Source of the DNA: Methanospirillum hungatei
GTDB lineage: Archaea; Halobacteriota; Methanomicrobia; Methanomicrobiales; Methanospirillaceae
Reading direction: 5' to 3'
Length of the DNA stretch: 64,000 bases
Assembly (NCBI RefSeq): GCF_019263745.1
Contig: NZ_CP077107.1
Span: 2,728,001 to 2,792,000 of the forward strand
The notes under the pieces are model-generated. The model was not told the origin of the DNA. It ran no database searches and worked only from the letters and a program-made list of their open reading frames with translations. This document shows, one piece after another, positions 1-64,000 of this stretch (position 1 is the first letter of the stretch; every line of letters begins with the position of its first letter). A program made the position numbers and the translations under genes.

Positions 1-687
1 ATTTTTTATAAACATCGTGTTATAGGGCTCTTTATCGATTGAAACATTATCAACCTCAGCAAGGAATTGGACCGGGAGGTTTTGAGCATGAACAATATGG
101 GCCATCCGTGAATCAGGGTCAACGAAATATATTCCTCCCGAATCAAAGTTTAAGAGAGTTATCGACTTCTCAAGAACCTTTTCCAGAAGATCCGAGAGAC
201 TTTGAGCATTATTTACCTCTGATATGATCTCATTGAGGATGCGAAGCATTGCTGCCCGGTGCTTGAGAGATTCTGTTTCGGATTTCAGATCATGTACAGA
301 ACTTTCATTCTTCTCTCTCTGTACCACAGATCTTATTTTCAGAGTGAGTAACAAAAACCTGAACTCCTCGTTCCCCTCTTTCCAGGGGCACATATCTGCA
401 CCATTCTGGAACACTTCATAGAGAGCCAGATCATTATCAGGATTTGTCAGGAGGATGAACGGAATATCTCCTGACTGCTTTCTGACTGCTTTTAAAAAGG
501 AAATTCCATCAAAGCCGGGTTTTGAAAACCGGGATATGATAACATCATAGTCATGGGAGTTGATATTCTCCATGCCTTCCTGTACTGATATACAGGTATG
601 GACGGAGAATTCACCATTTTTCTCCAGGATTTGTTTACCTCTGACGAGCAGGTCTCCTTTATCGTCTGCATAGAGGATTGAAATCAT
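1..687 (-). CDS. Degenerate receiver + GAF-type regulator (partial)
   Basis: The reading frame runs off the left window edge; 229 residues are visible from the ATG at 687. Residues 1-115 have the layout of a CheY-like receiver: the acidic pair is present (ILYADDK) and a Lys is kept near the end (WKEG). However, the phosphoacceptor position, VSDYQMPGMDG in the receivers near 18 kb, reads ISRFSKPGFDG here, so Asp is replaced by Arg. A coiled linker follows (about 120-150), then the start of a GAF-like domain (about 155 onward, LSDLLEKVLEKSITLLNFDSGGIYFVD). It is probably a signalling protein, perhaps continuing into PAS or kinase domains outside the window. Loss of the Asp suggests a non-phosphorylated pseudo-receiver. 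The family call is good; the output is unknown. Confidence 0.75.
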   Translation of the reverse strand, partial: MISILYADDKGDLLVRGKQILEKNGEFSVHTCISVQEGMENINSHDYDVIISRFSKPGFDGISFLKAVRKQSGDIPFILLTNPDNDLALYEVFQNGADMCPWKEGNEEFRFLLLTLKIRSVVQREKNESSVHDLKSETESLKHRAAMLRILNEIISEVNNAQSLSDLLEKVLEKSITLLNFDSGGIYFVDPDSRMAHIVHAQNLPVQFLAEVDNVSIDKEPYNTMFIKN

Positions 688-1297
688 GGTTTGAAGTGAT
701 CCTGATTCTATATCATTGGTATTCAAATCTTGGGGAGGTATACTCTTTTTGTACTGTATGAATGCCGAAGGTTATCGGGTTGGGGGCATAATTCAGATAT
801 CTTGCTCATTTCAGGTTGCTTAAAAGAATGTGGAAACCCTCAGTATTCGTCTTGATCATGTATCTCATTTTTTATGATTATCGCATCTCTATTTCATATC
901 TCATTAGTAATAGATTTACCTTAAAATCTGCTCTATGGCCTAGAAACTGGTGTAGAGAATATTTATTGCTCCTTCACCGGAGGTTAAAGATCGGCTTTGG
1001 ATTTATAAACTTTACTGGGGAAAAAGGGGGTGTTTGTTACACTCTTCAGTGAGATACAATATTTATCAATAGGCTATCAACAATCATCACGAATTCAGCA
1101 TGGGCAAATACCGTATCCTGCATGAAGTATTCAGAAGTTTTAGACTTGGTGAAGACATCCCGGAACTATACCTCATCCAAACTCATATGCGTTGATTGCA
1201 TCCTTAAAACTGGATTTTAATAGGTTTAATCGCTTTATCTGATCTCGAATATAAATAAGGAACCTCTTTTAAGATAAAAAAATAAATTTTAGTCTCA
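688..1297. other. Intergenic, no convincing gene
   Basis: About 610 bases of AT-rich sequence between two divergently transcribed genes. A 78-codon frame at 816-1052 and a 31-codon frame at 1100-1195 lack a ribosome-binding site and family resemblance, and I do not call them. A TATA-like stretch (aatataaataag, around 1247-1258) lies about 40 bases before the start at 1298 and probably serves that gene. Confidence 0.5.
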
Positions 1298-3496
1298 ATG
1301 CACATCCCCTTCTCCTTTTCAAAAAAACTCGGACTATACTTTGCTATCTGCATGACACTCTTAATTCCAGCGGTAACTGGCGATTATCCCGAAATTGAGT
1401 CTCCGACAACAGATCAGTATCGGATTGGGGTCCTTCTCCCTGCATCAGGGGACAGTGCCATGGACTTTTATGAGACTCTGAACTGGACCGTTGCCGGTTT
1501 GGAAAAGGAAGGTGTTGGAACCATAGAACTCGTAGGTATTGATACCAGTACGGTTCCTACAAGAGAAGCAGCCCTGAAGATGCTTGCCGACCCTGATATC
1601 CGGGTGGTCATTGGTCCGGCAACAAGTGATGAGGTCTTTCAGATAGCACCTGATTTCATTGCTGCAAAGAAGATCCTCATTACTCCGTCGGCTACATCAG
1701 GAGAGATTGCTGACCTGTTTGGAGAGTCAGGATATATCTGGCGGACAACTGGTGGTGACAGGATACAGACTCAGCTCATCATGGATCTGGTTGCTGAACG
1801 GGGAACTCACACGGTATCTCTTATGTATGAAAATAACACGTATGGGAAGACATTCGCAGATTGGGCAGAGTATTATGCAAATGAATCCGGAGTTGTGCAT
1901 ATCGAATCAGTGCCTTTTTCCCATGAACTGGATATTTCCAGCCTTTTGAACAATATCATATCAAAAAAACCTGATTATCTGATTGTTGCAGCTAGAGGAT
2001 CCATTGCTGCAGAGATTGCCCGCTTTGTTAAGGCACAAAACAGTACTGTACAATTATTCTTTACTGATGCTGGACGTTCAGATACATTTCTCACAACTGC
2101 CGGAGAATATGCGGAAGGGGCTGAAGGAGTAAGTCCTACAGCAGATAAAAAAACCGGATTTTTTGTATCCTACCAAAAAGCGTTTGGAAAGATGCCCTCC
2201 GATTATGCAGCTCTTACCAGGGATGCCCTGATTTTGGGGATTGCAGCTCTTGCGAGAATGGAGGCAAACCCTTCAGAAGAGCCTGGTGAGTATTTGACAT
2301 CAGTGGTTCAGGGGAGTGACATGGTAACTCCCTGGGATGATCAGGGAACTGCACAGGCAATAAGAATAATCCGTGGCGGATATCTCCCTGATCTCTCCGG
2401 TGCATCAGGAACGCTCGATTATGATACAAGGACCGGGACAGATCCCCTGACAACATGGTATGTTCACTGGAGGGTGGAGGAAGGTGAATTTCTCGCTGAT
2501 TCGTACATCTCCGGATCAAGGGAAGACAGGAGGGAAACGGATAAGATAAAGCAACCGATGCAGGATCTCTCTGCTTTTCTAAATACTACCGAAGATAAAA
2601 GAGCAGAAATATCCTTTGTGTATAACGGTGAGAAGGGGGATTTCGGATTTACTGACCAGGCATATCTGGGTATCCTGAGAATCAGGGATGACTTTAACCT
2701 GACCGTTCATGAGATATATACCGGAGATACCGGCGAGGAACCTGACCCGGTATTCAATCCATTAACCGGAAAGAAGGCCAGTGCTGTGCTGATGCTCGGA
2801 TCATATATGGCTGAGTATGCAGAACGGGTAGCAGAGGAGTACCCTGATATTCCGGTCATGGTGATTGATGCTGATCCAATGTCGCTTCCCCATATCAGGA
2901 CTGCTTCATTCTCGATGTATGGAGCCAGTTATCTTGCCGGAAGACTTGCTGGAGACCTGACAAAGACTGGACAGATAGCAGTAATTGCCGGGAGAAAAGC
3001 CCAGGTTATTGACAGTTTCACAGACGGGTTTATCAAAGGAGCTATAGATGAAGATCCGACGATTGTGGTGAATATCACCTATATTGCTGATGATAACTCT
3101 GGATACCATCAGCCGGAGAAGGGAGCTGCAATTGCAATGGATATGTATCGAAACGGAACAGACATCATCTTCACGGTAGCAGGAGCGTCAGGTCTTGGAG
3201 CGGTATCAGCAGCGAAAAAATCGCAGGATCTCAAGATTATCGGAGTTGATTCGGATCAGTCATATCTCGGGCCGGGAGTTGTTATCGCATCGGTGGTAAA
3301 GAACCTTGATCCGGTTGTATATTGGGAATTATCCGAAGCACTGAACAGGAGGTTTACACCCGGCCTTGTTGAATACAATCTTACCAATGATGGATCCTCT
3401 TTAGTGATAAACCCAAGGTTTGGTGACTTTTCTAAAATAATAGAGAGCAAAATGAACGAAGCTGTTCAGCAGGAGATAAAGGCCGAATCTACCTGA
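1298..3496 (+). CDS. Fused double substrate-binding protein (LivJ-type + BMP/PnrA-type)
   Basis: 732 residues. An N-terminal signal peptide (hydrophobic LGLYFAICMTLLIPAVTG) indicates export. Residues about 37-400 resemble the leucine/amino-acid ABC binding family (Peripla_BP_6): YRIGVLLPASGD, VVIGPATSDEV, LITPSATSGEI. Residues about 430-715 resemble the BMP/PnrA family: FVYNGEKGDFGFTDQA, ASYLAGRLAGDLTKTG, IIGVDSDQSYLGPG. Each domain alone is a normal-length type-1 periplasmic binding protein, so this is a head-to-tail fusion of two families. No permease or ATPase gene is adjacent. It could capture ligands for a distant transporter or act as an extracellular sensor. A TATA-like box precedes the start. 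The domain calls are firm; the ligands are unknown. Confidence 0.8.
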   Translation: MHIPFSFSKKLGLYFAICMTLLIPAVTGDYPEIESPTTDQYRIGVLLPASGDSAMDFYETLNWTVAGLEKEGVGTIELVGIDTSTVPTREAALKMLADPDIRVVIGPATSDEVFQIAPDFIAAKKILITPSATSGEIADLFGESGYIWRTTGGDRIQTQLIMDLVAERGTHTVSLMYENNTYGKTFADWAEYYANESGVVHIESVPFSHELDISSLLNNIISKKPDYLIVAARGSIAAEIARFVKAQNSTVQLFFTDAGRSDTFLTTAGEYAEGAEGVSPTADKKTGFFVSYQKAFGKMPSDYAALTRDALILGIAALARMEANPSEEPGEYLTSVVQGSDMVTPWDDQGTAQAIRIIRGGYLPDLSGASGTLDYDTRTGTDPLTTWYVHWRVEEGEFLADSYISGSREDRRETDKIKQPMQDLSAFLNTTEDKRAEISFVYNGEKGDFGFTDQAYLGILRIRDDFNLTVHEIYTGDTGEEPDPVFNPLTGKKASAVLMLGSYMAEYAERVAEEYPDIPVMVIDADPMSLPHIRTASFSMYGASYLAGRLAGDLTKTGQIAVIAGRKAQVIDSFTDGFIKGAIDEDPTIVVNITYIADDNSGYHQPEKGAAIAMDMYRNGTDIIFTVAGASGLGAVSAAKKSQDLKIIGVDSDQSYLGPGVVIASVVKNLDPVVYWELSEALNRRFTPGLVEYNLTNDGSSLVINPRFGDFSKIIESKMNEAVQQEIKAEST

Positions 3497-3583
3497 AGCT
3501 CAGAGGATCCGGTTCATGAATATGTTCCATAACATTCTTTATTTTTGTTTTTTCTCGGTAATATCGACATTATTTACTTTTCT

Positions 3584-4483
3584 TCAAAAGAACGATTTTT
3601 CGAAATCTTTAGATCTACTGGATTTCGCCTTACCAAAACGGACTGATTCTGCATAAGCACGAATATCCGGATACATTCCGTTTATCCGTTCGGCAAGGTT
3701 CTTCCCTCCGAGCCGGTATGGGGCAGGACCAAGGAGCAGGATTGGTGACACGTTTCGCTCCGGAACCTGGTATAAGGTCTCACTGGTATCGATGCAGGAG
3801 AAAAATCCCTGGGGATCACCAACCTTTGGAATACCGGCCTCCTGCTCAGTCCCTTCTTTTGCATCTGAACCGGGAACCGGATGAGAAACGAGATTCCGGA
3901 AAGTCTGAACCCGGTTCATCACCTCCTCCCTTGTCATTCCATGGAGGAGAAAGAGCATCCAGGGATCTTCATCAAGTACCTCAGCAAGGAAGTACCATGC
4001 AGCAGCAACATGAATGCACGGATTCTGATCATCAGAGCAGTGACAAAAAGCCCGAACACTCCGGTAATGATCAGGAATAAGAAATATTTCTTTCTTTTCC
4101 AGTGTATCCACAAGATCGCGAGTGAATTCTCCGATTATGAGTGATCCGGTCAGTGCAGCATCATGGGTAATGGTTTCAATAACCATATCCCAGACCTCGG
4201 TGGAGAAACGAGGGAATAATAATCCTACGGGTCTGGCTGATGATCCAGTACAAAGAATACCCATACTCACCTCACCAGGACCGAACCGGATATTATTCCC
4301 AAACCCATTCCTCGCACAATGCTTTCCCCGGCTGAGTCGTCCGTTCTCACCATAGTCCTCAAGGACCGAGACAAACCGGATTGTCCACCAGTTCTTGCCA
4401 ACCGGCCCGTGCTGGCTCTGTAAGCGTATTTTTTTACTGATCGGGAGGGTGCCCGGAATCTGCCACCAGATCTTTCTCTTCAT
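3584..4483 (-). CDS. SWIM zinc-finger protein
   Basis: 299 residues. A SWIM-type zinc site is visible near residues 145-160: a CxC pair (FCHCSDD) followed by CxH (PCIHVAAAWYFL). SWIM fingers bind zinc and are linked to DNA or protein binding. The ATG overlaps the stop of the upstream SNF2 helicase gene by four bases (ATGA type), so the two are translationally coupled. Pairing of a SWIM protein with a SNF2/HepA helicase is common in bacteria and archaea and suggests a joint role in nucleic-acid remodelling. The tail is rich in Lys and Ser. The family call is good; the exact role is unknown. Confidence 0.8.
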   Translation of the reverse strand: MKRKIWWQIPGTLPISKKIRLQSQHGPVGKNWWTIRFVSVLEDYGENGRLSRGKHCARNGFGNNIRFGPGEVSMGILCTGSSARPVGLLFPRFSTEVWDMVIETITHDAALTGSLIIGEFTRDLVDTLEKKEIFLIPDHYRSVRAFCHCSDDQNPCIHVAAAWYFLAEVLDEDPWMLFLLHGMTREEVMNRVQTFRNLVSHPVPGSDAKEGTEQEAGIPKVGDPQGFFSCIDTSETLYQVPERNVSPILLLGPAPYRLGGKNLAERINGMYPDIRAYAESVRFGKAKSSRSKDFEKSFF

Positions 4484-7400
4484 TCCTCATCCTCCCCGGA
4501 GAGTACCGCATCACGGAGTGAGACGATATCCAGTAATTCCTCTGTTGACAGACTGGTGAGGAGATCCTCTCCCTGTGCCAGAACCTCCTGACCCAGAATT
4601 CGTTTCTCATTATTGATCCGGTCAATCTGTTCTTCAAGCGTTCCGGCGGCGATCATCAGATGAACCTGAACATTCTGCCGTTGTCCGATCCGGTATGTCC
4701 TATCCGTCGCCTGGTCCTCAACTGCCGGGTTCCACCACCGGTCAACATGGAAGACATGGGTTGCAGCGGTCAGGTTCAGCCCGGTACCTCCGGCTTTTAA
4801 CGATATCACAAAGAGTGATGGCTCTTTCGATGACTGAAACTCCCTGACCAGTCGTTCACGCTCTAGCCGGGGAGTCTTTCCGGTAAGGAGTAATACTGGC
4901 ATTGAAAACCTTTCCCGCAGAATACCTGCAAGATACTCTGCAAACGTCGCATACTGGCTGAATATCAGGGCAGAATCTCCTTCTTCGCTGACCTCTTCCA
5001 GCATCTCAAGAAGTCGGGAGACTTTCCCTGACCGTTCGGGCAGAAATCCTCGATCATGGATGAAAAGGCCGGGATGATTGCAGATCTGTTTCAGCCTGGT
5101 GATGGTCCGGAAGATAACTCCTCGTCGTGCCAGTCCGGTTACCGTCTCAAGAGACTGTGCCATATCCTCGACAACCGCCTGGTATAACGTCGCCTGTTCA
5201 TGGGTAAGCGTGCAAAACACCCGTGATTCCATCTTCTCCGGAAGATCAGCAATCACCGCCTTATCGGTCTTCATTCGTCGCAAGAGGAACGGCCTGATAA
5301 GCAGACGAAGTTCAGTGGTCCCATGCCGGTCTTTTTCTGTTCCTGACAGATGACCATACCTTGACTGAAATGCATGCTGGGATCCCAGGTATCCGGGATT
5401 TAAAAAGTCCATGATTGACCAGAGTTCAAGAAGACGGTTCTCCACCGGTGTTCCGGTCAGGGCAATCCTCCGGTCAGCAATCAGCTCCCGAATTGCCTGT
5501 GACTGGAGCGTATTCGGATTTTTTATATTCTGGGCCTCATCAAGGATAACAGCTGACCACCTGACCGGTGAAAGGTGATCAATATCCCGGCTTGCCAGGT
5601 TATACGTGGTCAGAATAAGGTCATACTGGCTGATGAGCCGGAAAAATTCATCCCCTCTGCACCGGGAGATTCCATGATGGATCCAGACCGAAAGAGAAGG
5701 AGCAAACCGTTTAATCTCTCGTTCCCAGTTTCCGGCAACTGACATGGGGCAGATGATAAGAGCCGGAGCCAGGTCTGGATCATGCTCTTTCAGGGATAAG
5801 AACCATGCAATCGTCTGAATTGTCTTTCCAAGGCCCATATCATCGGCAAGACAGGCCCCAAATCCCCGCTCGGTACATCGAAGGAGGAATGCATGTCCTG
5901 TCTCCTGGTATGGCCGGAGTGTCCCGTTCAATGCTGCGGGGATTGGACATTCGGCAGCATCCTGTGTTGACCGGAGCATGGCAAGGATATCTTTTGTCCA
6001 TTCATCGGTTCCCCTGACCTGAACGGTGATCGGACCATCAAATCCTCCGACCGACAGTTGGATGAGATCTCCTGCCTGTGGCTTTCCCCGGATGTATCGT
6101 CTCTCAAATTGTGTGAGTGCAGTGGAAAGGGCACCTGCATTCCCAAAGATCCATCTGCCCTTCACTTTGATGATCGGGGTTTTCTGTTTGACTGCCTGCC
6201 AGAACTCTTCAGGAGATACTGATTCATCACCAATAGCAATCCGGTAATCAAACGAGATTAGTTCAGATATCCCAAGCATCCCGTCCCGGTGAGCCGGACC
6301 TTTCTTGCGGGCGCCAAGTTCAATCCGGGGTCTGTACTTCTCATCGGTCCACCATGACGGGAGGATTACATCTACTCTTTTGTCTTTTACGGCAAGAACC
6401 TCGGTAGTCAGAAAGGTTGCTGCATCAGCAAGTGGTATCTCCGCGGTTGTCGGATTTGAACCTGACAGGCAATCTTTCAGAACCGGTGATACTGACACGG
6501 CCCGCGAAAGTCCGGTAAGGAGTTCCTGGATGAGGACCGGACCAGGGGGAAGCACTCCACCGGATTTGTCAGGAAGGTTCCAGATCGTCTTGGCCGGGAT
6601 AAGGAGGTCAGGATCCCCTTCAGATCGTATACAGAGCCGAATCGTCCAGGGTTCCAGATCTTCACCGTCTGGTTCCTGCACGATGATACAGGTATGAAAG
6701 GGGACAGACCCTTCTTTCCGGAACAAAAGCCATTCATCCATCTTTTCTGCAAACACTGGATCCAACTCATGATCCTGTATATTGAGGTCTTTTCCGGTGA
6801 GGGAAGCCATGAAGGCAAGGGCATCTTTTTCATGCTCTATCATCCGCTTTCCTGGCCGGATAGAAGGTGGATGCTTTTTGAGTGCCTGTTTGATTATGGT
6901 CTCCATCATCCCGGAGAGAGCAGCAAAAAGAAATTCCTCTGGGTTTGGGAGTGGCTTTTGAATTCTCTTCTGTTCAGAGGCAAATTGCATAATTGGCGGC
7001 ATTGCGGCTGCATACCGGGCCAGCCATGAGAAATCATCAGGGAGAAGTGCCGGAGTCCAGCTGATCTGGTATCCTGATGAAGTCTTTACGAGGGCTGGTT
7101 TGAATTTTCCATCCCTGACCAGAATACATGCTGATTCCAGCAAGCTAATAAGATATGTGACCGTGTCTCCGATGTGGACATCCGGTGATGCCTGAAGAGT
7201 GGTGAATGTTTCAAAAAAGGTTTCGTACGGGATGATGAGAACCGGAACAGTATATCGGGAGAGTGGTACCTGTTGGTGTCCGGTTTTGGAATTATTGGTA
7301 TCAGAACTCCCTGATCTGGGTTCTGGTGCATGGATTATCCAGTATGCCCGACTGGCCGAATGGAAAGAATGGCCGGTTATCGTATGGATCGTCTCGGCAA

Positions 7401-7620
7401 GTCGATAATGAGGGAGAGCAGGAGGATAGATATCAGAATGACTGAGAGTTATATTCGGGGCTGGTTTATCTGATCCGGATTCTCCAAATAAGGCAATGCC
7501 TGAAATCCGGGGATATATGAGGCCATGCAGGATAATTGGTGGCTTAGTCTCTGGATATGTGTCAGGCTTTTCCTGGTGTTCCGGTACATAGCCCCTCTTG
7601 AGTTCCATCTGTTCTCTCAC
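4480..7620 (-). CDS. SNF2/HepA-family DEAD/DEAH-type helicase
   Basis: 1046 residues. The C-terminal half is a complete SNF2 ATPase: Walker A (DDMGLGKTIQT, about residue 590), the DEAQ box (VILDEAQNIKN, about 693), motif III (ALTGTPVENR), and helicase-C motifs (ALIFSQYATFAEYL; SLKAGGTGLNL; DRWWNPAVEDQATDRTYRIGQ, about 945). The N-terminal half matches the accessory region typical of bacterial-type SNF2 proteins. It probably translocates on duplex DNA and remodels protein-DNA complexes; the substrate is not evident. It is first in a two-gene unit with the SWIM gene, overlapping by four bases. A start at 7620 is chosen because the next gene is divergent; the extreme N-terminus is weakly conserved and could be shorter. 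Confidence 0.9.
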   Translation of the reverse strand: MREQMELKRGYVPEHQEKPDTYPETKPPIILHGLIYPRISGIALFGESGSDKPAPNITLSHSDIYPPALPHYRLAETIHTITGHSFHSASRAYWIIHAPEPRSGSSDTNNSKTGHQQVPLSRYTVPVLIIPYETFFETFTTLQASPDVHIGDTVTYLISLLESACILVRDGKFKPALVKTSSGYQISWTPALLPDDFSWLARYAAAMPPIMQFASEQKRIQKPLPNPEEFLFAALSGMMETIIKQALKKHPPSIRPGKRMIEHEKDALAFMASLTGKDLNIQDHELDPVFAEKMDEWLLFRKEGSVPFHTCIIVQEPDGEDLEPWTIRLCIRSEGDPDLLIPAKTIWNLPDKSGGVLPPGPVLIQELLTGLSRAVSVSPVLKDCLSGSNPTTAEIPLADAATFLTTEVLAVKDKRVDVILPSWWTDEKYRPRIELGARKKGPAHRDGMLGISELISFDYRIAIGDESVSPEEFWQAVKQKTPIIKVKGRWIFGNAGALSTALTQFERRYIRGKPQAGDLIQLSVGGFDGPITVQVRGTDEWTKDILAMLRSTQDAAECPIPAALNGTLRPYQETGHAFLLRCTERGFGACLADDMGLGKTIQTIAWFLSLKEHDPDLAPALIICPMSVAGNWEREIKRFAPSLSVWIHHGISRCRGDEFFRLISQYDLILTTYNLASRDIDHLSPVRWSAVILDEAQNIKNPNTLQSQAIRELIADRRIALTGTPVENRLLELWSIMDFLNPGYLGSQHAFQSRYGHLSGTEKDRHGTTELRLLIRPFLLRRMKTDKAVIADLPEKMESRVFCTLTHEQATLYQAVVEDMAQSLETVTGLARRGVIFRTITRLKQICNHPGLFIHDRGFLPERSGKVSRLLEMLEEVSEEGDSALIFSQYATFAEYLAGILRERFSMPVLLLTGKTPRLERERLVREFQSSKEPSLFVISLKAGGTGLNLTAATHVFHVDRWWNPAVEDQATDRTYRIGQRQNVQVHLMIAAGTLEEQIDRINNEKRILGQEVLAQGEDLLTSLSTEELLDIVSLRDAVLSGEDEE

Positions 7621-7776
7621 CTGTTTCGTCCGGGGAAAGATACATGTGTGGGTATGGGAGGTTCGGAGCTGAACTGGTATGGGTAGATGATTTATAAATG
7701 GATTTTGGTGAATACTTTTTTTTCAATGACAGGATATTTATGTGAGAAATTTCTTAATGACATATCATTCTGCATT

Positions 7777-8094
7777 ATGAACGCTTGCAAAATTATCCGG
7801 CCATATTCAAGAGATGAAATATTAGCAATCTTAAAAGAAAAAGCCACTTATCTTGAGCGGGATTATCATGTCCAGGAGATTGGACTTTTTGGCTCAATTG
7901 TTCGGGGAGAAGGAACTGATACCAGTGATATTGATATTCTGGTCACATTCTCAAAAACTCCAGATTTGTTTACATTTGTGAGATTGGAACAATATCTTTC
8001 TAGTATATTCCATATGAAGGTTGATCTGGTTTTGAAAGATTCGTTAAAGCGTCATATTGGTGAACATATCTTATCAGAAGTGGTGTATGAATGA
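7777..8094 (+). CDS. mntA: MntA-type nucleotidyltransferase antitoxin
   Basis: 105 residues from the ATG at 7777. The polymerase-beta-type minimal nucleotidyltransferase motif is clear: FGSIVRGEGTDTSDIDILV (GSx10-11DxD) with a further Asp in KVDLVL. Members of this family (MntA/MNT) neutralise HepT by AMPylation. The stop overlaps the start of the downstream hepT gene by four bases. In-frame ATGs at 7687 and 7726 exist, but a TATA-like sequence (tttataaa, about 7690) lies at the first, so transcription probably begins near 7720 and the start at 7777 is preferred. No strong ribosome-binding site is seen. Confidence 0.85.
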   Translation: MNACKIIRPYSRDEILAILKEKATYLERDYHVQEIGLFGSIVRGEGTDTSDIDILVTFSKTPDLFTFVRLEQYLSSIFHMKVDLVLKDSLKRHIGEHILSEVVYE

Positions 8095-8447
8095 AACGTG
8101 ATTTTCAGGACTACCTGGATGATATTGGTGATATGATCCACATCATTCTGGAATTCACTGATAATATGTCATATGAAGAGTTTTTAGAGGATAAAAAAAC
8201 ACAATTCGCTGTAGTTCGGGCATTTGAGGTAATGGGTGAAGCAGCGAAGAAAATTCCTCTAGATATCAGAGACAGGTACCCCACAATTCCCTGGGCTGAA
8301 ATGGCCGGAATGAGAGATAAGTTAATTCATGAATATTTTGGAGTCAATTTTCAGATAGTTTTCAAAACGGCCAGAGAAATATTACCAAGTATTTCGAAAG
8401 ATTTTGCTCTGGTAAAAACCAATATCTTTTCTATCGAGCAGGAATAA
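8091..8447 (+). CDS. hepT: HepT-like ribonuclease toxin (DUF86)
   Basis: 118 residues, all-helical HepT/DUF86 family. The catalytic RX4HXY motif of HEPN nucleases is intact (RDKLIHEYFG, near residue 80). With the overlapping upstream mntA it forms a type VII-like toxin-antitoxin module in which the nucleotidyltransferase modifies the Tyr of this motif. Full length for the family. Such modules are frequent in archaeal genomes and often act in defence or plasmid/region maintenance; here the gene sits among chromosomal genes with no other defence gene adjacent. Confidence 0.88.
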   Translation: MKRDFQDYLDDIGDMIHIILEFTDNMSYEEFLEDKKTQFAVVRAFEVMGEAAKKIPLDIRDRYPTIPWAEMAGMRDKLIHEYFGVNFQIVFKTAREILPSISKDFALVKTNIFSIEQE

Positions 8448-8556
8448 TTATCTACTAATACCCTTCTGTGTAACCTATATTCCGATGGCAAGGTACAGAT
8501 TCCATGTGTTGGGTAGGGGAATGTGGGATTTTTATTCTTGTCGTCTGCGAGGAATT

Positions 8557-9378
8557 ATGAAAAACATTATCTCTGGATGTTTCATTCTCACCATTCTCCT
8601 TATTGGCGGTGTTTTTGCCGAAGATACCAATGATAATCAAACCATTGGCGAACCATGGATGTTGAATAACGAATCGGCACATGCCATGATAGAACTCTAT
8701 GCTGCAGATCTTCGTATGATTGAAGACGGTTTTGGCTCCCTGATCCTCAAAGATGCGAGCGAAATTGAAGATTTCATGATTGCGACCCAGGATCCTGACG
8801 GAAAGATCGATGCCCTTCTTGATACGATTGATGCTGCGGTGAATGAGAGTGAAGATGCAACTGCAGAGTGGGCAACATTGTACTCAGCATATGATGCCCT
8901 GAATGCATCCGGTCTTCAGATGCTATCAACCTTTGAGGCACATAATCTCACACCGGCAGAAGATGAAGTTGTAGAATACAAAGATGCTGCAGTAGACCTT
9001 ATCAGGGTATTTGATAACATCATTGCCAGATTCATCGATAAAAACGCAATCGGTGAAGATAGCTTCAGACTTCTCTTGTATACTCATCTGTTGGGTGCTG
9101 TCAATGCACAGGAAGGATATGTACTGACTGCAGATCCGGCCCTTATTGATCTCTATACTGAAAAGATGTCAGCATTTGATACCGATGCAGCATTGTTTGA
9201 GTCACGGTTTGCAGAAAGTTCCATTGAAGACATCAGGGAATTGAAGCAGAAAGCAGATGGTGTTGTTCAGGAATCTATGACAAATATGACCGAAAACGGA
9301 TCTGAAGCGGATATGTCTGCCCTGATTCCGGTTGTCATTGAGATCATGGACGGATATAAAGAGACAACTACTTTATAA
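8557..9378 (+). CDS. Secreted protein of unknown function
   Basis: 273 residues from the ATG at 8557, which follows a purine-rich site (gcgaggaatt). An upstream in-frame ATG at 8485 would add 24 residues ahead of the signal peptide and is less likely. The N-terminus (KNIISGCFILTILLIGGVFAE) is a signal peptide with a probable AxA-like cleavage site. The mature part is acidic, helical and rich in Asp, Glu and Ala with several N-x-S/T sequons (for example NES, NMT), in keeping with an extracytoplasmic archaeal protein. I recognise no domain. It stands alone, about 110 bases after hepT. Confidence 0.6.
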   Translation: MKNIISGCFILTILLIGGVFAEDTNDNQTIGEPWMLNNESAHAMIELYAADLRMIEDGFGSLILKDASEIEDFMIATQDPDGKIDALLDTIDAAVNESEDATAEWATLYSAYDALNASGLQMLSTFEAHNLTPAEDEVVEYKDAAVDLIRVFDNIIARFIDKNAIGEDSFRLLLYTHLLGAVNAQEGYVLTADPALIDLYTEKMSAFDTDAALFESRFAESSIEDIRELKQKADGVVQESMTNMTENGSEADMSALIPVVIEIMDGYKETTTL

Positions 9379-9677
9379 CCTTTTTTCGTTCTGAATGTAA
9401 TGCTGCGTATTCGTTGCAGTTTAGGGGACGATAAAACCTTACATTACATTCTAAATATGCATTTACTCGCTATTAACGCGAATAACTCAGTAATACGCTC
9501 TACTCGAATGATTGATTGGTTGATTTTTATAGTATTCTTCAAGCAGAAGGATATACGATTTCGCTTTAATATTGGATGCTAATGATTACGAGGAATATTC
9601 TTGGGTGACATTTGTGGGATATCCGAATTCTCATGAGTTATCAGGATTCGGAGTTATTTTTTCTCTCATTTCCAATT

Positions 9678-9959
9678 TCAGTCGATTTTTCCGATTTCCT
9701 TGTACCTTGCTATGAGATCTGATTCATCTATAGTGCAGTCGATTAACAAAAAAAAATCTTCTTTCGAAAGTGAGATCTGTCGTGCCATTACTGAAAGCAA
9801 TGCATCGCTCATCTCTCTTTTTTCATGACTTACAAAGGTAATAATGTCAGTATCTTTGCCCTGATTTGAAAAAATCAAATATCTATGATGGGTATTTTTA
9901 CATACGAATCCTTTTTTTAAAAGTGCTTTAACCACTTTTTCACTCTTTCTTGAGGTCAC
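9678..9959 (-). CDS. HicA-like mRNA interferase toxin
   Basis: 93 residues. The layout fits HicA/dsRBD-like toxins: an N-terminal helix (KSEKVVKALLKKGFVCK), then the catalytic-His strand (NTHHRYLIF), then a loop and helix before the C-terminus. It is longer than canonical HicA (about 60-70 residues), with an extra C-terminal helix (SDLIARYKEIG). The start overlaps the stop of the upstream 120-residue gene by four bases, the usual antitoxin-toxin arrangement. The toxin call is probable, not certain. Confidence 0.55.
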   Translation of the reverse strand: MTSRKSEKVVKALLKKGFVCKNTHHRYLIFSNQGKDTDIITFVSHEKREMSDALLSVMARQISLSKEDFFLLIDCTIDESDLIARYKEIGKID

Positions 9960-10318
9960 GAAACCTCAACCAATCTTTTTAATAGTTCACGAAAAGCCAT
10001 GCCTGATTTATGAATATGAACCGGTTCCGCAATTACAAACTCTTCATATAGGATATATATCTGCTCCTGAATAATCCGAATTGCTTCTGGGAGAGATGAA
10101 TGATGGGATAAGAGATGAAGGAGATCATTTGAAAGAATATATTCGTTGCTCTCATCATCAAATACTATTGATATCTTCACCGGTTCTTTCAGGGTGTACG
10201 CAACGTTTTCTCCACCAATGCCAGAATCGATGAAAATAAAACCTTGTTCAAAATATAGGGGGGTTCCAGTCATATCTGTGACAAGAGCTCGATGAGGTGT
10301 GTGGTCTGTTTGGATCAT
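9956..10318 (-). CDS. Probable antitoxin partner of HicA-like toxin
   Basis: 120 residues. No textbook antitoxin motif is recognised. The strand-rich N-terminal part and the following segment (EYILSNDLLHLLSHHSSLPEAIRIIQEQIYILYEEF) resemble the partly degraded RNase-H-like fold plus helix of HicB-type antitoxins. It is the upstream member of a two-gene overlapping unit with the HicA-like gene, which supports the role by position. No DNA-binding ribbon-helix-helix or HTH is obvious at the C-terminus. Confidence 0.45.
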   Translation of the reverse strand: MIQTDHTPHRALVTDMTGTPLYFEQGFIFIDSGIGGENVAYTLKEPVKISIVFDDESNEYILSNDLLHLLSHHSSLPEAIRIIQEQIYILYEEFVIAEPVHIHKSGMAFRELLKRLVEVS

Positions 10319-10982
10319 ACCTATCCTGATAATTATGATTTGTATAGTGTCATTATATATTCTCGGTAAAACTCTTCAAGATCAGCCAATGTTGTATGAT
10401 ATCCATTGAGCCATTTTATGACGTAAATGTTCAGTCGCTCTAGGCTGACACAAGATTATGAGAGAAATATATCTGTTGATCCAAACATTGGTACCATTTG
10501 GTATCCATGGCAGATTACGGAACGCTGAAACCGTTTCTCCAATGACGTTTACGCCATTTTTTACGAATTGTAGATATATTACTTCTGATGAGAGTTATCG
10601 CTCTTCCAGTATCAGAGTCTCGATCAAAAAATCGCGAAAATAACTGAGATTATAACAATATTTGAAGATTTCATATTGTATTGCCCTGCATAACGTTTAG
10701 AATAAATGAAATGAAAAGATATGTTCCATACACCTGTTTTTATCTCCGGGGATATGGGAGTGTCGTGAAACCCCGGGTTAAATGCGTTTGAAGGGACGTT
10801 TTTCACAGTAAGCCTGGTCTGTTCTACCTTCGGAACTCATACCGGGAATAAGAGGAACATATGCAGATTATCAGATTTCATCATTCATTTCCCGGTGTCA
10901 ATGATACACTCAGTAAATAATTGCACAAATACATAATTCACACATACATTTATTTACACTGTGAACTAATTTGTATAGGTAG
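10319..10982. other. Intergenic with possible gene remnant and regulator promoter
   Basis: About 660 bases. On the minus strand at 10333-10455 a 40-codon open stretch without a start codon (LERLNIYVIKWLNGYH, then LEEFYREYIM) looks protein-like and may be the tail of a decayed gene. The remaining short frames are not convincing. The right end holds the promoter/operator region of the MarR gene. Confidence 0.35.
10925..10974. promoter_or_regulatory. Imperfect inverted repeat, candidate MarR operator
   Basis: Two-part arms face each other: acaaat...ttcaca on the left (10925-10942) and tgtgaa...atttgt on the right (10960-10974). They end 8 bases before the start codon of the MarR-family gene. 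Spacing within the arms differs (6 versus 3 bases), so symmetry is imperfect. MarR regulators commonly bind such elements at their own promoters; that this one does is inference. Confidence 0.4.
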
Positions 10983-11486
10983 ATGACACCGATGGTTAAG
11001 ACTCCTCAGGAGATAGCTGCTACAGAGATACTACAGTTGTTTCTCGAATTCCAGGTGATCATGAAGATTGCCTTTCCCGATCTTTCCGGGATGCAAGAGG
11101 CAAAGTACCGGTTACTCGGTATCCTGGAAGCTCAGGGAACAAAATCCATGTCAGATCTCTGTGGGAGTATGTTTATCTCAAAACCATACATGTCACGATT
11201 GGTAGAACATCTGGTTTCTGAAGGATTAGTCGAACGGATTGTTGATCCATCGGATCGGAGAGCAATGAACATATCCGTAACCGATGAAGGCAGAAAAGAA
11301 CTTCGAATGCTTCTTCAGAATATGCGAAATAACATCATCCCATTCATTTCAAAATTATCCTCCTCTGATTTGAAGAGATTTTGTGACGCAAGCAAAGAAA
11401 TTCATACCATCTTTTCGATTTTCACCGACAGGTACGATCAATCGGCCTGGTCATTCTACACCCTTGATAAAAAAGATTCTCCATAA
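10983..11486 (+). CDS. MarR-family transcriptional regulator
   Basis: 167 residues with a winged-helix core: AKYRLLGILEAQGTKSMSDL, the recognition-helix region ISKPYMSRLVEHLVSEGLVERI, and the wing DPSDRRAMNISVTDEGRKEL, which is typical of MarR proteins (DxRxxxxxLT-like). It precedes an S-layer-type secreted protein and an RND exporter in the same orientation and probably regulates them, as MarR repressors often control efflux genes. An alternative ATG three codons downstream is possible. A strong hairpin follows the stop, so transcription may end there with re-initiation for the exporter. Confidence 0.85.
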   Translation: MTPMVKTPQEIAATEILQLFLEFQVIMKIAFPDLSGMQEAKYRLLGILEAQGTKSMSDLCGSMFISKPYMSRLVEHLVSEGLVERIVDPSDRRAMNISVTDEGRKELRMLLQNMRNNIIPFISKLSSSDLKRFCDASKEIHTIFSIFTDRYDQSAWSFYTLDKKDSP

Positions 11487-11491
11487 GTATC

Positions 11492-11535
11492 AAACCGGAC
11501 TGTTCAGACCTACCACAGACGAACAGCCCGGTTTT
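11492..11535 (+). terminator. Strong hairpin after marR gene
   Basis: Long inverted repeat: aaaccgg-a-ctgttc (11492-11505) pairs with gaacag-c-ccggttt (11521-11534) around a 15-base loop, with a single mismatch. It is followed by a short T run. It may be a terminator or an operator-like palindrome between the regulator and the exporter genes. Confidence 0.5.
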
Positions 11536-11635
11536 GAAATGGTCCCTGCCATTTTGGCATTACCTTAAAACTGTCAGATTTCAAGATTTCCGCCCCACAG
11601 ATCAGCATGGACGGAAATAATGTGAGACCACTAGT

Positions 11636-12946
11636 ATGATAATCGCACATACCCAAAAAGCATTTCTCATAATGGGCATAGCCCTTATAGCAGCATCGTT
11701 TATGGCAACTCCGGCTCTTGCAGGTACAAAGTACCTCGCTGGTTCACCAAATCTTACCATTTCCATCTCTGGAACAAATGAATTTACTCCTGGTGAAACG
11801 GTAGGTCTTGATGTTCGCATACAAAACGACGGTCTGAATCAGATGAAAATGGTCCAGTCTGGTATTGTTGAACAGGATGATCTTCCGAGTACGGCAAAAA
11901 TGGTAACTGCAACACTCCAGTCTGGTGATGCACCCGTACTGATAAAATCTGATGCCCAGATGATCGGGGACGTAAAAGGATCTGAAAACGCTATTGCCTC
12001 CTTTCAAATCCGGATAAAAGATGACGCGAAAGCCGGTATGTATGACCTTCCGATTACCATCAGATATACCCATCTGGCACATGCAGAGCAACAGGGAACA
12101 GACAGTGTTACCTATCGGTACCAGGAACAGATGAAATCCCTTATCCTTCCATTATCGATGAAATCAGCGATTAATACTGATATTATCAAAGTGACTCCTG
12201 AAGAGATACATGCCGGTGGTTCCGGGTATGTTACCCTTAGATTGAAAAATACCGGCAGTGATGTGGGAGAAAAGGCTGTTGCAGAGATTATCAGAAGTGG
12301 TAATTCCCCGGTTGTGCCGGTTGATGGAATGGTATACCTCGGAACCTTTGCTCCTGGAGCCGAGATGGATGCAAAATTTAAAGTATCGGTGAGTCTGGAT
12401 GCAGAGCCACAGCAGTACCCGCTGAAAGTTCAGGTACGGTATGAAAATACTGACGGCGAACAGATGACCACTCCGGAAGAGGAGATTGGTATCCCGGTTT
12501 TGAAAAAAATCGCTTTTGAAGTGACTGGAGATGATTCCATTGTAAATCCGGGTCAAAGTCATGTTATTGAAGTTCCGTTCAAAAATATCGGCGAATCTGT
12601 TGCGTACCATGCACAAGCCAGGATTAGTGCAGTAGATCCTTTTACCAGCAATGACGATCTTGCCTATCTTGGTGATATCGGTCCTGGAGAAACAAGCATT
12701 GCAAGATTCAGGGTTACGGTTGGATCTGATGCAACCGTCAAGAATTATGCACTTGATTCAGAAGTCCGATACCGTGATGCACTGGACACCAGCAGAATTT
12801 CAGATACCATTAAAGTGCCGGTAACGGTTGAAAAACCATCAGGACCGGGTATGCTTTCAAACCTCATCCTGCTCGTAGTCGCTTTTGCAGCAATCATCGG
12901 TGGAATTCATTTCTTCCGGACAAAAAAACAGGGACAAAGGGTCTGA
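11636..12946 (+). CDS. S-layer-type (COG1361) secreted membrane-anchored protein
   Basis: 436 residues. Signal peptide at the N-terminus (IMGIALIAASFMATPALAG). It carries three repeated beta-sandwich segments with the pattern of archaeal COG1361/CARDB-like domains (FTPGETVGLDVRIQNDG; IHAGGSGYVTLRLKNTGSD; VNPGQSHVIEVPFKNIGES). A single C-terminal membrane helix (LILLVVAFAAIIGGIHFF) precedes a short basic tail, so the bulk of the protein faces outside. It is followed after 21 bases by an RND exporter gene; such protein/RND pairs are recurrent in methanogens, and this one may act as an extracytoplasmic accessory of the pump (inference). Confidence 0.75.
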   Translation: MIIAHTQKAFLIMGIALIAASFMATPALAGTKYLAGSPNLTISISGTNEFTPGETVGLDVRIQNDGLNQMKMVQSGIVEQDDLPSTAKMVTATLQSGDAPVLIKSDAQMIGDVKGSENAIASFQIRIKDDAKAGMYDLPITIRYTHLAHAEQQGTDSVTYRYQEQMKSLILPLSMKSAINTDIIKVTPEEIHAGGSGYVTLRLKNTGSDVGEKAVAEIIRSGNSPVVPVDGMVYLGTFAPGAEMDAKFKVSVSLDAEPQQYPLKVQVRYENTDGEQMTTPEEEIGIPVLKKIAFEVTGDDSIVNPGQSHVIEVPFKNIGESVAYHAQARISAVDPFTSNDDLAYLGDIGPGETSIARFRVTVGSDATVKNYALDSEVRYRDALDTSRISDTIKVPVTVEKPSGPGMLSNLILLVVAFAAIIGGIHFFRTKKQGQRV

Positions 12947-12967
12947 AAGAATTCTGGGAAAAGACCT

Positions 12968-15214
12968 ATGCCACCTATTTTTAGTCGGCTTGCCGATGTT
13001 GTAGTGGACCATCCGAGATTGTTATCTGGTTGTATCCTTGTTTTCATGGCCGTATCACTCCTTGGTATGACCATGATCTCGATGGTGTCTGGAAATGACA
13101 CCTATATGAGTCCCACTTCAGAGCGGGGTATTATAACTGCTCATTATCAGGACACGTTTCAGCAAAACACTCTTGTTTTGCTGTATGAGTCTGGGACGCC
13201 GCTCAGTCCTGATCAATTACAGTATATAGACTCCATACAGGATCCAATCGAAAATCTGCCGTATGTTTCGTCCGTTTCTCAAATTACGAATGTAATCAAG
13301 GAAAAAACATCTGGGGTGCTTCCAAGTAACAGAGCGGAAATTGATGAAGTAATACAGACTCTCCCCGAATCAATTGTAAAGCAGTACATTCCATCGCAAC
13401 TTCTTTCAATGGGAATGATTACTCTTGATCCAGGGCTTACCCTTGATCAGAAAGAAAATGCCATAGAGAATATCCGTTCCTTTATTGCAAGTACAACAGT
13501 TCCACCAGGACTGACCATTCAGCTCACCGGTGAAGCAGCGTTTTCCCAGGAGATGGAAGATGAACTGAGCAAATCCATGGGAACTCTCATTATTGCAGCA
13601 CTTATTCTGATGGTTATCGTTGTAGGGCTTCTTTTTACCTATGTGAGCCACCGGTTCCTCCCGATCCTCATTGTGACTCTGGGTCTGCTTTTCACCTTTG
13701 GTCTTATGGGAATGGCACATATTCAGGTCGGGATGTCAGTCGTGTCTGCATTTCCAATTCTCCTGGGACTGGGAATAGATTATGCAATTCAGTTTCAATC
13801 AAGACTTGAAGAGGAGAGCAGAACCAATCCATTGTCTGTTGCAGTGAAAACAACCATCATCAAGACCGGTCCGGCGGTGCTCTTTGCGATGCTTGCAACA
13901 ACAATGGGATTTATGGCAATGTTTATCTCTCCGGTGCCGATGATCCAGTCATTCGGACTTGTTGCCATCATCGGGGTTGTCGTCTGTTATCTTACATCGT
14001 TAATCGGCATTCCATTATTTGCACTCGTGTTTGGGTACAAACCGAAAGGAGCAGGAAAATCCCGTCAGTCGGAAATAATTGATCTGTCTCTTTCAAAGAT
14101 TGCGGAGTGGGTAGCAAAACGACCAGTTCCAATCCTTCTTCTCGTGGTAATGGTAGCGTTCATTGGTATCCAACTGGATCCAAAGATTCCAATAAATACC
14201 AATGAACAATCGTTTGTTCCGGGGGATATGCCTGCAAAGGTCACAATGGACAAGGTTTCCCGGACTATTGGATCAACTGATCCGATTGCCATTCTGGTGT
14301 ATGGATCTGATGTCATATCTCTTGAATCCATTCAATGGATGGACAGATTTACGAAATATCAGGTGGATTCTCACTCCCAGCTGACAAATGCAGTGAGTAT
14401 TGCTGATTATGTAAAGATGTACAACAATGGAACCATCCCTTCAACCAAAAGTGAATTAACAGGTGTCTTAGAGCAGATTCCGGAAGAGACTCAGAAACAG
14501 TTCCTGAACGGGCGTAATGAAGCGATAATCAAGTTATACACCATTAAACTCGATACCCCACAAAAAGGAGAATTACGAAAACTGGTCGAAGCGGATTTGG
14601 AATTTGTTTATCCGCCTCCGGGTATTAAGACCAGAATTGTGGGTTCGTTTGAATTATTTACAACCCTTATCCGTGAACTGGTGGAGAGTAAAGAAGCGAT
14701 GACCTATCTTGGATTCCTTCTTGTCGTTGTATTTCTTGGGGTTGTGTACCGGAATATTAACGCAATTACTCCAATCATTCCTATTGTCGCAATTGTCGGC
14801 TGGAATGCGGTTGCGATGTATCTTCTGGGTATTGACTACAATATCCTGACCGCATGTCTTGGTTCGATGACCATCGGAATTGCATGTCAGTATACAATTC
14901 TGGTTATGGAGCGGTATATAGAAGAACGGGAATCCAATGATGACGTGATAGAATCTATAAAAAATAGTGTCCGGAAGATAGGTTCTGCAATCCTGGTTTC
15001 AGGTCTTGCAACGTTCTTCGGGTTCTCGGCTCTTATCCTCTCGACATTTCCCATTGTGAGTAATTTTGGACTGAGTACCATCATCGCGGTGTTCTTTTCA
15101 CTTATCGGGGCGGTTATTGTAATGCCAGCAGTTCTTGTATTACTTGACCAGGTAATCCACAAAGTAGAGAAGATTGAAGATGATGTTTTCTCTCATTCTC
15201 ATTCTCATAATTAA
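12968..15214 (+). CDS. RND-superfamily (MMPL/HAE3-type) exporter
   Basis: 748 residues with the duplicated RND layout: a first membrane helix (LLSGCILVFMAVSLLGM), a large external loop, then a helix bundle (SMGTLIIAALILMVIVVGLLF; ILLGLGIDYAIQFQSRLEEE, the conserved GxxxDY motif of helix 4), and a second repeat from about residue 375 with a less acidic equivalent (MTIGIACQYTILVMERYIEE). It ends in a His/Ser tail (HSHSHN). It probably exports lipids, hydrophobic compounds or drugs using the proton or sodium gradient. It is coupled to the upstream COG1361 protein and the MarR regulator. The substrate is unknown. Confidence 0.85.
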   Translation: MPPIFSRLADVVVDHPRLLSGCILVFMAVSLLGMTMISMVSGNDTYMSPTSERGIITAHYQDTFQQNTLVLLYESGTPLSPDQLQYIDSIQDPIENLPYVSSVSQITNVIKEKTSGVLPSNRAEIDEVIQTLPESIVKQYIPSQLLSMGMITLDPGLTLDQKENAIENIRSFIASTTVPPGLTIQLTGEAAFSQEMEDELSKSMGTLIIAALILMVIVVGLLFTYVSHRFLPILIVTLGLLFTFGLMGMAHIQVGMSVVSAFPILLGLGIDYAIQFQSRLEEESRTNPLSVAVKTTIIKTGPAVLFAMLATTMGFMAMFISPVPMIQSFGLVAIIGVVVCYLTSLIGIPLFALVFGYKPKGAGKSRQSEIIDLSLSKIAEWVAKRPVPILLLVVMVAFIGIQLDPKIPINTNEQSFVPGDMPAKVTMDKVSRTIGSTDPIAILVYGSDVISLESIQWMDRFTKYQVDSHSQLTNAVSIADYVKMYNNGTIPSTKSELTGVLEQIPEETQKQFLNGRNEAIIKLYTIKLDTPQKGELRKLVEADLEFVYPPPGIKTRIVGSFELFTTLIRELVESKEAMTYLGFLLVVVFLGVVYRNINAITPIIPIVAIVGWNAVAMYLLGIDYNILTACLGSMTIGIACQYTILVMERYIEERESNDDVIESIKNSVRKIGSAILVSGLATFFGFSALILSTFPIVSNFGLSTIIAVFFSLIGAVIVMPAVLVLLDQVIHKVEKIEDDVFSHSHSHN

Positions 15215-15249
15215 TTTTTCGATGAACGTCTTCGTCGGAACGAAAATTT
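15213..15249. terminator. Bidirectional hairpin between convergent genes
   Basis: An inverted repeat, aatttttcg (15213-15221) against cgaaaattt (15241-15249), lies between the convergent ends of the RND exporter and the kinase gene and is flanked by T/A runs on either strand. Confidence 0.5.
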
Positions 15250-15264
15250 CCTCCCAAAAATAAT

Positions 15265-17976
15265 TTAACCCTCTATAATCCGGTACACTCCTTTTGGTAC
15301 CCGGATCTCAAACCTGGCCCCATTTCCGGGAATTCCTGTCTCCTGAATAGTGATACCGGTGAGAAGCAAAATTTCTCTGACCAAAAAAAGACCAAAACCT
15401 GTGTTATTCCCGACTCCATGTTCAAATATAGAGTCTTTCTCTTCATATGGAATACCCCTGCCATTATCCTCCCAGATAATGATGAGCCCTCCGTCAGAAT
15501 TATATGCCGAAACCCGGATGTCAGTAACATAATCCCCATGCCGGATTGAGTTATCCAGAAGGTTGAAGAACACTTTTTCAAGCATGGGATCTCCGTAGAG
15601 AGCGAACCTGCACAAGTCATTGAGATAATGAATATTGACCGGCAAAACTGACCTGGGCATAACCCGCTCCAGAATAAACCATTGTGGTTCTTGTGAACCA
15701 AGATTTTGATATACTCTGGTAAATTCAATATGGGACTGAATATCATCAGTTGCCATTTTAATAATTCTGAGATATTCAGTGAGTTTGGGACTGGCATATT
15801 CCAGGTCTGCAAGAGACAGATAGGTAAAAATGACAGATACTTTATTGAGGATGTCGTGTCTGGTAACGCTTGTCAGAAGACTTAACTGATGATTTGCAAC
15901 CTTGAGGGCTTTTTCAGTATGTTTTCTTTTTGAAATGTCCCGGGTAACACCCACAAGGCCGATAAACAGTTCATATTCTGTATAGATGGGTTTTATCATG
16001 ATCTCTGTACAAACCCTGGTCTGATCCTTGCGGATGAATTCTAATTCAACAGTTGATTTATCAGTGATTTTTTTATTTTCAAGTAGCTGATCTAACCACT
16101 CATAATGATGATTTATAATCCTTTGATATGATTCAGGAGTGAGAAGATCCCGAAATGTCATGGTTCTGATTTCTGCAGGACTAAACCCAAGCATATCGAT
16201 AACCGAAGGAGAAACATAGGTAATTCTCATCCGTTCATCGGTGGTCCATATAACATCATGCACATTATCTGCAAGCAGCCGGTATCGTGCCTCGCTATCC
16301 CTGATCTTTTCTTCTGCTTCTTTTTGGGTGGTAATATCCTGATCCACTCCGCAGTATCCGGAAAATATTCCGTGTTCGTCAAATACCGGAGTTCCACATG
16401 TATTCAGGATTACACATCTTCCATTCTTATGACTGTTGAGATTAATAAAATTAGAAAAGGATTTTTTTGAATCAAAGATTTCCCTGGCCATTTCAACCTG
16501 TTCATCACGAACTGATGGATCAAAGAGATCAAAAAAACGAATCTTTCCAATCAGGTCATCCGGATGGTATCCCATGATGCTTTCAACAGCAGGGCTCGAA
16601 TACGTATATATCCCGTCAGCATCGACTTCCCAGACCCAGAATCCTGCGTTCGTGGTTGTTGCAAGGAACCGTTGTTCACTTTTCCGAAGTTTTATCTCAC
16701 TCTCCCGAAAAGCACGTTCTGCTTTTCTGACAGGAGTAATATCCCGCATTGATACCTGTATCCCAGTGATTTTTTCCTCATGCTGAGTGGGGACTGCATT
16801 GATATTGACATAGGCATACTCTCCGTTCTTTTTCTGGATCTGGACCTCAAGGTTTGAAACAGATTCACCATTCATTGTTTTTTGAACAGCCTGGTAAAAA
16901 TCTGGTCCGCTCGGTGAGAAGATTGTTTGAGCCCAATATTCTGCAGGTTTGCCAACGAATTCTTCAGGATCATATCCGATAACAGAATGAGCAGAGGGGG
17001 AGAGATATATGGAAAGAAACTCTTTGCTGATGAGGATTATCAGATCTGAAGAGCGCTCAGCCATGCTCCGAAATCGTTCTTCACTCTCTAATAGAGCCTG
17101 TTCCTGCTCTTTCAGCTGCTCATAACTGATCCTGAGTTCTTCCTCATTTGCTGCAAGTTCCTCATATGCTGCAGCAAGATCATCAGCCACCTTTTTCATC
17201 CCGAATTCAGCCATTTTCTGGGTATGAATCGGATGGGTGGTGGTGACGATGCCATTGATTCCTGGTGTGTCAAGAAGATTGAGACCAACAGATTCAACAT
17301 ACAGGTATGATCCATCAGCCTTTCTTATTCGGTATTCTGTGGGAATATGGTCATTTGTATTATTATGCACCTCCAGAAAATCTGACTGGACCTGATCTTT
17401 GTCTTCCGGATGAATGTAATCAAAAGCACATGTCCCGACAAGTGACCCTTCCGGGTATCCCAGAATTCGAGATGAGGATGGTGAATCAAAGAGGATAGTT
17501 CCGTCTTTGTCCAGGATTCGTATAATGTCTGATGAGTTTTGAATAAGAGAGCGAAACCTGAGTTCACTCTCCATGAGTGCCTTGCTGTCTTGTTTCTTCT
17601 GAACCGCAATCCTAATTTTGTGTGTTAATTCTTTAAATTGCGGTGCTGGTTTTCCTCCTTTCTGGACATAAAAGTCAGCCCCGTTATCAATCGCCTCTAT
17701 GACCACCTCTTCCCGTCCTCGTCCGGTATAGAGAATGAATGGGATCTCAGGATTTCTGCTCCGGATCTCTTTTAAGAGGGTAATACCGTCCATACCTGCC
17801 ATCTGGTAGTCTGAAACGATGGCATCATAATGTTTTTCAGAGAGTAATCCGAGTGCTTTAAGGCCGGAATCTGTAGTCTCGACGTGAAATCCCAGGTGCT
17901 CCAGATATGCTTTTGTTGCCTGGAGAAGAAGGGGTTCATCATCAACGTAAAGGATTGTTAAAGGAGAAGTAGACAT
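15265..17976 (-). CDS. Hybrid REC-PAS4 sensor histidine kinase
   Basis: 903 residues from the ATG at 17976, where the receiver begins directly (TILYVDDEP). An in-frame upstream ATG at 18099 would add 41 residues that do not look like a domain. Order: receiver with intact phosphoacceptor (VSDYQMAGMDG) and YTGRG/Lys motifs (1-125); PAS domains starting near 145, 300, 435 and 555 with a coiled segment between the first two; a kinase from about 680 with an H-box of the methanogen type (VTRHDILNKVSV), an N-box (NLLDNSIRHG) and G-boxes (WEDNGRGIP; NTGFGLFLVREIL). It has no membrane segment, so it should be a cytoplasmic sensor. It is divergent from another REC-PAS gene. Confidence 0.88.
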   Translation of the reverse strand: MSTSPLTILYVDDEPLLLQATKAYLEHLGFHVETTDSGLKALGLLSEKHYDAIVSDYQMAGMDGITLLKEIRSRNPEIPFILYTGRGREEVVIEAIDNGADFYVQKGGKPAPQFKELTHKIRIAVQKKQDSKALMESELRFRSLIQNSSDIIRILDKDGTILFDSPSSSRILGYPEGSLVGTCAFDYIHPEDKDQVQSDFLEVHNNTNDHIPTEYRIRKADGSYLYVESVGLNLLDTPGINGIVTTTHPIHTQKMAEFGMKKVADDLAAAYEELAANEEELRISYEQLKEQEQALLESEERFRSMAERSSDLIILISKEFLSIYLSPSAHSVIGYDPEEFVGKPAEYWAQTIFSPSGPDFYQAVQKTMNGESVSNLEVQIQKKNGEYAYVNINAVPTQHEEKITGIQVSMRDITPVRKAERAFRESEIKLRKSEQRFLATTTNAGFWVWEVDADGIYTYSSPAVESIMGYHPDDLIGKIRFFDLFDPSVRDEQVEMAREIFDSKKSFSNFINLNSHKNGRCVILNTCGTPVFDEHGIFSGYCGVDQDITTQKEAEEKIRDSEARYRLLADNVHDVIWTTDERMRITYVSPSVIDMLGFSPAEIRTMTFRDLLTPESYQRIINHHYEWLDQLLENKKITDKSTVELEFIRKDQTRVCTEIMIKPIYTEYELFIGLVGVTRDISKRKHTEKALKVANHQLSLLTSVTRHDILNKVSVIFTYLSLADLEYASPKLTEYLRIIKMATDDIQSHIEFTRVYQNLGSQEPQWFILERVMPRSVLPVNIHYLNDLCRFALYGDPMLEKVFFNLLDNSIRHGDYVTDIRVSAYNSDGGLIIIWEDNGRGIPYEEKDSIFEHGVGNNTGFGLFLVREILLLTGITIQETGIPGNGARFEIRVPKGVYRIIEG

Positions 17977-18266
17977 GAGTTTGGTATGATATACCTCTCC
18001 ATCTGAGATGTTAACCTTTAGGGTGAAAACTAGGAGGCATTCATAAAAATCTTTATGTCGATTCTTTCCGGACCAAAATGGACCAGAGAAAAAGTTCATG
18101 AGTAATAACCTTTTTTGAGACTAAAACGAAATGTTAACCACTCGTTGGTTATTTATCCTTTCCTGATAATATGAAAGATACTACTGTGCAACGGATATAC
18201 TACCAAAAGCAGAATGCCCTTGAAATCTGAAATAAGCGGCAATTATTTGGAGAATTTTTGTTATCT

Positions 18267-21200
18267 ATGGATGAACAGAGACTTTGTATCCTCTATGTTG
18301 ACGATGAGGTTGAACTATTAACTATTGGAAAACTCTTCATGGAGCGGTTTGGCAATCTCTCTGTAGATACTTCTCCTTCGGCAGATGAGGCTCTTGTAAA
18401 GATTGCCAGTAATTCGTATGATGGTATCGTTTCAGACTACCAGATGCCAGGTATGGATGGCATCGGGCTACTCCAGGAAGTTCGTCAAAAGTTTGGTGAT
18501 ATTCCTTTTATTCTCTTCACCGGCCGGGGGAGGGAGGAGGTGGTTATCCAGGCTATCAATCATGGAGCTGATTTTTACCTGCAGAAAGGAGGAGAACCCA
18601 AATCACAATTTGCCGAGTTGGTACATAAAATCCGCCAGGCTGCACGAAGAAAAGATGCTGAACGAGCATTAAAAACATCGGAAAAACGCTTCTCTGATAT
18701 CATAAATTTTCTTCCTGATCCCACCTTCGCTGTTGATGTCTCTGGAAAAGTGATTGCATGGAACCGGGCTCTTGAAAATTTGACCAAAACCTCATCTGCT
18801 GATATTATCGGAAAGGGGCAAGATGCATATAAATATGCTATCTATCGATCTACCCGCCCTGTCCTGATTGATCTGATCGATGAACCTGATGATGTCATTC
18901 TGCAGTACTACTCGAATATTGAGCGGGACGGTTCATCCCTTACTGGCGAGACTGATTTCATCCATATTGACGGTTCTCATCTCTACATTCTTGTAAAGGT
19001 CAGCAAGCTCTTTGATCAGTCTGGAACGATAACAGGAGCCATAGAATCAATCCGGGATATCACGCAACTAAAAAAAGCTGAAGAAGATATACGCAAAAGT
19101 GAGGAACGATACCGGTCGGTTGTTAATGACCAGACCGAAATGATAGCCCGGTTTACCCCTGAAGGAGTTATCACCTTCACAAATGAAGCATATCGACAGT
19201 ATTACGCTCCACGAATTGGTCTGCATCATCCGGTTGGCAAAAATATCCGGGATATCATGGAGATTGATAATTACGCTGCTGTTGAAAATTTTTTACAATC
19301 GCTTACGCCTGATGTTCCTACCCGTGAGATGGAGAGAATGGTTCCTGGAAAAGACGGGAATATGTACTGGCAGATATGGACAGTCAGGGCACTATTTGAT
19401 GAAGTTGGTCAGGTATCAGACTATCAGGTGGTAGGTCGGGATATCACTGAAAAAAAACAGGCTGAAGAGAGGCTGAAGGATGCATATGAACAGATAGCAG
19501 CTGATGAAGAAGAACTTCGGGAAAAATTCGAGGAATTGACCGATAGTGAACGAATGGTCAGAGAAAGTGAGGAACGACTCATTCTGGCTCAGGAGATTGG
19601 CAGGACTGGTGCATGGGAGTATACTATTCAGACCGATTCTATCTGGGGATCTGCTGAGGGTCTGGCTATCTTTGGTTATCCTCCGGTTGCAGGCAATTTT
19701 CCTATTGAGGATATTGAATCCTGTATTCCTGATCGGGATCGGGTTCATCAGGCACTTGTGGATCTCCTCTCTGATGATATTCCGTATGACATTGAATATG
19801 TCATTCATCCGGCTGATGGTTCAGCGGAGAAGTATATTCATTCACGAGCAAGATGTGAGCGAGATGATCAGGGGAATATTATCCGCGTTCTTGGGGTAAT
19901 TCAGGACATTACCGACCGTAAAAAAGCTGAGACTGAAATTGCGTTTAAGAATGCAATACTAAAGACCCAACAGGAAGTTTCTCCGGATGGGATTCTCATT
20001 GTCGATAAAAATGGGAAAATTCTAGAATATAATAAAAAGTTCCAGGAGATATGGGGTATCCCTGATGATCTGTTATTATCACGAAGTGATGATCCGGTTT
20101 TAACCTCTATTTTAGATTCTGTTGTTGATTCTGAAGAATTTCTTTCACGGGTCAGATATCTGTATGCACACCCTGAAGAGAAGAGTTTTGAAGAGATAAA
20201 TCTTCGCCATGGAAGGGTATTAGAACGTTTTTCTGCCCCAATGTTTGGAGATAATGGGGAATATTATGGACGGGTCTGGTTTTTCAGGGAGATTTCTGGA
20301 CGAAAACGGGCAGAACATGATCTTTTGGTAGCGTATGAACAGATTCAGGCATCTGAAGCCATGCTTCAGAAAAATTACCAAATGTTGTTATCAAATGAAC
20401 AAGCGTTACGTGAGAGTGAGAAAAGGTTTCGAATCCTTTTTGAACTTGCACCGTACGCCTGTATATTGTATGACAAAAGAGGGTTCTGCCTGCTCGTAAA
20501 TGACTATCATGAAAAGATTACCGGATATGTAGCAACTGAAATAGTCGGGAAAAAGGCCGAAGAATTAGATATCCTCTCCCCTGAAGACCTTCATGACATT
20601 ACTCATGATTTGAACAGACAGAGATATGTGGATGGGAAGGAAGTAATTATCCGGATAAAAGACGGAACCCAGAAAACCGTGGTCATATCTGCAGTATATG
20701 TTGAATATCGGGGAGAACCTGAGATCCTCGCAACGATGGCCGATATTACTGACCGGAGGAGAGTTGAAGATTCACTCAGGCGAAGCAACGAGCAGATTAC
20801 CGGGATTGCAAATACGATTCCTGGCATTGTCTTCCAGTTTAATGCAAAAGACTCTGGAGAATTCGGACTAACCTATGTGAGTTCCAGAGTTGGCGAAATC
20901 CTGGGAATTTCCGGAGAAATTTCGACCTTCCTTACACAATTCCTATCTGGTGTTGCGCCAGAGGATCAGGAACGGTTTTTATCGTCTTTAGATCAGGCGG
21001 TAAAAACAGAATCAAAATGGGAGTTTGAAGGCAGGTTCATACGATCTGACGGGCGGATTATTTATTTCCGTACTATGTCTGCTCCGGTCAGGGTGTCTGA
21101 TGAATTGTTGTTTAGTGGGGTTATTCTTGATGTAACTGCTGAAAAAGAGGCAGACAATTCGTTACAGTCAGAAAGGAAGTTCTCTCAGCTGTTACTTGAT

Positions 21201-21530
21201 ATCTCACCGGTATTTATTGTTGCTATCAATGGGAAAGGGAAAACCCTGATGATGAACCGGATGCTTCTCGATGCACTGGAATATTCTGAAGACGAAGTGA
21301 AGGATAAGGATTACCTGAGCACCTTTGTCCCTGCAGAAGATCGGGAGCGTGTTTCTGACATATTCCGTCGGATTGTGAGAGATTCGTCTGCAACCCTGAA
21401 TGAAAACAGGATTGTGAGTAAGTCAGGGAAGGTATACCTGGTGGAATGGCGTGGAAGACCAGTCCTTCTTCCTTCTGGGGAACTTGATTTCTTTGTTGGA
21501 ATCGGGATTGATATTTCCCAGAGAAAATAG
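18267..21530 (+). CDS. REC-PAS7 signalling protein without kinase domain
   Basis: 1087 residues from the ATG at 18267; a TTG at 18258 closer to the site ggag (18249-18252) is an alternative start. The N-terminal receiver (7-120) is intact (CILYVDDE; VSDYQMPGMDG; LFTGRG; LQKGG). Seven PAS-like modules follow, beginning near 140, 275, 430, 560, 710, 840 and 965, with coiled segments after the second and fourth. The protein stops right after the last PAS/PAC (FFVGIGIDISQRK), so no H-box or ATPase domain exists and none follows downstream. It probably senses through PAS ligands and signals via protein contacts with a separate kinase. Its receiver is a close relative of that in the divergent kinase. 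Confidence 0.82.
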   Translation: MDEQRLCILYVDDEVELLTIGKLFMERFGNLSVDTSPSADEALVKIASNSYDGIVSDYQMPGMDGIGLLQEVRQKFGDIPFILFTGRGREEVVIQAINHGADFYLQKGGEPKSQFAELVHKIRQAARRKDAERALKTSEKRFSDIINFLPDPTFAVDVSGKVIAWNRALENLTKTSSADIIGKGQDAYKYAIYRSTRPVLIDLIDEPDDVILQYYSNIERDGSSLTGETDFIHIDGSHLYILVKVSKLFDQSGTITGAIESIRDITQLKKAEEDIRKSEERYRSVVNDQTEMIARFTPEGVITFTNEAYRQYYAPRIGLHHPVGKNIRDIMEIDNYAAVENFLQSLTPDVPTREMERMVPGKDGNMYWQIWTVRALFDEVGQVSDYQVVGRDITEKKQAEERLKDAYEQIAADEEELREKFEELTDSERMVRESEERLILAQEIGRTGAWEYTIQTDSIWGSAEGLAIFGYPPVAGNFPIEDIESCIPDRDRVHQALVDLLSDDIPYDIEYVIHPADGSAEKYIHSRARCERDDQGNIIRVLGVIQDITDRKKAETEIAFKNAILKTQQEVSPDGILIVDKNGKILEYNKKFQEIWGIPDDLLLSRSDDPVLTSILDSVVDSEEFLSRVRYLYAHPEEKSFEEINLRHGRVLERFSAPMFGDNGEYYGRVWFFREISGRKRAEHDLLVAYEQIQASEAMLQKNYQMLLSNEQALRESEKRFRILFELAPYACILYDKRGFCLLVNDYHEKITGYVATEIVGKKAEELDILSPEDLHDITHDLNRQRYVDGKEVIIRIKDGTQKTVVISAVYVEYRGEPEILATMADITDRRRVEDSLRRSNEQITGIANTIPGIVFQFNAKDSGEFGLTYVSSRVGEILGISGEISTFLTQFLSGVAPEDQERFLSSLDQAVKTESKWEFEGRFIRSDGRIIYFRTMSAPVRVSDELLFSGVILDVTAEKEADNSLQSERKFSQLLLDISPVFIVAINGKGKTLMMNRMLLDALEYSEDEVKDKDYLSTFVPAEDRERVSDIFRRIVRDSSATLNENRIVSKSGKVYLVEWRGRPVLLPSGELDFFVGIGIDISQRK

Positions 21531-21554
21531 AAAAAAAAGGATTTTTTAAGAAAA

Positions 21555-22355
21555 TTATTTCTTTCTGTACAGTTTCCCGTACACGACCTGACCCTTGGAC
21601 TTGGAGTGACGCTCACCAAGGTCACCGATGTACTCGGCAAAGGTTCCCTTGTATCCGTCAACTTCCAGCTCAACATCCTGGTTGTACTTGAACCCGGGCA
21701 TCATGTAATTCATGTTGCCAAAGACATAGATAGTTCCTTTGACCATCTGGCCGCCGACACGACGGTTGACGTCACCTTTTACAATGATGGTTCCGCCTTC
21801 CTGGTGGGTTCCGATGTGGACATCTGCGTTTCCTTCGACGATGAGGGTTCCACCGTTCATAAAGGTACCGATGTCACTGCCGACATTGCCTTTTACCCGG
21901 AGGACTCCGCCCTGCATACCACGCCAGTCACCACGGTAGGATGCACCGATGTAGTTCATACCGTCTCCTTCGACGATGAACTCTCCGTTCTCCATGCCAA
22001 GGCCGGAGAAGGAGTCCACATTGCCCTTGATGGTCAGTTTGCCGCCTCTCATCCATGCACCAGTGTACATGTCAGTGCTGCTGTTGACGATGACCTCTCC
22101 GGCTGACATCTTTGCGCCGATGTACTTGACTTTGCTGCAGTCACCGTTTACGACGATCTTTGTTTCTTCCGGAGTTTCGCCGATTTCACCGGCGATTTCA
22201 AAGTAGTCCCCAAGCTTGTAGCATTCTCTTCCTTCATAGACCGGAAGTGCCAGAATCTCATCCTTGCTCTTTCCTGCAAAGGAATCGGGGGTGATACAGT
22301 CTGCTTCAAGATATAACGTCGGGGCAGTTTTCAGATTGATTGTTGCGATCTTCAT
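21555..22355 (-). CDS. fwdC: Formylmethanofuran dehydrogenase subunit C, set 1
   Basis: 266 residues from the ATG at 22355, preceded by gagg seven bases away; an upstream ATG at 22373 would overlap fwdA. It is a right-handed beta-helix protein of the GltB-C/FwdC family: repeated GG/EGxxxxxIG turns (AGEVIVNSSTDMYTGAWMRG; GGTLIVEGNADVHIGTHQEG) and the conserved YIGASYRGDWRGM. FwdC binds FwdA and FwdB in the CO2-reducing enzyme. Last gene of the fwdDBAC operon. Same length as the set 2 copy at 37648-38448. Confidence 0.93.
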   Translation of the reverse strand: MKIATINLKTAPTLYLEADCITPDSFAGKSKDEILALPVYEGRECYKLGDYFEIAGEIGETPEETKIVVNGDCSKVKYIGAKMSAGEVIVNSSTDMYTGAWMRGGKLTIKGNVDSFSGLGMENGEFIVEGDGMNYIGASYRGDWRGMQGGVLRVKGNVGSDIGTFMNGGTLIVEGNADVHIGTHQEGGTIIVKGDVNRRVGGQMVKGTIYVFGNMNYMMPGFKYNQDVELEVDGYKGTFAEYIGDLGERHSKSKGQVVYGKLYRKK

Positions 22356-22365
22356 TCCTGATTCC

Positions 22366-24084
22366 TCACACATTTGCCTTGGTTTCGATGACGAACGGGT
22401 TCGGTGCGTATGAATCCGGAACCTCGTAGTTTGCCTGCGTTACAGTGTAATACCGGAGGAATTTCTCCCTGACATCACGGGTAACCTGCTTGCTCTCCGG
22501 TGCTTTTGCATCAACCCAGAAGGTCTTCTTGGTGCCTGCATGAACAATCTGACCGTCCTGGCAGACGATCTCTCCATTCTTGATGAAGTATGCACTGTTC
22601 GAGAAGGCTTTCTCAATCTCTTCTGGATCGGTTGGCATCTTGGCCGGGTTGAGGTCGTAGATGGCAACATCTGCATTCATACCTGAAGCAAGACCTCCCA
22701 TCATGTTTGAAAGACCAAGGGCCTTTGCCGGACCAGCACGGGTCATCTGTGAAAGCTCAAAGAGCGTGATTTCACGGTCAAGTTCGTTCAGGATGGTTGC
22801 GTCTGCTACCTTGCCACTGTTTTTGAAGGCGGCCATCTGCTCATCACGGGTCTTCTTGCACATAAGCCACTTGAATACCCGTGGGTACCGGGTGAACGGA
22901 CCAGCGTTCGGATGGTCGGTGGTGATCATGGTCCGCATTGGATCCGTTGCAAGAAGGGCAAGTTCAAGACCGACTGCCCACTGGACGGCACAGGGGAAGA
23001 CGTTCGGGCTGTAGATGAACGGAACAACTCCGGAACCGGTCTCAAGTTCGACGTCCACGTTACACCACTTGAGGTGGTTTAATGCACTGAGGTGGTGTTC
23101 AAACGGACCGTCGGCGGTCATGGTGGTTGTCTCATCAAGGGTCACATTTCCGGTATCAAAGGTGAGTTCGGGATGTGCATTGACGTAGTTCATGATCTCC
23201 TTGGAGTTTGAACAAAAGTCTCCCCAGCTGGAACCGCCATAGGAGTGGAACTGCAGGTGAGTCAGGTGCATAACCTGTTCACGGTTAAAGGTGTTCTTTG
23301 CCTTGTACCCGGCTGCAAGTTTCATCGTGTCGATGGTTGTTGGTGCATTGCCCGGGTCTCCAAGCATATTTCCATGGATGTGAATGGAGTGTGGCAGACC
23401 AAGGTATTCATTGGTCTCAATAAGACCCTTGATGATCTCTGACGGTGTGATGTCAAAGAACGGAACCTCATCATTGATGCCAAGACAGTTCAGACCCCAT
23501 CCCCATGCTTCTGTGCCACCGGGGTTGACGATCTTGATACCATATCCCTTGGTTACCTTGAGAAGCCAGGCAGTATATGCTGCAGTCTTTTCGATATCGT
23601 GTTCCTTTAGGTATTCAAAGACGAACCAGTTGTTTCCAAACACCGGAAGTGCTGCTTCATCGATGATTGGAGTATCCTTGATCTCTTCATGGACATGCCG
23701 TGCATAGAGCGGTGGCATGGCTGCTTCCATGGTAAATCCGTACCCCATACGGGCGTATGAGTATCCGGTTCTGAATACGGACGGAATTGAGAAACCCTGC
23801 TCCATTCTGGTGGTCTGCTTGACGATACCGCCCCGCATCTCACCACGGATCATCTTGTCTTCTGGTCTGAACCATCGGCCAAGGTTGACTTTTGGTCCTG
23901 CAACGTGGGCATGGATATCAAGTGCACCGGCCATGACGGTCTTTCCGGATGCATCGATAGTCTTTGCCTTGGATGAGACCTTGTCTACAATTTTGCCATC
24001 CTTGATGGCGATATCGGCCTTGTCTCCTTTTACGCCACTGACAACATCAAAGACATGACCGTTCTTGATCAGTATTTCACTCAT
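22366..24084 (-). CDS. fwdA: Formylmethanofuran dehydrogenase subunit A, set 1
   Basis: 572 residues, amidohydrolase fold with a dinuclear metal site. It hydrolyses or forms formylmethanofuran from formate delivered through an internal tunnel from FwdB. Visible metal-site motifs: GALDIHAHVAGPKVNLGR (HxH), HSIHIHGN, HLTHLQFHSYGG and TTDHPNAGPFTRYP (Asp). The Lys expected to be carboxylated probably lies in GYGIKIVNPGG. Between fwdB (stop and start abutting) and fwdC. Closely similar throughout to the set 2 FwdA. Full family length. Confidence 0.95.
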   Translation of the reverse strand: MSEILIKNGHVFDVVSGVKGDKADIAIKDGKIVDKVSSKAKTIDASGKTVMAGALDIHAHVAGPKVNLGRWFRPEDKMIRGEMRGGIVKQTTRMEQGFSIPSVFRTGYSYARMGYGFTMEAAMPPLYARHVHEEIKDTPIIDEAALPVFGNNWFVFEYLKEHDIEKTAAYTAWLLKVTKGYGIKIVNPGGTEAWGWGLNCLGINDEVPFFDITPSEIIKGLIETNEYLGLPHSIHIHGNMLGDPGNAPTTIDTMKLAAGYKAKNTFNREQVMHLTHLQFHSYGGSSWGDFCSNSKEIMNYVNAHPELTFDTGNVTLDETTTMTADGPFEHHLSALNHLKWCNVDVELETGSGVVPFIYSPNVFPCAVQWAVGLELALLATDPMRTMITTDHPNAGPFTRYPRVFKWLMCKKTRDEQMAAFKNSGKVADATILNELDREITLFELSQMTRAGPAKALGLSNMMGGLASGMNADVAIYDLNPAKMPTDPEEIEKAFSNSAYFIKNGEIVCQDGQIVHAGTKKTFWVDAKAPESKQVTRDVREKFLRYYTVTQANYEVPDSYAPNPFVIETKANV

Positions 24085-25404
24085 TTACGCATCCCCCATG
24101 ATTTCACAGAGCCGGTCGTATACCTTCTCAAGAAGCTCCTCATCGGTGAGCATTCCTTCTGGAGGTTCGACGACTTTCCGGCATGCAATCGGGACGTTGT
24201 CCATACGATAGGCACAACCTTCGACTTCAACACCGACAAGAGCGACCGGGATGTGAACATCGGAGATCTCGGTTGTCAGGTTGATATGTGGGTCAATACA
24301 GACCGATGGAATCTGGGCCATATGTCTGGTTGCTTCAATTGGGAAGTGTGCACCGATATCAGATGCGATACAGATACAGGCATCGACTTCCTTTCTCCGA
24401 AGCAGGTCAACAGAGGATGTCTCACCAGGGTTGTACCGGGCATGGGTCCGGCGGGTGAGGTCAACACAGTACGGGAATCCATACTGCCATGAGAGAACCT
24501 GTCCTGAACCGGTAACGTTCCAGTGTCCTCTCATTGCTATGATGGAAAACTTGGTAAAGTCGTTTAAGTCACGGGTGAGGTTGATTGCGATATCGATATT
24601 GTGGTTTCTTCCAAGGGTGTGAGTCAGACCCATACCGAAGAAGATGACACCGAACCGTCCTTCTTTTAAGGTATTTACTGCGGATATGATCTTTTCCTTC
24701 GGGACTCCACCGACGACATCAGGAATTGGCTGTCCACGGGCAACCGTTCTGAATGCATCAAGGAGTTCGTAGTCGTATCCCTGTTCTATCTGGATGAATT
24801 CATCGGCACATTTTGCTGTGTCGGTGTACCGGCAGTCAACACAGATGATCTTTCTTCCCTTGTGACCCTTGGTGGTGAAGAATCCACGGGGGAAGATAGA
24901 GTATCGGGACATGTGACGGGGGTGAGCATGGGCCGGGTTACATCCCCAGAACACGATACGGTCTGCACGGTTCTTGACTTCTCCTAAGGTACAGCTTGGG
25001 ACACCAACGTCCTGGATTGCAAGCAGTGAAGAGCCGTGACAGACGGTTGCACAGTTATCAACGATGGTTCCTGCTTTTTCTGCAACCTTGTGACCGATTG
25101 CCATTGCCTCACAGCTGGTTGAAGCCCATCCATACCAGAGGGTCTTTTTGGCTTTTGCCAGCATCTGTGCGGTGTATTCAATAGCTTCATCGTATGAGAT
25201 CTCTTTATAGGATCCGTCTGGCTGGCGTTTTCTTGGACGGGTTACCCGGCCTTCCTTCCGTACGTGAAGGAATTTTTCAGAGCCGATTGCACAGGCGTTC
25301 TGACAATCAATAATTTCTTTCCCGTCATCAGAAACCGTGATCTCAAGATCATCACACAGGGTTCCGCAAAATGGACAGGTAACATCGGTTACTACTTTAG
25401 ACAT
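24085..25404 (-). CDS. fwdB: Formylmethanofuran dehydrogenase subunit B, set 1 (catalytic Mo/W pterin)
   Basis: 439 residues, molybdopterin oxidoreductase family; reduces CO2 to formate at a Mo or W bis-pterin site. The N-terminal [4Fe-4S] motif is CPFCGTLCDD...CAIG. The metal-ligand residue is Cys (NCATVCHGSS), not selenocysteine. Other typical segments are TLGEVKNRADRIVFWGCNPAHAHPRH and FFGMGLTHTLGRNHN. It differs at the first motif from sets 2 and 3 (CPYCGCSCDD), so this set is the more distant isoenzyme. Whether it uses tungsten or molybdenum cannot be told from sequence. Confidence 0.95.
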   Translation of the reverse strand: MSKVVTDVTCPFCGTLCDDLEITVSDDGKEIIDCQNACAIGSEKFLHVRKEGRVTRPRKRQPDGSYKEISYDEAIEYTAQMLAKAKKTLWYGWASTSCEAMAIGHKVAEKAGTIVDNCATVCHGSSLLAIQDVGVPSCTLGEVKNRADRIVFWGCNPAHAHPRHMSRYSIFPRGFFTTKGHKGRKIICVDCRYTDTAKCADEFIQIEQGYDYELLDAFRTVARGQPIPDVVGGVPKEKIISAVNTLKEGRFGVIFFGMGLTHTLGRNHNIDIAINLTRDLNDFTKFSIIAMRGHWNVTGSGQVLSWQYGFPYCVDLTRRTHARYNPGETSSVDLLRRKEVDACICIASDIGAHFPIEATRHMAQIPSVCIDPHINLTTEISDVHIPVALVGVEVEGCAYRMDNVPIACRKVVEPPEGMLTDEELLEKVYDRLCEIMGDA

Positions 25405-25407
25405 GTA

Positions 25408-25833
25408 TTACTCCCTTGCCGGTGGTTTTCTATCTTCGCCATAACAAAGGGTCTGGATCAGTTCAACTGCTTCCATTACCTTCTCTTTTTCAGCGGGCTC
25501 GATATCTACAGGAAATCCCTTAAAGCAGGGTTCTCCGGTGGAGTAGGTATATGCAGAGACAAGTGCATTTGCCCAGGGTCCCATGGGGAGCATTGCAAGA
25601 CCTGGAACAACGTCTTCACGGGTCCGGACTGCCTTAACCACGATGGTACCATCTTTGCTGGTGACCCGGACATTGGTATTTGCCATGATTCCTGCTTTTT
25701 TCATATCATCCTCGTGCATGTGAATGATTGAAGCAGCGTCATAGTACTTCTTGGAAGTCTTTCCTGTCTCCATAGCAACTCCTTGCTGAATGGTTCGACA
25801 GGTAATAAGATTCAACGTAATCTTGTTTGTCAT
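25408..25833 (-). CDS. fwdD: Formylmethanofuran dehydrogenase subunit D, set 1
   Basis: 141 residues, the molybdopterin-dinucleotide-binding domain that completes FwdB (aspartate-decarboxylase-like barrel). First gene of fwdDBAC, three bases before fwdB, with a strong ribosome-binding site (ggaggagatga). It keeps the family start (TCRTIQQGVAMETGKTSKKYYDA) but lacks the stretch CHIRQGVWANQ...TQSTG shared by sets 2 and 3; here it reads MLPMGPWANALV and YSTGEPCFKGFP. Expression is probably governed by the long upstream leader. Confidence 0.9.
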   Translation of the reverse strand: MTNKITLNLITCRTIQQGVAMETGKTSKKYYDAASIIHMHEDDMKKAGIMANTNVRVTSKDGTIVVKAVRTREDVVPGLAMLPMGPWANALVSAYTYSTGEPCFKGFPVDIEPAEKEKVMEAVELIQTLCYGEDRKPPARE

Positions 25834-26122
25834 TCATCTCCTCCGTTTCCCAAATTCTACGCTTGAATTCAGGAATCATCAGAAGCGATCATTCCGATGA
25901 AAGACGGTCACACGAACCTGGGTTCCAGATTCTTGTGGTACGAACGTGGGGATCAGCATGCACCAATGGTTAGTATGAGAAGACTGGTGATGGGATATCG
26001 GGAGTATCCCACCATTCAGGTTTCCATCCATGGTCCTGACCCGAACAGGCACCACTTGTCAACCGAACAAGTAACGGTCAACGTGGGGATAATAAAGGAT
26101 TTGGGTTCATCATGCCTCCATT
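25834..26122 (-). ncRNA. Candidate structured 5' leader of fwdDBAC operon 1
   Basis: On the minus strand, upstream of fwdD, several hairpins lie in order: A at 26072-26054 (ACUUGU/ACAAGU, 7-base loop); B directly abutting at 26053-26032 (GGU-CCUG/CAGG-ACC with one bulged G, 7-base loop); C at 26014-25985 (UGGGAUA/UAUCCCA plus UGG/CCA, 7-base loop); D at 25948-25911 (CACG/CGUG, ACC/GGU). Loop B (UUCGGGU) can pair with loop C (CUCCCGA) over five bases. The 11-base string AACGTGGGGAT (plus strand) occurs at 25943 and 26080, and ACGGTCA at 25904 and 26074. TATA candidates at 26145-26154 and 26089-26098 place the RNA start near 26122 or 26070. A riboswitch-like role is inference. Confidence 0.5.
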
Positions 26123-26144
26123 TTGAGATGAGGCGAAAGAGTCT

Positions 26145-26154
26145 CTTTTAAAGG
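26145..26154 (-). promoter_or_regulatory. TATA box candidate of fwd operon 1
   Basis: On the minus strand the sequence reads cgaaacctttaaaag, a good archaeal BRE plus TATA pair. Transcription would start about 25 bases downstream, near 26122, leaving a leader of about 290 bases. A weaker box (cctttattat, 26098-26089) would start the RNA at hairpin A, near 26070. Confidence 0.5.
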
Positions 26155-26231
26155 TTTCGGAGTTATCCGGCAAGTTGGGCATCATGACCCGGAAGGAGAG
26201 AGATGAGTTTGTGACCGAAGGTTTGGTGATG

Positions 26232-26239
26232 ATTAGGCA
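26232..26239 (-). promoter_or_regulatory. TGCCTAAT motif, site 1
   Basis: ATTAGGCA on the plus strand, upstream of fwd operon 1. Member of the recurring motif set described in the findings. Confidence 0.4.
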
Positions 26240-26318
26240 AAATTTTTTTGTGCCCATTGATTAGGACTACAATGTGTGCTCATATCTGATTAAACAGGTA
26301 ATATCTGACAATTCACAA

Positions 26319-26325
26319 TGCCTAA
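26319..26325 (+). promoter_or_regulatory. TGCCTAA motif, site 2
   Basis: Context cacaaTGCCTAAattg, upstream of fwd operon 1. Confidence 0.4.
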
Positions 26326-26370
26326 ATTGCATATGATCGCATTTACGTCCTGAATACCATTCCTGATAAG

Positions 26371-26381
26371 ATAGGCACTAA
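26371..26381 (-). promoter_or_regulatory. TTAGTGCCTAT motif, site 3
   Basis: Reads gTTAGTGCCTATc on the minus strand, so it has both half-sites of the TTAG-TGC-CTAA-type palindrome. Upstream of fwd operon 1. Confidence 0.4.
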
Positions 26382-26742
26382 CCCAAAAAACTCTGAAAAA
26401 GAGCATGATGTGAAAAGCGCAATCTTAGAAGATTAGAAGTGGAATAATCTTGATTTGAGCATAATTATATATATCTGATTATGGAGAAGCTTACGTCAAT
26501 TAATTTGAATGATTTAACAATAATCTTGGATGTACGAAGTAAGGTTGCCAACAGAAAATATATGATCCTGTCTCTTTTTTTTACTTTACAAAAGGCGTTT
26601 ATCCATGATTCCTGTTTTTTTCATGATCATTTTTGGAAAATAAGAGATCTATTCTGGTCTGTTCAAACAGTAAAACTGACAGGCATCAGAAGAAAAAATG
26701 CATAATTGTGGGCAATTTGTATTGCGCCGGGCAATAATCCGG

Positions 26743-26919
26743 TTATTCTCGGGGAACAAATAATCCTTTTTTCTGGATGGATATTTTACATTCCGGACAT
26801 ACCCAGGTTTTGGGAAGCTTTTCAAAGGGCGTTCCCGGAGGAATATTCTGGGTTTTATCACCTTTTTCTGGATCATATACATATGCACATTCCAGACACT
26901 GCCATTTTGTCATATTCAT
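26743..26919 (-). CDS. Rubredoxin
   Basis: 58 residues from the ATG at 26919 (a second ATG two codons in, at 26913, is equally possible; ccggaag precedes both). Two CxxC knuckles bind one iron: [16 protein letters not shown] and [14 protein letters not shown]. It is a one-electron carrier in the cytoplasm. It lies 31 bases downstream of a sulfite-reductase-like gene on the same strand, suggesting that it donates electrons to that protein or works in oxidative-stress defence. Typical rubredoxin length. Confidence 0.92.
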
Positions 26920-26950
26920 ACATTCTTCCGGAATGATATAAAAAATGAGG

Positions 26951-27868
26951 TCACAGGTACTCTGATCCTTCTGATTCAGCTGGTGGCCACTCCCTTTTTT
27001 CTGCATATTGTTCCCGGATCTCTTTCTTGAACTGGTTAAATTCAAGTTCATCAAGTTGTTCCGGCAGGAGTACATCACTGGAAGCGAGCTCATAGACCCA
27101 TTTTATTATTTTACCGACGATTTCAAGGACCGTTTCAGGATCTGATACGGTAACCAGTTCACGTCCTACTTTCGGATGTCGGCCTCTTCTTCCCCCGACG
27201 GTGATCCGGTATCGTGGCTCACTCCCCCTTAAAACATCAAACGGACAGGGCATAACACACATACCGCATTCCATACAGAGTTTTTTGTCTAGTTCAACCT
27301 GTCCACGCCTGATTATGATTGCATTTTCCCTGCAGTATTTCTGGCAGGTCCCACACCCGGTACAGAGTTCCTGGTCACGATTGGGTTCCCTGACTCCGGT
27401 GATGCCGATCTCATTCATCCGCTCACTTGAACATCCGTTCGGGCATGCTGATATCGCAATTCGGACCTTTACCGGCATCTCTTTCCCAAAAAATCGTTCA
27501 TCTATCTTTTTTGCAAGTGCCAGGGAGTCAATATTTGCATATTTACAGTGGTCAGTTCCCATACAGGCTGTGACATTCACTATCTCCTGCCGTTCTGAAC
27601 CAAGCGGAGTTCCGTTATCCTTGAGTGCAGTCAGCATTGGAACAATGCGGCTTGGATCAACGCCAGGGATCTCGATGGTCTGCCGTACCGTGAGATGAAC
27701 CCGGCCATCGCCATACGTTCTGGCTATTTTTCCAATACCGATGGTCTGTTCAGGAGTAAGCATTCCGGCTGGTATCCTGAGGCGGATGATGCACCGCTCT
27801 GGATCACGTTCGGTGATGATACCTCCACGGGAGTACAAACGGGGATCTACGTCCATTATATCATTCAT
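26951..27868 (-). CDS. Sulfite/nitrite reductase-like siroheme-Fe-S protein (Dsr-LP)
   Basis: 305 residues. N-terminal ferredoxin-like half domain ([35 protein letters not shown]), then the siroheme/[4Fe-4S] binding motif CX5C...CX3C ([11 protein letters not shown] at about 105; CPNGCSS at about 145), with two ferredoxin motifs inserted after it ([22 protein letters not shown]). This is the small dissimilatory-sulfite-reductase-like family of methanogens, whose substrate is unsettled; it could reduce sulfite or another small oxyanion. Conserved [14 protein letters not shown] follows. Next to rubredoxin and a sulfur-handling cluster. Confidence 0.85.
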
Positions 27869-27930
27869 GTACGGTAGGACTACATAAGTGGATAGGGAAG
27901 CTGAATTTAACCACTATATTAACTTTAAAA

Positions 27931-27940
27931 AGTGCCTAAC
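27931..27940 (+). promoter_or_regulatory. AGTGCCTAAC motif, site 4
   Basis: Directly after a TATA-like actttaaaaa (27922-27931), between the sulfite-reductase-like gene and the divergent gene at 27989. At this position a bound protein would block the transcription start of the latter. Confidence 0.45.
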
Positions 27941-27988
27941 CAGAACAACGCGATAGATTTATTGTATGAAGGCCAGACCTCTTTATAC

Positions 27989-28633
27989 ATGGCAAATATG
28001 TCTGAACACATGGAGGCGTTCTTCGGGGTGAACCTTGAAGAGAAATATGTCGACACGCTCCGTGAACTGGATGAATATGTGGATGATATAAAAGATATCT
28101 CGAAGACTCTGCGGGAACTGACAAAAAAAGTCGACGATAATGAAATTATCCGAACCCTGAATGAAAATCGGAATGTTCTCTTTGATATTGCCCAGCAGAT
28201 ACGTGACATCAAATATTTTCATGAGTTCTATTTCAAGGAAGATAGCGGGGTTCGGCATATTACAAGAGAACGTGACACCTACATGTTATTGTACCAGATC
28301 ATGAAATGGGATACCATCGATGTCCGGGATCTTCTCGTATGGCTCAATAATCTCAGAGAACTGTGTGACGCCATCGGTCTTCGGCCAGAAGATCTGGTGA
28401 ACTTTAGGCGTCTTGATACGCAGCCCATTCCTGAAGACATTGCATCATATCCGGTCCTGGTCAAAGATAAACGTGGATACTGCCTGACCGGAGAGAAATG
28501 GAATGTTGTCATGCATGAAGATGAGATCCGGGATGAGATGGAAGAGAGATTCACGAGCGAAGGAATAGAACAGGACAAAAACCGCGTTCATCCGGGTGGT
28601 CCAGAAAATTTCGTTCGATATTGTGAAAAATGA
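27989..28633 (+). CDS. Conserved-looking protein of unknown function
   Basis: 214 residues from the ATG at 27989; a GTG at 27932 would add 19 residues but overlaps the TATA/motif region and is rejected. Helical and strongly charged, with a probable coiled segment (residues about 20-70: LRELDEYVDDIKDISKTLRE, KKVDDNEIIRTLNE). The C-terminal part (about 145-214) has LRPEDLVNFRRLDTQPIP and GYCLTGEKWNVVMHEDE. No signal peptide, membrane helix or metal motif. I do not recognise the family. Divergent from the sulfite-reductase-like gene and sharing a 120-base promoter region with it. Confidence 0.6.
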   Translation: MANMSEHMEAFFGVNLEEKYVDTLRELDEYVDDIKDISKTLRELTKKVDDNEIIRTLNENRNVLFDIAQQIRDIKYFHEFYFKEDSGVRHITRERDTYMLLYQIMKWDTIDVRDLLVWLNNLRELCDAIGLRPEDLVNFRRLDTQPIPEDIASYPVLVKDKRGYCLTGEKWNVVMHEDEIRDEMEERFTSEGIEQDKNRVHPGGPENFVRYCEK

Positions 28634-28664
28634 GAGGACCTGGGTGAGTCTTCAGGCCCGGTTT

Positions 28665-28913
28665 TTATGTATCATGGTGTGATATCGTAATGAGTAAATC
28701 ATTACCGGATTCTTCTTTTTCCATTGATAGATGAAATCGTTTGTTTATTCCTTCAACCTGGGCATATTGTTTCCTGGTGAGCATGATCTTTTTTACTTCG
28801 CCCCGTTTCAGTCGTTTCATGAGAAGAGAGAGCTGAATCGAGACATTGGTGCATGTTTCATCCCGTAAATCCCTCATCGAGCAATCAACATTACCATATA
28901 AGCACTCTGACAT
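28665..28913 (-). CDS. TusA-like protein with altered active site
   Basis: 82 residues. The length and pattern fit TusA/SirA: a first strand with the Cys (DLRDETCTNVSIQLSLLMKRLKRGEV), then a helix and two closing strands (ESGNDLLITISHHD). The sulfur-accepting Cys is kept but the usual CPxP motif is CTNV. The start overlaps the end of the DsrE-type fusion gene by 23 bases, and it is last in the sulfur operon. It may be a sulfur carrier with a changed partner or an accessory subunit. The call rests on pattern and context. Confidence 0.55.
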   Translation of the reverse strand: MSECLYGNVDCSMRDLRDETCTNVSIQLSLLMKRLKRGEVKKIMLTRKQYAQVEGINKRFHLSMEKEESGNDLLITISHHDT

Positions 28914-30033
28914 GATATCCTCCGGTTATTAATTTGTTCATGAGTGACGCGATTTCATCAGGTCCGAACACCTGAAAATCCGGGACCTCATAGTCTGTAT
29001 GAATCCCTCTTTCTGATAACGAGCGTTCAAGTACGGCATATTCAAGCAGCCCTGGTATGGCAGTCGCTTCAATAACTCCGTGGATATCACGGACGGTTCC
29101 TGAAAACCGGCTATCCGGGGCTGGTATGAAGCAGTAGGCACCCTCCTCTGCAAAGATAACATATGTTGGAATGTCTTTTCCTGCGAGTGCCACGGCGAAG
29201 GATATGGCTCCAAAGGTATGTTCTGTTCCATATGGTGTTCCGGTTATCACCATGACATATGCTTCTTCCCCGGTTCCTGGAATATCCATGCAGTCTGCAC
29301 TCAGGACAATTTCAGAAGATGAAAAGAGCGGGATCAGCTGTGACAATCCGGAGACTTCTACTTCTTTTCGAAAACAGGGTGCTACTTTATCTTCAAGAGG
29401 TCCCGGATGGAGATATCCACGTGCCTGACTGCATCGCTGACAGGCGGTAATATTGAAAGATATCCCGGTTTCAATCGCTTTCTGCTGAATTTGATCAAGA
29501 CCGTGTTCTATATTTTCAAATTCAGTTGTCACCTGGTTTGTATGGCATAAATGGACCCCGTCCAGGTAGAGAATAACAGAGAGCGGGATGGATAACGAGA
29601 CCGCCTGGTCAACACATGCGAGAAACTGATCGGTATGACGATGCATATAGGGGCTGTAGAGGTGGAGAAATCCTGCAGAAGAGACCGGGATATGTTCTTC
29701 TTTGAAAAACAGAACCTTCAGATTTCCTTTATTTATTGGACCAGGTTCTATTGGCCTGGTAAGAAGACCCATATCGGCAAGGTCATCGGTTTCTGCAATA
29801 ATCTGAACTCCCGGCCTTTTCCCAAGTTCCTCCCACATAGGTGCAGTTTCAGGGTGGACCAGGCTGTACAGGGCATCCCCACACAGGTAAAACGTAATTT
29901 TGGAATTTGTATCTGAATCAGACGAGGTTGTGTGTGAAGGTGTCAGCATCTGCAACCAGAGCAGCCGCTCTTTTGAGACATGGCTGGAGAGCAGTGCTTT
30001 GACCGTCGGGTATGATATCTGTGGTGTTTTCAC
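28891..30033 (-). CDS. Multi-domain DsrE/DsrF/DsrH-like sulfur-relay fusion
   Basis: 380 residues that appear to hold three DsrE-fold modules. Residues about 45-125 resemble DsrH/TusB (ITFYLCGDALYSLV; GVQIIAETDDLADMGL). Residues about 140-225 resemble DsrE/TusD (SIPLSVILYLDGVHLCHTN; ITACQRCSQARG, with candidate acceptor Cys before the RG). Residues about 250-350 resemble DsrF/TusC (YVMVITGTPYGTEHTFGAISFAV; TYVIFAEEGAYCFI). In bacteria these are three separate proteins forming a sulfur-transfer hexamer. It sits between two TusA-type genes and probably passes sulfane sulfur between them. The fold assignments are by eye. Confidence 0.65.
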   Translation of the reverse strand: MKTPQISYPTVKALLSSHVSKERLLWLQMLTPSHTTSSDSDTNSKITFYLCGDALYSLVHPETAPMWEELGKRPGVQIIAETDDLADMGLLTRPIEPGPINKGNLKVLFFKEEHIPVSSAGFLHLYSPYMHRHTDQFLACVDQAVSLSIPLSVILYLDGVHLCHTNQVTTEFENIEHGLDQIQQKAIETGISFNITACQRCSQARGYLHPGPLEDKVAPCFRKEVEVSGLSQLIPLFSSSEIVLSADCMDIPGTGEEAYVMVITGTPYGTEHTFGAISFAVALAGKDIPTYVIFAEEGAYCFIPAPDSRFSGTVRDIHGVIEATAIPGLLEYAVLERSLSERGIHTDYEVPDFQVFGPDEIASLMNKLITGGYHVRVLIW

Positions 30034-30047
30034 TCAATCGCCAAAAA

Positions 30048-30272
30048 TTATTTTTTTATGGATAATTCCCAGAGTCCTGGTTCACTTGACTGAACAGAAC
30101 AGATAAATCCGTTCATCTTGGCAAATGCAGGAATTGAATCTTTTGCTGCAGGAGGATGATCGCTGACAACAATCAGTTCATCCCCGGCCTTCATCTCGTC
30201 AAGAGCGGTTTTTACTTTCAATACACAAAACGGGCATACGACGCCTTTAATATCAAGTTTTTTCTGAACCAT
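30048..30272 (-). CDS. tusA: TusA/SirA sulfur carrier
   Basis: 74 residues, canonical TusA length. DIKGVVCPFCVLKVKTALDEM contains the sulfur-accepting Cys in a CPxC variant of CPxP, followed by the GDEL strand and a C-terminal LWELSIKK strand. It carries a persulfide between sulfur donors and acceptors in the cytoplasm. It lies two bases after the YedE-type gene and 14 bases before the DsrE fusion, so it is in the same operon. In bacteria, TusA with YedE/TsuA handles thiosulfate-derived sulfur. Confidence 0.88.
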   Translation of the reverse strand: MVQKKLDIKGVVCPFCVLKVKTALDEMKAGDELIVVSDHPPAAKDSIPAFAKMNGFICSVQSSEPGLWELSIKK

Positions 30273-30273
30273 G

Positions 30274-30792
30274 TTAAAGCCCCACTGATTTCATGAGTCC
30301 GACAACAAATCCTGCCGTGATAAGGTAGAATATGACACTTCCAACCGCCATACCAATCACAAACCAGAGCGATTTCATGCTTCCTTCAGCGGTCATGACA
30401 AATTGTCTGAGCGGACAACCACCGACATATACACCGATTACTCCCATTCCGATGCCTCCGATCACTGCCAGGATGATATAAGCCATCTGCGAAAGATCTG
30501 CCGGTGCTCCTGGAACTGCTGATAATACTCCTTTTGTCACCAGCCAGGGGAAGTTCTCAAATGCCATGGGAGTAATCAGGTGGAAGATGAAAAACGCCAC
30601 AATGGCACTTACGATCATGGCAATGAATCCATTCAGCAGGCGGGTGTGCCTGAACATGATGTAATCACGAAAACCACCAATTGCACAAAATCCGGTTTTC
30701 TGTGCAAAGTATCCGATGATACAGCCAGATACCAGGGTGATGAACGGAACAAGAATAATTGCAAGTTCTTTTGAAATCCATCCTGCTGCCAT
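30274..30792 (-). CDS. YeeE/YedE-type sulfur transporter half (second)
   Basis: 172 residues with about four membrane helices (ELAIILVPFITLVSGCIIGYF; GFIAMIVSAIVAFFIFHLI; MAYIILAVIGGIGMGVIGVYV; SLWFVIGMAVGSVIFYLITAGF). The conserved Cys motifs of the YeeE/YedE (TsuA) family are present: KTGFCAIGGFRD and GGCPLRQF. In TsuA these cysteines relay thiosulfate. It overlaps the first half by one base, and the two halves together correspond to one full-length YedE-like protein. Followed by tusA. Confidence 0.85.
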   Translation of the reverse strand: MAAGWISKELAIILVPFITLVSGCIIGYFAQKTGFCAIGGFRDYIMFRHTRLLNGFIAMIVSAIVAFFIFHLITPMAFENFPWLVTKGVLSAVPGAPADLSQMAYIILAVIGGIGMGVIGVYVGGCPLRQFVMTAEGSMKSLWFVIGMAVGSVIFYLITAGFVVGLMKSVGL

Positions 30793-31301
30793 TAGTTCCC
30801 TCCTTTAAACGAGCGGGTGATCAGAGCAAGAGCCAGCCATACTCCGACGACGATTCCAATTATTCCAAAGAGTGCAACAACATCACCATACCCAAGCCGT
30901 AATGCAGCCCGGTACGGACAGGCACCAAACAGAAGGCCAAACTGCATCAGGAGCACGCCTCCGATGAAATAAACCAGAATGTCCTTTACCTGTGCATGTT
31001 TTATTCTAAATTCCCTGCTCATCTTGGCAGCAATAACTCCACCGATGAGCACTCCTATCATGGTCAGCACCGGAAGAATCGCAGCCTTGGAAATGGGTGC
31101 CAGACCATAGTTTGTGCCTAACACTATGTTCAGAATTCCATTCACCAGGTCACGGGTATGACAGAGTGCACAAAACCCGTATGCCTCTGGTCCTCCGGCA
31201 GAAATGGTCAGCGCCTGAACAATTGCCGCAAGAAATCCGATAATTACTCCGAGAATAATCGGCCCTTTCTGACCTTCTAATATTTTTTTATGTTCGTTCA
31301 T
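30792..31301 (-). CDS. YeeE/YedE-type sulfur transporter half (first)
   Basis: 169 residues with four to five membrane helices (ILGVIIGFLAAIVQALTISAG; ILPVLTMIGVLIGGVIAAKM; VLLMQFGLLFGACPYRAALRLG; VVALFGIIGIVVGVWLALALI). Conserved Cys motifs GFCALCHTRD and FGACPYRAA mark the family. It is probably the partner of the overlapping second half in importing thiosulfate or another sulfur species. Downstream of an osmC-type gene by seven bases. Confidence 0.85.
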   Translation of the reverse strand: MNEHKKILEGQKGPIILGVIIGFLAAIVQALTISAGGPEAYGFCALCHTRDLVNGILNIVLGTNYGLAPISKAAILPVLTMIGVLIGGVIAAKMSREFRIKHAQVKDILVYFIGGVLLMQFGLLFGACPYRAALRLGYGDVVALFGIIGIVVGVWLALALITRSFKGGN

Positions 31302-31308
31302 GAAACAC

Positions 31309-31830
31309 CTAGGATCTCGTAACGGTCAGGTCGAGCGGGATTGCATGTTTGATCGTATACATCGCCATGCACCCTGCCAATGCAGCTTGTCTCAGCTCTT
31401 CTACTTCAGCATCTGAAGCGTCTGTTTCGACATCAAAAAAGACTCGGTATGCAGAGATGAGGGGTTCTTCTCCCAGATTAAACTGTTTTAAATAGTTCAG
31501 GTCGGCCTCAATCTTTGCTTTCAGTGATTTAACTGCAATTTTTTTCTTTTCTGCTGCAGTCATGAAGGTAGAACTGACACACCCGACCATCCAGAAAAGA
31601 CCGTAGGCCATCGGACTTGGAAACGGACCGGGGCCTGAAAAATTTGGGTGTGACAAAGAAAATGTGACGGAGCCCTTGTTCGTCTTTGTTTCCGCTGAAA
31701 ACTGGGGTCCTGATTCTTCATATAGCCAGGTGCCCTCCATTTTCGTCGTGAATTTAGCTTCTTCCTTATTCTTCAGGATCTCAGCCTCATATTCATCCAC
31801 CTGTTCCAGGTCAATATTATTGAGTGACAT
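31309..31830 (-). CDS. OsmC/Ohr-family protein
   Basis: 173 residues. OsmC-fold features: central helix with a redox Cys (YGLFWMVGCVSSTFMTAAEKK), a second Cys near the C-terminus (AALAGCMAMYTIKHAIPLDL), and preceding strands (GSVTFSLSHPNFSGPGPFPSPM). OsmC proteins reduce hydroperoxides or bind sulfur compounds, and many archaeal sulfur-trafficking clusters contain one. First gene of the sulfur operon (osmC, two yedE halves, tusA, DsrE fusion, TusA-like). Full family length plus an N-terminal extension of about 30 residues. Confidence 0.8.
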   Translation of the reverse strand: MSLNNIDLEQVDEYEAEILKNKEEAKFTTKMEGTWLYEESGPQFSAETKTNKGSVTFSLSHPNFSGPGPFPSPMAYGLFWMVGCVSSTFMTAAEKKKIAVKSLKAKIEADLNYLKQFNLGEEPLISAYRVFFDVETDASDAEVEELRQAALAGCMAMYTIKHAIPLDLTVTRS

Positions 31831-31951
31831 TGTTTCACAATTGTTTCAAAAATCATGGGATAAATATATTTTATAAAAAAGTTAACCATTAAAATATCAA
31901 ACGAAATAAGTTGTTTTAATACTTTAACGCAATACAAGCACATATGAGACA

Positions 31952-31964
31952 ATTAGTGCCTAAT
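31952..31964 (+). promoter_or_regulatory. ATTAGTGCCTAAT motif, site 5
   Basis: A full palindromic form, ATTAG-TGC-CTAAT, between the osmC-type gene (minus) and the transposase gene (plus), just before a TATA-like catataaaaa. Confidence 0.45.
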
Positions 31965-31999
31965 TCATATAAAAAGAAAACAATGCTGACAGCCTTACT

Positions 32000-33541
32000 A
32001 TGAAATCCTTCATTCGAAAAAAAAAGATTAAAGGGCATGAGTACCTCTATGAGATTACCCCGTATTATGATCCGGATACCGGTAAATGGCGGCAGAAAAC
32101 GAAATACCTGGGAAAAAATATAGACGGGGAACCGGTTAAGAAAGACCGGGGAGGGAAAATCGGGCAGGTTTTTGAATTTGGGGAATATATTCCTGCTTAT
32201 TGGGCCGTAAAAACGCATAAAGTAATTGAAGCATTGCTCTCATCATGTTCTCCCGATGAAACAGCAACGATCATTTTACTCACAATTAACAGGCTCATAC
32301 ATCCGTGTCCGCCATCGAATCTTGCAACCTGGCTGGAAAGCACGTACCTGTCCAGGCTCATTCCTGGTGCAGAGTTTAATGAAGCAGATCTGCTCCTTGT
32401 TCTCCAGAAAATCTCTGACCGACCGGTTGCTGAAGTTTTTTCCAGGATGTTTGCATCAATTAATGATCTGTCTGGGAGAAGAGTCCTCTTTACGCTCCGG
32501 TTACATGATATCGCTGAACTGATGAAGGAGAAAGGGAGCGGGCTTTTTTCAGATGAAATACTGGAGCGGGAACTTGGAGTCCGTATCCACTACGATCCAG
32601 AAAAGCAAATTATTGCCGGTTTTGATGCATTTCAGTTTCAACGTGCTGTAATTGAGGATACTATTGATCAGGTTGCTTCTCGGAAGATTCCAGATGGAAT
32701 CATTGTTCCTCACTGGGATTATCTCTCCCCGTCTCTCATGCTCAGAATTGTTAATGCAGGTTGTTCGTTTATTACCAGGACCGATGCCTCTTATGGGCCA
32801 GTATTAAAACATGTCTTAGCCTGGGGAGAGCAGATGGATCACCCCGCAAATATCCGGTATTATCGGGGTGAAGCCTGTTATATTCGTCCTTTTTCTATTT
32901 CATATGGGAAGAATCAGGTTCATGGGTACATCCTCCATGATATCAGAAGGGAACAGGCAGATCGGCTTGCATTCCATAAAAATCTTCAGAATATTCGAGA
33001 TCTAGTACAGGAAACAAAGGAATATCCTGGAACAATTGAAGAGCTTCTCAATGAAAGTGCCGGATCATTCCGGAAATATTTCATCATCGATAAAACTCGT
33101 GGCAGTCCTTCAATACGGACTGACCAGGAAGAAGTTCACCAGGCAAACAAAAGACTCGGGCGCACCTGTGTTCTTTACCGGGGTGAATTCTCATGGGAAG
33201 AGTGCTTTACGCTCGCGGATATGAGAGGAAACCTTGAGCAACAGATGAGTTCATTCATATCTCAACTTGAACGTGATTTTAAAGGGTATCGTATCGAACG
33301 GATCCGAAAAGGGATTTTTTTCATCTGTTTCCTGGCGGTCCTTATCAAGGAACTTATTGTAAATCGGCTATCCTCTGCCCAAATCCCTGAAGTGCCCTCA
33401 TTTGAAGCTTTATTGACCGAGTTACGTCCGATTTATGTCATAAAATCCTATCAGCCTTCAATATTCCCGTACCGGTTATCAAAAACCCAAAAAACGGTTC
33501 TTTCATACTTTGGTGGGATTCCTCCCCTGAAAGGGGATTAA
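32000..33541 (+). CDS. IS1634/IS4-type DDE transposase
   Basis: 513 residues. The N-terminus (FIRKKKIKGHEYLYEITP, then KWRQKTKYLGK) is typical of IS1634-group transposases. Probable catalytic positions lie in AGFDAFQFQRAV (first Asp), PHWDYLSPSLMLRIVNAGCSFITR (second Asp) and DMRGNLEQQMSSF (Glu, in a YREK-like helix). It is open throughout, so it may be functional. I found no clear terminal inverted repeats or target duplication in the flanks (31831-31999 and 33542-33900). It lies between the sulfur operon and fwd operon 2. Confidence 0.82.
   Translation: MKSFIRKKKIKGHEYLYEITPYYDPDTGKWRQKTKYLGKNIDGEPVKKDRGGKIGQVFEFGEYIPAYWAVKTHKVIEALLSSCSPDETATIILLTINRLIHPCPPSNLATWLESTYLSRLIPGAEFNEADLLLVLQKISDRPVAEVFSRMFASINDLSGRRVLFTLRLHDIAELMKEKGSGLFSDEILERELGVRIHYDPEKQIIAGFDAFQFQRAVIEDTIDQVASRKIPDGIIVPHWDYLSPSLMLRIVNAGCSFITRTDASYGPVLKHVLAWGEQMDHPANIRYYRGEACYIRPFSISYGKNQVHGYILHDIRREQADRLAFHKNLQNIRDLVQETKEYPGTIEELLNESAGSFRKYFIIDKTRGSPSIRTDQEEVHQANKRLGRTCVLYRGEFSWEECFTLADMRGNLEQQMSSFISQLERDFKGYRIERIRKGIFFICFLAVLIKELIVNRLSSAQIPEVPSFEALLTELRPIYVIKSYQPSIFPYRLSKTQKTVLSYFGGIPPLKGD
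33521..33540 (+). terminator. Short hairpin at the end of transposase gene
   Basis: The sequence cccctgaaagggg at the stop codon forms a CCCC/GGGG stem with a five-base loop. Weak terminator candidate; no long T run follows. Confidence 0.3.
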
Positions 33542-33704
33542 ACTCTTTACTGAACCTCCAACCGCTAATCTTGTTATAGAAATCTGAAAAATATTGGTAA
33601 TAGTTTGCTAAAAATTTATACTGGGATTACCATTCAGCATGGTAAGTAATCATAGTTATATCTTCAATAAAAGAAAATAAATCTCATTAATTTTCCTTGT
33701 TTAC

Positions 33705-33714
33705 AGTGCCTAAT
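33705..33714 (+). promoter_or_regulatory. AGTGCCTAAT motif, site 6
   Basis: Context tttacAGTGCCTAATag, upstream of fwd operon 2. Confidence 0.4.
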
Positions 33715-33848
33715 AGAAATAGTTTTATGATGAAATTAATTCATGATTTATATTGGCATTTTATGTCCTATATAAGTTTTAAAGAGAATAAATTGATATA
33801 AATGAATCTTGGATGGGTAGGAGAATTCAATTGATTATCAGGTAATAC

Positions 33849-33858
33849 AATGCCTAAT
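33849..33858 (+). promoter_or_regulatory. AATGCCTAAT motif, site 7
   Basis: About 18 bases upstream of the TATA candidate of fwd operon 2, a position where a bound factor could contact TBP/TFB. Confidence 0.45.
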
Positions 33859-33874
33859 TAATTGAAAAAATAAC

Positions 33875-33884
33875 TCTATATACT
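33875..33884 (+). promoter_or_regulatory. TATA box candidate of fwd operon 2
   Basis: tctatatact; transcription would begin near 33905, giving a leader of about 270 bases before fwdD. Confidence 0.45.
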
Positions 33885-33904
33885 GTTCAAAAAAGATTAT
33901 GTTC

Positions 33905-34174
33905 TGTTGATCAGGCCTCACGTTACATGCTTCACATGTCGACCCTTCGGGTGGGTAAGAATGAATGAAACATGTAAAATATCAGGTATCAACGGAACCT
34001 ATGTGCTGATTTCTACAATGCAGTATTACAGACTGGTAAAATGGTTTGACACGTGAATCCATTCCAGCCATTACAATAATAGGCATAATATAGGCACAAT
34101 ACCGGATTTGGTACTGGTAATGATTGGTCTGGTCAGAGGTAAAGCATTTTAGAATAGGATTATCGGGAGATCCT
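33905..34174 (+). ncRNA. Candidate structured 5' leader of fwd operon 2
   Basis: TTACATG (33923-33929) pairs with CATGTAA (33971-33977), enclosing a small ACCC-TTC-GGGT hairpin (33942-33952). A competing ACATGT at 33934-33939 can instead pair with 33970-33975, so two exclusive folds exist. A second stem-loop follows: ATCAG/CTGAT (33981-33985, 34006-34010) with inner AGGT/ACCT. Little sequence is shared with the operon 1 leader. A regulatory role is inference. Confidence 0.35.
34080..34097 (-). promoter_or_regulatory. Two TGCCTAT motifs 11 bases apart, sites 8 and 9
   Basis: Plus strand TAGGCATAATATAGGCAC: the hexamer TAGGCA is repeated one helical turn apart (34080 and 34091), within the leader region and 78 bases before fwdD of operon 2. 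Confidence 0.45.
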
Positions 34175-34588
34175 ATGACAGCAAAAAAAACGTTAAACAT
34201 GATAACCCAGCGGGCAATAGAAGAAGGTATTGCTATGGAGATAGGAAAAACCTCCAGACAATACTTCGACGCCTGCAGCATCATCGAGATGAATATTCAG
34301 GACATGAAAGAACTTGGTATCATGAAAAATACCAATGTCCGTGTGAAGAGTGAATCCGGTGAAGTTGTTGTAAAAGCTGTAGCGGGCCGCCAGACCTGTT
34401 ACCCCGGTCTCTGTCATATCAGACAGGGGGTATGGGCAAATCAGGTGGTCCCTCCACGAACACAGTCAACCGGAGCACCCCAATATAGTGGATTTCCTGT
34501 CACTGTTGAGCCAGCACCTGACGAAAAATTAAAATCAGCACTTGAACTGGTCCAAGGATCGTTTGGACTTTGGAAGGGTGATCAATAA
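34175..34588 (+). CDS. fwdD: Formylmethanofuran dehydrogenase subunit D, set 2
   Basis: 137 residues from the ATG at 34175, preceded by gggagatcct; a TTG at 34124 is rejected. Molybdopterin-dinucleotide-binding subunit: family start MITQRAIEEGIAMEIGKTSR and the segment CHIRQGVWANQVV...TQSTGAPQYSGFPVTV. Overlaps fwdB by one base. This D subunit is much closer to set 3 than to set 1. With fwdB, fwdA and fwdC it makes a complete catalytic set. Confidence 0.92.
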   Translation: MTAKKTLNMITQRAIEEGIAMEIGKTSRQYFDACSIIEMNIQDMKELGIMKNTNVRVKSESGEVVVKAVAGRQTCYPGLCHIRQGVWANQVVPPRTQSTGAPQYSGFPVTVEPAPDEKLKSALELVQGSFGLWKGDQ

Positions 34589-35919
34589 TGCCGAAAGTAA
34601 TCGAGAATGTCGGGTGTCCATATTGTGGCTGCTCGTGTGATGATGTCAGGGTGACGGTTTCTGATGATGGAAAGGATATCCTTGAAGTAGAAAATGTCTG
34701 TGCAATCGGGACTGAGATTTTCAAACATGGATGTTCAAAGGATAGAATCAAACTCCCCAGACTACGCCAGCCAGATGGCTCAATGAAAGAGATCTCCTAC
34801 GATGAAGCCATAGAATGGACTGCACGGCATCTTATCAAGGCAAAAAAGCCCCTTATGTATGGTTTTGGCTCAACCAATTGTGAAGGACAGGCAGCAGCTG
34901 CACGAGTTATGGAAATTTCCGGTGGTATGCTTGATAACTGTGCAACTATCTGTCATGGTCCGTCCTTCCTTGCCATATTTGATAACGGGTACCCGACCTG
35001 TACCTTAGGAGAAGTGAAAAACCGTGCGGATGTAATCGTATACTGGGGTTCAAACCCGGCTCATGCACATCCCCGCCACATGTCACGATATTCTATCTTC
35101 CCTCGTGGGTTCTTCACTGGAAAAGGGCAGAAGAAGAGAACGGTCATTGTTATTGATCCCCGGTTCACAGACACTGCAAACGTGGCTGATTATCACCTGC
35201 AGGTTAAGCAGGGTCATGATTACGAACTCTTCAATGCATTCCGAATGGTCGTGAATGGCCATGGAGATGACCTTCCTGATGAGGTTGCCGGAATCAAGAA
35301 AGAGACTATCCTTGAAGTAGCAGAAATCATGAAGAATGCCCGGTTTGGAACAACATTCTTCGGTATGGGCCTGACACACTCTGATGGGAGAAATCACAAT
35401 ATCGATATTGCCATTTCGTTAACCCGTGACCTGAACAAGGTTTCAAAGTGGACGATCATGGCAATGCGGGGTCACTACAACATCGCCGGACCTGGTGTTG
35501 TCTGGTCATGGACCTTTGGATTCCCCTATTGTCTTGACCTTACCAAGCAGAACCATGCTCACATGAACCCTGGTGAGACCAGCTCGGTTGACATGGCAAT
35601 GCGTGACGAAGTGGACATGTTCATAAATATCGGTACCGATGCAGGGGCACACTTCCCATATCCAGCAGTGAAACAGCTCAAGAAACACCCTTGGGTTACT
35701 ATTGACCCGAGTATCAACATGGCATCCGAGATCTCTGACCTTCATATCCCGGTCTGTATCTGTGGTGTGGATGTAGGTGGTATCGTCTATCGTATGGATA
35801 ACGTGCCGATCCAGTTCAGGAAAGTTATTGAACCTCCGGAAGGAGTTATGGATGACGAGACTCTTCTGAACAAGATTGCTGATCGGATGGAAGAACTCAT
35901 TGCAAAGGGTGAGGCCTGA
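34588..35919 (+). CDS. fwdB: Formylmethanofuran dehydrogenase subunit B, set 2
   Basis: 443 residues, Mo/W bis-pterin subunit. [4Fe-4S] motif CPYCGCSCDD...CAIG; metal-ligand Cys in NCATICHGPS; FFGMGLTHSDGRNHN and NPAHAHPRHMSRYSIFPRGFF conserved. It reduces CO2 to formate inside the complex. Neighbouring starts and stops overlap by one base on both sides, implying coupled translation. Closely similar to set 3 FwdB over its whole length, including the loops that differ in set 1. Confidence 0.95.
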   Translation: MPKVIENVGCPYCGCSCDDVRVTVSDDGKDILEVENVCAIGTEIFKHGCSKDRIKLPRLRQPDGSMKEISYDEAIEWTARHLIKAKKPLMYGFGSTNCEGQAAAARVMEISGGMLDNCATICHGPSFLAIFDNGYPTCTLGEVKNRADVIVYWGSNPAHAHPRHMSRYSIFPRGFFTGKGQKKRTVIVIDPRFTDTANVADYHLQVKQGHDYELFNAFRMVVNGHGDDLPDEVAGIKKETILEVAEIMKNARFGTTFFGMGLTHSDGRNHNIDIAISLTRDLNKVSKWTIMAMRGHYNIAGPGVVWSWTFGFPYCLDLTKQNHAHMNPGETSSVDMAMRDEVDMFINIGTDAGAHFPYPAVKQLKKHPWVTIDPSINMASEISDLHIPVCICGVDVGGIVYRMDNVPIQFRKVIEPPEGVMDDETLLNKIADRMEELIAKGEA

Positions 35920-37634
35920 TGGCAGAACTTCTTATCAAGAACGGGTATGTCTTTGACCCGATTTCTGGAATTAAGGGAGACAAGGCAGATATTGCTATCA
36001 AAGATGGCAAGATTGTTGACAAGGTCTCATCAAAGGCACAGACCATTGATGCATCTGGCAAGACGGTCATGGCAGGTGGAGTGGACATTCATACGCATGT
36101 TGCCGGTCCAAAGGTAAACCTTGGTCGGGAAATGCGTCCTGAAGATAAATTCTTCCGTGGTGAATACCGGGGAGGTATTGTCAAGCAGGGGAAGCGTATG
36201 GAGATGGGATTTTCTATTCCGTCCACCTGGAAGACGGGTTACGCCTATGCCCGTATGGGATACACCTTCACCAACGAAGCCGCAATGCCCCCGCTTCTTG
36301 CACCTCACGTGCATGAAGAGTTCCGTGATACACCCATTCTTGACCAGGCAGCAATGCCCGTGTTCGGGAATAACTGGTTCTGCTTTGAATATATCAAAAA
36401 CAAAGAACTTGAGAACAATGCCTCATATATTGCATGGCTGCTCAATGCCACCAAGGGTATTGGTATCAAGGTCGTCAATCCGGGTGGAACCGAAGCCTGG
36501 GCATGGGGAGAGAACTGTACAACTATAAACGACCCTGTCCCGTACTTCGATATCACTCCGGCAGAGATTGTCAAAGGCCTTATTGAAGCAAACGAGTATC
36601 TCGGTCTACCCCACTCGGTCCATATCCATGGAAACAACCTTGGAAATCCGGGCAACTACAAGGATACTATTGATACATTACGACTTGCTGAAGGCATAAA
36701 AGCCAAAAACAAGTTTGGCAGAGAGCAGGTTCTTCATAACACCCATCTCCAGTTCCACAGTTACAAGGGCACTTCATGGGGTGACTTTGAATCTGGTGCC
36801 AAGGAAGTTATGGACTATGTCAACAGTAACAAAAACATTACTGTTGACATGGGGCAGGTTACTCTTGACGAAACAACCACGATGACCGCCGATGGTCCGT
36901 TTGAATATCACCTCAACCAGCTCAATCACATCAAGTGGGCAAATGTTGATGTTGAACTTGAGACCGGATCAGGCATCGTTCCCTATATCTATGACAAGAA
37001 TATCAAGGTCTGTGGAATCCAGTGGGCAATTGGTCTTGAAATCGCTCTCTTTGCAAAAGATCTGATGCGGGTCCATATCACGACGGATCACCCGAATGCA
37101 GGACCATTTACCCGGTATCCCCGTGTTATCAAGTGGCTGATGTCCCAGAAGGCACGTGAAGCAACCCTTGACACTATGAAGTGGAAGGACAAGGTCATCG
37201 CAGCAAGTAACATTGCATCAATGGATAAAGAACTTGGGCTGTATGAAATTGCCCAGATGACTCGTGCTGGTCCGGCAAAAGCCCTTGGTCTTTCAGATAT
37301 GTATGGAAGCCTTGCAAAAGGTGCTGATGGAAACATTGCTATCTATGATCTTGATGCGAACACGCTTCCGTCTGATCCAGAACTCATTGAAGCTGCATTC
37401 CTGAACACTGCATACACCTTTAAGGAAGGCATCATGGTTGTCAAAGACGGTCAGATTACCGCTGAGCCTCCCAAGTACACCCTCTGGACCAAGGTAAACA
37501 TAGCAGAGAATGCTCAGGTCATGCATGACATTAAAGAGAAATTTACCAAGAACTACACGGTAAATCTTGAGAATTATGCAGTATTTGATGAACATGTGCA
37601 TAACCCGCGGGCAATCGAACTGGATGTAGCATAA
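35919..37634 (+). CDS. fwdA: Formylmethanofuran dehydrogenase subunit A, set 2
   Basis: 571 residues, amidohydrolase subunit that condenses formate with methanofuran. Metal-site motifs: GVDIHTHVAGPKVNLGR (HxH), HSVHIHGNNLG, HNTHLQFHSYKG and TTDHPNAGPFTRYP. Highly similar to set 1 FwdA, including the first 50 residues (FDPISGIKGDKADIAIKDGK against FDVVSGVKGDKADIAIKDGK). Overlaps fwdB by one base; 13 bases before fwdC with the ribosome-binding site aaggagg between. Confidence 0.95.
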   Translation: MAELLIKNGYVFDPISGIKGDKADIAIKDGKIVDKVSSKAQTIDASGKTVMAGGVDIHTHVAGPKVNLGREMRPEDKFFRGEYRGGIVKQGKRMEMGFSIPSTWKTGYAYARMGYTFTNEAAMPPLLAPHVHEEFRDTPILDQAAMPVFGNNWFCFEYIKNKELENNASYIAWLLNATKGIGIKVVNPGGTEAWAWGENCTTINDPVPYFDITPAEIVKGLIEANEYLGLPHSVHIHGNNLGNPGNYKDTIDTLRLAEGIKAKNKFGREQVLHNTHLQFHSYKGTSWGDFESGAKEVMDYVNSNKNITVDMGQVTLDETTTMTADGPFEYHLNQLNHIKWANVDVELETGSGIVPYIYDKNIKVCGIQWAIGLEIALFAKDLMRVHITTDHPNAGPFTRYPRVIKWLMSQKAREATLDTMKWKDKVIAASNIASMDKELGLYEIAQMTRAGPAKALGLSDMYGSLAKGADGNIAIYDLDANTLPSDPELIEAAFLNTAYTFKEGIMVVKDGQITAEPPKYTLWTKVNIAENAQVMHDIKEKFTKNYTVNLENYAVFDEHVHNPRAIELDVA

Positions 37635-37647
37635 GGAGGAATGAGGA

Positions 37648-38448
37648 ATGGAAACCGTAACAATGACTCTGGTACAGCAGCCGGAATTATACCTTGAATG
37701 CTACAATGTTACCCCGGATCAGTTTGCTGGAAAGAGCCTTGCAGAGATTGCAGACCTCCCGGCACATGAAGGGAAGATCCAGTGGAAACTTGGGGACTTC
37801 TTCAAGTTTGAAGGAAAAGCCGGTGAAACCGCTGCAGATACAAAAATCGTGGTAAACGGGAATGTCCGGAAGATGAAGCGATTCGGACAGAAGATGTCTG
37901 CAGGTGAGGTAGTCATCAACAGTGATACCGATATGTATATCGGGGGCTGGATGACCGGTGGTACAATCACGGTAAAAGGGAATGCAGATACGTTCCTTGG
38001 TATTGCGATGGAAGGCGGGGAGATCCTGGTTGAGGGAGATGCCCAGAATCATGTCGGAAGTGCCTACCGTGGAGACTGGCGGGGTATGTCCGGAGGCCTT
38101 ATCCGGATAAAAGGAAATGCCGGAAATGATATCGGAACTGCTATGACTGGTGGAACCATCATCATCGAAGGTGATGCATTTATTCACGTTCTGACCCATG
38201 CAGAAGGGGGAACGGTTATCATCAAGGGAGATGTTGAGGGACGTGTCGGCGGTCAGATGGTAAAAGGAGACGCCTACATTTTCGGAAACCTGCTCTATCC
38301 ATTGCCTGGCTTTAAGAAAGTTGCAACCGTTGAGAAAGAAGTAGATGGAGCAACCTACACCTTTGACCAGTACATCGGAGACCTTGGTGAACGCAAGGAA
38401 AAGAAGAAGGGAGAAATTATCTACGGTAATCTCTACCTTAAAAAATAA
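37648..38448 (+). CDS. fwdC: Formylmethanofuran dehydrogenase subunit C, set 2
   Basis: 266 residues, beta-helical subunit. Repeats such as GGEILVEGDAQNHVGSAYRG and GGTIIIEGDAFIHVLTHAEG and the conserved YRGDWRGMSGG place it firmly. Same length as the set 1 copy. Preceded by aaggaggaatgagg (strong site). Last gene of fwd operon 2; a methyltransferase gene follows after about 100 bases. Confidence 0.94.
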   Translation: METVTMTLVQQPELYLECYNVTPDQFAGKSLAEIADLPAHEGKIQWKLGDFFKFEGKAGETAADTKIVVNGNVRKMKRFGQKMSAGEVVINSDTDMYIGGWMTGGTITVKGNADTFLGIAMEGGEILVEGDAQNHVGSAYRGDWRGMSGGLIRIKGNAGNDIGTAMTGGTIIIEGDAFIHVLTHAEGGTVIIKGDVEGRVGGQMVKGDAYIFGNLLYPLPGFKKVATVEKEVDGATYTFDQYIGDLGERKEKKKGEIIYGNLYLKK

Positions 38449-38551
38449 CCTTTTTTATCCACCAGCCTCCCTGTTCCGGAAATATGAAGAGAGGGAGATC
38501 GAACGGTATGTTTTTCTTTTTTTTTCAGATGTGGGGACAATGTGATACACT

Positions 38552-39598
38552 ATGAGTGACGAGATACAGGAAATCCTGAAAATCCCGGAATCTCCGGTAA
38601 TTGAAATTGTAGACGACCTGGTACAGGTATATAAAGAGTATATGGTCATAAAAGCAGCACTGAAACGAGATCTGTTTTCTTGGCTTTCGGAGAATGGCCC
38701 TGCAACTCCAGAAAAAATCGCTGTCGGAGCCGGTATCCGGCCGGAATTTATGACAAGCCTCCTTGGTATGCTGTATTATCTTGATATGGTTCGCAAAAAC
38801 GGAGATGAGTATGCGATTTCTCCTGCAGCACGGATGCATTTTGTCAAAAACAGTCCGTTCTACCAGGGGGATTATATCATGAATATCGCTGCAGATGATT
38901 CACCATGGAAGGATATTGATGTGTTTCTTACACATCCGGAGAAGAAACAGACATTTGACACCCTGTCAGCGGAGTCAGTTCGTTCAGAGGCGAATCTTGC
39001 CCTTCGGGGAACAATACAGAATGTGATAAATATACTGAAGACCTGGGATGGATTTTTATCTGCCAGATCGTTTTTGGAGGTTCAGAGTGGTCATGGTCTG
39101 TATGCCATAGCTGCCTGTCAGAATAATCCGAAGATGACAGCGACGGTTCTGACAGGTTCTGTTGATCCTTCTTTTGCAGAAGAGAATATCGAAAAATTCG
39201 GAATGAAAAACCGGATTCAGGTTGTTTCAGGTGATATTGAATCATACCAGGGATCTGCATCTGACATCGTTCTTGTTGCTCATGTACTGTATTCACATAT
39301 AGGGACATTGCCCGCAATCCTTTCCAAATTAGCATCCATGATCTCCCAAGGGGGCCTGTTCCTGTCAAATCACTGGTTTTCCTCTCCCCCGGTTGGAACA
39401 GGTATGCAAGGACTGTATGAACTAGAACTTGCAATTCATAACCGGTATCATCAGCTCCCGGATAAACGAGAATTCGAAAAATTATGTGATGATTGTGGTC
39501 TGATTATCCGCCAGTCAGGAGTTATCAGGTCACGGTATGGAGAGTCCTCTCTTCATCTGGCTCAGAAGAGTAATGGACAGTTACTTAACACTGTATGA
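38552..39598 (+). CDS. SAM-dependent methyltransferase with winged-helix dimerisation domain
   Basis: 348 residues. The N-terminal 100 residues form a winged-helix dimerisation domain as in O-methyltransferases (LFSWLSENGPATPEKIAVGAG; LGMLYYLDMVRKNGDEYAISP). A Rossmann-type methyltransferase domain follows, with motif I (FLEVQSGHGLYAIA, a weak form of the E/DxGxGxG signature) and post-motifs DIVLVAHVLYS and GGLFLSNHWF. The altered motif I could weaken SAM binding. It lies between fwd sets 2 and 3, 25 bases before a small gene, and may act on a cofactor or modify the enzyme (inference). Substrate unknown. Confidence 0.7.
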   Translation: MSDEIQEILKIPESPVIEIVDDLVQVYKEYMVIKAALKRDLFSWLSENGPATPEKIAVGAGIRPEFMTSLLGMLYYLDMVRKNGDEYAISPAARMHFVKNSPFYQGDYIMNIAADDSPWKDIDVFLTHPEKKQTFDTLSAESVRSEANLALRGTIQNVINILKTWDGFLSARSFLEVQSGHGLYAIAACQNNPKMTATVLTGSVDPSFAEENIEKFGMKNRIQVVSGDIESYQGSASDIVLVAHVLYSHIGTLPAILSKLASMISQGGLFLSNHWFSSPPVGTGMQGLYELELAIHNRYHQLPDKREFEKLCDDCGLIIRQSGVIRSRYGESSLHLAQKSNGQLLNTV

Positions 39599-39622
39599 AG
39601 AATAACCATGAAGGAGAGTATC

Positions 39623-39895
39623 ATGCCCCGCCCAGAACAAGAAGGATATACCCCTTTTAGCACCTTAACTGATGCAGAGCTGAAAGAAGCGATGCTGAAA
39701 CACATCAAAATGGGATATATTTTAAAATTCCCCGGAAAATCAAAGGAAGCAGAACAGGTTTCTCAGGACATTATAAATCGCCTTACGATTGAACAGATGA
39801 AGGAGATTAATCCTCATACGTTTTTCTTCAACAAACCGGGGAGTGAAAAACCGAAAAATCCCTATGATCTGGCTATTGAGCTTCTTGGAGAATAA
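39623..39895 (+). CDS. Small protein of unknown function
   Basis: 90 residues from the ATG at 39623, which has aaggagag seven bases upstream; the ATG at 39608 lacks a site. Helical and charged: TDAELKEAMLKHIKMGYILK, then SKEAEQVSQDIINRLTIEQMKEIN, ending NPYDLAIELLGE. No Cys and no signal peptide. I do not recognise it. Located between the methyltransferase and fwdD of set 3, in the same orientation with short gaps, so probably co-transcribed. Confidence 0.6.
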   Translation: MPRPEQEGYTPFSTLTDAELKEAMLKHIKMGYILKFPGKSKEAEQVSQDIINRLTIEQMKEINPHTFFFNKPGSEKPKNPYDLAIELLGE

Positions 39896-39937
39896 GAGGA
39901 TTCTGACAAAATTTTTTCATTTTTAGGTCTTTTGATT

Positions 39938-40360
39938 ATGATATCTCAACGCACTCTGACCATGATAACTCACCGGTCAATTGAAGAAGGTATCGCCATG
40001 GAGAAAGGGAAACAATCCAGGGAGTATTTTGATGCCTGTAGTGTTATTGAAATGAATGACCTTGATATGCTCCGGATGGGGATTGAAGAAGATTCTCCGG
40101 TTAGAGTTGTCAGTGAGTGCGGTGAAGTTGTAGTCACTGCCATTATCGGAATACAGGAACTCCCACCAGGCATGTGTCACATCAGACAAGGGGTCTGGGC
40201 AAACCAGATTGTTCCGATAAGAACCCAGTCAACTGGTGTTCCGCAGTACAGCGGGTTTCCGGTTACTGTAACCCCGGCCCCTGAATTACAAGTCAGGAGT
40301 GCTCGTGATCTGATATGTGAATCGGTTGGAATGTGGAGGGAAGATGGTGAAAATTCTTGA
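39938..40360 (+). CDS. fwdD: Formylmethanofuran dehydrogenase subunit D, set 3
   Basis: 140 residues from the ATG at 39938 (a TTG two codons earlier is less likely). Family signatures: MITHRSIEEGIAMEKGKQSR, CHIRQGVWANQIV, RTQSTGVPQYSGFPVTV. Close to set 2 FwdD and distant from set 1. Overlaps the start of fwdB by 17 bases. No fwdA or fwdC follows, so the product must combine with A and C of set 2 (or 1) to make an enzyme, if it is used. Confidence 0.88.
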   Translation: MISQRTLTMITHRSIEEGIAMEKGKQSREYFDACSVIEMNDLDMLRMGIEEDSPVRVVSECGEVVVTAIIGIQELPPGMCHIRQGVWANQIVPIRTQSTGVPQYSGFPVTVTPAPELQVRSARDLICESVGMWREDGENS

Positions 40361-41729
40361 AGGAATCGGGTGTCCATATTGTGGGTGCTCCTGTGATGAT
40401 GTCAGAGTAGTCGTTTCTGATGATGGAAAAAAGATCCTGGAGGTTGAAAATGCCTGTGCGATAGGGACAGAAATTTTTCTTCAGGCTACAAACCATGAGC
40501 GGATTACCCGGCCACGCCTCCGTCAGCCGGATGGGAGTTTCAGTGAAATTTCTTACGAGGAGGCCATTGATTTTGCTGCAAAAGCCATCCTGAACGCTAA
40601 AAAGCCCCTGATGTACGGATTTGGATCGACAACCTGTGAAGCACAGCGGGCAGCAGCACAACTGATGGAAATTGGTTGCGGGATTTTGGATAATTGTGCC
40701 TCTATCTGTCATGGGCCATCTCTCATGGCATTTTTTGACAATGGTCACCCGACCTGTACCCTTGGCGAGGTGAAAAACCGTGCAGATGTCATCCTGTACT
40801 GGGGGGCGAACCCGGTTCATGCCCATCCACGGCATATGTCCAGATATGCAATATATCCCTTAGGATTTTTCAAGGGAAATGGTTTTACTGAAAGAACGGT
40901 TATCGTGGTAGATCCCCGGAAAACCGACACTGCCGGGGTTGCTGATTATCACCTGCAGATCAAACAGGGCCATGATTATGATCTCTTGAATGCATTCCGG
41001 ATGGTCCTGTACGGGTATGAATCTGATATTCCAGAAATGGTTGCCGGAATTCCGAAACAATCTATCCTGGAAGTCTCGAAGATTTTGAAGGGAGCAAAAT
41101 TCGGTGTGTGCTTTTTTGGTATGGGCCTTACCCATACCGATGGACGAAATCACAATGTTGACATAGCAATCTCACTCATGCGGGACTTAAACGCTGTATC
41201 TAAATGGTCGATTATGGCAATGCGGGGCCATTTTAATATTGCCGGCCCAAACAGAGTATGGTGCTGGACCTATGGATTTCCCTATTGTGTTGATCTCACG
41301 AAAGGAGATTATGCTCACATGAATCCGGGGGAAACGAGTACGATTGATCTTGCCTCCCGTGACGAGATTGATCTCTTCATTAATATCGGAACCGATGCAG
41401 CGGCCCATTTTCCTATTGATGCGGTGAAAAAACTGAAAAAGCATACCTGGATAACCATTGATCCAAATGTGAGTATGGCTGCAGAAATTGCAGATCTCCA
41501 CATTCCGGTTGGAATTTCCGGGGTTGAAGTTCCGGGAATTGTGTACCGGATGGATAATGTTCCGATTCAGTATCGGAAAGTAATTGATATGCCTGAAGGG
41601 ATGCTATCTGATGAAGAGGTTTTAACTGGAATAGCAAACCGGTTAGAAGAGTTAATCCTTGAGAAAGCGAAAATATGCAGTCCGGATAGTTCTGAACCTA
41701 TATCTTTGGAATCAGTAATTTGTACGTAA
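40344..41729 (+). CDS. fwdB: Formylmethanofuran dehydrogenase subunit B, set 3
   Basis: 461 residues from the ATG at 40344 with ggaggg just before it; a GTG at 40317 is rejected. [4Fe-4S] motif CPYCGCSCDD...CAIG, metal-ligand Cys in NCASICHGPS, FFGMGLTHTDGRNHN conserved. It carries about 20 extra C-terminal residues compared with set 2 (ending CSPDSSEPISLESVICT). It is the end of the partial third set, without fwdA or fwdC; a hairpin follows. All active-site features are intact, so this is not an obvious pseudogene. Confidence 0.92.
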   Translation: MVKILEGIGCPYCGCSCDDVRVVVSDDGKKILEVENACAIGTEIFLQATNHERITRPRLRQPDGSFSEISYEEAIDFAAKAILNAKKPLMYGFGSTTCEAQRAAAQLMEIGCGILDNCASICHGPSLMAFFDNGHPTCTLGEVKNRADVILYWGANPVHAHPRHMSRYAIYPLGFFKGNGFTERTVIVVDPRKTDTAGVADYHLQIKQGHDYDLLNAFRMVLYGYESDIPEMVAGIPKQSILEVSKILKGAKFGVCFFGMGLTHTDGRNHNVDIAISLMRDLNAVSKWSIMAMRGHFNIAGPNRVWCWTYGFPYCVDLTKGDYAHMNPGETSTIDLASRDEIDLFINIGTDAAAHFPIDAVKKLKKHTWITIDPNVSMAAEIADLHIPVGISGVEVPGIVYRMDNVPIQYRKVIDMPEGMLSDEEVLTGIANRLEELILEKAKICSPDSSEPISLESVICT

Positions 41730-41785
41730 AAAATATCTGCAAATAGCCGATTTTTCGGAATTTGAGCAGAAAACACGATAACTAT

Positions 41786-41816
41786 TTTTCAGTAGCAATA
41801 AGGAAATTACTGAAAA
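41786..41816. terminator. Hairpin between convergent fwdB (set 3) and mvhD
   Basis: Perfect nine-base inverted repeat TTTTCAGTA (41786-41794) and TACTGAAAA (41808-41816), in an A/T-rich gap between two convergent genes. Confidence 0.55.
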
Positions 41817-41835
41817 TTACGTAGAAAAAAAATAT

Positions 41836-42258
41836 TTATTTTTTGAATTCCTTGATCGGGCTGGGACCAAGTTCCTTGACGGTGTTGGTAACATCTTCCA
41901 TGACAGTTGCCCACTTTGCACCCTCGGATGCTGAGACAAAGGTCATACGGAAACGTCTGTCATCAAGACCGATGTTTTTAAGCAGGGACTTGATCATGAA
42001 CATACGCTTTGCTGCTTTGTAGTTACCTTCAAGGTAGTGACAGTCACCAAAGTGACATCCGGAGACGAGGACACCGTCTGCACCCTCAACAAATGCCTTG
42101 AGGATGAAGAGCATGTCAACACGACCGGTACACATAACACGGATTGCACGGACCGTTGGTGGGTACTGAATACGTGCACCACCGGCAAGGTCAGCACCTG
42201 CGTAGGAACACCAGTTGCAGATGATAGCGAGAATCTGTGGTTTCCATTCGTCTGCCAT
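41836..42258 (-). CDS. mvhD: MvhD, [2Fe-2S] electron-transfer subunit of the Hdr complex
   Basis: 140 residues, MvhD/FlpD family. Cys ligands are seen in ILAIICNWCSYAGAD, VMCTGRVD and SGCHFGDCHYLEGN. MvhD links HdrA to the electron-supplying enzyme: in many methanogens the MvhAG hydrogenase, here more likely formate dehydrogenase, whose genes lie 5.6 kb away with no mvhA or mvhG in view. The start overlaps the hdrA stop by one base. Last gene of the hdr operon. Confidence 0.95.
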   Translation of the reverse strand: MADEWKPQILAIICNWCSYAGADLAGGARIQYPPTVRAIRVMCTGRVDMLFILKAFVEGADGVLVSGCHFGDCHYLEGNYKAAKRMFMIKSLLKNIGLDDRRFRMTFVSASEGAKWATVMEDVTNTVKELGPSPIKEFKK

Positions 42259-44273
42259 TACTGTTCTCCTCCTGCAAAGAATGCATCAATCTGTGCTGCG
42301 ATCTGTGGTGTGGTAAAGTGCTGCATCTTGATTGCTCCACCTGGACAGAATCCTCCACAGGTACCACAGCCTTTACACTTGGCTTCGGTAACAACCATGA
42401 CGGTTCTGCCATCCTTCTCACCAAGGGCGAGTGCAGAGTATGGACAGAGGTTCACACACATTCCACAACCGGCACACAGTTCGTCAATACACATGGCAAA
42501 GTATGGCTCAAGCTCGACTTTACCCATGTGAATCGGGATAGATGCTGCTGATGCTGCACCTTCTGCCTGTGCAACTGCGTCAGGAATGTCTTTTGGACCC
42601 TGACAGACACCGGCGAGGAACACTCCTGCAGTGGTAGTTCCACAGGGGTTTAATTTCGGGTGTGCTTCAAGCATCCAGCCGTCCTGTGATGCAGATACAC
42701 CGAACTTCTTCCGAAGAACGTTTGCACCTTCATTGGGCTGTGCTGCGGCTGCAAGGACAAGCAGATCGACTTCTACATCGACCGGGCGACCGAGCAGGGT
42801 ATCTTCAGTATAGACGTGGAGGTTCTTGGTTGCTGGATCCTCAAGCACATTGGCGACACGTCCACGGATGAACTTGGCACCCTCATGCTGGATACGGTAG
42901 TAGAACTCCTCGTACATCTTACCAAAGGACCGGATATCCATGTAGAAGAGGTATGCAACAGCACCTGGAATCTTCTCCATGATCTGGTGAGCATGCTTGA
43001 GTGAGTACATACAACAGAACCGGGAACAGTATGGCTTTCCGATTCCGGTGTTGTCTCTGGATCCTGCACACAGCACAAATCCAACCTTCATCGGGGTCTT
43101 GCCATCGCTTGGACGGACAAGGTGACCACCGGTCGGACCGGATGCACAGATCAGACGCTCGAACTCGAGAGCATTGATGACGTTATCAAACTGCTTGTAT
43201 CCCCACTCTCTCTTGTTCTCAACCGGGAAGAGTTCGTATCCGGTTGCAAGGATTGCGGTTCCGACTTTGTACTTGACAAATTCGTCCTGCATCTCAAGGT
43301 CAATTGCCTTCTTTTCACCACAGGCCTCGACACACAGACCACACTTGACACAGGAATCAAAGTCGACGGTGTAGATGAGTGGCATGACCTGGGCGTGGTA
43401 GATGTAGATAGCCTTGCGTGGTGCCATTCCCATCTCGAACGGGTTTGGCTTGATGACCGGACAGACTGCAGCACAGTCTCCACAACCATTACAGCCACCA
43501 CCAACGATTCCCTTGGCAGCTGCTTCGACCGGGTTCATAACTCCACGGGCTTTCTTCCGGAGAGTGACTTCGAAGTTACCGATGTATCCTTCTACGGTCT
43601 CAACCTCATGGTAGGTCAGAAGTTCGATGTTCGGGTGACGTCCGACATCCACCATCTTTGGTGTCAGAATACACTGTGAACAGTCAAGGGTCGGGAAGGT
43701 CTTGTCAAGCTGGGACATACGGCCACCGACGGTCGGGGTCCGCTCAACCAGGTAGGTCTTGATTCCTGCACTTGCAAGGTCAAGGGCTGCCTGAATACCG
43801 GCAACTCCTGCTCCGACAACCATTGCGGTAGGCTCTACCGGAACGCTCTTTGGAACAAGGTCTTCAAGCATTGTTGCCTTTGCAACTGCCATTCTGACCT
43901 GGTCCTTTGCCTTCTCGGTTGCTTCGTCCCACATACCATGCATGTGAACCCATGAGTTCTGCTCACGGATGTTTGCCATCTCAAACCGGAATGGATTTAA
44001 TCCTCCTTCCTTGGTTGCTGTACGGAAGGTTGGTTCGTGAAGACGGGGGGAACATGCTGCGACAACAACACCGGTCAGGTTGTGTTCCTTGATTGCATCA
44101 TCAATCTTCTTCTGACCCGGTGTTGAGCACATGTACTGATATTCGTCAGCTACGGCGACAAAGGGAAGTGTTTTTGCGTAGTCGACGACATCTTTGATTG
44201 AGAGGGAACCGGCGATATTGGTACCACAGTGGCACAGGAAGACACCGATTCTTGGTTCAGTATTTTCTGCCAT
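42258..44273 (-). CDS. hdrA: Heterodisulfide reductase subunit A (flavin bifurcation subunit)
   Basis: 671 residues. N-terminal GVFLCHCGTNIAG domain; FAD-binding thioredoxin-reductase-like core (VVGAGVAGIQAALDLASAG and VERTPTVGGRMSQLDKTF); Cys site LDCSQCILTPKM; an inserted ferredoxin pair (CNGCGDCAAVCPV; CVKCGLCVEACGEKKAI); a C-terminal ferredoxin pair (CAGCGMCVNLCPYSAL; CKGCGTCGGFCPGGAI). The FAD bifurcates electrons between CoM-S-S-CoB (through HdrCB) and ferredoxin. No selenocysteine. Fourteen bases after hdrB. Confidence 0.96.
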   Translation of the reverse strand: MAENTEPRIGVFLCHCGTNIAGSLSIKDVVDYAKTLPFVAVADEYQYMCSTPGQKKIDDAIKEHNLTGVVVAACSPRLHEPTFRTATKEGGLNPFRFEMANIREQNSWVHMHGMWDEATEKAKDQVRMAVAKATMLEDLVPKSVPVEPTAMVVGAGVAGIQAALDLASAGIKTYLVERTPTVGGRMSQLDKTFPTLDCSQCILTPKMVDVGRHPNIELLTYHEVETVEGYIGNFEVTLRKKARGVMNPVEAAAKGIVGGGCNGCGDCAAVCPVIKPNPFEMGMAPRKAIYIYHAQVMPLIYTVDFDSCVKCGLCVEACGEKKAIDLEMQDEFVKYKVGTAILATGYELFPVENKREWGYKQFDNVINALEFERLICASGPTGGHLVRPSDGKTPMKVGFVLCAGSRDNTGIGKPYCSRFCCMYSLKHAHQIMEKIPGAVAYLFYMDIRSFGKMYEEFYYRIQHEGAKFIRGRVANVLEDPATKNLHVYTEDTLLGRPVDVEVDLLVLAAAAQPNEGANVLRKKFGVSASQDGWMLEAHPKLNPCGTTTAGVFLAGVCQGPKDIPDAVAQAEGAASAASIPIHMGKVELEPYFAMCIDELCAGCGMCVNLCPYSALALGEKDGRTVMVVTEAKCKGCGTCGGFCPGGAIKMQHFTTPQIAAQIDAFFAGGEQ

Positions 44274-44287
44274 ATCTTTGTCCTCCC

Positions 44288-45178
44288 TTAGAGCACCTTC
44301 TGCAGGAATGGTGTACAGTCGATTGCATGCAGGTCAAGTGCAAGATCCTGTGGGCTCATACCCTGGGCAAGACCAAGGAGTTCGTTGTAGTGCAGAACAG
44401 GGATGTTGTACACGTCGCCAAACTTCTCTTTGATCTCAATCTGACCACGGTCAAACTGAAGCTGACAGAATGGACATACTTCAGTGATTGCGTCAGCACC
44501 AACTTCTTTGACATTAATGAGTTTTTCATTGGTTATGTCAAGGGCATGGACAATATCATATCCACGGACACCGCCACCAGCACCACAGCACTGCATCTTG
44601 TTGCGGTACTGAACCGGTTCAGCGCCAAGTGCTGCAATGAGTTCTTCAAACCACATCGGGTTTTCAGTGTCTCCGAAATGTCTCTCTTTCTTTGGCTTCA
44701 TTAAGTGACAGCCATAGTGAGCGGCAATCTTAGCACCATTGAGTGGAGTTGTGACACTGTCCTTGATCTTCTGGACCCCACAGATCTTATCATCATAATA
44801 GAGTTCTGCAAGGTGCCAGACATCAATGGTACCCTTAAATTGCATGTCAATCTCAGCAAGAACTTCATTTGTACTGTCCCGAAGTTCATCGTTGTGCTTG
44901 AGGATGTGGTTAACTTCGTAGATTGACTTGTAACAACCGTTGCAGATGAGTGCAATGTCTTTTTTCATCTCTTCTGCAAGGACGAGGTTTCGTGCTGCCA
45001 TTGCGTACCAGACGTTCAGGTCAATGGATCCGAATGCACCTGGAGCAGGACAACAGCTGGCACCCTTCAGCGGGAGGAGCTTGATGCCGACCTTTTCACT
45101 GGTCTTGATGGCAGACGCCTCACAGCCGGGGTACCGGTTTGGTGCAATACACCCAAGGAAAAATGCGTATTCGTGCAC
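44288..45178 (-). CDS. hdrB: Heterodisulfide reductase subunit B (catalytic)
   Basis: 296 residues with both CCG domains that hold the two noncubane [4Fe-4S] clusters reducing CoM-S-S-CoB. First motif: FFLGCIAPN, CCPAPGAFG, CNGCYKSI. Second: HYGCHLMKP, CCGAGGGVRG, CPFCQLQFD. Cytoplasmic form, without the membrane partner HdrE. Two bases downstream of hdrC. Confidence 0.96.
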   Translation of the reverse strand: MHEYAFFLGCIAPNRYPGCEASAIKTSEKVGIKLLPLKGASCCPAPGAFGSIDLNVWYAMAARNLVLAEEMKKDIALICNGCYKSIYEVNHILKHNDELRDSTNEVLAEIDMQFKGTIDVWHLAELYYDDKICGVQKIKDSVTTPLNGAKIAAHYGCHLMKPKKERHFGDTENPMWFEELIAALGAEPVQYRNKMQCCGAGGGVRGYDIVHALDITNEKLINVKEVGADAITEVCPFCQLQFDRGQIEIKEKFGDVYNIPVLHYNELLGLAQGMSPQDLALDLHAIDCTPFLQKVL

Positions 45179-45180
45179 GT

Positions 45181-45756
45181 TTAGTCACCCTTCAGAATTC
45201 TGTCTGCATTCTCTTTCAGACCATAATGGTCGATAATCTTCTGGATACCCTTGATGAATTCAGGGTATGAGTGCGTTGTCGGTGGGTCTGCAGGAAGACC
45301 AAGCTTGGTACGTGCTGCACGGTTGACGTCATTGTTTGGCACACCGTGTCCGTTGTTATAGATAAGCTGGCAGGTCTGCAGGAAGTTCTTTGGAACAATG
45401 TCACGCTTGAATGCAAGGTTTCTCATTGCCATGATAACATCGGTTGGAGCGATGTCACGTGGGCAGCGGTCTGTACAGGAATAACAGGTTGTACAGAGCC
45501 AGAGATCCGGGTCAGTCAGGGCTTCATTCTCAAGTCCAAGGACACAGCGTCTCATGAAGAGACGGATCCGGTATGAACTCCGGGGTGCTGACGGGCAGGA
45601 ACCGGTACAGGTACCACACTGGTAGCACATATTTGCGATAGTTCTGCTGGTCTTGAGGATCTTCTCGGTAAACTCAGGGTTTGTATCGGTGAGATGGTAC
45701 CGGCGATCTGCAAGTTTTTTGTCCAGTTCTGGAATGTTATATGATTTTGCAGCCAT
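45181..45756 (-). CDS. hdrC: Heterodisulfide reductase subunit C
   Basis: 191 residues with two [4Fe-4S] motifs (MCYQCGTCTGSCPSAPR; CTTCYSCTDRCPRDI) that carry electrons from HdrA to HdrB. Followed by helices LAFKRDIVPKNFLQTCQLIY typical of HdrC. Twelve bases after the polyferredoxin gene and two before hdrB, in one operon. Confidence 0.95.
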   Translation of the reverse strand: MAAKSYNIPELDKKLADRRYHLTDTNPEFTEKILKTSRTIANMCYQCGTCTGSCPSAPRSSYRIRLFMRRCVLGLENEALTDPDLWLCTTCYSCTDRCPRDIAPTDVIMAMRNLAFKRDIVPKNFLQTCQLIYNNGHGVPNNDVNRAARTKLGLPADPPTTHSYPEFIKGIQKIIDHYGLKENADRILKGD

Positions 45757-45768
45757 AAGACACCTCTA

Positions 45769-46935
45769 TTACTGGCTTACCGCCTTTAATTCAACAGAAC
45801 CGGCCAGGGATGACTGTTCTTTGACCTTGGAAGTTCTTGGAGTGAAGAGTTTTTCCTTGATCTTCTTAAAGAGGTCAGTCTCTTTGCCTTTGATCTTCAC
45901 GCTGTCACGGCGGAGGTAGATGATATCCTCTCCCGGACAGGCATGGACACAGGCTCCACACAGGATACAGAAGTCCGGATTTACTGCAATATTTGCCTCT
46001 ATTTGTCCCTTCATATCCTTTGCAGGCTTTGGTGTCGGGAGATAAATGGCATTTGCCGGGCAAACATCAACACAGGTGGAACATCCTCCCGGACATTTCT
46101 CTGCATGGAACGTGATCTCTCCTTCAAAGATCTTGTTCACAGTAATAGCTTCGGTCGGACAGTTGATTGCACACCAGCGGCATGTACAACAGTCTTCCTC
46201 GATGATGTTGACGTTTCCAAGTTTTTTCTGTCCGACAACAGTCCGTGTAACCTTGATTGCCTCAGATGGACATGCTTCTGCACAGACATTACATCCGTCA
46301 CAGTATGCCTCATCCCAGATAACTTCACCCTCAACAGCTCCCTTTTCAGGGCTGAAGGGCTTGTGGAGCACATTGATGGCCTCACACAGGTTGCCACAGA
46401 TGCCACACTTGGTACACTTTTCATCATCGACAACAAACTCAACCTTGAGATTGATGCCCTGACCTTTTGCAAGACCTTCCTTGTCCTGTCCTTCAAAGAG
46501 AGGGACATCGCGGTCTATTGCATCACGGGGACAAACATCGTCACAGATATTACATCTGACACATTTGTCTTGGTCAATTGCCGTTCCCTTGTCATATGTC
46601 GGGAATCCTTCTTTTTCAAGGATTGGCAGACGTTCTTCGCCATCAACTTTCAGAGCCAGAGCAGAGAAAGGACACATGATGACACAGACACCACAGTATG
46701 AGCATTTTGTCTCATCGACACGAATGCTTGCTGCATCATCAACAAGTCCTCTCCGGACTCCTCCGACTGCCCCTACTACAATTGCTTCTTCGGGACAGAC
46801 TTCAGCACAGATACCACACCCGGTACAAACATCATTGTCAAGGATGAGGTTGTTTACCTGCTGGAGAAGTCTCTGCTCCATTATAACCTTAGACCCATCA
46901 GAGGTCTTGGAATACTTAGGAAACAGTGTAGACAT
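45769..46935 (-). CDS. fwdF: Polyferredoxin, FwdF-like (eight [4Fe-4S] motifs)
   Basis: 388 residues from the ATG at 46935, preceded by gaggt; an upstream frame from 46992 is rejected. Eight CxxCxxCxxxC-type motifs are countable: CTGCGICAEVC, CSYCGVCVIMC, CVRCNICDDVC, CTKCGICGNLC, CDGCNVCAEAC, CCTCRWCAINC, a CPGGCSTCVDVC variant, and CILCGACVHAC. Polyferredoxins of this size wire HdrA to Fwd; in the known Hdr-Fmd supercomplex FwdF/FmdF is this link. An MvhB-type name is possible, but context with hdr and fwd favours FwdF. Confidence 0.85.
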   Translation of the reverse strand: MSTLFPKYSKTSDGSKVIMEQRLLQQVNNLILDNDVCTGCGICAEVCPEEAIVVGAVGGVRRGLVDDAASIRVDETKCSYCGVCVIMCPFSALALKVDGEERLPILEKEGFPTYDKGTAIDQDKCVRCNICDDVCPRDAIDRDVPLFEGQDKEGLAKGQGINLKVEFVVDDEKCTKCGICGNLCEAINVLHKPFSPEKGAVEGEVIWDEAYCDGCNVCAEACPSEAIKVTRTVVGQKKLGNVNIIEEDCCTCRWCAINCPTEAITVNKIFEGEITFHAEKCPGGCSTCVDVCPANAIYLPTPKPAKDMKGQIEANIAVNPDFCILCGACVHACPGEDIIYLRRDSVKIKGKETDLFKKIKEKLFTPRTSKVKEQSSLAGSVELKAVSQ

Positions 46936-46995
46936 TAAGATACCTCGGTTGTTCACGAATTCTGTTCCTGAAACGCTTATCTTTCTCCGCACCCT

Positions 46996-47253
46996 TCAGG
47001 CTTCAACAGCCTGGGGAGGTTGACCGGAGAGCTGAATCACATCGTATGGGCATGCATCGACACAGATTCCACAGCCTGCACAAAGTTCATACTTGACATC
47101 AAGAGAGATTGCTGCTCCATTGATGACTTTGTAGATCTTATCCGTGCTCGCCGGGTTAACCGTGAATAACTCCAGTGCATTCACTGGACATGCTACCACA
47201 CAATTGTTGCAGCCGGTACAGCGTTCCATGTTTACATGAACTGCAAATGCCAT
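46996..47253 (-). CDS. fwdG: Two-[4Fe-4S] ferredoxin, FwdG-like
   Basis: 85 residues with two motifs (CTGCNNCVVACPVNA and CAGCGICVDACPYDV) separated by an insertion with hydrophobic strands. It resembles the small ferredoxin subunit found with FwdF. First gene of the hdr operon, 60 bases before the polyferredoxin gene. A TCGATT-AA-AATCGA palindrome lies 20 bases upstream of the start. Confidence 0.78.
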   Translation of the reverse strand: MAFAVHVNMERCTGCNNCVVACPVNALELFTVNPASTDKIYKVINGAAISLDVKYELCAGCGICVDACPYDVIQLSGQPPQAVEA

Positions 47254-47272
47254 ATTTGTCGCACCAGCCTGA

Positions 47273-47286
47273 TCGATTAAAATCGA
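47273..47286. promoter_or_regulatory. Palindrome upstream of hdr operon
   Basis: TCGATTAAAATCGA is a perfect inverted repeat (six-base arms, two-base spacer), 20 bases before the ferredoxin start codon and at the expected transcription start region for a TATA-like ctatattttc near 47305. Operator candidate. Confidence 0.45.
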
Positions 47287-47749
47287 CTGAACAAAGGTTG
47301 TTAGAAAATATAGATAAAGGTTCTGAATTGGATATGGGAGTTTTTCATCAAAAACAGGGCGAAAGTGTGTCTTTTATGTTGACAACTCGTAGTATGTCAA
47401 AAGCAGAAGCTTATCATTCGAACCCCTATATTTCATGATAAATCATGATAAATCTGACCATTTCCGTCTGAGGTATTTTTTAAAAAACCGAAATTCACTG
47501 ATCATTCAATGATTGAGTTACATTCTGACCAGTTCGTAAAAATGACATATGAAATTGATGTACGAATCCCTGAATCAAATCAATCAATCGATATTATGGT
47601 CGTTATTCATGGAAAAATGGAATAATTGGTAGTATTTTTCAGGTATTTTTCAGGAAAAAAACCCTGCGTGCCTGTATTCTCTTCAAACGCGAAAATCGAC
47701 TACTATACAGCCAAATAGTGAGCACATTTTCCATTTAGGAGGGGGTCTT

Positions 47750-47779
47750 ATGAGACTCGCCGACCTACTGCCCGCATGA
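47750..47779 (+). CDS. Nine-codon open frame behind a strong Shine-Dalgarno site
   Basis: The frame reads MRLADLLPA then stop. It is preceded by aggaggggg (47737-47745), stronger than the site of any real gene nearby. It lies 117 bases before fdhA. The same stretch can form gtct/agac and ggag/ctcc stems, so the G-rich string may instead be structural. A translated leader peptide is possible, not shown. Confidence 0.25.
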   Translation: MRLADLLPA

Positions 47780-47849
47780 ACGGTCTCCATTTGCATATTT
47801 GGGTCTTCTAATATCGATTCATCCACCATAAATCATCAAAAATTCTAAA

Positions 47850-47857
47850 ATTAGGCA
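47850..47857 (-). promoter_or_regulatory. TGCCTAAT motif, site 10
   Basis: ATTAGGCA on the plus strand, 40 bases before the fdhA start codon. Confidence 0.45.
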
Positions 47858-47896
47858 AGGATTTATGTCGTCCTGAGTTGAGGATTAAAATGTAGT

Positions 47897-49969
47897 ATGA
47901 TATCTCAGATCCCGACGATTTGTCCGTACTGTGGAACCGGGTGCTCGGTAAACCTGATTGTACAGGATGGAAAAGTTGTCGGAACCAACCCGAATATCCG
48001 GTCTCCGGTAAATGAAGGAAAACTCTGTCCGAAAGGTACCTATTGCCACCAGTTTATTCATAGTCCTGACCGGCTCAAAAAACCGCTTGTCAGGAAGGGA
48101 GGAGTTTTTGTTGAAACAGACTGGGAGACTGTATATCAGTTGATAGCACAAAAATTCAAATCATATACTCCTGATGAAATCGGAGTCCTCGCATCGGCCC
48201 GGTGTACGAATGAAGACAATTATGTGCTCATGAAATTCGCCCGGGGAGTATTAAAGACAAATAATCTGGATCATTGTGCACGATTATGTCATGAAGCAAC
48301 CATGACCGGTCTTACTCTCTCGTTTGGAACTGGAGCCATGACGAATTCAATCCCGGATATCGGGGAGTCTGAGTGTGTCTTTTGCCTTGGTTCCAATACT
48401 TTTGAGCAGCATCCTCTTATTGGAAGACAAATTGTCCGTGCACAGGCAGCCGGTGGGAAATTTATTTATGCTGATCCCAGGTATACTCCGACAGCGATTC
48501 AGTCAGATTTGTTTCTCCAGTTTTTCAGTGGAAGTGATGTAGCGGTTCTGAATTGTATTATGGGAGAGATTATCCGGAACGGCTGGGAAGATAAAGAGTT
48601 CATAGCTTCCCGGACACGGGAATTTGAGTCACTCAAAAAGGTAGTATTACAATCCCGGTACAGTCCCCAGAATGTCAGTCTTCTCACCGGTGTTTCAAAA
48701 GAAGATCTGCTCCTTGCTGCACAGTGGATAGGGACCTCTGCCAGTTGTACGGTTTTATATGCAATGGGTCTTTCCCAGCAGAGTGGTGGTATAAATAATG
48801 TTCGTGCTATTGCCAATCTGATGATGCTGACTGGAAATATCGGACGTCCGGGAACCGGGGTGAATGCCCTTCGCGGCCAGAATAATGTACAGGGGGCCTG
48901 TGACATGGGCTGTCTTCCTGGCTTTTTCCCAGGATACCAGCCGGTTACCGATAGCCTTATCCATAGAAAGATCGGTCGTATTTGGAAGTTTCCTGATGGG
49001 ATTTGTCCACCGAAAGAAGGTCTGAATATCACGAATATCTTTCAGAGAGCCGGTGCCAGACAGAATGGGATTAAGGCATTGTTTCTGGTCGGAGAAAATC
49101 CCCTGGTAACTGAACCTGATCAGAATACCACTCTTCATGCAATCCAGAATGTGGAATTTCTTGTGGTTTCTGATATCTTCTTTACCAAGACGTGTGAATA
49201 CGCCCATATTGTCCTTCCTGCAGCATGTTTTGCCGAAAAGGATGGAACGGCTACTAATACGGAGCGACGAGTCCAGCATCTGAGCAAAGCCATCAATCCA
49301 CTAGGAGAAGCAAAACCTGACTGGGAGATTATCACAGATATTGCACGGGTGATGGGGTTTGAAAAACAGTTTCCCTACCACTCACCAGAAGAGATCTTTG
49401 GGGAGATTACCGAGGTCTGTGAACCATATCATGGAATGACGTATGTCCGTATCCGTCATCCGGATGGGATTTGCTGGCCATGTCCATTCGATGACCATGC
49501 AGGTACCCCAATCCTCTATAATGACAGATTTTATCACCCGGACGGGAAAGGAGTGTTCTGTCCGGTGGAATGGAAGGAACCTTCAGAGATCCCCGGTAAG
49601 GAGTTCCCGTTTCGTCTTACCTCTGGTCGGATTATCTGGCACTGGCATGCAGGGGCAATGACCCGAAGGAGTAAAAACCTGGCTGATGAGGTGAATGAGG
49701 CATATATAGAGATTCATCCCTCGGATGCATCATCTGCCAGAATTGTTGATGGTGATATGGTTCAGGTCAGATCTAGAAAAGGCCGGTTGTCCTGTAGAGC
49801 CAGGGTCGTGTCTGATATTAAGGAAGGCATGGTTTTTATGCCACTTATCTTTGATTCTGCACTGAACCGGCTTATAGGACTTCCTGATGATGTTCAAGCC
49901 GGGATATCTGAATATAAACCGATTTGTGTTGCCATTGAACCAGCTGGCGAAGAAGAGGAGGGATCATGA
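47897..49969 (+). CDS. fdhA: Formate dehydrogenase alpha subunit (F420-type)
   Basis: 690 residues, molybdopterin oxidoreductase. N-terminal [4Fe-4S] motif ICPYCGTGCSVNL...LCPKGTY; active-site Cys in HCARLCHEATMTG (Cys, not selenocysteine, followed by the catalytic His); GxNPLVTEPD and the C-terminal pterin-binding barrel (PFRLTSGRIIWHWHAGAMTRR). Oxidises formate to CO2. The next gene, fdhB, starts within the last codon region (four-base overlap). The start codon lies 13 bases from gagg, while a start-stop ATGTAG sits at the better spacing. Full length for the family. Confidence 0.94.
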   Translation: MISQIPTICPYCGTGCSVNLIVQDGKVVGTNPNIRSPVNEGKLCPKGTYCHQFIHSPDRLKKPLVRKGGVFVETDWETVYQLIAQKFKSYTPDEIGVLASARCTNEDNYVLMKFARGVLKTNNLDHCARLCHEATMTGLTLSFGTGAMTNSIPDIGESECVFCLGSNTFEQHPLIGRQIVRAQAAGGKFIYADPRYTPTAIQSDLFLQFFSGSDVAVLNCIMGEIIRNGWEDKEFIASRTREFESLKKVVLQSRYSPQNVSLLTGVSKEDLLLAAQWIGTSASCTVLYAMGLSQQSGGINNVRAIANLMMLTGNIGRPGTGVNALRGQNNVQGACDMGCLPGFFPGYQPVTDSLIHRKIGRIWKFPDGICPPKEGLNITNIFQRAGARQNGIKALFLVGENPLVTEPDQNTTLHAIQNVEFLVVSDIFFTKTCEYAHIVLPAACFAEKDGTATNTERRVQHLSKAINPLGEAKPDWEIITDIARVMGFEKQFPYHSPEEIFGEITEVCEPYHGMTYVRIRHPDGICWPCPFDDHAGTPILYNDRFYHPDGKGVFCPVEWKEPSEIPGKEFPFRLTSGRIIWHWHAGAMTRRSKNLADEVNEAYIEIHPSDASSARIVDGDMVQVRSRKGRLSCRARVVSDIKEGMVFMPLIFDSALNRLIGLPDDVQAGISEYKPICVAIEPAGEEEEGS

Positions 49970-51222
49970 ACGGGACTATGTTTTATGGCTGGTCTGTTGA
50001 TGAGCAAATCCGGGATTCTGCAGCATCCGGCGGTCTTGTCACGGGCCTTCTGATATATCTGCTTGAGTCAGGGACGGTAGATGCGGTATGTTGCATGCAA
50101 AAAGGTGAGGATATCTATGATCCCCGCCCGGTCCTGATTACAAATCCTGATGAGATTGTATTATGCTCAGGATCCTTGTATTGTGGAAGTCTCCTGACTG
50201 CAGACTGGATTGTTCAGGCGGTCTGTGCCAATCCGGGAATGAAAATTGCTGCTGTTCTCAAGGGATGTGATGCAAAGGCAGTTATTGAACTTACCAAACG
50301 CAGCAGACTGGATCGGGACGATCTCTTTCTTATTGGCTTGAATTGTAGTGGTACGATATCTCCAACGAAGGCCCGGACTTTTATCCGGAACATATGTGGC
50401 ATTCATCCTGATCTGGTTGATTCTTTTATTATCAGAAATGGAAGGGCTGTTATCCGTGCAGGCGATATCTCCCGTGAATATTCCCTGGAAAGTATTGAAG
50501 AGGAAGGATTTGGCCGGCGTGATTCATGTAAGAGATGTGATACTCCGATACCTCGCCAGTGTGATATTGTCTGTGGATCCTGGGGTCTGGTTGGTGAACA
50601 TGCAGAGAATGCGACATTTGTTGAGGTATGCAGTAAAAAAGGATCTGTTTTCCTGGACGAGGCCAGAAAGAACGGATACATCACGATAATTCCTGCTGAC
50701 CCTAAAGGCATTGAGGCACGTTCACGGGTAGAAGCAGCAATGCAGACATTATCTGAAAAAAAGCGGAAGATAATGTTCTCAAAAATAGGTTCAGGCCTTT
50801 CCCGGCTGACCTGGATAATGAAGGAGACCTCCCGGTGCATTAAATGTTACCAGTGTTCCCAGGCATGTCCACTCTGTTTTTGTCAGGATTGCCAGACAAA
50901 AAAGCCATGGCTGGTAAAACCTGGAGAGATCCCGCCTCCGCTGATGTTTCACCTGATCCGGTTTTCTCACATAGCTGACTCATGTATTAATTGTGGTCAG
51001 TGTCAGGACCGGTGTGCAATGGATATTCCGGTATCACTGATGATGCATGCATTACAGGCAGAACTTGAACTGATGTTCGGGTATCATCCGGGAAAACCTG
51101 GGGGAATGCCGGTGCTTGCGAAAGTAAACCAGCATGAGGAGTGGGAGCATTACTACGGAAACCGATATTATGAGATGATACGGCTTTTTAGCCAGAATGT
51201 CCTGCCTGTTGATGATGAATAA
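49966..51222 (+). CDS. fdhB: Formate dehydrogenase beta subunit (F420/FAD, FrhB family)
   Basis: 418 residues. FrhB-type core: SGGLVTGLLIYLLESGTVDAV, KGCDAKAVIEL, and SCKRCDTPIPRQCDIVCGSWG. It binds FAD, F420 and an iron-sulfur cluster. Two C-terminal ferredoxin-like motifs follow (CIKCYQCSQACPLCFC; CINCGQCQDRCAMDI). It passes electrons between FdhA and F420, and in the bifurcating complex between FdhA and MvhD/HdrA. Coupled to fdhA by overlap. The hdr operon is divergent on the other side of the control region. Confidence 0.94.
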   Translation: MNGTMFYGWSVDEQIRDSAASGGLVTGLLIYLLESGTVDAVCCMQKGEDIYDPRPVLITNPDEIVLCSGSLYCGSLLTADWIVQAVCANPGMKIAAVLKGCDAKAVIELTKRSRLDRDDLFLIGLNCSGTISPTKARTFIRNICGIHPDLVDSFIIRNGRAVIRAGDISREYSLESIEEEGFGRRDSCKRCDTPIPRQCDIVCGSWGLVGEHAENATFVEVCSKKGSVFLDEARKNGYITIIPADPKGIEARSRVEAAMQTLSEKKRKIMFSKIGSGLSRLTWIMKETSRCIKCYQCSQACPLCFCQDCQTKKPWLVKPGEIPPPLMFHLIRFSHIADSCINCGQCQDRCAMDIPVSLMMHALQAELELMFGYHPGKPGGMPVLAKVNQHEEWEHYYGNRYYEMIRLFSQNVLPVDDE

Positions 51223-51234
51223 AGCAGAGCGTCC

Positions 51235-51801
51235 TTATTCTTCTTTTTGAAAGAGTTCTTTTGTTGATGGGAATCCGCAGACTTTGAGGACGTCTTCCTG
51301 GGTTACCAGTCGTGACTGCTGCCTTTTTGATGCGAGATCAGAGAGGTAAAAGATTGAGAGAGGAATTGAGAGCCCATAAATTTTTGCATAACTGACTTCC
51401 GGGATGTCACGGGAGAAGAAGTTCCTGATGGTGCCCCTGTCAACCACAACTCCCATTTCCTGAAGAATTCGTGCACTATGATTGAATGGATGAGCCCGGG
51501 CCAGGGTCAGGCACAGGTCGATAACTGGTGATCCAAATTTTGTATTCGGGTAAAATGGTGCCTGTGCATAGCATAATTTTCCGCAATTTTTGCAGTAATA
51601 TCTGGTAACCAGGACATTGATGATCTTCTTCTCGCCATCAATGATGACGGTTGCGAACCGTTTCTTTCGCATGTCATGGTACCTGACCTCGCCATTACAG
51701 TAGGGACAATGGTCAAGCAGGGTAAATTCCATCCCCTCAATCCCTGTTAATGCATTCAGGACTACTGATGAGATAAGGGATGGAATTTTTATGCTTTTCA
51801 C
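51235..51801 (-). CDS. Transposase-derived zinc-ribbon/HTH protein
   Basis: 188 residues. A zinc ribbon is formed by CPYCNG (residue about 32) and CKNCGKLC (about 70), followed by helices (FGSPVIDLCLTLARAHPFNHSARILQE) and a helix-turn-helix-like segment (VVVDRGTIRNFFSRD). The arrangement resembles the N-terminal DNA-binding half of ISL3-like or related transposases, but no DDE domain follows. It may be a truncated element or a domesticated DNA-binding protein. Convergent with fdhB by 12 bases. Confidence 0.55.
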   Translation of the reverse strand: MKSIKIPSLISSVVLNALTGIEGMEFTLLDHCPYCNGEVRYHDMRKKRFATVIIDGEKKIINVLVTRYYCKNCGKLCYAQAPFYPNTKFGSPVIDLCLTLARAHPFNHSARILQEMGVVVDRGTIRNFFSRDIPEVSYAKIYGLSIPLSIFYLSDLASKRQQSRLVTQEDVLKVCGFPSTKELFQKEE

Positions 51802-51885
51802 AACGGACCTTCCGGATATGTTCCTATATCATCTGGACAGCGGGAGTATTGAATTATCCAGTTTTGACAAGGAACCAAAAATAGT

Positions 51886-52197
51886 TCAGGGGATGTCTTC
51901 AATTGGATCCGGAGGGGTTGAATCATCCGTATTTGGTTGGTTCTGTTCATCATGGGTTGGAAGTTTCAGGAGTAAGAGTCTCATGATTCCTCCGCATGAT
52001 TTACAGAGATAATACTCATCATGCCAACAGGAACTACATCCCCATCTTCCGCAGATGACACACTGACGAAGACCGGATAAGGGGCCTGATGTGTGACAGA
52101 GATCGCATACATACCGGGAAAACGATTCCATATCCCGGTTTGGGGGTTCATTGTCCTTCCGAACCCGCATAACCTGGTTTTTCAGGGCAGCAAACAT
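51886..52197 (-). CDS. Small zinc-ribbon protein
   Basis: 103 residues from the ATG at 52197; a longer frame from 52302 would overlap the next gene deeply. Cys pairs YVCDLCHTSG, CVICGRWGCSSCW and YLCKSCGG form two or three zinc knuckles (RING/B-box-like pattern). The C-terminus is acidic and Pro-rich (DDSTPPDPIEDIP). Last gene of the cluster of small proteins 51886-54279, 22 bases after the membrane-anchored coiled-coil gene. Function unknown; probably protein-protein contact. Confidence 0.65.
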   Translation of the reverse strand: MFAALKNQVMRVRKDNEPPNRDMESFSRYVCDLCHTSGPLSGLRQCVICGRWGCSSCWHDEYYLCKSCGGIMRLLLLKLPTHDEQNQPNTDDSTPPDPIEDIP

Positions 52198-52219
52198 ACC
52201 GCCTGATGTATTTTGGTCG

Positions 52220-52564
52220 TTACTTTTTCGATTCAAGGGATTTTTCAAGTGCATCAAGTCGTGCCTCAAGTTCGGAGAGGTTTTCAATAAACTCGTTCTC
52301 AAACTTTTTCACTTCTGCAATCTTCATCTCATCTGCATCAAGGGTTGATCCCCGTTCTTCTTTGAACCGTTTCAGTTTTGGTCTGCGAACGACTCCCCAT
52401 TCCTCAACAAGCTGGGCAAACCGACGGTCAAGATATTCATCCACCCTGCTCTCAACCGGTCTTCTGAGTGATACCCTGCCAGATGATCCCTGGTAGAACC
52501 AGAAGAGCAGAAATGCAACAATAAGGACGATAAGGATGATTAAAAGAATCTCAATAAGCGTCAT
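52220..52564 (-). CDS. Membrane-anchored coiled-coil protein with YLDRR...W motif
   Basis: 114 residues. An N-terminal membrane helix (LLIILIVLIVAFLLFWFYQG) is followed by a soluble part starting with DEYLDRRFAQLVEEWGVVR (about 42-60) and a C-terminal coiled coil (ENEFIENLSELEARLDALEK). The YLDRR...EEW segment is shared with the two preceding small genes. The start overlaps the preceding stop by four bases. No known family recognised. Confidence 0.65.
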   Translation of the reverse strand: MTLIEILLIILIVLIVAFLLFWFYQGSSGRVSLRRPVESRVDEYLDRRFAQLVEEWGVVRRPKLKRFKEERGSTLDADEMKIAEVKKFENEFIENLSELEARLDALEKSLESKK

Positions 52565-52782
52565 TTCATCTGCTCCTGAAGGGCTCGTATCCGTTCCTCC
52601 ATCCGATCCATCCGGTTATGAGATTCACGCTCAAAGGTTTTCAGAGAGTCAAGATCCTGTTTTACCTTGCGGTATCGTTGTGACAAATCCCTGATATCGG
52701 CAGTGGTGGAGAGCTGCCAGTCATCAATCATCAGTTTCATCCGGCGGTCAAGATATGAACTTAGGTAATTATCCATGTTCAT
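52561..52782 (-). CDS. Small coiled-coil protein with YLDRR...W motif
   Basis: 73 residues, without a membrane helix. YLSSYLDRRMKLMIDDWQLS (about 6-25) is the shared motif, then TADIRDLSQRYRKVKQ and a coiled coil to the C-terminus (DRMEERIRALQEQ). Overlaps both neighbours by four bases. Likely to co-assemble with them through the coiled coils. No known family recognised. Confidence 0.65.
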   Translation of the reverse strand: MNMDNYLSSYLDRRMKLMIDDWQLSTTADIRDLSQRYRKVKQDLDSLKTFERESHNRMDRMEERIRALQEQMK

Positions 52783-53075
52783 TTTCTTGCCTCCAGGTTT
52801 GAAATTGCTTTTTCAATAGAGTCTGCACGTTTTTTAAGGAGGTCTTTTTCTATATGCAGTCTACCTACCTCATAACTTAAATAATCAAGTTTTCGTGCGT
52901 ATTCACTGAGATCTGACTCGGTTACAAGTCCCCATTCTTCGATGATTGTCTCGAAATTCCGGTCAAAATATGAGTCCAGTGTCCGGTCAAATGTCGGGAC
53001 TTTTGATGTGACCGGGGTGTCAAAATGGGGAATATTTTCGAAGAATTTTCTGGTACTTCCTGATGTTTCAAACAT
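52779..53075 (-). CDS. Small coiled-coil protein with YFDR...W motif
   Basis: 98 residues. A Pro/Thr-rich head (about 1-27), then TLDSYFDRNFETIIEEWGLV (about 31-50), TESDLSEYARKLDYL and a C-terminal coiled coil. Third carrier of the shared motif. The T-x-S-D-L run into a heptad helix recalls the head of phasin/PhaE-type coiled coils, a weak similarity. Overlaps the next gene by four bases. Confidence 0.65.
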   Translation of the reverse strand: MFETSGSTRKFFENIPHFDTPVTSKVPTFDRTLDSYFDRNFETIIEEWGLVTESDLSEYARKLDYLSYEVGRLHIEKDLLKKRADSIEKAISNLEARK

Positions 53076-53085
53076 GTAACTTCAC

Positions 53086-53463
53086 CTAAATCTTTTTTTC
53101 TTCAGATTCAATCCGGTCTATCATCAGGTCTAATTTTTCACGCTTGACATAATTTTCAAGACGCTTCAGCCTTCCCTCAATTGTCTTTTGTTTCATGAAT
53201 ATATCGGTTTCAAGGGTAATATTTGACTCTTCAATCTCCTTGAGTGCAGATATCTGGTCGGTTGTTAGACGTAATGCCGGCTGGACTGAGGCTGCATTGT
53301 CCTGTTTGAGGATCTGCAGTTTGTCACGTTCAAGTTCTAATTCGAGTTTTCTCGTATTCGTTCGCATCATTCTGATTTCCCTGATCATCAGGTAAATCAT
53401 GACAACGATGACAAGCAGGATTGCAATCCCGATAAGGCCGTCCTGACTAAAGGAGATCTCCAC
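53086..53463 (-). CDS. Membrane-anchored coiled-coil protein
   Basis: 125 residues. N-terminal membrane helix (LIGIAILLVIVVMIYLMI), then a long charged helix (RKLELELERDKLQILKQ) and a second coiled region (KQKTIEGRLKRLENYVKRE). The soluble part should face the cytoplasm given the basic residues after the helix (REIRMMRTNTRK). It lacks the DRR...W motif of its downstream neighbours. Three bases downstream of the TrkA-C-like gene. Confidence 0.65.
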   Translation of the reverse strand: MEISFSQDGLIGIAILLVIVVMIYLMIREIRMMRTNTRKLELELERDKLQILKQDNAASVQPALRLTTDQISALKEIEESNITLETDIFMKQKTIEGRLKRLENYVKREKLDLMIDRIESEEKKI

Positions 53464-53466
53464 AGG

Positions 53467-54279
53467 TTATCCCTCCAGCATCCTGGTAACAAAGCTAATC
53501 ATATCAGAAGGGCCGCTGCAGTATGCAATATCGCCTTCTTTAAGGATTATATCAGGTTTTAATTCAAGTAATGCGGTTCCCCGCTGGATTGCAACCAGGT
53601 TAATCTCCGGTGGGATTGTCAGATTGCCAAATGACCGTCCGGAAGCAAATTTTACCGGGACAGCAGCACTTACTCCTTCCACGCCGGTAAGAAAGCTCCT
53701 GATCTTCTTTGCATCCTCCTGGCTTAAGGCTGAGAGACCTTTCTCAATCTCAGGGGCAAGTTTTCCGATCGGGATCTTATCCCGGATTGCATCTGCAGAA
53801 CTCTTTGCAGCCTTGGTTACCTTTTCTCCGATAGGTTTTGTCTCTTCTTTGACCTTGTCGGTTAGCTCCTTTGCCTTCGTTCCTAACTGCTCTGCTGTCT
53901 CTGCTGCCCCTTTCTGAATCTTTTCTGCAGTTTCAGACAGTTTGGTTCCGATGTCCTGGGCACCTTCCTTAATCTGGGTAGCGGCAGTTTCTGCAGCTGT
54001 CCGGACCTGTTCTTCAAGAGGGATTTTTCTTTTTACATGGACATTTCCACCGTCAGGAATGCCAAGTTTTTTCAAATCTTCTCCACTGATTCGAATTGTA
54101 CCCTCATCTACAAGTTCGTCTGCAAAAACCGTCAGATAAAGGGTCGCCCCTGCATCTGTACTCACTTCCACCTCAGTCTGATCCTCAATTCCCAGGATTG
54201 AAATGAGTTTTTCATGAATGCGGGCTCTTCCGTGACCGGGCATAGCCCGTTTCACTGCCTGCAGGGTAGCTTCCTCCAT
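53467..54279 (-). CDS. Three-part protein: barrel, amphipathic repeat, TrkA-C-like domain
   Basis: 270 residues. Residues 1-95 look like a small beta-barrel (RIHEKLISILGIEDQTEVEV; DEGTIRISGEDLKKLGIPDG). Residues about 95-180 are a low-complexity amphipathic helix with 11-residue-like periodicity rich in Ala, Lys, Thr and Glu (TKLSETAEKIQKGAAETAEQ), as in lipid- or granule-associated proteins. Residues about 205-270 match the TrkA-C/RCK_C pattern (GNLTIPPEINLVAIQRG; LKEGDIAYCSGPSDMISF), which binds small ligands. First gene of the cluster, divergent from carbonic anhydrase. An unusual domain combination. Confidence 0.6.
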   Translation of the reverse strand: MEEATLQAVKRAMPGHGRARIHEKLISILGIEDQTEVEVSTDAGATLYLTVFADELVDEGTIRISGEDLKKLGIPDGGNVHVKRKIPLEEQVRTAAETAATQIKEGAQDIGTKLSETAEKIQKGAAETAEQLGTKAKELTDKVKEETKPIGEKVTKAAKSSADAIRDKIPIGKLAPEIEKGLSALSQEDAKKIRSFLTGVEGVSAAVPVKFASGRSFGNLTIPPEINLVAIQRGTALLELKPDIILKEGDIAYCSGPSDMISFVTRMLEG

Positions 54280-54418
54280 GTGGTTTAATCAGGTCATAAC
54301 CTTTTTCAATCTTTCGGTTTATTTCAGGGGATTGTCTGGAAATAAAATCGCAATATATATTGGTTCTTCAGATCACGATCATTAATCCTTATGTGATAAG
54401 GACCCTGGGAGATTTCAT

Positions 54419-55033
54419 ATGGGAATCGAAAAGTTAATGGAAGGAAATCAGACCTTCGTCGAGAATGAATACGCAGAGAACATAGAATATTATAAGGCAC
54501 TCCTGAAGGGGCAGAATCCGCATGTCATGATGATCGGGTGTTGTGACTCGCGGGTTGCCCCGGAAATTACCTGTCATGCAAAACCCGGGGAAATATTTGT
54601 TCACCGGAATATTGGGAATATCGTTCCTCCGGGAGACTGGAATATCGGAACATTTCTTGAATATGGAATTCGTCACCTGAAAGTCAATACCCTGGTCGTG
54701 TGTGGACATGAAGAGTGTGGTGCCATGAAAGCACTTGCCAGTAAGAAGAGTGGTGACGATGTTCTGATTCCGGGATGGCTCAGACATGCACATACTGCAC
54801 TCCATGCAGTTGAGAGTAAGGGAGAAAAGCCGGCAGACCCAGAAGAAGCTCGTAAGTGGCAGTCTGAACTTGAGATTGAAAATGTAAAGTTACAGCTTGC
54901 AAATCTTCGCACCTATAGTGTGGTAAAGGATGCAGAAGATGCAGGAAAACTCCGGGTTGTCGGACTCTATTACCGGCTGTCAACCGCTCAGCTTGAGGTC
55001 GTCGATCCAGGCAAGCCATTAAAACAGGAATAA
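54419..55033 (+). CDS. Beta-class carbonic anhydrase
   Basis: 204 residues. Zinc ligands and the Asp/Arg dyad are intact: MIGCCDSRVAPE (Cys, Asp-Ser-Arg) and VVCGHEECGAMKAL (His and Cys). Interconverts CO2 and bicarbonate. HRNIGNIVPP and LEYGIRHLKVNTLVV match plant-type beta enzymes. Close to the CO2-reducing gene sets, it may keep CO2 available to Fwd (inference). A TATA-like caatatatattgg lies about 60 bases before the start. A single gene followed by a terminator hairpin. Confidence 0.93.
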   Translation: MGIEKLMEGNQTFVENEYAENIEYYKALLKGQNPHVMMIGCCDSRVAPEITCHAKPGEIFVHRNIGNIVPPGDWNIGTFLEYGIRHLKVNTLVVCGHEECGAMKALASKKSGDDVLIPGWLRHAHTALHAVESKGEKPADPEEARKWQSELEIENVKLQLANLRTYSVVKDAEDAGKLRVVGLYYRLSTAQLEVVDPGKPLKQE

Positions 55034-55045
55034 ATCTCTCTTTTT

Positions 55046-55059
55046 CCCCTTTCAAGGGG
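55046..55059. terminator. Hairpin between convergent genes
   Basis: CCCCTT (55046-55051) pairs with AAGGGG (55054-55059) across a two-base loop, after a T run on the plus strand. It lies between carbonic anhydrase and the SLOG-type gene. Confidence 0.5.
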
Positions 55060-55086
55060 TATTGGTATGTAATATTGAAAAAAGGT

Positions 55087-55497
55087 TTAGATTGAACCTG
55101 CCGGTGTTCCGACTGGCTGTTTCAGCTCAATGAGCATCTCTTCAATATATCCAACGGTTTTAATGGTAAGATTATTCTTTTTTGCTTCTGCAATGAGGTT
55201 TCGTGACTCTTTTGATGAGCCGTTCGAGAGAATCAGAAGATGAGTGCCGTATTCTGCCATGTGCGCGTCACGGACCAGACCTGCAGCGTTTAAATTATCC
55301 TGCCAATTTGGCTCAAACTCTTTGTATGCGATATTATTGTCCAGGGCATACTGCTTCGCAATCAGGTCTACACCAGTTGAACCACCGGTAATGATTTCAT
55401 CGACACCATTCAATTCTGCGATATATTTCTCGATTTCTTTAGAAACCGTTGTAAATTTCCGGCATGTACGAGGACCGGAGATAATTAATTTTTTCAT
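55087..55497 (-). CDS. SLOG/DUF2493-type nucleotide-binding protein
   Basis: 136 residues from the ATG at 55497. Rossmann-like pattern of the SLOG superfamily (DUF2493/YspA-like): KKLIISGPRTCRKF, IITGGSTGVDLIAKQYA, FEPNWQDNLNAAGLVRDAHMAEYG and LLILSNGSSKESRNLI. Members bind nucleotides or nucleotide-derived signals and occur in mobile or defence contexts as well as alone. Here it stands alone between carbonic anhydrase and the hydrogenase-like operon. Function unknown. Confidence 0.75.
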   Translation of the reverse strand: MKKLIISGPRTCRKFTTVSKEIEKYIAELNGVDEIITGGSTGVDLIAKQYALDNNIAYKEFEPNWQDNLNAAGLVRDAHMAEYGTHLLILSNGSSKESRNLIAEAKKNNLTIKTVGYIEEMLIELKQPVGTPAGSI

Positions 55498-55686
55498 GCC
55501 CTTAATAATTATCATATCTGGTATATATGTTTTCTATTGGTTTCATCTCCAGATGTACCTGTCCCAGGAAACCTTTATCGTGTTTTTTTGTTAAACTGTA
55601 AAATCGGTTGTAAAAAACACTTCATCACAACCTTAATTTATTCTTCCATTGATTTTAGACGATATTGAACCTTCGAATGTGATGTT

Positions 55687-57618
55687 ATGTCAGAAATATT
55701 TCTATTCATCCTGCTCTTGTATGCTCTTGCAGGTATAGTCCCTCTCTGTATACGAAAAAAACGAATATGGGAGATATCATCCCTGATAATGGGGGTTGGT
55801 GGTCTTCTTCTTGTTGTGTCCTGTCTTTTCGCTGCCCTGCACAATTACAGTATACCGGTTTTGAAGATTTCTATATCTGCATTATACCCGGTAACTTTGG
55901 GAATTGATCGGCTTTCTGCTGTTTATTCTGTTCTTCTTGGTATCCTTACTGTGGCCGTCAGTATGTACACTCCTGGATACCTTGACCGGATGCATGGAGA
56001 CCGGAGAAAATACCTTGTCTCATCATTGATTCCCCTTTTTCTGGTGAGCATGCTTCTGGTCATCTTCTCACAGACTCTTATTGCATTTCTGATATTCTGG
56101 GAGATCATGGCAATTCTTTCCTTTTTCCTCGTGCTTACTGAGTATGAGGAGGCCAGGACACGGTATGCTGCTATTTTTTATCTTGCAATGACCCAGCTCT
56201 CAACCGTCTTCATCTTTTTTGGTATCATCCTGCTCAGGCTCATCACCGGTTCTTTTGCATATCCTGACAAGGTGTCCGGAAGTGATGTCCTCATTCCAGT
56301 CTCCTTCTTCTGCCTTTTTATTGGTATTGCCATCAAATCCGGGGTCATCCCATTTCATAAATGGCTGACGCATGCCCATCCGGCAGCCCCATCTCCGGTA
56401 TCAGCCCTGATGTCTGGAATGATGATCAGTACAGCATTGTATGCCCTGGTCAGGGTTCTTACCCGGTTTTATGAGACTGATATATCCTGGGGATATGTCA
56501 TGCTGGTCTTTGGCTGCCTGACAGCGGTTCTTGGGGTTATGTATGCCCTCAAAGAACAGGATTTGAAAGGATTGCTGGCATACTCTTCTATTGATAATAC
56601 CGGAGTCGTCCTGATAGGTCTCTCGCTCTGGGTCATTTTTGCCTCATATGGTCAATTGGATATAGCGACGATGGCACTTGTCGGTGCAATCTTTCACTCA
56701 GTTAGTCATGGCATATTCAAAGGCCTTCTTTTCCTTACTGCAGGATCTGTCTGTCAGGCTGCACACACAAGAAATATTGATGAACTTGGTGGAATTCTGG
56801 TCCGGATGCCTTCCACTGGTCTGCTCTTTTTCATTGGCATTCTCTCAATATCAGCCATTCCTCCGTTTTCAGGGTTTATTGGCGAACTTCTTATTTATCA
56901 GGCCCTTATCGGCGGCCTTATGAGTCTTGATCCATATGCACAGGTTGTCATGATCATAGCTCTTGCCCTTTTCGGCCTGACCGGAGCATTGACTGTCACT
57001 ACATTTGTGAAAGCCTTTGGTCTGACATTTCTTGCCCTTCCCCGGAGTTCTGGAGCAGAAAATGCCCGGGAAACCCCATTCTTTATGGTGGCAGGCCCGG
57101 CCGTACTTGCAGGGATGAGTATTGTTCTTGGAGTATGTGCCTATCACATTCTGGGGATTTTTGGATATCCTGGACTAATGCCTGATTTAAGCACGGTAGC
57201 TGTCCTCCTCCTTATCACCACATGCCTGGTGTATGGGGCAGTGTATGCCGGTGCTTCTCAAAAGACCAAGATCTCCCGGACCTGGGATTGTGGGATGCAT
57301 GCTCCAGGCAGTATGAACGAATATACGGGATCTGGGTTTACTGAACCGGTTGTCAGGTTTTTCTCTCCGGTGTTCCGGACAAAAATCACTGTATCAAAAC
57401 AGTACCATGATTCATTTCAGTGTCTGTTCCGGACTGGTGAGGCTGGAATTTATCTGATGAAATTCTTTGAAGAATGTCTCTATCTTCCGGTTGCACGGGG
57501 AATTGACCGGTATGCCGGGTATGTTAGTGGTCTTCAGAATGGGAGTGTTGATCGGTATGTGCTCTATGTCTTTCTCATGGTAATTGCCCTTATCATCGTA
57601 CTCGGGTGGTCGTCATGA
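55687..57618 (+). CDS. HyfB/HycC-like antiporter subunit
   Basis: 643 residues, 15 or more membrane helices, Mrp/NuoL-type ion channel. Core signatures: SGVIPFHKWLTHAHPAAPSPVSALMSGMM and LKGLLAYSSIDNTGVVLIGL, AIFHSVSHGIFKGLLFLTAG with conserved Lys and His, and SAIPPFSGFIGELLIYQ. First gene of a six-gene operon in the order hyfB-hyfC-hyfE-hyfF-hyfG-hyfI. The channel looks intact. It would move protons or sodium when driven by a soluble arm. The next gene starts inside its stop (ATGA). Confidence 0.85.
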   Translation: MSEIFLFILLLYALAGIVPLCIRKKRIWEISSLIMGVGGLLLVVSCLFAALHNYSIPVLKISISALYPVTLGIDRLSAVYSVLLGILTVAVSMYTPGYLDRMHGDRRKYLVSSLIPLFLVSMLLVIFSQTLIAFLIFWEIMAILSFFLVLTEYEEARTRYAAIFYLAMTQLSTVFIFFGIILLRLITGSFAYPDKVSGSDVLIPVSFFCLFIGIAIKSGVIPFHKWLTHAHPAAPSPVSALMSGMMISTALYALVRVLTRFYETDISWGYVMLVFGCLTAVLGVMYALKEQDLKGLLAYSSIDNTGVVLIGLSLWVIFASYGQLDIATMALVGAIFHSVSHGIFKGLLFLTAGSVCQAAHTRNIDELGGILVRMPSTGLLFFIGILSISAIPPFSGFIGELLIYQALIGGLMSLDPYAQVVMIIALALFGLTGALTVTTFVKAFGLTFLALPRSSGAENARETPFFMVAGPAVLAGMSIVLGVCAYHILGIFGYPGLMPDLSTVAVLLLITTCLVYGAVYAGASQKTKISRTWDCGMHAPGSMNEYTGSGFTEPVVRFFSPVFRTKITVSKQYHDSFQCLFRTGEAGIYLMKFFEECLYLPVARGIDRYAGYVSGLQNGSVDRYVLYVFLMVIALIIVLGWSS

Positions 57619-58556
57619 ATTTCATCCCGGTTGTGTACGGGGTGCTGAATATTCTCCTGGTTCTCGGTCTGGCTCCCTTGTACATCACGGTGGTAAAAAA
57701 AGTGAAAGCACGGGTTCAAGGACGAAGAGGTCCCCGGATAATCCAAGGATATCTCAACCTTGCCAAGCTCTTCAAAAAAGAGGTCATCTACTCTGAGTAT
57801 GCAAGTTTCATCTCACGGCTTGCCCCATATGCCTCACTCTCGATTCTCCTGGTTGCAGCACTTATGGTCCCCCTTGTCTGGGTACCGGATCTGGAACCGG
57901 TGACGGGGAATATCATCGTGTTTCTTTACCTGCTTGTAGCGGGCCGTCTGCTCCTGGCTTTGCTTGGTCTTGATGCAGCGAGCAGTTTTGGCGGGATGGG
58001 CAGTTCCCGTGAGATGAGCCTTTCAGCGATTATCGAGCCGGTAACCGTACTGGTCTTTGCGGCTCTTGCCTTTGTCATGGGAAGTCTTTCAATACCTGAG
58101 ATGTTCCGTCATGCAGCTCTTGAGTCTCCCTCATGGTCTCCGACGATCCTGCTTCTTTGCATCTCGCTGTTTATCCTGATAATTGTTGAAACCGGTAGGA
58201 TTCCGGTGGATAATCCGGAAACTCATCTTGAACTGACCATGGTTCATGAGGGGATGCTTCTTGATACCTCTGGAAGAAATCTGGCCCTCTTCGAACTCTC
58301 TCATGGAGTAAAACAGGTGCTCCTAATGGCATTGCTCATCAATATTCTGGTTCCTGCTGGATTGATGTTTGAATTTTCAGTTCCTGCCCTTATTATTGGG
58401 TGCATCCTGTTTCTTCTGAAAGGAACAGTCCTGTCCATTGGTATCGGACTCTTTGAGTCATCTTTTGCAAAAATGCGGTTCTTTCAGATACCAAACCTCT
58501 TCATGATAGCGTTCTTCTTCTCCATTCTTACGATCTTTATCGAGGTGATGATATGA
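57615..58556 (+). CDS. HycD/HyfC/NuoH-like membrane subunit
   Basis: 313 residues from the ATG at 57615 overlapping the previous stop; a GTG at 57606 is less likely. About eight membrane helices. NuoH signatures: KVKARVQGRRGPRIIQGYLN (loop contacting the soluble arm) and ETGRIPVDNPETHLELTMVHEG (acidic funnel). It anchors the hydrogenase-like subunits to the membrane. Full length and well conserved, in contrast to the degenerate soluble subunits downstream. Confidence 0.87.
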   Translation: MNFIPVVYGVLNILLVLGLAPLYITVVKKVKARVQGRRGPRIIQGYLNLAKLFKKEVIYSEYASFISRLAPYASLSILLVAALMVPLVWVPDLEPVTGNIIVFLYLLVAGRLLLALLGLDAASSFGGMGSSREMSLSAIIEPVTVLVFAALAFVMGSLSIPEMFRHAALESPSWSPTILLLCISLFILIIVETGRIPVDNPETHLELTMVHEGMLLDTSGRNLALFELSHGVKQVLLMALLINILVPAGLMFEFSVPALIIGCILFLLKGTVLSIGIGLFESSFAKMRFFQIPNLFMIAFFFSILTIFIEVMI

Positions 58557-59245
58557 TTACACCCGAATCAGCCCCTGTACTGGTCAGGATCTCTCTGGTC
58601 CTGGTATTAGTATCGGCTGCATTTCTCCTCTCGTCACGAAACCTCCCTAACCTAGTCAGGATCTATCAGCTCCAGTCACTCCTATTGGTTATCATCGCCG
58701 TATTTCTGGCCGGAATTGAAGATCATGCACTATTGTTTCTGGTAGCAGGACTGACCTTTATCTCCAAAGTGTGGGGTATTCCAACCTTTATCCGGATGAT
58801 ACAACAGCGGATCCAGATACACCAGGATATCAGGTTCTCATATCTTCATCCGGCAGGTGCCCTGATAGTGAGTATCCTGATAATTCTCCTGGTATACACC
58901 TGTTTCTCCAGGATTCTTGATTCATTATACGAAAGCAGCAGTCTCTTCTTTCTGGGTAGTGTAATCGGAGTATCCATGGTCCTGATGGGGCTTATTGCAG
59001 TCTTCTCCCGGAAGATGGCAATTACAAAAGTCATCGGGTACCTGTCTATGGAAAACGGGGTTCTGTTGTTTGGTATGTTTGTAACCGAACTTCCCTTTAT
59101 CATCGAGTTTGTCATCATGGTTGACCTGATAATCCTGGTGCTCCTGACATCGATTCTCACCGTCGGGATTGACTCATCTATTGAGGAGTATAAGGAACGA
59201 ATGCAGGAGTTTCATCTTTTCACCGGTGAGGAGGCAGTCCAATGA
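58553..59245 (+). CDS. HyfE-like membrane subunit
   Basis: 230 residues with six to seven hydrophobic helices (LVRISLVLVLVSAAFLLSS; SLFFLGSVIGVSMVLMGLIAVF; LIILVLLTSILTVGI). HyfE/MnhC-NuoK-like, with the family segment VIGYLSMENGVLLFGMFV. Overlaps both neighbours by four bases. A small ion-channel subunit in formate-hydrogenlyase-type complexes. Confidence 0.8.
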   Translation: MITPESAPVLVRISLVLVLVSAAFLLSSRNLPNLVRIYQLQSLLLVIIAVFLAGIEDHALLFLVAGLTFISKVWGIPTFIRMIQQRIQIHQDIRFSYLHPAGALIVSILIILLVYTCFSRILDSLYESSSLFFLGSVIGVSMVLMGLIAVFSRKMAITKVIGYLSMENGVLLFGMFVTELPFIIEFVIMVDLIILVLLTSILTVGIDSSIEEYKERMQEFHLFTGEEAVQ

Positions 59246-60711
59246 TAGCAATGACTTATCTGGTTCTGGCCGGAATCATCCTGCTGTGCCAGTTAATACA
59301 GAAGAGACACACATGGTTGAGTTATTTGAGTGTCATCCATGCTGCTGGATCAGTGCTCATAACTGTTCTTTTGATTCTCTCCCCGAATGAGTGGGAAAAT
59401 GAGACTTTTTTCCTCATTGATCATGTGAATCTGTTTATCATGCTCATCACCGGCATTATCTTTACGAGTGCCAGTGTGTATGCAGTGGGGTATATTGATG
59501 GTCTTGTCAAATCAGGTGACCTTGAAAAGAGAAGTCTTCGGATTTTTTATTTTGGATTATCAACCCTGCTTCTGGTCACGACGATGGCGTTATTTTCTCC
59601 AAATGTGGCCCTGTTCTGGATATTTGCCGAACTGACGACAGTGCTCTCTGCCCTTTTGATTGCAATCCTTGCTGTCAGGGCGAATATCGATGCATCCCTG
59701 AAATACATCTTTGTCTGTTCTACTTCCATGCTGTTCTCATTTATCGGGATTATTTTTCTTTTTGAGGCTGTTCAAAATAAAACCGGGATGGGAAGTCTTG
59801 ATTGGGCGGTTATTGTCCAGGAAGCTGCCGGGTGTGACAGCGGGATGATATGGATTGCCTTTGTCTTCTTCTTTATCGGGTTTGCTGCAAAGTCAGGTAT
59901 TGTTCCGTTCCACACCTGGCTTCCTGAAGCCCATGCAAAGGCACCTTCAGCGGTCAGTGCGGTCCTCTCTGGTGCTATCCTGAATGTGGGAATGTATGGT
60001 ATTCTTCGGATGACCGGAATAGTCCACCAGACTGAAGTTTTTGATCAAGCCTCTCTTCTTCTGCTGGTCTTTGCCATGATCACCATGTCCCTGGCCTGCC
60101 TGTCAATGCTCAGGCAGAAAAAACTCAAAGTCCTGATCGCTTTTTCGTCGATAGAAAATATGGGTTTTATTCTGCTTGGTATCGCTATTGGAGCTCCAGT
60201 GGCTCTTTTCTGGGCATTATATCATATGCTTGGTCATTCCTGCATCAAGGCCGGATTATTTTTATCTGCTGGAATACTGCATCGGCAATATAAAATTCCG
60301 ACAAAAACCGGGGAAGATGAGATTGGTGATCTCTTCAGGCTTCAGCCATATGCAGCTCTCACCCTTTTTGCAGGATTTGCCGCTCTTATTGGTATGCCGG
60401 TGTTTCCCCTGTTCCTCTCAAAATTAGGAATACTCATGGCATCGGCTGAAGTCTCGATCTGGATACCTGCAGTAACGCTTCTTCTCTTTGCAATCGCGGC
60501 TACAGCCCTGGTACGATATTATCTCTCCATTATGGCCGTCCGGTTTTCAGATGGGGAAGGACCACAGCCATATCGGGCACCGTTCTCGATGGCAATCCCT
60601 ATTATTGCTCTTCTTCTCCTGTCTGCTGGTATCGGGATTATCATGATCCCTGGAGAGGAGGCATTTCTCACCGCTGCTGTTGCTGATTTAGGAATGGGGG
60701 TAAGCCCATGA
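59242..60711 (+). CDS. HyfF-like antiporter subunit
   Basis: 489 residues, 13-14 membrane helices, second NuoL/M/N-type channel. Signatures: KSGIVPFHTWLPEAHAKAPS, KLKVLIAFSSIENMGFILLG, ALYHMLGHSCIKAGLFLSAG and AALIGMPVFPLFLSKLGILM. The key Lys, His and Glu of the proton path look intact. Together with the HyfB-like subunit the complex has two channels, as in Hyf (hydrogenase 4). Four-base overlaps on both sides. Confidence 0.85.
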   Translation: MIAMTYLVLAGIILLCQLIQKRHTWLSYLSVIHAAGSVLITVLLILSPNEWENETFFLIDHVNLFIMLITGIIFTSASVYAVGYIDGLVKSGDLEKRSLRIFYFGLSTLLLVTTMALFSPNVALFWIFAELTTVLSALLIAILAVRANIDASLKYIFVCSTSMLFSFIGIIFLFEAVQNKTGMGSLDWAVIVQEAAGCDSGMIWIAFVFFFIGFAAKSGIVPFHTWLPEAHAKAPSAVSAVLSGAILNVGMYGILRMTGIVHQTEVFDQASLLLLVFAMITMSLACLSMLRQKKLKVLIAFSSIENMGFILLGIAIGAPVALFWALYHMLGHSCIKAGLFLSAGILHRQYKIPTKTGEDEIGDLFRLQPYAALTLFAGFAALIGMPVFPLFLSKLGILMASAEVSIWIPAVTLLLFAIAATALVRYYLSIMAVRFSDGEGPQPYRAPFSMAIPIIALLLLSAGIGIIMIPGEEAFLTAAVADLGMGVSP

Positions 60712-62249
60712 GTGTGATGGGATCACCTGGCCTTCCTTCATCATGGCTCATAAAATCAGATGCCACCGCGGTATATTACTCTGTGCCAGCGGAGGACCTG
60801 AAAAATATCCTTACCGCAGAACTTGCCCGTGAGTCCAGGCTTGTCTGGATTTTTTGCACCGATGAAAGCAGGACAACCGAGGTATTCAGACTCTGGTACG
60901 TGATTGAAGAGGCAGAACGGCCAGAATTTATAGTTCTTGTTGTAGATACTTCCCACCCGGAATCAATTGCCTCTCTCTATCCGGTTGCCTCGTATTTTGA
61001 GCGGAAGATAGCAGATGAGTTTGGTATCAGGTTTGAAGGATCTGTTGACGAGAGAAGACTGTTGCTCCATGAATGTTACCCGGAAGGATTTTATCCACTG
61101 CGAAAAACCACAAAAAATGGCCCGGTTCAGACTACTGAAAAGACTGCTCCTTATGAATTCAGACAGGTACAGGGAACTGCTGTGTATCAGGTTCCGGTCG
61201 GTCCGGTTCATGCCGGGATTATTGAACCTGGTCATTTCAGGTTCTCTGTCATTGGTGAGACAATTGTCAACCTTGAGCTCAGGCTTGGGTACCTGCACCG
61301 GGGAATTGAAAAACTGGCTGAAGGATCCGATCCTTTCTCTGGGATCCGGATTGCAGAATCCATATCCGGAGATGAATCTGCGGCACTTGCCTGTTGCTAT
61401 GCAATGGCTATAGAAACGATTGCATCCATCCGTATTCCTGATCGGGCTGCTGCTCTCCGGGTTATTCTGCTTGAACTGGAACGGTCATACTCTCTCCTTT
61501 CTGATCTTGCCGGAATGGTGACCGATGTTGCATTCTCTGCAGCAGCGGCCAGGTTTTTAATCATCCGGGAAGAACTCCAGCGATCATGTGAAATGATCAC
61601 CGGTTCACGGTTTTTAAAAGGTATACTTACAGTTGGTGGCCTGTCACGGGACATTCCGGATGATCTTCTTATGGCACTCAAAGACACGGTCATACAATCT
61701 CTCGTGGATCTTGATGAGGTTTTTACCTGGACATTATCTGTCCCATCGGTGATTGACCGGTTTTCAACAACCGGTGTTGTCAGAGAACCTCTGATTGATC
61801 CACTTGCTCTTTCCGGACCCATTGCACGGGCAAGTGGAAGAGCATGTGATGTCAGGGCTGATCACCCCTATGGCTGGTATCTGGCTCATCCGCCGTGCGT
61901 TATATTCAAGAGGGATGGCGATGTGCTGGCCCGGTTTTCAGTTAAAGGAGAAGAGATTCGTGCATCTCTTACCCTAATCAAGGAGATGATTCCTGATATT
62001 CCAAAAGGACCGGTTCATGTTACTGCCACGATTCGGGATGGATTTAGCTTATCAGCACTTGAATCTCCCCGTGGACGGACCCTCTTCTGGATTAAAGTCA
62101 TTGATGGCAAAATTGACCGGTTTGCGGTCTCAACCGCGTCGTTTTGTAACTGGCTTGCAATTGAACATGCAGTTATGGGAAATATTGTCCCTGATTTCCC
62201 GGTGATAAACAAGAGTCTGAATCTATCGTATGCAGGGACTGATCTGTGA
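60708..62249 (+). CDS. HycE/HyfG-like large subunit lacking all Ni-Fe ligands
   Basis: 513 residues: a NuoC-like part (about 1-150, SYFERKIADEFGIRFEGS...LLHECYPEGFYPLR) fused to a NuoD/hydrogenase-large-subunit part (GPVHAGIIEPGHFRFSVIGE; LELRLGYLHRGIEKLAEG). At the first Ni-binding motif, where HycE has RVCGICGF, this protein has SISGDESA. At the C-terminal DPCYSC motif it reads LNLSYAG. All four Cys ligands are therefore replaced. The protein otherwise aligns along its length, so it is a complete but non-hydrogenase homologue, like NuoD or the energy-converting-hydrogenase-related (Ehr) group. Confidence 0.85.
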   Translation: MSVMGSPGLPSSWLIKSDATAVYYSVPAEDLKNILTAELARESRLVWIFCTDESRTTEVFRLWYVIEEAERPEFIVLVVDTSHPESIASLYPVASYFERKIADEFGIRFEGSVDERRLLLHECYPEGFYPLRKTTKNGPVQTTEKTAPYEFRQVQGTAVYQVPVGPVHAGIIEPGHFRFSVIGETIVNLELRLGYLHRGIEKLAEGSDPFSGIRIAESISGDESAALACCYAMAIETIASIRIPDRAAALRVILLELERSYSLLSDLAGMVTDVAFSAAAARFLIIREELQRSCEMITGSRFLKGILTVGGLSRDIPDDLLMALKDTVIQSLVDLDEVFTWTLSVPSVIDRFSTTGVVREPLIDPLALSGPIARASGRACDVRADHPYGWYLAHPPCVIFKRDGDVLARFSVKGEEIRASLTLIKEMIPDIPKGPVHVTATIRDGFSLSALESPRGRTLFWIKVIDGKIDRFAVSTASFCNWLAIEHAVMGNIVPDFPVINKSLNLSYAGTDL

Positions 62250-62257
62250 GGATTACC

Positions 62258-62770
62258 ATGAATATTCTCTCACTTTTACTCAAAAAACCAAAAGTCACCA
62301 GGTCAAATACCACAGATCTGGTATTTGAATCGACAGGATTGATGCTCAGGCAGGAGATTGATCGCGTATTTGGGAATAGTATTGCGATCCGGGAGGTTGA
62401 CTGTGGAAGTGACAATGCTGCTGAGATTGAACTAGCAAATCTTTCTGCCCCGCATTACGATGTTGAACGGTTTGGTATCACGTTTGTTGCATCACCCAGG
62501 CATGCAGATGTTCTTGCGGTCACCGGTGTTGTTACTCATGCCATGAAAGAAGCCCTGATAAAGACATATGAAGCAACCCCTGAACCAAAATTCGTCATAG
62601 CAGTGGGTGATGATGCCTGCACCGGCGGGATATTTGCAGAAAGTTATGCAGTTTTGGGACCGGTTGATTCTGTAATTCCTGTTGACCTGAAGATTCCGGG
62701 AAATCCCCCGACACCTGCTGCCATCATGAAAGGACTGCTTATGATGATGCAGTCGGCGGAAAAAAGGTAA
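62258..62770 (+). CDS. HyfI/HycG/NuoB-like small subunit lacking cluster ligands
   Basis: 170 residues from the ATG at 62258, with gtgagg before it; a GTG at 62246 overlapping the previous stop is possible. NuoB/HycG fold: LSAPHYDVERFGITFVASPRHADVLAVTGVVT is nearly canonical. The proximal [4Fe-4S] ligands are missing: the CGGCNGC-type motif is CGSDNAA, the GAC position is GDD (a Cys lies two residues later), and the PGCPP motif is PGNPP. Last gene of the operon; no HyfH/NuoI-like ferredoxin gene follows. Confidence 0.85.
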   Translation: MNILSLLLKKPKVTRSNTTDLVFESTGLMLRQEIDRVFGNSIAIREVDCGSDNAAEIELANLSAPHYDVERFGITFVASPRHADVLAVTGVVTHAMKEALIKTYEATPEPKFVIAVGDDACTGGIFAESYAVLGPVDSVIPVDLKIPGNPPTPAAIMKGLLMMMQSAEKR

Positions 62771-62777
62771 TTTTTAA

Positions 62778-64000
62778 TTATTTAGTAAAGCGTCTTTTTG
62801 GAATATCAGACTGCTTTCTTCCTCTTTTTGCAACAAGCCTGATTCTTCCTATCTGGGCACCGTTCAGGACATCAATGACATCCTTGACCGAGGGTTCAGG
62901 AACATCAATGTAGGTGGCAGTCTGTCCGATCCGGATGTTTCCAATATCGTTCTGAATATTTCTACCACTGTTTCTGACAACCTGGAGAATATCCCTGACC
63001 AGGATGCCATCCTGCCGACCTGCTGAAAGCCTGACAACTGCCTGTTCTCCAAGATATTTCTCAAGTTCGTCTTCTTTTTCAGTTCCGATGCCGGCTGCAA
63101 TCATAAGCAGGGATGCTGCAAGGGCAATTGGATCAGCGCCTCCTGCAATCTTCTCCTCTATCATCGGGCGACAGAATGAGAGATCCCCGGTGTTCATGAG
63201 TGAATCTGCATCAGCAAGGGTGGTGATGGCTTTCTTGCCTCCGATTTCTCGAAGGGTCGGAATGGGGAGTGGTTCAGGTTCGGCTCGTGTGCTCCGTCTG
63301 ACATCCCGGAGTCTGTACCGTTCCCGGGGACTTACAAAACTGATTGCACGGCCGGTTCGTCCTGCACGTGCTGTCCGGCCGATCCGGTGCACATAATATT
63401 CATCATCCTGGGGAAAGTCGTAGTTGCAGACAAGGTCAATCTCTTCAACGTCAATTCCACGGGCAGCCACATCAGTTGCAATCAGAATTTCGAGTTGCCC
63501 TTTCCGGAATGCATTCATGACTTTGTCACGCTGGGCCTGTGCCATACCGCCATGAAGACCGTCAGCCATGAATCCTTCTGCCTTGAGAGCGCTTGATACT
63601 GCATCTACGGCAATCTGGGTGTTACAAAAGATGATGGTCCGTTGTGGCTGGTAAAATTCAAGGACTCTGATAAGGGTGTCTGACTTAGCCGGTTCCCTGA
63701 CTTCAATATAGTACTGTTCAATTTGTGGAACGGTCAGTTCCTGGTGAACCATCTTGACATCAATCGGATCTTTCTGGAAACGACGGGAGATATCGAGGAT
63801 TTCAGAGGGGAATGTGGCTGAGAGAATGACAGTCTGATGCTCTTTTGGTATGTGGGAGAGTATTTCTTCTATATCATCACGGAATCCCATATCAAGCATC
63901 TGATCTGCCTCGTCCATTACGACCAGTGAGACCGAATCAAGGGTCAGAGTTCCCCGTTTAATATGATCGATCACTCTTCCCGGAGTTCCGATAACGATAT
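62778..64000 (-). CDS. DEAD-box RNA helicase (partial, 5' end outside window)
   Basis: The frame is open to the right edge; 407 residues are visible. Helicase motifs in order: Ib (IGTPGRVIDHI), II (VVMDEADQMLD), III (SATFP), IV (TIIFCNTQIAVD), V (EILIATDVAARGID), VI (YYVHRIGRTARAGRTG). The C-terminal 75 residues (QDGILVRDILQVVRNSGRNI...YIDVP) match the DbpA-type RNA-binding domain. Probably works in ribosome assembly or mRNA unwinding. Motifs Q and I lie beyond the window. Convergent with the hydrogenase-like operon, seven bases away. Confidence 0.92.
   Translation of the reverse strand, partial: IVIGTPGRVIDHIKRGTLTLDSVSLVVMDEADQMLDMGFRDDIEEILSHIPKEHQTVILSATFPSEILDISRRFQKDPIDVKMVHQELTVPQIEQYYIEVREPAKSDTLIRVLEFYQPQRTIIFCNTQIAVDAVSSALKAEGFMADGLHGGMAQAQRDKVMNAFRKGQLEILIATDVAARGIDVEEIDLVCNYDFPQDDEYYVHRIGRTARAGRTGRAISFVSPRERYRLRDVRRSTRAEPEPLPIPTLREIGGKKAITTLADADSLMNTGDLSFCRPMIEEKIAGGADPIALAASLLMIAAGIGTEKEDELEKYLGEQAVVRLSAGRQDGILVRDILQVVRNSGRNIQNDIGNIRIGQTATYIDVPEPSVKDVIDVLNGAQIGRIRLVAKRGRKQSDIPKRRFTK

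Follow-up and report, generated by a model that had tools for sequence, protein, structure and literature searches.

How complex I couples electron transfer at one of its ends to ion channels far from it is a long-standing open question, and a natural relative that combines the soluble module and the channels without a redox centre would be a clean test of conformational versus electrostatic coupling. The 64,000-nucleotide stretch of Methanospirillum hungatei DNA analysed here (hereafter, the window) carries an operon that may encode such a relative, and it raises the question of what drives a complex I-like machine once its redox centres have gone. If the answer proposed below is true, complex I-like pumping or antiport could run, and be studied, without electron transfer.

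The operon (55687-62770, forward strand, as are all its genes) corresponds to the published ehrABCDLS of M. hungatei (PMC4704411), Ehr standing for energy-converting hydrogenase-related. It comprises six genes in the order HyfB/NuoL-like, NuoH-like, HyfE-like, HyfF/NuoM-N-like, fused NuoC-D-like and NuoB-like, and adjacent genes share 4-13 overlapping bases. EhrA, the HyfB/NuoL-like antiporter subunit (55687..57618, 643 aa; PF00361, 8.4e-51; NCBIfam PRK08667, 842 bits), possesses the TM5 Glu E139, the TM7 Lys K217, H337, H341, K345 and the TM12 Lys K442, all of them invariant in its clade, and was also aligned with HycC/MbhH. It is followed by a NuoH/HycD-like membrane anchor (57606..58556, 316 aa; PF00146, 4.9e-37; HycD alignment, 8.4e-38), a HyfE-like small membrane subunit (58553..59245, 230 aa; NCBIfam hydrogenase 4 membrane subunit, 5.1e-14) and a second, HyfF/NuoM-N-like antiporter subunit (59242..60711, 489 aa; PF00361, 1.6e-47; PRK08676, 636 bits), in which E130, K217, K336 and K394 are clade-invariant. 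The soluble part consists of EhrL, the fused NuoC-NuoD-like large subunit (60708..62249, 513 aa; PF00346 and PF00329; HycE alignment, 5e-93), and EhrS, the NuoB-like small subunit (ORF 62246..62770, 174 aa; PF01058, 6.6e-27), whose start is more likely the ATG at 62258, because a GAGG lies 7 nt upstream of it. The membrane arm thus has what is expected of complex I channels, namely two NuoL/M/N-like subunits with the TM5 Glu and the TM7/TM12 Lys; both channels and the NuoH-like subunit are intact, with their canonical Lys/Glu/His residues invariant.

The ligand positions of the proximal [4Fe-4S] cluster in EhrS were placed by aligning EhrS with E. coli HycG (7z0s), which required no gaps, and by comparison with about 100 homologues, and they are occupied by D56, A59, D123 and N153. 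Accordingly, GSCNGC has become GSDNAA (the D56-N57-A58-A59 codons, 62411..62422, + strand, replace C-N-G-C), G-x-C-A has become G-D-D-A (D123, 62612..62614, + strand, replaces the third ligand Cys, next to the invariant D122 and C125), and PGCPP has become PGNPP (N153, 62702..62704, + strand, replaces the fourth). In EhrL, alignments with HycE and with orthologues place S220, E223, S507 and G510 at the former Ni-Fe ligand positions. At the sequence level, none of the six subunits shows an Fe-S, Ni-Fe or flavin site, and no ferredoxin gene was found within 55687-62770. The operon therefore lacks the four Ni-Fe cysteines, the proximal [4Fe-4S] cluster and the ferredoxin-type subunit of group 4 [NiFe] hydrogenases, as well as the NuoB N2 cluster and the NuoI-type ferredoxin subunit of complex I (Nuo/Fpo). 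These results agree with the sequence-only reading of the window, which had placed the start of EhrS at 62258, had described its CxxC as D-N-A-A and its PGCPP as PGNPP, had noted the absence of a HyfA/HyfH-like ferredoxin gene from the operon and had called the two ion channels and the NuoH-like anchor intact. That reading had considered the third ligand to be shifted or gone; only the latter holds, because C125, the candidate for a shifted ligand, is an older cysteine, which 21 of 48 Cys-bearing relatives possess together with the true ligand.

Scans of public genomes revealed orthologues in Methanospirillum, Methanoregula, Methanofollis, Methanosarcina, Altiarchaeota, Aenigmatarchaeota, Woesearchaeota, Thermoplasmatota, Bathyarchaeota and Dehalococcoidia. 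The ligand loss is common to all 61 distinct EhrS orthologues, more than chance would produce, and in these the four former ligand positions are occupied by Asp (61), by Thr (34), Ala (23), Pro (3) or Val (1), by Asp (57) or Glu (4), and by Asn (60) or Asp (1), while D122 and C125 do not vary. A sequencing error or a local pseudogene can thus be rejected as the source of the changes, as the same residues recur in orthologues, e.g. in a metagenome-assembled genome labelled M. hungatei, the EhrS of which is 81% identical to that of the window. Every complete ligandless locus (about 45 operons) contains the same six genes and no ferredoxin, so that both absences, for which a search of orthologous operons had been suggested, are conserved clade-wide.

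The nearest relatives of this clade are Cys-bearing Ehr complexes of Nitrososphaeria, Pseudomonadota and some Halobacteriota, which have the same six core subunits as the window, likewise lack the Ni-Fe ligands, and share with the window EhrL the motifs VGPVHAGIIEPGHFRF and NKSxNxSYxGxD. Unlike the window protein, their EhrS retains the four cysteines (48 of 48 sister sequences), as had been anticipated for Ehr-type small subunits that have lost Ni, and some of them possess a separate 112-aa ferredoxin gene or a ferredoxin domain at the EhrS N-terminus. In a large-subunit tree the ligandless sequences form one clade (SH-aLRT 100; 37 rows, later 47), nested among the Ehr without Ni ligands but with cluster cysteines; our trees are of the "quick" kind and include some long branches. 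By plain polarity of the sequences, the Ni-Fe site appears to have been lost first, and the cluster ligands and the ferredoxin later, in the ancestor of the clade. The pocket residues of EhrL are common to the ligandless clade and the Cys-bearing Ehr, therefore the pocket was retained without the cluster.

Loss of all catalytic ligands could mean that the soluble subunits are relics of a decaying pseudo-complex, of which the membrane arm alone is still in use. In pairs whose dS is not saturated, however, pairwise dN/dS (Nei-Gojobori, own script) is 0.03-0.20 for each of the six subunits, apart from a value of 0.33 for NuoB in one pair of very low dS, and soluble and membrane subunits are alike, i.e. 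the comparison proposed by the sequence-only reading reveals purifying selection on both. Moreover, 94 positions of EhrL and 42 of EhrS are invariant, no reading frame is broken and the family occurs in many phyla. We therefore reject decay of the operon and regard the relic explanation as barely credible, as the selection data already refute it if the soluble part is more than a scaffold. The predicted folds are also conserved: in single-chain models, EhrL matches HycE (7z0s_E) with Z 43.0, and the AlphaFold (AF2) model of EhrS (pLDDT 89.5) matches NuoB, MbhJ and HycG with Z 18-20.

Among solved structures, E. coli formate hydrogenlyase-1 (HycC, D, E, G; 7z0s) is the closest relative, alone or jointly, of EhrL, EhrA and the NuoH-like subunit; for EhrS it ranks first by sequence (5e-38) and level with complex I by fold. 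Unlike the window complex, it possesses the Ni-Fe site, the proximal cluster and the HycB/HycF ferredoxin-type subunits, and it has one antiporter subunit. The same ABCDLS set has been described in this genus (Mhun_1817-1822, termed Pmh by Anderson et al. 2009), and a large subunit devoid of the Ni-Fe cysteines was reported there (PMC2686161) and likewise in PMC4704411. Homologues in Methanosarcina acetivorans and M. mazei have been reported as well (PMC2686161). The papers on the M. hungatei complex mention the large subunit only and assume a ferredoxin-reducing role, which is unlikely because the EhrS ligands are missing. Elsewhere, Ehr has been described as lacking Ni-Fe motifs and being of unknown function, usually with an assumed role in electron transfer (PMC6349859, PMC10284858, PMC10432482, PMC4378227, PMC7304191). 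Thus Ehr is already known, and we found no mention of ligand loss in its small subunit in the open texts of the literature searched; the observation is apparently unpublished, with uncertain priority, as an earlier subscription-only report is possible.

The six-gene ligandless operon is also carried by Dehalococcoidia with genomes of 1.36-1.9 Mb (L223-L231). A membrane-bound Hyc is listed for Dehalococcoides (PMC2930330, PMC6113397) and annotated as a hydrogenase, an assignment that the sequences of the Dehalococcoidia ligandless operons do not support; this "Hyc hydrogenase" is probably the ligandless Ehr, and hence would not be a hydrogenase. Members of this family have been annotated as hydrogenases or ferredoxin reductases in methanogens, and probably also in Dehalococcoides, and they cannot function in the way supposed.

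What, then, occupies the place of the cluster? Three of the vacated EhrS positions are fixed as Asp, Asp/Glu and Asn and the fourth drifts, and this internal control, three frozen positions against a free one, argues against mere loss. The EhrS of large-genome Chloroflexota shows a similar acidic set at the proximal ligand positions (D / C-A-T / E-D / D-S), in proteins that keep a two-cluster ferredoxin domain at the N-terminus (intact in most) and in complexes whose large subunit keeps the Ni-Fe motifs RxCGxC and CYxC (CxxC). One shared origin for the acidic sites of archaea and Chloroflexota is rejected (AU p 0.00014, on "quick" trees with some long branches), and the fewest changes on the tree for the acidic replacement are three without, and five with, verrucomicrobial rows. 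Acidic residues have thus taken the place of the proximal cluster several times, also in complexes with Ni-Fe motifs, and because a similar set arose separately there, the cluster site looks remodelled rather than simply lost.

Several of these relatives are unusual in their own right. The Chloroflexota loci L232-L237 (e.g. L232:6486-8998) encode group 4-type complexes with the Ni-Fe motifs ERICGACSLSH and ELCYSCLDR, in which the absence of a normal proximal cluster was unexpected. In Verrucomicrobiota we found EhrS forms with partial ligand loss (T/C/D/D; L125, L126, L176 and L188), one of which (L176) is followed by a second HyfB-NuoH pair. One verrucomicrobial copy lacks all four cysteines: in genome G899 (L187; L145 is the same gene) a second NuoCD-NuoB pair lies directly downstream of a Cys-bearing Ehr operon, and its NuoB has lost the four ligands (GGSGAEEA, GAEA, PGWPP), with the N-terminal two-cluster ferredoxin domain intact.

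The remodelled site might hold a different mono- or dinuclear metal (Fe, Mn, Zn, Mg or another) at D56, D/E123, N/D153 and perhaps C125, which would make the complex a metalloenzyme, perhaps a redox-driven one. Three positions fixed as carboxylate or amide beside a drifting fourth would suit such a centre, as would C125, invariant in the clade and variable in relatives. In the Chloroflexota forms, with intact RxCGxC/CxxC motifs and a ferredoxin domain, an acidic site devoid of any centre would leave a gap in the electron path that is hard to make sense of; an alternative metal has to be taken seriously for them and hence for the window complex, too. In the window clade, however, there is no ferredoxin gene or domain to bring the electrons and the Ni-Fe site is gone, and the ligand set corresponds to no known Fe-S set. 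We consider this explanation unlikely on balance, though the strongest of the rivals.

The reading that we prefer, with a probability of about 45%, is that the window complex is a redox-free complex I-like ion translocator, in which the former cluster site acts as a proton- or cation-binding gate. All the usual electron-carrying metal sites are lost in one clade and the ion channels are under strong selection, therefore ions are probably moved by a non-redox mechanism. The whole electron-transfer chain would have been lost from the Ehr complex, with the soluble module and the ion-translocating arm kept, and its most likely function would be the secondary exchange of H+ for Na+ or another cation, or the coupling of ion gradients. 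The two antiporter-like subunits and NuoH would form the ion path, and the soluble EhrL/EhrS module would be the gate. The place of the former proximal cluster would be a carboxylate-rich pocket (D56, D122, D123, N153), and its binding of a proton or cation would supply the trigger that the cluster and the substrate chemistry supply in complex I. The absence of any redox reaction, the binding of a proton or cation in the pocket and the identity of the ions moved are all inferred. The sequence-only reading had likewise suggested that something other than electron transfer drives or gates the complex; the clade-wide losses and the absence of decay support it in part. Non-redox exchange of this kind is performed by the Mrp Na+/H+ antiporters, whose antiporter subunits are homologous to those of the window; Mrp lacks the NuoH, NuoB and NuoCD parts, and the window operon in turn has no MrpE, F, G or B genes, hence not the MrpA-G set. 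More tentatively, and at somewhat less than even odds, we suggest that this is a widespread complex I-type non-redox machine, in which the terminal Fe-S site, now a carboxylate site for an ion or a proton, gates or drives the membrane arm. Against a redox-free translocator stands the conservation of the soluble module, which equals that of the membrane arm in strictness although a plain antiporter could do without it. Moreover, the acidic sites of Chloroflexota, accompanied by Ni-Fe and ferredoxin motifs, suggest that such a site may allow redox work.

The genomic neighbourhood of the window operon bears on a further explanation, in which electron transfer persists via an unlinked soluble donor (flavin, F420 or electrons derived from formate) with direct access to the EhrL pocket. 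To the left of the operon lie genes for a SLOG protein, a carbonic anhydrase, small coiled-coil proteins and FdhA/FdhB (47.9-51.2 kb), and about 9 kb away, on the opposite strand, a Hdr/polyferredoxin cluster (42.3-47.0 kb); on the right, the operon is followed by a helicase, a small membrane protein, FdhB, FdhA and a formate transporter (fdhBA and the transporter at L192:10143-15115). Methanospirillum operons are thus placed between two formate dehydrogenase gene pairs and beside a formate transporter, i.e. among redox enzymes, which counts against the redox-free translocator and in favour of a donor. The donor would also be in line with the annotation "likely reduces ferredoxin", with the redox role presumed in published texts (PMC4704411, PMC6349859) and with the higher abundance of Geobacter Ehr on formate (PMC7894505), although the Pseudomonadota Ehr that we examined keep the cluster cysteines and the Geobacter complex may be of either type. 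Since Fe-S, Ni-Fe and flavin sites were seen in none of the six subunits, and the formate genes are not conserved neighbours beyond Methanospirillum, we find a donor distinctly improbable. A ferredoxin subunit encoded just outside the operon, which together with alternative ligands had been named as a finding that would overturn the non-redox proposal, was not found either; the nearest Fe-S proteins are FdhA/FdhB and those of the Hdr/polyferredoxin cluster, and neither the FdhB-type proteins nor the latter recur as neighbours of the operon in other lineages.

The surroundings of the operon form an island of C1 metabolism, with formylmethanofuran dehydrogenase, heterodisulfide reductase and formate dehydrogenase on the left (33-51 kb of the window) and fdhBA with the formate transporter on the right. 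Three coiled-coil proteins, encoded at 52220-53075 (- strand) and in a small ORF (L193:16562-16783), have in common the motif Y-[LF]-D-R-x-x-x-x-[LIM]-[VI]-x-[ED]-W; they adjoin a 270-aa protein with an N-terminus that weakly resembles molybdopterin-dinucleotide-binding domains, and the set recurs at two other Methanospirillum loci (L037, L044).

The carbonic anhydrase, a beta-class enzyme (54419..55033, + strand; PF00484, 7.9e-48), could feed a CO2/bicarbonate-coupled pump similar to the cyanobacterial NDH-1MS or DAB. It lies 0.65 kb upstream of the operon in Methanospirillum, and in reversed orientation near two Methanoregula operons. It is however absent from the other lineages, for which reason we reject it as a partner, and the operon contains no homologue of CupA/CupB or DabA, the proteins expected of NDH-1MS and DAB; a pump of this type is very improbable.

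Across lineages the neighbours of the operon vary, and several of them concern ion gradients. In the Woesearchaeote G398, with a genome of 0.9 Mb, the six Ehr genes lie inside an A-type ATP synthase operon, between B and D (gene order H, I, C, F, A, B, the six Ehr genes, D), on the same strand and with gaps of 26 nt and 15 nt (L242:6538-19900; L046:102-11104). This linkage to the ATP synthase speaks for the redox-free translocator that we favour, but it is a single case, and the variation of the neighbours between lineages counts against that reading. Also in its favour, three ligandless operons adjoin a CitMHS-family ion transporter, and glycine-betaine ABC genes follow the operons of Dehalococcoidales.
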